Assembly (NCBI RefSeq): GCF_000003605.2
Contig: NW_003156737.1
Location: 267,185 to 292,365 of the forward strand
Origin: Saccoglossus kowalevskii
Taxonomy: Eukaryota; Hemichordata; Enteropneusta; Harrimaniidae
DNA: 25,181 nt
Direction: 5' to 3'
Position numbers and translations under genes: made by a program. The notes beneath the pieces were generated by a model. That model saw nothing but the letters and a program-made list of their open reading frames with translations, searched no databases and had not been told where the DNA came from. Of the stretch, positions 1-25,181 are shown one piece after another. Numbering within the stretch: position 1 is the stretch's first letter; the number at the start of each line of letters is the position of its first letter.

Positions 1-980
1 TCGAATTGTTGCCCCCCAAAATGTAGCGTTTCAGAGGGTCTAGACTTCAAAATGTTCTCGGGGGAGCATGGCCCAGGACCCTTCGGCGCTCGATTTGCTG
101 ACATTCACATAAAATCTTCGCCCACAGTGAAAAAAAAAGCTGCCACCGCCTCTGATAGATAAAAAAGTACAAATACAAGACATTGTCAGACGGATAAAAG
201 GAGATTGATAACGTTGAGTAATTTGTCAACTTTACTTTAACGGTTGAGACAGTGTATGTTTTGATTAAATACCTCACACGACAAAAATGTGATTATCCAC
301 TATTTCGTATGACCATATCAATTCTAACGTAAAATGGGGTATGACTAAGTCATTTAAAAAATTATACGAGTGATAATTTTAGTTTTTATGATAGCGTAAA
401 GATATTCCTACCAACACAAACTCCGTCGTCGTCTCACGTAAAATATATGTGGAATGGCATGTTATAACGCGATGATGACAGAATTACTAGGGAGCAGGAC
501 AGGAACCAAATTTATTCAATAAAACTGATGTTTTATTAATTCAAATAATCAAAACACTTGACTGACATGATAATTTATACAAATGTTCCTTATTAGTGAA
601 TCGAATGTGTAACTTTGCACACATTGAACACCCAGAAGTTGACTGCTACACTTTTACAAGCTAGCAACGAACAAATGTGTACGCTACCATTGTTCTCATT
701 AAGTAGGACCAGTAGGTAGAATTTCAAAGCTAATGACAGTTTTTAGTTGACATAAATACCAATCCCAGTACCAATATCTACATATTTATGATATTACTCA
801 CTTATTTGTTCACATATGTTATGTAAATAAATCGAGCAAAAATACAAATCAATGGAATTGATATTCCGTAATAGAAACATATTTATATTTGTATTAATAA
901 CCTTCAGCATGTAAATATATATATCTTTAGACATGGAAAGCGAATTTAAGTAAGATATATTTACTAACTACAACTCTTAC

Positions 981-1056
981 CTTTGGAAATGTATCGGTGA
1001 TGTCTTCCGACTTCGTGTTTACAAGTAATGCGCAACCAAGTGTATTGTGTACTTCC
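981..1056 (-). other. Exon-like segment in the duplicated unit, unrecognised
   Basis: On the minus strand this 76-nt segment sits between a good acceptor (cctacag) and a good donor (gtaaga). One frame is open and reads STQYTWLRITCKHEVGRHHR followed by YISK. Copy B (4137-4216) keeps the donor, but its acceptor AG has become AC and the segment has gained 4 nt. In the decayed third copy (about 6790-6875) the same frame still gives a G-[RK]-x-H-R-x-I-S-K pattern, which hints at former coding. The peptide matches no family I know. It could be an exon of a duplicated and dying gene, or simply a conserved noncoding stretch. Confidence 0.3.
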
Positions 1057-1111
1057 CTGTAGGTAAACGCAGCACACAAGTTTAAGAATAGAGGGCGTGA
1101 GGCTCACAATG

Positions 1112-1190
1112 AGAATAGAATAGAATAGAATAGAATAGAATAGAATAGAATAGAATAGAATAGAATAGAATAGAATAGAATAGAATAGAA
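1112..1190. repeat. AATAG pentanucleotide microsatellite
   Basis: About 15-16 uninterrupted copies of the pentamer AATAG (gaatagaatagaat...). On the minus strand it reads as an artificial TTCTA-type open frame, which should not be taken as a protein. The matching place in copy B (about 4365-4385) contains only one or two degenerate units, so the expansion happened in copy A after the duplication, or was lost from copy B. Confidence 0.97.
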
Positions 1191-1860
1191 ACATTTTTAT
1201 GATTATGTGCACATTCTCAAAAAAAGTACATTTTTAATACATTGCACACCCAGATGGTGACTGGTCTATGGTTACCCTTTAGCAACGTAGGAACGTGTAA
1301 GCTCATGTGATCGTTTTATTATAGAGTCTAATGGTCATAAAAAGTAGTTCAACCTCAATAAGCAGTTTTAATACACTTGTTCATATATTTATTATCGATA
1401 ACACAATATGACAGATCGCCCTGCCTATGCCCCGGTTTTTATACGGTATAGAGATAATTTTACGACTGATGTGGCACATCTTGCGGCCATGTTTTCACGA
1501 GAGAAGTGATGGACGATACAGCAAGGATAAACCGCATCACGAGACAGCTGTGGTATTTTTTCTGACATATTTAAGTTCATGACTCTTTTTTTATTTCTGT
1601 AAGTCGAACGTTAAAGGAAACTATTATTACATACAGCCATTTACGCAGAATAAGCAGCATATTATGTTTTCGTTTCGAACACATCAGTTAATGCTGCGAG
1701 TTAAACATCATTCACCGCTTTGTCGAATTATTATATTGTTCAAACACAGAACGGGGTGTGCAACAAATAACTCACAAATGACTTGCTTTTTATAATCTCC
1801 ATGATAGAGTAATTATGGTGGCTGGGTTTAAACTTAAACACTTACTCAGAAGATATGGTA

Positions 1861-2328
1861 CCTCCTATAGTTAATATACATACATGAGGAAATGCCCCGG
1901 TGAAGTACTTGAGGTCAATCTACGCAATGGTTAACTCAAATATTTGCAAGATACCAACAACTTTAACTTGAAGACATTTGTGAAATTTTCATCTAAAAAT
2001 ATTTTTAGTATAAACGTTAACACTCGTGACTAAACTACAGCGTTTTTGATGCGCAAGCAAAGAGTTCAATGTCTTTCCTCTCGAGGCATGTCTTCATTAA
2101 TCGAAGGGTATCGAAAGAGGCACCGGCGGTATTTAGTGCAAGCCGCGCCCAGGTTAAAACTCGTACTCGTGATTTTATTAAAGGAACACATAGGATTGTC
2201 GGGAAAATAATACCAACAGAAATCGCGCATGCTCAAAAATAATGTTTATAATTTTGACACGTACATGAGGAAAACAAAAATTGGGACAGCAAACACGAGC
2301 CACGTTTGAAAAAATATAATTTCTACAA
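1861..2328. other. Spacer between copies A and B
   Basis: AT-rich noncoding DNA with no open frame of note, no RNA gene and no repeat that I could pair with the rest of the window. It separates the two tandem copies. Confidence 0.5.
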
Positions 2329-3179
2329 TCGATAAAAAAGTACAAATACAGTTGTACAAATACAAAAGTTGTTGTGCGTCATATAAATAGCCGTTGCCAG
2401 ACGGATAAAAGGAGTTTGGTAACGTTCAGTAATTTATCCACACAGGGACCATGAATTCTAATTGATACTGTATATGGCAAATCCTTTAACGGTTGAGATG
2501 TGTATGTTTTGAATAAATACCTCACACGACAAAAAGGTGACCCGCCGATATGTCGTATGACCATATCAATTTAACGCAAAATGGGATATGACCAAGCCAT
2601 TTACAAAATTATACGAATGATTATTTTAGTTTTCATGACAGTGTAAAGATATTGCTACCAACACAAACTCCGTCGTCGTCACACGCAAAATATATGTGGA
2701 ATAACATGTTAAAACGCGATGATGACAGAATTACTAGAGGGCAGGAACAGGAACCAAATTTATTCGATAAAACTGAATTTTTATTAATTCAAATAATCCA
2801 AGCACTTATAATTAAACATAATAATGTACACAAATGTTCCTTATTAGTGAATCGTATGTGTAACCATGCACACATTGAACACCAAGGAGTTGACTGCTAC
2901 ACCTTTACAAGCTAGCAACGAACAAATGTGTACGCTACCATTGTTCTCATTAAGTAGGACGCAGTAGGTAGAATTTCAAAACTAATAACAGTTTTTAGTT
3001 GACATAAATACCAATCCCAGTACCAATATCTACATAGTTATGATATTACTCACTTATTTGTTCACTTATGTTATGTGAATAAATCGAGCAAAAATATAAA
3101 TCAATGGAATTGATATTCCTTAATAAGAATATATTTATATGTTTGTATTGATAACCTTCAGCATATGAATATATCTAGG

Positions 3180-4080
3180 TTAAGGTAGAGATGCAGGTTC
3201 GTGAGCATTTTTGTTTTTGCTTTTTATAATCCAAACAGTCTTGGCTATAGACTGTTAACATTTTGTAGAATTATAAATAGTGGAAGATACTCAAAAAGCG
3301 ATTTAAAAATATAGATAACAGGTGCAAAGATTAACTCTTTTGAATGCTTAAAAAGATTTAGCAAGGCTGTACATAAATAATAAAAAAGAAACATTGTGAA
3401 AAAAAAAGAAATGACGGGGTCTCCATATTATGCACTATATTTAACTTTTAACAAAACGATAATACATTTAAATTTAGAACAGTTACAGCCATTTTAATTA
3501 TGAGCATTAGCAAACTTCTTACTGAGTGAATTGTTATGCAAATTAGCAGTTATCTCAGCTTTTTTTCAGTGCACATCCCAGAACTTTAAAAAAATAGGTC
3601 CTAGACACTTTGACCTTTTGTTTTGAAATTTTCACAATTGATTGACAATGTGTTAACGCCGTCGGGGCATTGTCTTTAGTTGAACAGTGTCACAGCAACA
3701 GACAACTATCCCGAGTGTTAATTTATGCATAAACTTGAAGTAGTGAAATGTGAGCTGCTGCCCTGCAAAATTGACAACTGGTAGACAGTTTTCAAGACGG
3801 CATTTTCTTCATAGTAAACAGATGTACCCATAAACGAATTTTAACAGGAACAGAAGCATGGTTTAGAAGCTATTTTTTTTAAAATCACTTTTGACCAAAA
3901 AAACACATTTTTGTGCATATTTCAAACTACAGTGTCCATAAAAAAATACAAAAAAAAAAAAATTAAAATTCATACAATAAGCTTTCCGAAAATATATAGT
4001 TTTGTGGACAAGGGAGGTCATCTTGGTTTCCTAATTAACTAATTAAAATACCTGTCAGGTAAACTACATCTCTACCTTAA
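3180..4080. mobile_element. Non-autonomous TTAA-type DNA transposon (MITE)
   Basis: A 901-bp insertion bounded by perfect 14-bp inverted repeats, TTAAGGTAGAGATG at 3180-3193 and its complement at 4067-4080. The match continues inward with two mismatches to about 20 bp. The outer TTAA is best read as a target-site duplication. The uninterrupted site in copy A (TTTAG/ACATGG near 930) confirms the insertion. There is no coding capacity, and the interior is AT-rich with poly-A/T runs. TTAA targets are used by piggyBac and Kolobok elements. The termini start GG rather than the CCY usual for piggyBac, so Kolobok-like is somewhat more likely, but this is an inference. Confidence 0.85.
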
Positions 4081-4136
4081 TACGATGGAAAGCGAATGTA
4101 TGTAAGATATATTTACTTACTTACTATAATTCTTAC

Positions 4137-4216
4137 CTTTGCAAATGTATCGGTGATGTCTTCCGACTACGTATTTACAAGTAATGCGCAACCAGGTGTA
4201 TTGTGTACGTACTTCC
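4137..4216 (-). pseudogene. Copy B of the exon-like segment, acceptor lost
   Basis: Counterpart of 981-1056. The donor gtaaga is retained. The acceptor AG is AC (cctacac) and a 4-nt insertion shifts the frame, so if the segment was ever an exon this copy can no longer be spliced or read in the same way. Confidence 0.3.
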
Positions 4217-4766
4217 GTGTAGGTAAACACAGCATAGTAGATTAGAGGGCGTGAGTGTAATTAAGAGACCAATAAATTCCTGACATATTTACGAATATAT
4301 TTTTAACATTGAATGTTTTTCTCTCGTTCGGAAGTTAAAATCCGAACAAAAGGGTTAAATACATAGAACAGAATTGAATAGATGACACACATTTTCATGA
4401 TTATGGGCACATTCTCCACAAAAGTACATTTTCAATACATTGAACACCCAGAAGGTGACCTATGGTAACCTTTTAGCAACGTGTAAGCTCATGCGATCGT
4501 TTTATTACAGAGGGTGTAACGGTCATAAAAAGTAGTTTAACCTAAATAAGCAGTTTTAATACCCTTGTTCATATATTTATTATCGATAACACAATATGAC
4601 AGAGCGCCTTGCTCTTGCCTGGCTGTTTATGGGGTATAGAGGTAATATTTATTAGTAATGTAGCACATCTTACGGCCATGTTTTCACGAAATAAGTGAGT
4701 GACGATACAGCAAGGATAAACTACATCACAAGAGACAGCTGTGGTATATTTTCTGACATATTTAAG

Positions 4767-4852
4767 CAATAATCCCCCGCCAAAGTCGGGTATACCACGA
4801 GATATTGCACAATTCACGACATATATTCAAGAGCCGCAGGCGGGGGTTATTG
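4767..4852. repeat. 86-bp inverted-repeat hairpin at the insertion edge
   Basis: CAATAATCCCCCGCC (4767-4781) pairs with GGCGGGGGTTATTG (4839-4852), apart from one unpaired base, around a 57-nt interior. It starts exactly where copy A and copy B part, immediately after TTAAG. The GC-rich arms stand out in an AT-rich region. It could be a tiny MITE or a structured end of the larger insertion. Confidence 0.7.
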
Positions 4853-5369
4853 TTATTATATTATACCAGTATATTAACAATTTGATAAAACTAGTGAAAT
4901 AAGAGTTACTTGCATCTACTATAAGATCGTGATTATGGCCCTTGAAGATGAATATTTATAAGAATAGTATGTGGTTGTACGCTGAATGCATGCAAAAATT
5001 GCATAGGCAACAAAGTTCAAATTGAATACAAACTAATTTTTATTCCGTATGAAAAAGAAACGTATCCACAGTAAATAAAGCAGCATGAACACAACAACTA
5101 GCATAACAAAAGATTACCTTTTTTACCTTTTACTGACTGCGTCAATGCCATTGAAATACAGGGTCGTGTACAGTTTGGATCATTAAAACAACGGATTTTC
5201 CACGTTTTCATTCCGTTTATTGTACAATTTGAATTGTAATTTTAGCCTTGAAAGTAAAGTAGTGAAATAAACCGGTTTGGTGACTCATCATACTAATTGT
5301 AACTGTGGATATTTGACGTTTAGCGGTACTTGGTTCGACCGAAATTTGAGACGCGGCGGGACGCGGTGT

Positions 5370-5828
5370 ATCATGTACGGCGACCGGCACGGCGATCTCT
5401 GTCCCAACACCTGACCTGGATACCTTTGGTATAACCAAAATTGTGTGACAGTTTGACTGACAAGTTTTGTTGTCGTTCAGGGGTAAGTTTGATGGTGTAA
5501 GATCGGATTCTCGCATCGTTTTGTGACACGTACATTATATGCCTTGTCTCAACTCCGGCCGAAAGAAAGACTTTGCACGTCGTCGCTCTAATGCAGTGGT
5601 TGGTGTACACTCGGCACAAATCTGTAGCTTTCGAAATAACCTTCATCATCTCCTGTAATTTATTTACCCATAGTGAAGAATTACGATACCATATATCGTC
5701 AACGAATTCTTCGTTGTCCCATGTTCTTTGAAACGGATGGCAATTACCCGGGTGCAATTTCACTGCGATTTTGTCAGCTTGAATTCGAACGCCGCTACGG
5801 GACACCAGTTGTTATTGGTGGCATACAT
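5370..5828 (-). pseudogene. Crypton-type tyrosine recombinase (DUF3504-like) fragment
   Basis: Reading from 5828 downward, the translation begins MYATNNNWCPVAAFEF, typical of the domain start (MYAT..CPVASFE). After one frameshift near 5760 it continues with GNCHPFQ, DIWY, a QEMMKVISKA helix, the YTNHCIRATT core and RSYT. This is the C-terminal catalytic part of the Crypton family, also found domesticated in ZMYM2/QRICH1-type proteins. The H-x-x-R pair (NHCIR) is present, and a tyrosine (RSYT) sits where the nucleophile region is expected. The usual GH before the SIRSY block is replaced (SQNDARIRSY). Such enzymes cut and rejoin DNA during circular-intermediate transposition. The N-terminal part is not seen, the frame is broken, and the tail degrades after about 5371. 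A dead fragment is the safest call, with good confidence in the family. Confidence 0.75.
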
Positions 5829-6584
5829 TTTTGCCTGTGACTCGTAGTTTTTTTGCATTTTTTTCCCTTCAATCCCTAAATCTCATCTAGTACATAAAGA
5901 TTATGTTTTTTTTTTCTCAAAGTCACAGCACGGAAAACACAGCGTTTTGGCGTTCGTTTAGGCACCTCACGATGTTGAGCGACGGTGGTTTGGGTTTGCG
6001 TAGCGAACGATAATCACCCAACGACGGACTCTGAAAACTTGGATCCCACCATTAACAAAAAGCAATATTATGGTTATATAATTTTTCAGATGTTTTTAAT
6101 TCGGTATTTTTTTCAATATTTTTTTTCAAAATTCAACCACTATATTTCCCTAAAAATCAAATACTACCGGTATTATGTATTTCCGTATTAAACCTGTAGT
6201 CAATTCATATTCACGGGCCACTTGGTTTAGCCGTGCATTATCAGCAAATATACCATTAATTGCATATGCAAATTTTGTGTTTGGACAAATCAATGGGTTA
6301 ACAACATCAATTTACTGGTATAATATAATTAAGTTCAGGTCTCTTTTTTATTTCTTTAAGTTGAACGTTAAAAGAAACTATGCTTACGTACAACAATGTA
6401 CTCAGATACTATGTTTTGGTTTCGAACACATGAGTTAATACTGCGAGTTAAATTTCATTCACCACTGTGTCGATTTATTATATTTTTCACTCACTCATAA
6501 ATGACTTGCTATTTATAATGGCCATGGTAGAGTATAAATGATTGATGGATGTAAACCAGCACTGACTGTATTTCGCCTGACGCA

Positions 6585-6890
6585 GATTATGGAATGACAT
6601 GGTAAAACACGATACTATAAGGAACAGTGCAAGCTGGAATAAAATTTAATTATTTTTACTTTTTAATTCCTAGTTCAGCCACATGTATTATGTAAATTGG
6701 ACAAAGTTACATATAAATAAATAAAATAAATAATGTTTGGAACATGGAAACGCGAATATAGCCGATATATATTATCATAGTACAATCCTTTTTGAAATGT
6801 GTCGATGATATTTTCCAAACACGTGATCCAGCCGGCAATGCGTGACAAACTGTATAGTCAAATTCTTTACACTTGAGGATGTGTGTCAAT
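6585..6890. repeat. Fragments of a third, decayed copy of the unit
   Basis: Two patches match the duplicated unit: 6588-6614 (ATGGAATGACATGGTAAAAC against 2695-2720) and about 6743-6875 (acatggaaacgcgaat ... tgtgtcgatgatattttcc ... gcaatgcg against 933-1035). Identity is visibly lower than between copies A and B, so this copy is older or less constrained. The open frame on the minus strand here (6707-6889) is not conserved and is not called. Confidence 0.5.
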
Positions 6891-7685
6891 ACAAAAACAA
6901 ATGATTCAGTAATGTATCGCTGATGGGGCTGTTGTGTAGCATAGGTGGGGTATACATCATTTCAACTAGTCTTGTCAGATTGCTATTCTACACCTTGCAT
7001 GCCACATATACATGTTTTGTTGTTGTTGATACAAAGTATGCATGTTATCCAGAGTCAGGATCTGTATAATTCAATCTGACACCAATGAGCAATATCCCTA
7101 ATTTATTAGCATGATTGCAAATTTCTGCCTTACATGCGTATTCAAAAATTGGTTTACCATACACAACTTTGCTATTTATGTTGCCTGTAATGTCCCCATA
7201 ATTAAACAAAATTATTTTAATATTGGCACAGTTTGTATGATCCATACTTAATTTACATATTTAGGTTAATCGTTCTAATCGCTTGGTATCCAGGATTATA
7301 ATTGTCAATGTACTAAAAACATCATGGAATTCTAGAATAGGTTTTGAGATTTTTTTGTTTTATCGTCATGAAATTTGTTTACGAATTACACAAAATAGAA
7401 CATTATACTGGTCTCAACACCAATATGTTATGTGTTGAATTCATCGTAATTTTCTGCATCAAGATACCCAGTTTGTAAGAATTGTGTTCATAATGTGATT
7501 AATTATGTTGGAAATCATTAGCAGCAGAAATAAATTGTTTTTGTAGAAATGAAACAAATTAATATTTTTGTCAAATTTGTACACAATAATTACGGGTTCC
7601 CTAAAGTTCAATACCAATAAAAAATGTCATGTCGTTTTAAATGTATCAAGTGGATTTCATATAATTATGACTTTCTCTATTCGTA
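6891..7685. other. Noncoding spacer left of the transposon
   Basis: AT-rich sequence with no RNA gene or repeat that I can support. A 66-codon minus-strand frame at 7045-7245 is the only open stretch. It faintly recalls a CAP/SCP-domain segment (FNYGDITGN, VYGKP) but has the wrong spacing and lacks the usual cysteine, so I leave it uncalled. Confidence 0.4.
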
Positions 7686-7814
7686 GACTATCGACAGTCT
7701 GCAGGCTTAATTTGTTAGGCATTTGCTAGAAATGTCGCAGGCATTTCAGCGGTGGCCAGAGGGCTGTTAACGCTTGTAAACTCCTTCACGCGACATTACG
7801 TGGTTTTCCACCGG
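7686..7814 (+). repeat. Left terminal inverted repeat
   Basis: The outer block (7686-7705, GACTATCGACAGTCTGCAGG) and an inner block of about 53 bp (7761-7814, from GGGCTGTTAACGCTTGTAAA to the CCGG) match the right end in reverse complement. They are separated by a more diverged AT-rich stretch that still shares a GGCATTT motif. Two conserved blocks separated by a spacer suggest two transposase binding sites. Confidence 0.9.
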
Positions 7815-9339
7815 TGCATGCATAATCTGCTCAGTACCGGTGGTTGGCTGGTTTCCGCCTCGAGTGTCATGGCGTACCAATCCACAAGAGGCCGGTAACT
7901 AGTAACGAATCAGGCATTCGTCCATCACTTTCTCGTTGCTTGTTCTATTTCCCTTGGTTACTGGACGTCAGCGTTTACGCTCGCGGCCCTAGAGCGAATA
8001 AAAATGTGTTTCTCTTGTTATAAATTGGTACAGAAACATCTCAGATATGAAGTCTAAGCAAGCAGAGTCATGTGCCTTTTGGCCGGAATCCCGGCCAGTG
8101 GAACAATTCACCTTTCCACAACCAGCGCGTTCAGTCCGCTATTATTGGCAGCTATTTTGTCCGATAAGTTGTCGCGTCGGAAGTTCGCGCAAAGTTTGAG
8201 AGATATGTTTTTTGTAGTAGCGTGTGCCGATTATTTTGATGGTCAAACGTTGTGCCTGTGGCCAGTGTAAATCTGACACTAGATATCTGGACCAAAATTC
8301 CGATATTGTATTCTTCCCATTCCTGAAACCCAAAACCCAGTACGACAAATGTCTGAATGTAAACAATCTCGATAGACACAAGTACGTGTGTTCCAAGGCG
8401 AGTCATACGTCATTAATATCGAAACAAATATTAGCATGTTTTGTTACGAAAGCCCTGGATGGTGTTGTCTAATTTCGCAGAAATGTGTTGTAGCGCACAC
8501 GTAGCGTCGGCTCACACTGATGTTTCATCATGAATTCCCGGTTTGTTTTGATTATTTATTGAAGCATTCAAATATGACAGAAGGGCTACACCCGACCATC
8601 GATTGTATTTAGGTACCTGTAGCCGTAATAACTTCAACGTCTGCTCACTTGACATTAACTATCGTGAACGGCGTTGCTAGGTGAAACATATTTTGTCCCT
8701 TTCACAATATCATATAGACAGTTTATTTCAGCGGGCGTAATACCTTCGTTATTATTTTTACCTCTATGGTTTTACGATTTTCCGTTTACAGTAAGTACTA
8801 ACAGCACTTTAAAGTACTTTGTGTGGTTTGCATTCATATAACATTTCATGGAAAGCCAGGGACCAAGTAATACATGCTGGAATCCGATGGCAGCTGATGG
8901 GAGAATTAAAACTGCAAGAAAGCCAGCCAAGAAATGGCGTAGTACTGAGAAAGTGTATTGAATGATTATACAGGTGGGCAATATATCGTAAATAAACATT
9001 TTTATATTTGTAAAATATGCAGTGTACCGTTTTTGAAAGAATTTTCAGTTGGGAATTCAGTGTACTGGATTAAGGCAAGGAAAAAACAACATAATTGTTA
9101 AGTGCAGTTGACACTTTATTTATTATTGATGAAAATATTTGATAAATTTATGTACTTTTGCTAGGGACCATACATGTGTAATATTTTGCAGTATTCATAC
9201 ATTGTTTACAGTTCTCATTGTAAATCTCCCCTTACTTGTTGCAATTCAGTGCAAACAAAAGCAACCAAGATTGTTATGCAATAGAAGTGAACACTGAGAA
9301 CAGCTGTCAAACTGATGAGTTGTGTAAGTTTTATGTGAC

Positions 9340-9345
9340 TTTATT
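9340..9345 (-). promoter_or_regulatory. Poly(A) signal of the YqaJ gene
   Basis: AATAAA on the minus strand, 16 bp past the stop of the nuclease gene (9362-9364). It supports the inferred 3' end. Confidence 0.6.
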
Positions 9346-10648
9346 TAACATTATTTACACATTATGTAGAATGATGGCCATTTCTATGCATTAAATATGG
9401 TTTGACATGATCACTAAAAAACCTAGCTAGTTTAGATAGTAATTCTAGCATATAAAGGATGTCTGGTTCAATGTTTTCTACATGAATACACTGTATACAA
9501 CAAAATCACAGAATTCTGCCCCCGTAACCTAAAGCTGTCTCTGGACTAGCTAGTATTGATGGCTGTGATCTAGAGACAATGTAGCATCTTCCTTTTTTCT
9601 TAGCATAAAATTGGGTAAATTCATTGCTGCTTGCTCTAAGGTAATACGTCTTGCACTGTATGGACACTTAATCTCAATTAGTCCACACTTCCCATCACAA
9701 CACACTTTTCCATCAGGAGATGCACCAAGGAAGGAACATTCTGGGTTGATGACTAAACCGCAGTTATGGATGTGCCTTGATGGGAACATGTCAAGATATT
9801 TTGCTTTAGCTTTTGACTCATTACGTTTACCATATTCTAAGGATGTTGCAGAGAATTTTTTTATTTGTGAATAAATCATTAAGAAATGCTGTGGATGGTA
9901 GTGATTTTCTTTTCATTAACGACCAACGTTTGATGCTGTGAGACGTTTTTCGCTAGCTTCAAACCACTTTTCACAGCTTGATTGGTCTTTATTTCGAGAC
10001 TTGAGAGGCAAGATACTTCATAGACTTTATTGATGTGTAAAAACTCTTGTGGTAGTCTGACGACAGCTGTTCTTAAGAAATGTGTTGGTCCACACCCACT
10101 TCCATGTGAAATTTCAGTGAGACAACTTTCATCAGTACAAAAAAGATTATTGAGTGTAAATTAGTTATAAAAAAAGAATCTGTTATTTCTCAAAATGAAG
10201 AAACAATCAAATGTCTAAAGGAGAAATTACATAGTTGTAAATTTGGTGTACAAGCAGTGCGAAAAAAAACAGGAAAAAGTCAAAGGGATGATGAGATATT
10301 ACACTGGTATTACATATGTTAGATTTTTAGCACATTTTTCATTTCTTTTGTCAGAAGGAATGAAACTGACATATGAAAAGACTAGGTCTGACATTACAAA
10401 TATGCCCACAAAGGATTGTCTTTTTAATGTCTTATTCGTTTACGACACAATTTTGAACTAAAAGACATAGCCATGAGATTTGGTATTTCACTGCAATCAT
10501 CTGGAGATGTATTTATTACATGGGTTGATCATATGTTTGGTAAATTTGGTCAGATTGGTATTTGGCCACATCGGAATTTTAGAATTGCTAATATGCCTGA
10601 TGATTTCAACAAAGAATTCCCAACCAGTTTAATTATTATTTATGGTAC

Positions 10649-11326
10649 TGTCATGAATTTGTTTTCGCGTATCTGTTGATCGACTTAATTAGCTGATTAT
10701 TAGCGAATTGCTGTGTTATGTCTGTCATCGTTTAGGCCTATTTGAAGTTTTGGACGGAACTTGGCTCAGTGACTAATTACCAGATAACCGCCGCTTTTTA
10801 GACTACTCATTTTGACAGTTTATATCCGTAGTTATTAATGTAGTGAACGATTAATCAAAAGATATGACGTATTCAGTACTTAGTGTGATTGGCTTTATGA
10901 TTGAAGGTTACGCCCTAGAGTCTTTTTACTGCTTTGTAATTGGTTAGAGTTTTGAAAATGAATAAAGAGAGTTTGAGTTGGTCTTGGCGAATACTCCACG
11001 GAGAAGAAGAGAAGAGAGAGTGCAGTCCTGGAGAGTCCGAGAGAGTCCAGGGGCGAGCCTTGAGGCAGTCCAGTCTTGGGCGAGTCTTGGTTCAGCCTTG
11101 TGAGAGTCTTGGGGACTTTTCCCCAGGGCGCTGTGTCTTATAGAGTGCTCCAAAAGATCGACTGGGACGAGAGTTGAAACGTATTTCGTTGTGTGGGTCT
11201 TATTTGACTGTAAAGTTAAAGTGACTTTCCCGATCCCGTACCTCAAGGGGACGAGATATAGAGACGAGACGAGTTTCCCCCCTGGCAAGTGTGGAGAACC
11301 CCGAGAGAAGAGTTTTCCCCCTGATA
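10649..11326. mobile_element. Solo LTR inside the transposase core
   Basis: The DDE coding sequence is cut exactly within the G-T-E-F codons, and reading resumes at 11331. The insert starts TGTCA and ends TGATA (near-perfect TG..CA-type inverted termini) and is flanked by a 4-bp duplication GTAC at 10645-10648 and 11327-11330. It has an internal AATAAA (10961-10966) and a GA-rich, stop-poor 3' part (10990-11320) whose composition differs from the host element. No gag or pol coding is present, so this is a solo LTR left after recombination, most like a Gypsy-type LTR by size and ends. Open frames at 10940-11288 on both strands are products of the GA-rich sequence. Confidence 0.8.
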
Positions 11327-11837
11327 GTACTGAATTTAAAACACAAAAACCATGTGCACTTGCACTTCAGATTAAGATGTACAGTGGTTATAAGTCAAGT
11401 ACATCACTGAAGGCATTAATAGGATGTGATCCTAGGGGATCTGTTATTTTTGTGTCAGAACTTTTCACTGGATCCAACTGTGATCCACAGTGGATTTTTC
11501 TCACTGCTTAAATCAATAATCGGATATATCCATGAGGGAGGTGCTGTTATGGGAGACAGGGGGTTCGCTATTGAGAATGAATTGAAAGCTCTTGGTTTAA
11601 GACTCAATATTCCACAATTTGAATCATCTTCAAAACAAGTGTTTGTTACTGGGATTAAAATAACTCAACAAATTACAAAGCATAGGATCCACATAGAAAA
11701 AGTTATAGGTAAAGTAAAAAACTACAAAATTATGGTACAGATAATACCAAATGTACTTTTCAAAAACATTAACAAAATCTGGTCTGTTTGCCGTGTCCTT
11801 ACTTTATTTAAAATTGTCTTTGTAAATGATGAAGATA

Positions 11838-11843
11838 AATAAA
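11838..11843 (+). promoter_or_regulatory. Poly(A) signal overlapping the transposase stop
   Basis: AATAAA overlaps the TAA stop of the transposase. Together with the signal at 9340-9345 it shows that each of the two antisense genes has its own 3' end. Confidence 0.5.
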
Positions 11844-13008
11844 TAATTTGTATATAGAGCGTGCTTGTATGTTATTTTAAAACAATTGTGAATATTGTAC
11901 TGATTTACAGCTTGTACAACCAACCTGATAAGATAATAATGATCCCAGATGCACTTGACCTTGTGGAGTGTTACTGGTGTGTTGTTTGATACCATGTATG
12001 GAAGTCTGCAGAATATAATAAAATACACAAACATTTTTTTAATTTAAAAACTAAAAAGTAATGGCTCTGTATGTATATCTTTTTCCAATTTTCACTTCTG
12101 TAGGTGTTGTATTTACCCACACTGCTTCAATTAGTGACAATCAACACTTACTTTGCATCTGTGTCCATCTGGCAAACCACTGGTTTTCTCTTTCTCTGTT
12201 CAGATGGTTTAGCTACAATTACATGATTGATGGGTGCTGCACTGATCGTGGGACCTCTTGGAACATGCCTTTGCTGCGGAGCACTGGTTCTCATGGAACC
12301 CTTGACAAATTGTGCAGCTCAAACCCTTGTAAAGATTTAACTAAACCAATAACATGTGAGCATTGTCCACTCAAGCTGAAATAAAAAACATGCATTACTT
12401 TAGGCCATGGACAATACAAGCTACACTTAAAGTGAGAATAAATAAAAACACAACATAATTTAGTGCAAATTCGATGGCTATACTCACGATTTCAATACCG
12501 GCAAATTTAAAGATTACTCACAAATGTACGGCAAAAAAAAAGAAAAAAAAAACTTACCCAGCCTTTACAAGAACAGTGGGAAGTCGCAAGTCTTCTGTCG
12601 GAACATATGTCCATGGTGATTTTATGCGGAGGCTTCAATTTTGACATAGACCTCCAACATCGCGCACTGACTGAACCTTCGTTGTTTACCCTGATGTTGT
12701 GCACATAACCTTTGCACGAAATAATTCAACCCTTTTTCTTGGGCCTTCTTAGACACATTTTCCCAGTTAGCAATATATATGATGGAAATATCATTTGGTA
12801 CACGAACAAGGCTGTCTGTAAATAGATGAAGCTGTCTGCTTTCTCCCTCGCCCGCCATAGCCGATAAGTTTACATTAATGTCGGACGTAGCAACTGTAAC
12901 TGAGGGAGCGTGGCTTAGATCGCCGTAGTAGAAAGGTGAATATGGCGATGTTACAAGTTACCTGCGTTCTACCTGCCGTTCGCAAGGGACGCCTGGAACC
13001 AGCGAATA

Positions 13009-13118
13009 CCGGTGAAAAACACGTAATGTCGCGTGAGGGCGTTTACAAGCGTTAACAGCCCTTAGGAAATGCCTGATTTAATATATGAAAAAATTGGGCC
13101 TGGGGACTGTCGACAGCC
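13009..13118 (-). repeat. Right terminal inverted repeat
   Basis: Reverse complement of the left end. The outer block is 13097-13118 (ends GACTGTCGACAGCC), the inner block 13009-13061 (CCGGTGAAAAACACGTAATG through TTAACAGCCC). The nuclease gene starts about 150 bp inward at 12858, so its promoter must lie within or next to this repeat. Confidence 0.9.
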
Positions 13119-13986
13119 TATCCATTCGCACAATGTCAAAATATCGGCCATGTAATACCTGATGTATGTGCAGTTCAGTTCAATTTACTATAAGAAAGTT
13201 TTAACTAGACATTTGTAAAATTGAATTCTTCAAAAGGCTAGCCTTTTTGGAACGAAACTAGACAATACCTGCTCAAACTACAAAGTACAGTCTACCTCTC
13301 GGCCTGTAATTATTTTTTACATATGTTCTCATTTATCTCACTATTTGGTCAATTTTGCGTCGAGTGTTATACAATTCATAGTCAATAAATGTACAATATA
13401 TAGGTGATTTCCTGAACGTTTTCTATTTTAATTATAATGTATGTGCGCATATATCAGATGTTGTTGGTGTCCAAGCATCTTTCTGAAAAAATAAACTAAT
13501 GCTACATATATCTGGTTTTAATTGTGAAAAACAACAAATCACAAAAACTATAATATTCAACATTACATTGTAATAACCCTGCATTATATACATACTCTGA
13601 TTGAAGGTTAAGGAAGCGGGACTATTATTTGCATACTTGTTTTCATCTTCTAATTGTGACTAAATGACTACAAATAGTCCCGGGAAAGTATATATTTTTA
13701 GAATCGCCACATTTGAAGCTTTTCACAAGTGTATTTTGCATGCCGGTATCTGCATTATACGACGTGTTACTCAATCAAAGGTGAACAATTACTTTTTCGG
13801 TAAAAAAAAATAATTACGCATTTATGCTGGCGATAAGAAGTATTTTTTTCACTTTTCCTAGTTGTTCAATAGTCTGGTAAATTGAATGTGTCTGGTCAGT
13901 TTTATTCAAGCAACGCGTTTTAAAAAAGAGTGTGCTGAATTTCAATTACTGTTTTAGTCGCATTGCTCCCAACTCAAACCACAACT
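13119..13986. other. Noncoding flank with a small hairpin
   Basis: AT-rich, no gene seen. One inverted repeat stands out: CGGGACTATTATTTG (13617-13631) and CAAATAGTCCCG (13671-13682), with a 3-nt bulge and a 39-nt loop. It could be a MITE remnant or a structured transcript. Confidence 0.4.
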
Positions 13987-14826
13987 NNNNNNNNNNNNNN
14001 NNNNNNNNNNNNNNNNNNNNNNNNNNNNNNNNNNNNNNNNNNNNNNNNNNNNNNNNNNNNNNNNNNNNNNNNNNNNNNNNNNNNNNNNNNNNNNNNNNNN
14101 NNNNNNNNNNNNNNNNNNNNNNNNNNNNNNNNNNNNNNNNNNNNNNNNNNNNNNNNNNNNNNNNNNNNNNNNNNNNNNNNNNNNNNNNNNNNNNNNNNNN
14201 NNNNNNNNNNNNNNNNNNNNNNNNNNNNNNNNNNNNNNNNNNNNNNNNNNNNNNNNNNNNNNNNNNNNNNNNNNNNNNNNNNNNNNNNNNNNNNNNNNNN
14301 NNNNNNNNNNNNNNNNNNNNNNNNNNNNNNNNNNNNNNNNNNNNNNNNNNNNNNNNNNNNNNNNNNNNNNNNNNNNNNNNNNNNNNNNNNNNNNNNNNNN
14401 NNNNNNNNNNNNNNNNNNNNNNNNNNNNNNNNNNNNNNNNNNNNNNNNNNNNNNNNNNNNNNNNNNNNNNNNNNNNNNNNNNNNNNNNNNNNNNNNNNNN
14501 NNNNNNNNNNNNNNNNNNNNNNNNNNNNNNNNNNNNNNNNNNNNNNNNNNNNNNNNNNNNNNNNNNNNNNNNNNNNNNNNNNNNNNNNNNNNNNNNNNNN
14601 NNNNNNNNNNNNNNNNNNNNNNNNNNNNNNNNNNNNNNNNNNNNNNNNNNNNNNNNNNNNNNNNNNNNNNNNNNNNNNNNNNNNNNNNNNNNNNNNNNNN
14701 NNNNNNNNNNNNNNNNNNNNNNNNNNNNNNNNNNNNNNNNNNNNNNNNNNNNNNNNNNNNNNNNNNNNNNNNNNNNNNNNNNNNNNNNNNNNNNNNNNNN
14801 NNNNNNNNNNNNNNNNNNNNNNNNNN
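13987..14826. other. Assembly gap (840 N)
   Basis: Unknown bases only. Long open frames reported across it are artefacts of reading N as residues. Confidence 1.
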
Positions 14827-15888
14827 TTGATTTTGGAAAACACTACTGAGGCTGCCTTGCTTCCCTTCAGAAAATCTACATTTTAACCAACTTACATGAC
14901 ATTCTATGTTATGTTGACTTTATCACATGAAAGTTTATAGTGCATTTCATCAATTAATAAATAAATGTGAAAATCGTAATTTTCAACACAAATAATAGTC
15001 TCGCTACCTTAAATGTAATTCAAATTTTGTTATATTATATTTCAATAAATATATTATGGTCTATAAACTGATAGATGGGGTACCAGCGTGGAAATGTTGA
15101 TCATCATGATATTGGATCAATAGTGACGTCATAACGCGTGTAAACTACATTGTTTTTTTATACACATTTCAAACACGCACTGTACGACGACAATCTACTT
15201 TTGGGAGGTTCACCAGAAAAGGTCTTCTCACGCAGTCACGTGCTCCACGGGAACATGGTCGTAATATGACAGAATCCCACATTCTCCGTGGCTTTCGTTT
15301 CGTATGGAATTTATTTTCATGAGTGATGCGGTGTATCCTGCAGCAGTGAGTGTCCAGACTCACAGGGCGACTCCAAATATGGTTCATGATCCACGTAGTA
15401 TATATTAATTGGATTCAACAACTTCAATATCGAAGTCTGGCGTCCAAAGGAAAAGTACAAGTTACAGTTGTGAAGGTGTAGTTTTTATTTCATTCACCTT
15501 AGTACCCAACGCTGTCGGTCGCGGTATTATGTTTACAACTCGCCGAGACGCTACATTCGTCGGGAAATTCATGTTCCGGACATTTGTAATCTCACATTTT
15601 CTCTCCCTCTCGTCGTATCGTTTTTGAGCTTGCTGTGGTAATAGTGCACTCTCGTCCTTATGTGCATAAATGTACTGAATTGGTACCTGTCAGTCAAATT
15701 ACCTAGGTCTTGTGATACACGAATGGTGTAAAATCCTCGATTATTTTTGGGGTGTTTCTTGTTAATATTTCGGCCTTATACCCGACTCCATGAACTAGTA
15801 TTACCCAGTCATGATCTTTTTCGAGTAATTTAATGTATCATGCAAGTAATATATCAAACAGTTCAGCAACAAACAACGAAGCTGCAAG
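14827..15888. other. Mostly noncoding; open on both strands at 15169-15650
   Basis: 14827-15160 is AT-rich and shows nothing. 15169-15650 is richer in CG and has open frames of 55-72 codons on both strands (15169-15387 minus, 15409-15627 plus, and a minus frame from about 15645 to 15465 behind a possible acceptor TTACCACAG). None resembles a family I know, and openness on both strands points to composition rather than coding. A TGACGTCA palindrome lies at 15124-15131. Confidence 0.3.
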
Positions 15889-17216
15889 ATGGTAAGTTTA
15901 TAATAAATGTTATAGCAAACGATACGTGTACTGTTTTTTTGTTTGTTTATTAACACAAATGCTCGTAATTCCCGCGTTTGCCATTAATTTAATAAAGAAA
16001 TTCGAAAGAAATGCTCAATTTGTTGTCAATCGAAATTATGTTGTTTATGAGATGCAGGGTTTCTGATGGCAGATTTGTATTTATAATTATATTTGTCTAA
16101 TTTTTATTTTCAATCGAAACTTCTTCTTAAAATGAGTTGTGTGCAATAACAATGCTTGTTGTGAAATGTTAAATGCGGGTTCAAGATTGTATAACTGCCT
16201 CAATGCGAAAAACCTGCAAATTTTGTTGTGAAAAGGCATTAGGTTGCTTATTCTCTGTGATTTTGTAAACACACTTTCTAACGTGTGACTGGTGCCATCT
16301 ATGCATGATGAGGGGATGTTGTATGTGCGTAATTTTTTTTTATAAATTGTATGTTGTGACCAATTTTGTTAAGACAGCCTGTCTAACTTTGGGTCAAACG
16401 AGATTTTAAAATTATTTGCTGTTGAAAGATAATAAATTGTCTATTTTTAGTGGCTCTATAAACAAATTATATCATGTGACGGTGAAGGAGGTTAATTTGT
16501 TCCTAAAAATAACTCTAATTTGTTGTCCAATACGGCATTTAGTTGTTGATTCTTTTTTTTAAACAAACTATGTTTGCTAAATCCGCAAGATTGTATGATA
16601 TGATATGATATGTAACTATCTAATTTTTTTAATATGATATGTGACTATCTAATTTTTTTATATGATATGATATGTGACTATCTATTTTTTAAGCTGTATT
16701 AGGCACATATTACATCATGCGACGATCTTTAAACAAGCGGATTGTTCGATCGTAACTCTTAAATGTAGGTACACAATTAGGCTTGTAACGACACGATCGT
16801 AATCACGATACATGAGCGCTTACATTCATATTGCTATTGTCCTGATTTTTTTTCTTATCGTTATTCTTATTTTTGCTTGTAAATTGATGTTGCCTGTATT
16901 TGTAAAACCGTTCTAAATACTATTGGCGAATTCGTTTTTTTTTGGGGGGGGTGTAATGATAACACATAGAATGTAGATTCCGTTTAGTGCAAGAGGTCGT
17001 GTATAAATATCCAAGAAAAAAATGTAAATGTCAATGGAATACACTGTGACGAGTCGTGAAGTAAGTTTAGTTTGGTACAATAATATTGTTTTTCAGGACG
17101 GGAAACAAAATGTCTTGAAGGATAAGTGTGACGTCACGGTGAAGGATGATGTGTATTTCTGGCTGACATTTGATGAGCATCTACCTACGAGACAGTTTCT
17201 TATAATCACAATATAA
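15889..17216 (+). CDS. Candidate two-exon small protein, unrecognised
   Basis: An ATG at 15889-15891 (CAAGATGG context) is followed at once by a consensus donor GTAAGT (15892-15897). At 17097 an exon opens behind a strong acceptor (ATATTGTTTTTCAG), in phase 0 relative to that ATG, and runs DGKQNVLKDKCDVTVKDDVY then FWLTFDEHLPTRQ and on to a stop at 17214-17216. An AATAAA signal follows at 17357-17362. Joined, this gives about 40 residues, charged and soluble, with no signal peptide or membrane segment. I know no matching family. The terminal exon looks the more believable part. The first exon may instead belong to another transcript, or internal exons may exist that I cannot see. The intron (15892-17096) contains the degenerate repeats listed below. 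Confidence 0.3.
16594..16692. repeat. Short degenerate tandem repeat, about 30-37 bp unit, three copies
   Basis: Three successive copies of a TGATATG[TG]RACTATCTAWTTTTTT pattern with differing numbers of TGATA units at their starts. It lies in a longer stretch (16000-16760) where motifs such as TTTGTTGT...GGCATT(T)AG and ATCATG[TC]GACG recur loosely, suggesting an older, larger tandem array. Confidence 0.75.
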
Positions 17217-17356
17217 CAATGTAACTATGTTTTATTCTGGACTACGTATTTTTATGTTACGACAAATATATCCAGTAACATCAACCATAAACCTCACATA
17301 ACTGTGACTCAAGTAACATTCAAGATATGAAATGTCTCTATCGTACAGTAATATGT

Positions 17357-17362
17357 AATAAA
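17357..17362 (+). promoter_or_regulatory. Poly(A) signal after the candidate terminal exon
   Basis: AATAAA 140 bp past the stop at 17214-17216, a sensible distance for a terminal exon. It is a common hexamer in AT-rich DNA, so on its own it is weak. Confidence 0.3.
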
Positions 17363-17379
17363 GAATCGATGCCCTGTAT

Positions 17380-20300
17380 CAACTCTCAGCCAATGATATT
17401 GTCCGCATAAACATTATTTATTATAGAACAATGTTCGCTCGTCAAAATATATAATAGATCGCATAGAAAGTTTATAATTATGAGCGTTAACGCTGTGGAC
17501 AATACTTAATAAACTAAATCGGTGGAAACCAGATATCATATTGGTATATTTTTCGTTCAAATTGCATGTCAAAATTATACGGACATTATCTGGGCACAAC
17601 TAGTTTAAAATAATAATTTAGCCAGGGAAACCGAAACGGAAACGTTGTGAACATAATCCAGAATAAAAACGACTTCGAGCTCTAATAAACTGTCACCACT
17701 CGCCATAAAGCCGTGTCGAGACAGTTTATAATGAAAAATGCGACTGTGATGATGAAGTTTGCCAATAAAAAGAGGCATATTATATATCTCGGTCTCCGTC
17801 GACTGCGTCAATGTCAATGTTTCGAGGTTACAGCAGAGAAGCGCCTAACGATTTAAGTCTGGCTGCTATAATTTAGAAGAAATATCAAGTCGACATATGT
17901 TGCTTAGAATTCTGAAAAATCAAAATGCTGCTACGAGTTTTTTGACTGTGTCTGGGTACAGTAGAAGTACAGTAGAAACAACTCACACAAGCATTTTGTA
18001 ATTGGCAAAATTCATTTAATCCACTTTTTTTCACAATTTACTGACGTGAAAATTATCCGCAAATCACATGCTTTTAAAAAAGTCAATGTCTTATAATTCT
18101 CGGTTAATCGGTACTTTCAGTCAAAACTCGCTATCATTTAAAACAAAAATTTAGCAAAGACGCCTTCAACCCACGTCCCATTCCTCCACACGGTAAATTC
18201 GAACAACCAATATGGTTTACATAATACCGGGTAAACATAAAAAATTCCCGAAATTCACTGAATATAAGGTGATAAAAAACCTTGTGAAACACTTGTTATG
18301 AACAGACGTCTTCGTTTCCACTACCTGATAACACTTACACTTAGGGATACAATATTCGACCCAAATGAATACACACTAGTTCACTAGAAATAGTGCAGCC
18401 TTATTCTCCCATTTCTCTCCTTATCTCACTCTCCATTTCTTTCCTGCTTTATACACCCATTTCCTCCCTTCTCTCCCTCTCATTACACAAGGATACAGAC
18501 TCTCTATCTTAAAACCTCTTTTTCATAATTGTCAATTACTGTGTTGTTTTTAGAATAGTTCCCATACTTTTCGACTTTAATTATATTGATTTGAGAGGCA
18601 CTTCTATAACGTTTTAAAATATTTTATAAATAGAAGTGGTGTGCCCACGTATGTATTTCTCCATAATCGCAAACATTTGTTCCTGATAAACAGAATTATA
18701 TATAACTTGGTATTGTTTTGTAATTTTTTCCACTTGAACTAGGAGACAGTTCGAATTTGTTATAGAAGGAATGTGTTATGATAGCGACTTCACTTACGCA
18801 CATTCGGTTCTCACGTCGTTGCACTATTGTATAGAATAACCAACTTACATGTTTAGGGTGGAGATTATAAACATATATTACAGGAATTTGATAGAAAGTT
18901 TGTTTATGCCTGATATTTAGTGTTTCGCGTTAACCGTGAGACACATCCCTGGTAATTACTTGATCGTGCCAACGACTGAAGCGATTGGCTGGTCGCATGA
19001 GAGAGAAGGGGGAGAGAGGGAGAAGAATATGAGAAGGATAAAAATGGGAAAAATAAAGCTCGATAGATCTGTAATGAAATTATGTGTATATTCCATGGGG
19101 TCTAATCCGGCATCTCCACGCGTAAGTCATCCGCAGCTCGCCGGAGTCCCGGGTCTTCGAAGATCATGTTCATATCACGTGGTTGAGTCCCGTATTACTT
19201 CAACGTTGAGGCTCCTTTTCATAACACACTACTAAAACAATGGTAAGTCAAGTTAACCAGTCAACGCTAATACATATGCTACAATACACAAAAAAGGATT
19301 CCTACTTTAGCACAACAAAACTAACGACATCAACCGTCATTCCTGAACAAATGTTAAAACATAGAAACATTTTACAAAACTGATCAATTACTAACATTTA
19401 TTGATTTATGAAATGTATACATCCGCACTCTTTCTTAAATACAACAATGCATTTAGATCTAACACACAAATTATCATCAAGACGTAAAACTTCAAAGACA
19501 CCAGCAACTCGTATCCAACACTAACAATGACGACGATAATTATCAGTACAACGGGGTGTCAAAATTGTAAATCTTAGCACAGGCAAATACAAGTTATATA
19601 CAATGACAAAATCCTAATGTAATTAGTGGGAAATATTATTCATGCGCACGATAAAACAATATGGCCAAAAAGCAAGATGAAGACAATCTGTAGTTGCTGT
19701 TCCGATCACTAATTGAATTGTCATGTATTGCTGCATATGTATGTACCAAATGTTAAAGGGGAACCGCTCAATCCCTTGGATTGCACCAAGTGCTCATGGG
19801 TAATTAACGCCGCCTCTGTCCACTGAGTAAATGAATGCTTATCTTTCCCCCTGTACCGCTAATCCCACAAAACAACAACTGATATAAACATCTTAAGAAC
19901 GGATTACAATTTACTTGTTTAAATATAACATAGCGATTGAATTTAAAACAAATACAGAGCAGTCTTCATGTGCAATGAATTGAAACATCGCGTGCTCCGT
20001 AATTTATACATGTCGGAAAAATATGACGCGGAACTAATTCAAGTTGATAATGGCCAACAAGAAAAGGCAGCAGTCTACCGGATACACACGACCAGATTGT
20101 TGCTAAACGGTCTCGAAGAAAATCCGCCGACTCAAGTTTATTTGCCTGTTTTCGTTGCGTCGGTCTATTGACGGTACGGATCTCGTTTACAGTAAACCTG
20201 AGAACGAAACTTACTATGCACATTCTGTATACGTACTACTCCTCCAGACTGCTAATATAACAAGTGTGAAAACACGAAGTCAAGGGCTTCGGTTTTCATA

Positions 20301-22460
20301 TGTCCGTCACACATCGGTAAACAGAACGCGTATTTACTATTACCCTCAAATTTCCATATAATATTGACTAATTGGTAAAGGCGACAATAACAATGTTTAC
20401 TGTATATTATAAGTAAATGACAAAATCATTAGTAAAGAAAACTCGCCGCGGCATCACGGGCTTATATTGTAACCTGTTTACGACACTCGTGTGGAAAATC
20501 AAAATGTACAGCCTTGTCTTCCGTGAAGCCTAACCCGTATGTACACGGGTGGTACCGGCTTGTATCTCGTGTGAGATTTGAGTTCTTGTGATCTGGTGGG
20601 TGAACGTCGGGTTGACTTTACAGTCAAAATCAAATGAGCGGTGAGGGGGAGAGGCAAAGCTGGCTGGGTGACGGTCAAAGTCTGTGCAACAACAACGCCG
20701 CTGCCAGACGTGGATTGTATTAAAAACACTGGACAATGTTTGATAGACGCAATGCATGGAAAGATGGGTGATACGTCCAGCGTAAACAAAACCTGATGCG
20801 TGTTGAAGGCATGAACGAAAACGATCTATTGAAAAAATTATGAATTGGAACTGCCTGTCTGGGCGCCGTACAGAAACAAAAACCAGGTTGTTCATGCATT
20901 TCAAGCATGGCGTATTTACTTCTTGTACTATGTAATGTGTGCTGTGGAAACATCTGATTTCGCGGTTTTGAGCTGTCGAAGTATTTAGCGAAACATAAAA
21001 CAAATGGTAACACCATACGAAGCAGTCAGGCCAAAGTCTTGTTGATATCCGAAACTTGGAACCTCTAACAGAACGGTTATTTCCTGTACGCCTACCAGTA
21101 TTACACAACTACCATTTGCAGCTCATTGCAGTCTAACACTTATTCACTGTACCCCTTCCTTTTTCCAGACTGTATAGAAAGTTATCCAAAAAGTTTCACC
21201 CCTTAGAAAACACATGCAAATGCTCGACACCAGATAGGTCAAATGGCTAATCAGCCAATCAAAATACTCGGTGATGCCAACGTGTTCAAATACCAACACG
21301 GAGGAGATTTGCCGATGTTCCAGCACGATCTTTTACCTCTGGTTTTGATGGGAAGACGGCACGTTTTTTTTTTAAAATCAAAAAATTAGTTGTTTTCGAT
21401 GATAAACTTACCATTTGAAGACTAATTTAACATTTTTACGGTGATAACAGCTCATTGTTGAAGCGAAGCTTTACCTATTCACGCTAACCACAATAAACAT
21501 CGTACTCCAACAGGAAATGTTTGCGTGGTTTTAATTGAAAGCCCGTATAGTAACCTAATGTGTTACCGATGGTTAGACATAGACAAACTACGTAACGATA
21601 ATGCTGTTTGCCGGGGCTGTTTGTAAACCTACAAGCTTTGTAGATTGAATAAACATCTAGGGGATTTACATTTTCGTTTACTCAAACTGTGATTGACAGG
21701 CATTTTGCATACATTAGCCACCATTTTAAACTCGTGATTTTCACTGGTCGCGGCACGTTTCGACCGAAAATAACAACATTTATACATCAAAAGCCCAAGC
21801 AGATGAGTGTTATCTCTAGCGTACATATTCATGCCCCCGTGGAAATGTATTTGGAACCACAGCTTGGTCTCTAAACATCGTAAATGGCACATTTCACGGA
21901 GCCCCTGCCACGATGTTAGCAGCTTGGTTGGATTAGCATACTAATACGGTGGCCATCTTGATCCTTATTTATAGTATCGGTTCCCATTTAACAGAAAGCA
22001 TTATATCTGCTGTGCAAATAAATAGAATATGCAAATTACCATGTTTGATCCAATCGCGGGATTAATCGTCATGGAAATGTATCCTAACATGTGTAAAGTA
22101 TGCATCAACATAGAAAATAAAAGATCGCTGGTAGTCGGCCATTTTAGATCTATTCGCTAAACCGTTGATTGTAATTGACACATACAGCAAAAATGAATGT
22201 TTTTGATTTAGTGGGTTCTGAAATACGACGCCGGATGGATTGGCGAACATACGAACGGAGACAGAAATACAAGCCACCCTTTTCGAACTTCGTTTGAAGG
22301 GGACTTACAATTACTGTCGAGGCATAGTGTTATAGTGTGTATATTGGTATAGAGATTACCTAGGGAGTGTACGGTATCAATAGTATCAAGTATTAATTGT
22401 CTAACAAATCATTTCAGAGATGAAGCTAGCTAGTTGAAAATATGATACATGCCATAATTT
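17380..22460. other. Long region without a gene I can support
   Basis: Contains a pyrimidine-rich tract (18400-18485) and a purine-rich tract (18995-19060) that are roughly reverse complements (GCTTTAT..CCCATTT..CCTTCTC on one strand in each). There is an isolated ATG plus GTAAGT donor at 19240-19248, resembling the one at 15889. Open frames at 18936-19235, 19966-20361 and 20499-21108 match no family and overlap open frames in other phases or on the other strand. No tRNA, rRNA or complete transposon was seen. Confidence 0.4.
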
Positions 22461-22464
22461 GTGT

Positions 22465-23969
22465 TTACAATTTTTTCATTAATGCTACACCAAAATTCTG
22501 TTGATCATCACTCCACTTTTTTTCAATAGAAAACCCAGTTTTTTTCATAACTTCTTCAAACTGTTGCCAGTTCCATTTTATGCTTAGACTGTCTGGTTCG
22601 TGAGCATACATCACCTCCCCTTTTTTGAAATGTATCTTCAAATCTAAATTACCTGTATACGAAAAATAAGTTAGTAGATACAAAGTATTTTGCATGTACA
22701 TAGCAGGTTTGATGTAATACACGGTTTATTATAGCTATTTAAGCGATGTGATGTTGTTATTCACATGAGTAATAATGTACTTCTTTTACTACCCAAAACA
22801 TTACTTCAATCAATATTTCTAGAGATCATAGCATTCCCATAATCATGTCTATTGTCCAGTTATCAGATCAGATAAATGTTAAAACATCGAATTCATTGAA
22901 TCTTGATCAAAAGTTGTTCATAAAACTTCTTATAATCACATAAACTAGCTATGAATATTTAAACAGTGCAAGCATATTACTTGGACACTAAAGATAGATG
23001 TATATTGGTGCTGAATAGTTTAAAAAACGTGTTATCTGAAAACATAAATCATATACATGAAACCGACGGGAAACTAATTATTACCTAATACGTACACACA
23101 CTAATCATTTAATATCACATAAACAAATGTCTACAATTTTGTTTCATCAAATTGAGGAACATATATCATGGATACTCACGTAGGTATACGACTTGTTCAC
23201 ATGTGCTCTGGCATCCGACCTTGATATATTGTGGTCTTTTTACGAATGTATGCATATTCTCACTCATAACATATTTGGTGTCTATACGGAAATTTTTCAT
23301 ATTGAAATCTGCTCCATATTCTCGGTTTAATCGTGTCAGCAAATTCAGAATTAAATTACAAAGTGTAACGTGTGAGTACGTTTGAACTTGCTCGTCTTCA
23401 TTTTGTTTAATGTCGATACCAATCAGCAGTCTATCATTGTTCCCTGAGAAAATAAATTACAATATAACATATTATTGCATTGAATGGAAAACGTGTAAAT
23501 TGTTTTAGATTTTAGTACTCGGCGAGATGAAAATCTAAATATGTACATGATTTGCATAGGCGAACTTACACATGACAAGATGATATCATACAGTATTTTG
23601 ATACTTCCAATAAATTCACTTACACTTTTTGTTTATGTACGCATGATCAATAAAAACACACAACAGATTATCACGCAGCAAATACGGCGAAGGAACGCGA
23701 ACCTAAATTTCGGTACTTTGCGCATAACCTCATATTATTTTGAACAATAATATCATGCTTCTTACCCATTGCCTCATTTACTGTCGTCAAAAACGATTCC
23801 ATATCGTGTATTGGTATATTACTAAAGCTGCTGCCAATGAATAGTATCAGCTTTTTCTGATTTAAACACTTGATATGTTGCAAACCATCGACGTACAGCC
23901 CATGGAACGGTTTCACTTCCAAACCATGGAATTGTTTCTTCAGTAGGTCTGCATGGTGTTCCATGAAAT
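22465..23969 (-). CDS. Histidine-specific SAM-dependent methyltransferase (EgtD-like), C-terminal half
   Basis: Three exons join cleanly on the minus strand: 23969-23766, 23443-23180 and 22652-22465, with phases matching at both junctions (G|GG and C|GT), acceptors TTAG, TTTTCTCAG and GTATACAG, and donors GTAAGA and GTGAGT. The 217 residues carry the hallmarks of the Methyltransf_33 family: GLEVKPFHGLYVDGL, LILFIGSSFSNIP (the LFLGSTIGN block), LLIGIDIKQ, LNLLTRLNREYGADF, and a C-terminal GFSIEKKWSDDQQNFGVAL before the stop. Bacterial EgtD trimethylates histidine in ergothioneine synthesis, and related domains occur in OvoA and in animal proteins of unknown substrate; the substrate here is not shown. 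The first exon seen starts mid-codon (phase 1), so exons with the SAM-binding motif and substrate loop must lie upstream. None is visible up to 25181. They may be beyond the window, or the locus may be a truncated duplicate. No frameshift or stop is seen in what remains. Confidence 0.8.
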
Positions 23970-24450
23970 CTAATTTGAAAAATGTGAAAGTCTTTATTGA
24001 TCGCGACGTAAACCGAAATCCTTTTCTTTTCATTACTGTTCTTCAAAACATTTAAAACAAGATTTTTCAAAATGTATATGCAAAAAATCCTTTTATTGAT
24101 AAGAATCAAATAGACAAGGTAGCACACCGATGCTTACGTGTGATATCAAATGTTGATGACAGTAAAGGATTTGTAATGTTAAAAAATGTGCACAAAATAA
24201 TCATTACGGGAACAACACATTACGAAAATGTACCTCACTTCCTCACTTGGTTATGATGAGGACATTAGTCTCATTTAATTAGTTATAAAGATTGTTATCT
24301 TATGCCACATAACAATGTGTAAACAGACGTCTACTGACTGGAACTACATTTAGACATCGATTGACCTGCCAGTTTAGAAAATCACGTGGAGTGCGCGTTT
24401 GTGTTACTATATCACGATCGTACAGAAATCATACACATTTTTCGTGATCA

Positions 24451-24588
24451 TTAAAAATAAGTCCACCCTGGAAAAGTCACTTCCGTGTTACTGTCTGCGT
24501 TGATTTGTCGTACTTTGGCGACTGCCCATCGATTCGCTCCATCAACTGCCTCGATGATGTCTTTCCGTTCATATGTGAAAGTGGCCAT
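24451..24588 (-). CDS. Candidate exon with a Tudor-knot/chromo-like segment
   Basis: A 45-codon minus-strand frame starts ATG at 24588, just after a possible acceptor (AATTGTATCAG), and ends TAA at 24451-24453. It reads ...DIIEAVDGANRWAVAKVRQI then a short acidic turn and EVTFPGW. The pattern xAxDxxNRWxxAKVxxI...VxFxGW is that of Tudor-knot/Agenet-like domains, which usually continue with a DEW-type end not present here. No good donor follows FPGW (only GTGGAC), so it may be a truncated exon. It lies 482 bp upstream of the methyltransferase exons on the same strand and could be part of that gene, but no splice joining them is evident. Confidence 0.35.
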   Translation of the reverse strand: MATFTYERKDIIEAVDGANRWAVAKVRQINADSNTEVTFPGWTYF

Positions 24589-25181
24589 ACTGATACAATT
24601 ACGGGAAAAATTAACAAATCGTGTACGTTTCTATAAAGTTCGACGAAATGCCGTAACTAAAAATTCAACTCGACACCAGTTGTTTGTATAAGACTAAGAC
24701 TGCATAAAGGTCACATTTGCATATCCCTGCGCGTAAGAGCGAAGTGAAGAGGCCGTTCCAGATTGAATACTCATGTTAAAATATGACGATAAAGACAACT
24801 CCATAAGTCTCTAAACTAGATAACATTTTCAACAGTATATGTTTATTGTCATAATTATAAGAACACATCGTGAAAACCAAAAACAAAAATAGTTTCACGC
24901 CAAAGAAAGTATTTACGAGTACTTCTAATCTAGCTTATCTAACTTTTTTACGACCCATATCCAAAAAAAGTAAACAAACTCCACATGACGTCAACATTTT
25001 ATCGCACCCGAGTAACTGCCTCAGCAACTCGGTTTGTTTGTGACTAGGTTTTTAGCGTATTGTTACCGCAATGTTTTACAATTACTAGGTCAAAACATGA
25101 ATGATGTTTAGGTAAAGGTTTTGCATTAATATTTTGTGAGTAATCATGGATTAGCGCAAAAAAAAACAATTTCTGTCAGAT
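24589..25181. other. Noncoding right edge, possible upstream region
   Basis: No exon recognised on either strand. A CRE-type palindrome TGACGTCA lies at 24986-24993, about 400 bp upstream of the minus-strand ATG at 24588. It could be a promoter element, but the octamer alone is weak evidence. Confidence 0.25.

Follow-up and report, generated by a model that had tools for sequence, protein, structure and literature searches.

A decayed ISL2EU-type DNA transposon with transposase and nuclease genes interlocked on opposite strands in Saccoglossus kowalevskii

Structure of the transposon and its two genes

We analysed a 25,181-nucleotide stretch of Saccoglossus kowalevskii contig NW_003156737.1 (hereafter the window, C4613). 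Positions 8108-12939 (4,832 bp) are occupied by a decayed ISL2EU-type DNA transposon with two interlocked genes, a THAP-HTH-DDE transposase on the plus strand and a SWIM-YqaJ nuclease on the minus strand. Without a later 681-bp insert the element measures 4151 bp. Its features and those of the surrounding repeats are given below, together with two relatives from the same genome, C1007/L073 and C3772/L064 (a slash in sequence marks an exon boundary).

8108..12939, no strand: ISL2EU-type transposon, ends TCACCTTTC.../...GAAAGGTGA, AT at 8106-8107 and 12940-12941
8239..8397, plus: transposase exon 1, THAP zinc finger, C-terminal end VCSK; donor GC here, GT in both relatives
8805..8952, plus: transposase exon 2, basic linker and the HF that belongs to the THAP motif; frameshift here; 3' end approximate
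10126..11842, plus: transposase exon 3, coiled coil, HTH and DDE domain; 5' end truncated; stop codon 11840-11842
12558..12858, minus: nuclease exon 1, start codon and first SWIM half (CSCK), frameshifted; donor CTGG/GTAAG in three of three copies
12152..12375, minus: nuclease exon 2, second SWIM half (GQCSHV); acceptor TTTCAG and donor AAA/GT in three of three copies
11925..12005, minus: nuclease exon 3; acceptor CAG/ACT and donor TTATCTTATCAG/GT common to L064; exon absent in L073
9362..10118, minus: nuclease exon 4, YqaJ/lambda-exonuclease domain; stop codon at 9362, AATAAA at 9345
10118..10139, no strand: deletion point, exact place approximate; in the relatives, a 35-bp spacer whose two 3' splice sites stand back to back
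10649..11329, no strand: later high-copy insert of 681 bp in the transposase DDE domain; 4-5 bp target repeat
7844..8105, no strand: left part of the MITE hosting the transposon; 264 candidates genome-wide, 40 scored, window included
12942..12992, no strand: right part of the same MITE, from sequence match and empty site
7684..7843, no strand: outer hairpin MITE, left arm; apart from the two in the window, 30 matches spread over 24 other contigs
12995..13120, no strand: outer hairpin MITE, right arm, inverted repeat of the left arm

Three Pfam domains lie above their curated cut-offs: DDE_Tnp_4 (E 9.3e-12, residues 22-127 of the plus-strand piece 11423-11842), HTH_Tnp_4 (E 1.6e-7, residues 1-38 of the plus-strand ORF piece 10428-10679) and YqaJ (E 2.5e-8, residues 18-93 of the minus-strand piece 9550-9912). 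The YqaJ piece also matches the PDB exonuclease 3syy (E 1.3e-6), and exon 4 carries the motifs GASPDG (9726-9710) and EIKCPY (9675-9658). In Pfam searches the THAP exon alone gave no THAP match and the pieces of nuclease exon 1 gave no SWIM match; after conceptual splicing, THAP (E 0.0036) and SWIM (E 0.022) were listed, each of them below cut-off, with no other family up to E 5. The THAP exon was recovered in L073 and L064 as well.

Most of the exon coordinates in the first-pass annotation hold (THAP exon 1 at 8239-8397; nuclease exons at 12858-12558, 12375-12152 and 12005-11925; nuclease stop at 9362). Transposase exon 2, which it began at 8842, probably starts at 8805, because the junction VCSK/HF then completes the THAP C2CH motif; the AG acceptor used there is common to the window and L073 only. 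The 5' limit of nuclease exon 4, which it set at 10070, fell short, as the exon extends further 5' through a block, EISHGSGCG, conserved in both relatives.

The exon order is THAP (plus), YqaJ (minus), DDE (plus), SWIM (minus), with predicted splicing and no overlap between exons. According to the predicted exons, the last nuclease exon lies inside transposase intron 2, and the main transposase exon lies inside nuclease intron 3. The earlier placement of the DDE core within a nuclease intron is supported, but that "core" includes the 681-bp insert (10649-11329), which is absent from both relatives.

The window copy is dead: it has frameshifts, has lost its first catalytic Asp and its central splice acceptors, and carries the insert in its DDE domain. 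In transposase exon 3, an Asp codon of both relatives is Tyr in the window, and at ~10118-10139 the window lacks ~80 bp found in both relatives; this segment holds both central 3' splice sites and the beginning of transposase exon 3.

The terminal inverted repeats (TIRs) start with TCACC, not GG. Read symmetrically (TCACC...GGTGA), the ends give an AT duplication in the window and L073, compatible with the empty site; AAT flanks both sides, and a 3-bp AAT duplication with uneven TIRs is equally compatible with the letters. The ISL2EU target is A/AT/T; here the 5' A is present in the window and L073, whereas the 3' base is A in both and T at the end of L060. Of 29 MITE loci examined, 23 show the empty site uninterrupted, 19 of them letter for letter, and the window copy was inserted as a unit into the MITE. 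The inverted repeats at 7684-7843 and 12995-13120 were considered as transposon ends and rejected, given the 30 matches of the left arm on 24 other contigs and an empty site supplied by the MITE inside them.

Interlocked relatives and signs of selection on both genes

The same order occurs at three separate loci: the window, C1007/L073 (74-91% DNA identity to the window over six aligned pieces) and C3772/L064 (65-69% in its four long pieces). C1007 has an incomplete DDE domain and no nuclease exon 3. A fourth locus, C451/L060, has a right half of the expected form: nuclease exon 3 follows the DDE end within about 80 bp. In the two relatives the opposed 3' splice sites stand back to back, 35 bp apart (L073 4777-4811; L064rc 3744-3778). 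Because C1007 and C3772 share the interlocked order, the predicted layout is not a defect or one-off rearrangement of the window copy, and a copy-specific rearrangement was rejected; with two further loci in the same order, a chance origin of the arrangement is unlikely. The Pfam domains and these loci bear out the original proposal of a transposase and a nuclease gene interlocked on opposite strands of one transposon. That proposal had named intact side-by-side relatives as the finding that would overturn it; the closest relatives found, C1007 and C3772, neither of them intact, are interlocked, and tail-to-tail pairs occur in more distant families. All copies read are broken, and none of them establishes a functional element.

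The pattern of substitutions between the window and C3772 points to amino-acid selection on the transposase as well as the nuclease, with the weakest sign in the YqaJ exon. Ka/Ks was 0.13 for transposase exon 3 (bootstrap 0.06-0.25; 243 of 300 replicates usable), 0.25 for nuclease exon 4 (0.13-0.49; 261 of 300) and 0.10 for nuclease exons 1-3 (0.07-0.26; 176 of 300), and between C1007 and C3772 the values were 0.10, 0.31 and 0.07, respectively, all at saturated Ks (1.6-3.0), with codon alignments chosen by protein similarity, which favours low Ka, and with saturated bootstrap replicates dropped. DNA-level alignments of the window and C3772 gave a third-position excess for the transposase (p 1.4e-4), nuclease exons 1-3 (p 6e-5) and the YqaJ block (p 0.012), and a weak one for the whole of nuclease exon 4 (p 0.06). 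The excess was absent from two sub-blocks in this test (TNP_cc, p 0.97; NU4_x, p 0.68), perhaps due to frameshifts. Younger comparisons reflect decay, not selection: the window and C1007 showed no third-position excess at the DNA level, and Ka/Ks between the window and C451 was 1.24 at the DDE end (0.65-3.09) and 0.61 across nuclease exons 1-3 (0.37-1.01).

Class of the element and origin of the layout

ISL2EU elements are described as encoding a THAP, HTH and DDE transposase and a second protein with a YqaJ domain, with a mean autonomous length of about 4840 bp (PMC4482050; PMC9179366) and TIRs that usually, though not obligatorily, start with GG (PMC4482050). As far as these descriptions go, the window element agrees with them in its HTH, DDE and (below cut-off) THAP domains, its YqaJ second protein and its length (4832 bp with the insert, 4151 bp without), and its target repeat is compatible with AT and equally with AAT; it differs in its interlocked exons on opposite strands and in a TIR that starts with TC. 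The main text of PMC4482050 does not use the words "orientation", "intron" or "overlap", nor does PMC9179366 use "orientation" or "opposite", and among the matches listed in literature searches, titles and abstract openings mentioned neither interlocked opposite-strand genes in a DNA transposon nor an ISL2EU gene order. Harbinger elements have a Myb-like second gene required for transposition in vitro (PMC9179366); the window element resembles them in pairing a related DDE transposase with a second gene, but that gene is a nuclease. Pangu, of the PHIS group and with an ANT duplication, is described as having a second ORF with a Myb/SANT domain (PMC4482050). Membership of Pangu was rejected on this description: an AAT duplication would fit ANT, but the second protein here is a YqaJ and, weakly, a SWIM protein.

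Outside the host genome, scans that required near-exact short peptides confirmed no relative in viral contigs (DDE and YqaJ pieces) or prokaryote genomes (DDE piece), and tblastn of the DDE piece against phages and plasmids returned nothing at E 0.01. Interleaved antisense gene pairs, with the exons of each gene in the introns of the other on opposite strands, occur in host genomes; unlike those pairs, the two window genes are parts of a single mobile element and are transposed jointly.

Convergent tail-to-tail pairs stand at eight further YqaJ/DDE loci in the same genome, among them L061, L062, L065, L066/L067, L068, L029 and C3977. These ISL2EU-like families share with the window a DDE and a YqaJ gene on opposite strands, but their YqaJ gene lies past the 3' end of the DDE exon. 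A second DDE copy on C38 (26277-26743), covered only by the 3-kb locus L017, which has no YqaJ, is in neither count. C812 was covered as a 3-kb locus only. An unrooted DDE tree of 17 of the 18 loci of this one genome (L025, with <60 aligned residues, was left out) grouped the interlocked loci at 100, adjoining L024 and L062rc (C2070, C2726) at 77; in a YqaJ tree of 8 loci the three interlocked loci fell together with a support of only 40.

As the families of this genome that stand further off are tail to tail, the interlock is most likely a derived feature of a single clade. It may have arisen from the tail-to-tail order by tandem duplication of a block of DDE exon (plus) and YqaJ exon (minus), followed perhaps by reciprocal loss of the outer copy of each terminal exon, which would leave two acceptors back to back, as seen. 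The reverse, an ancestral interlock with tail-to-tail pairs derived from it, is compatible with an unrooted DDE tree, but the tail-to-tail loci lie on several separate branches and more changes would be needed; we regard it as very unlikely.

Expression of interlocked genes and competing explanations

Each primary transcript would read across the other gene's main exon, which would be spliced out as an intron, and both proteins could thus be made from one compact element. The unspliced transcripts of the window would overlap over 2.48 kb (9362-11842), in line with the ~2.5 kb of complementarity first noted; 0.68 kb of this is the later insert, however, and from the alignment the overlap in the relatives is about 1.6-1.9 kb. 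Because the predicted exons do not overlap, spliced mRNAs would have no mutual complementarity and pairing would be possible only between unspliced transcripts. Convergent transcription over the common 1.6-1.9 kb would likely make the two genes compete for one template.

We consider it probable, taking the explanation as a whole, that the transposon is an ISL2EU-type cut-and-paste element of a clade with interlocked genes. The locus is truly nested, with one MITE inside another, the transposon inside a MITE and a repeat inside the transposon, and the distant families are tail to tail; one could therefore suppose that two ISL2EU fragments, nested or rearranged, form a composite whose interlock is only apparent. 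The same order at two other loci, one diverged to 65-69% in long aligned pieces, and selection on both genes between the window and C3772 make this extremely improbable. Alternatively, one interlocked gene alone might work; the other would be a passenger whose product tail-to-tail relatives provide in trans. Every copy read is decayed and the DNA-level signal is weakest for YqaJ (block, p 0.012; exon, p 0.06), yet Ka/Ks lies well under 1 in either gene, with 0.25 and 0.49 as the upper bootstrap bounds, and most splice sites are conserved, in both genes, and we find this reading distinctly unlikely.

A different question is whether the layout was selected as a regulatory device, in which opposed transcription and double-stranded RNA throttle the element. 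The convergent arrangement, in which about 1.6-1.9 kb of the pre-mRNAs would be complementary, and a 35-bp double acceptor equal in length in two diverged copies would suit such a role; compaction or chance fixation accounts for the same facts, however, and the predicted mature mRNAs do not overlap, so we hold it to be unlikely. Equally speculative is the stronger proposal that the lineage evolved an obligate two-gene interlock and kept it over a Ks of 1.6 or more, with a template that at any one time can be read productively for only one of the two, transposase or nuclease. With the opposed 3' splice sites in one 35-bp module, the branch point of each gene would then probably lie in or against an exon of the other, and such an interlock would be a self-limiting switch that guards against losing either gene by internal deletion.

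For the preferred reading, an interlocked ISL2EU-type clade, the loci indicate that a two-gene DNA transposon is able to spread with its genes interlocked on opposite strands. The tail-to-tail families with the same two domains in the same genome provide a natural comparison of convergent layouts, and intact copies in related species, if they exist, would allow a direct test of whether a transposon regulates its own activity through opposed transcription and splicing.

The 681-bp insert had 1313 first-look candidates, and the 40 scored were the window itself and 39 others at 90-94%; it was not found in L073 or L064 when aligned with both full relatives. By eye, it is solo-LTR-like.

Interdigitated genes and their predicted transcripts

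Domain matches and the exon order along the plus axis bear out the first-pass annotation, which had described transposase and nuclease exons interdigitated on opposite strands. The order is THAP(+), linker(+), YqaJ(-), HTH-DDE(+) and nuclease exons 3, 2 and 1(-), with the YqaJ exon (nuclease exon 4) inside transposase intron 2 and the HTH-DDE exon (transposase exon 3) inside nuclease intron 3, an arrangement that we call interlocked. The Pfam matches are:

9550-9912, minus strand: YqaJ, E 2.5e-8
10428-10679, plus strand: HTH_Tnp_4 in an ORF piece, E 1.6e-7
11423-11842, plus strand: DDE_Tnp_4 in an ORF piece, E 9.3e-12

Solved lambda-type exonucleases match the YqaJ piece (3syy, E 1.3e-6), in which GASPDG and EIKCPY are both kept. 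The THAP exon by itself gave no THAP match in the Pfam search. Conceptual splicing of 8397 to 8805 gave THAP at E 0.0036, in a match that crosses the junction by three residues, and splicing of nuclease exons 1 and 2 gave SWIM at E 0.022; both are below the Pfam cut-off, and these were the sole families listed for the splices at E up to 5.

By predicted exons, the pre-mRNAs overlap over 9362-11842, that is, 2.48 kb including a 681-bp insert, in line with the roughly 2.5 kb of primary-transcript complementarity proposed earlier; alignment with the window gives ~1.6-1.9 kb in the relatives C1007 (locus L073) and C3772 (locus L064). Within an intron of each pre-mRNA, the main exon of the partner would ride antisense. 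In the predicted mature mRNAs, no exon of one is complementary to any exon of the other, and thus any pairing must be via unspliced RNA.

ISL2EU and its two proteins are already known (PMC4482050, PMC9179366). The literature searches, in a collection that excludes most subscription journals and Repbase, listed no account of a DNA transposon with interlocked genes.

Copies in the same genome

YqaJ matches in the genome (572 Mb, 4830 contigs) fall on at least 20 contigs, 17 from genome searches and three inside fetched loci (C38, C568, C3944); since the YqaJ and DDE searches score the best candidates only, every contig count is a lower bound. A DDE of the same kind lies within ~6 kb of YqaJ on 11 of the 20, and none does on the other nine (C809, C14, C3661, C2673, C2307, C3647, C4664, C1090, C2916). 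Comparison of exon order with same-genome copies, as the first-pass annotation had proposed, found the interlocked order also at C1007 and C3772, making three of the eleven with the window (C4613). The remaining eight are tail to tail, with YqaJ beyond the 3' end of the DDE exon (C2261, C2730, C3086, C2726, C3977, C38, C568, C3944); among these, YqaJ is a weak match at C3944 (E 0.0012) and at C3977 (E 6.9e-4), and C38 and C568 represent copies of a single family. YqaJ is absent from C451 (L060); there, nuclease exon 3 follows within ~80 bp of the DDE end, then exons 2 and 1, which agrees with the interlocked order. Fragments occur at C812, over the 3 kb covered, and at C1090. On C809, a long minus-strand reading frame (locus L063, 3419-6032) contains a YqaJ domain, perhaps of a different type of YqaJ protein; the genome DDE searches, with best candidates scored, matched no DDE there.

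At the DNA level C1007 is 74-91% identical to the window (six pieces), and C3772 is 65-69% identical to it in four long pieces (65-86% over all eight). All three copies keep the predicted donor of nuclease exon 1 and both predicted splice sites of exon 2. The window and C3772 have in common CAG|ACT as the acceptor of nuclease exon 3 and TTATCTTATCAG|GT as its donor, and C1007 is without this exon; among the three, only the window and C1007 share the transposase exon 2 acceptor. In both relatives a spacer of exactly 35 bp separates nuclease exon 4 from transposase exon 3, with a minus-strand acceptor on one edge and a plus-strand acceptor on the other. Outward from it, the transposase peptides (VSPLDVLAQCADFHQLQ / VSLIDLLVQYAEIHRLQ) and the nuclease peptides (INNIKTIEISHGSGCG / TNDRKIIKSSHGTGCR) are alike in the two relatives; coding remains open in C1007 and, in C3772, runs into stops 17 and 28 residues on. 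A one-base difference in transposase phase at the spacer is presumably decay.

The window copy is dead. The reading frame changes within transposase exon 2 and within nuclease exon 1, ~80 bp including both central acceptors are absent near 10118-10139, and transposase exon 1 has a GC donor as opposed to GT (AAG|GTGAGT) in both relatives. An Asp codon of both relatives, at the position where this family is expected to have its first catalytic Asp, is Tyr in the window, adjoining the 681-bp insert.

Selection and origin of the interlocked state

Ka/Ks between the window and C3772 was 0.13 over 191 codons of transposase exon 3 (Ks 2.0), 0.25 over 88 codons of nuclease exon 4 (Ks 1.6) and 0.10 over 117 codons of nuclease exons 1-3 (Ks 3.0), with Ks saturated throughout and 39 to 124 of 300 bootstrap replicates unusable through saturation. 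The corresponding values for C1007 against C3772 were 0.10, 0.31 and 0.07. DNA-level alignments, which are without protein-selection bias, gave a third-position excess in the transposase (138/319 differences, p 1.4e-4), nuclease exons 1-3 (87/184, p 6e-5) and the YqaJ block (45/101, p 0.012); for the whole of nuclease exon 4 the count was 65/165 (p 0.06), and sub-blocks TNP_cc and NU4_x had no excess. Neither gene showed an excess between the window and C1007, and Ka/Ks of the window against C451 was 1.24 (0.65-3.09) for the DDE end and 0.61 (0.37-1.01) for nuclease exons 1-3, which argues that most differences among the closer copies are post-insertion. Since the window and C3772 are both interlocked, the simplest reading is that their common ancestor was interlocked as well, with both of its genes maintained under that layout.

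An unrooted DDE tree of 17 loci places the interlocked loci together with support 100, with L024 (C2070) and L062rc (C2726) as closest neighbours (support 77); in a YqaJ tree of eight loci, support for the interlocked group was 40 only. Because L062rc is tail to tail and further tail-to-tail loci are spread over separate DDE branches, interlocking is most likely the derived state. Inversion of the central block would turn both exons around; it does not yield the observed layout. Tandem duplication of the DDE exon (+) and YqaJ exon (-) with subsequent loss of the outer copies would yield it, and would leave the acceptors back to back at the joint.

Insertion site and nesting

The transposon spans 8108-12939, starting TCACCTTTC and ending GAAAGGTGA, with AT flanking each side. 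Its flanks, when joined (GGAACAATATGGCGAT), align unbroken over the joined point in 23 of 29 MITE loci examined (letter for letter in 19), indicating insertion into a MITE; the other six have no alignment spanning that point. A symmetric reading of the ends gives a duplicated AT, and AT target duplication is the habit of ISL2EU elements (PMC4482050); given that AAT occurs on both sides, the same letters also agree with uneven TIRs and a 3-bp duplication of AAT. The host MITE sits between the arms (7684-7843 and 12995-13120) of another hairpin MITE, the left arm of which matches at 30 places on 24 further contigs. The 681-bp insert in the DDE domain is a repeat with 1313 first-look candidates genome-wide; the 40 that were scored comprise the window's own copy and 39 more at 90-94%. 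The stretch 7684-13120 is nested four levels deep, from the hairpin MITE through the second MITE and the ISL2EU-type transposon to the high-copy 681-bp repeat, and the empty site was found for the third level.

By eye, a host-MITE copy on C3768 (L031, ~1171-1665) has 10-12 bp direct repeat flanks and is apparently nested in another repeat. Elsewhere in the window, blocks at ~300-960 and ~2550-3170, within 1-6500, resemble by eye two diverged copies of one stretch, and minus-strand ORF pieces at 22465-24042 may be exons of an EgtD-like gene for a histidine-specific methyltransferase.
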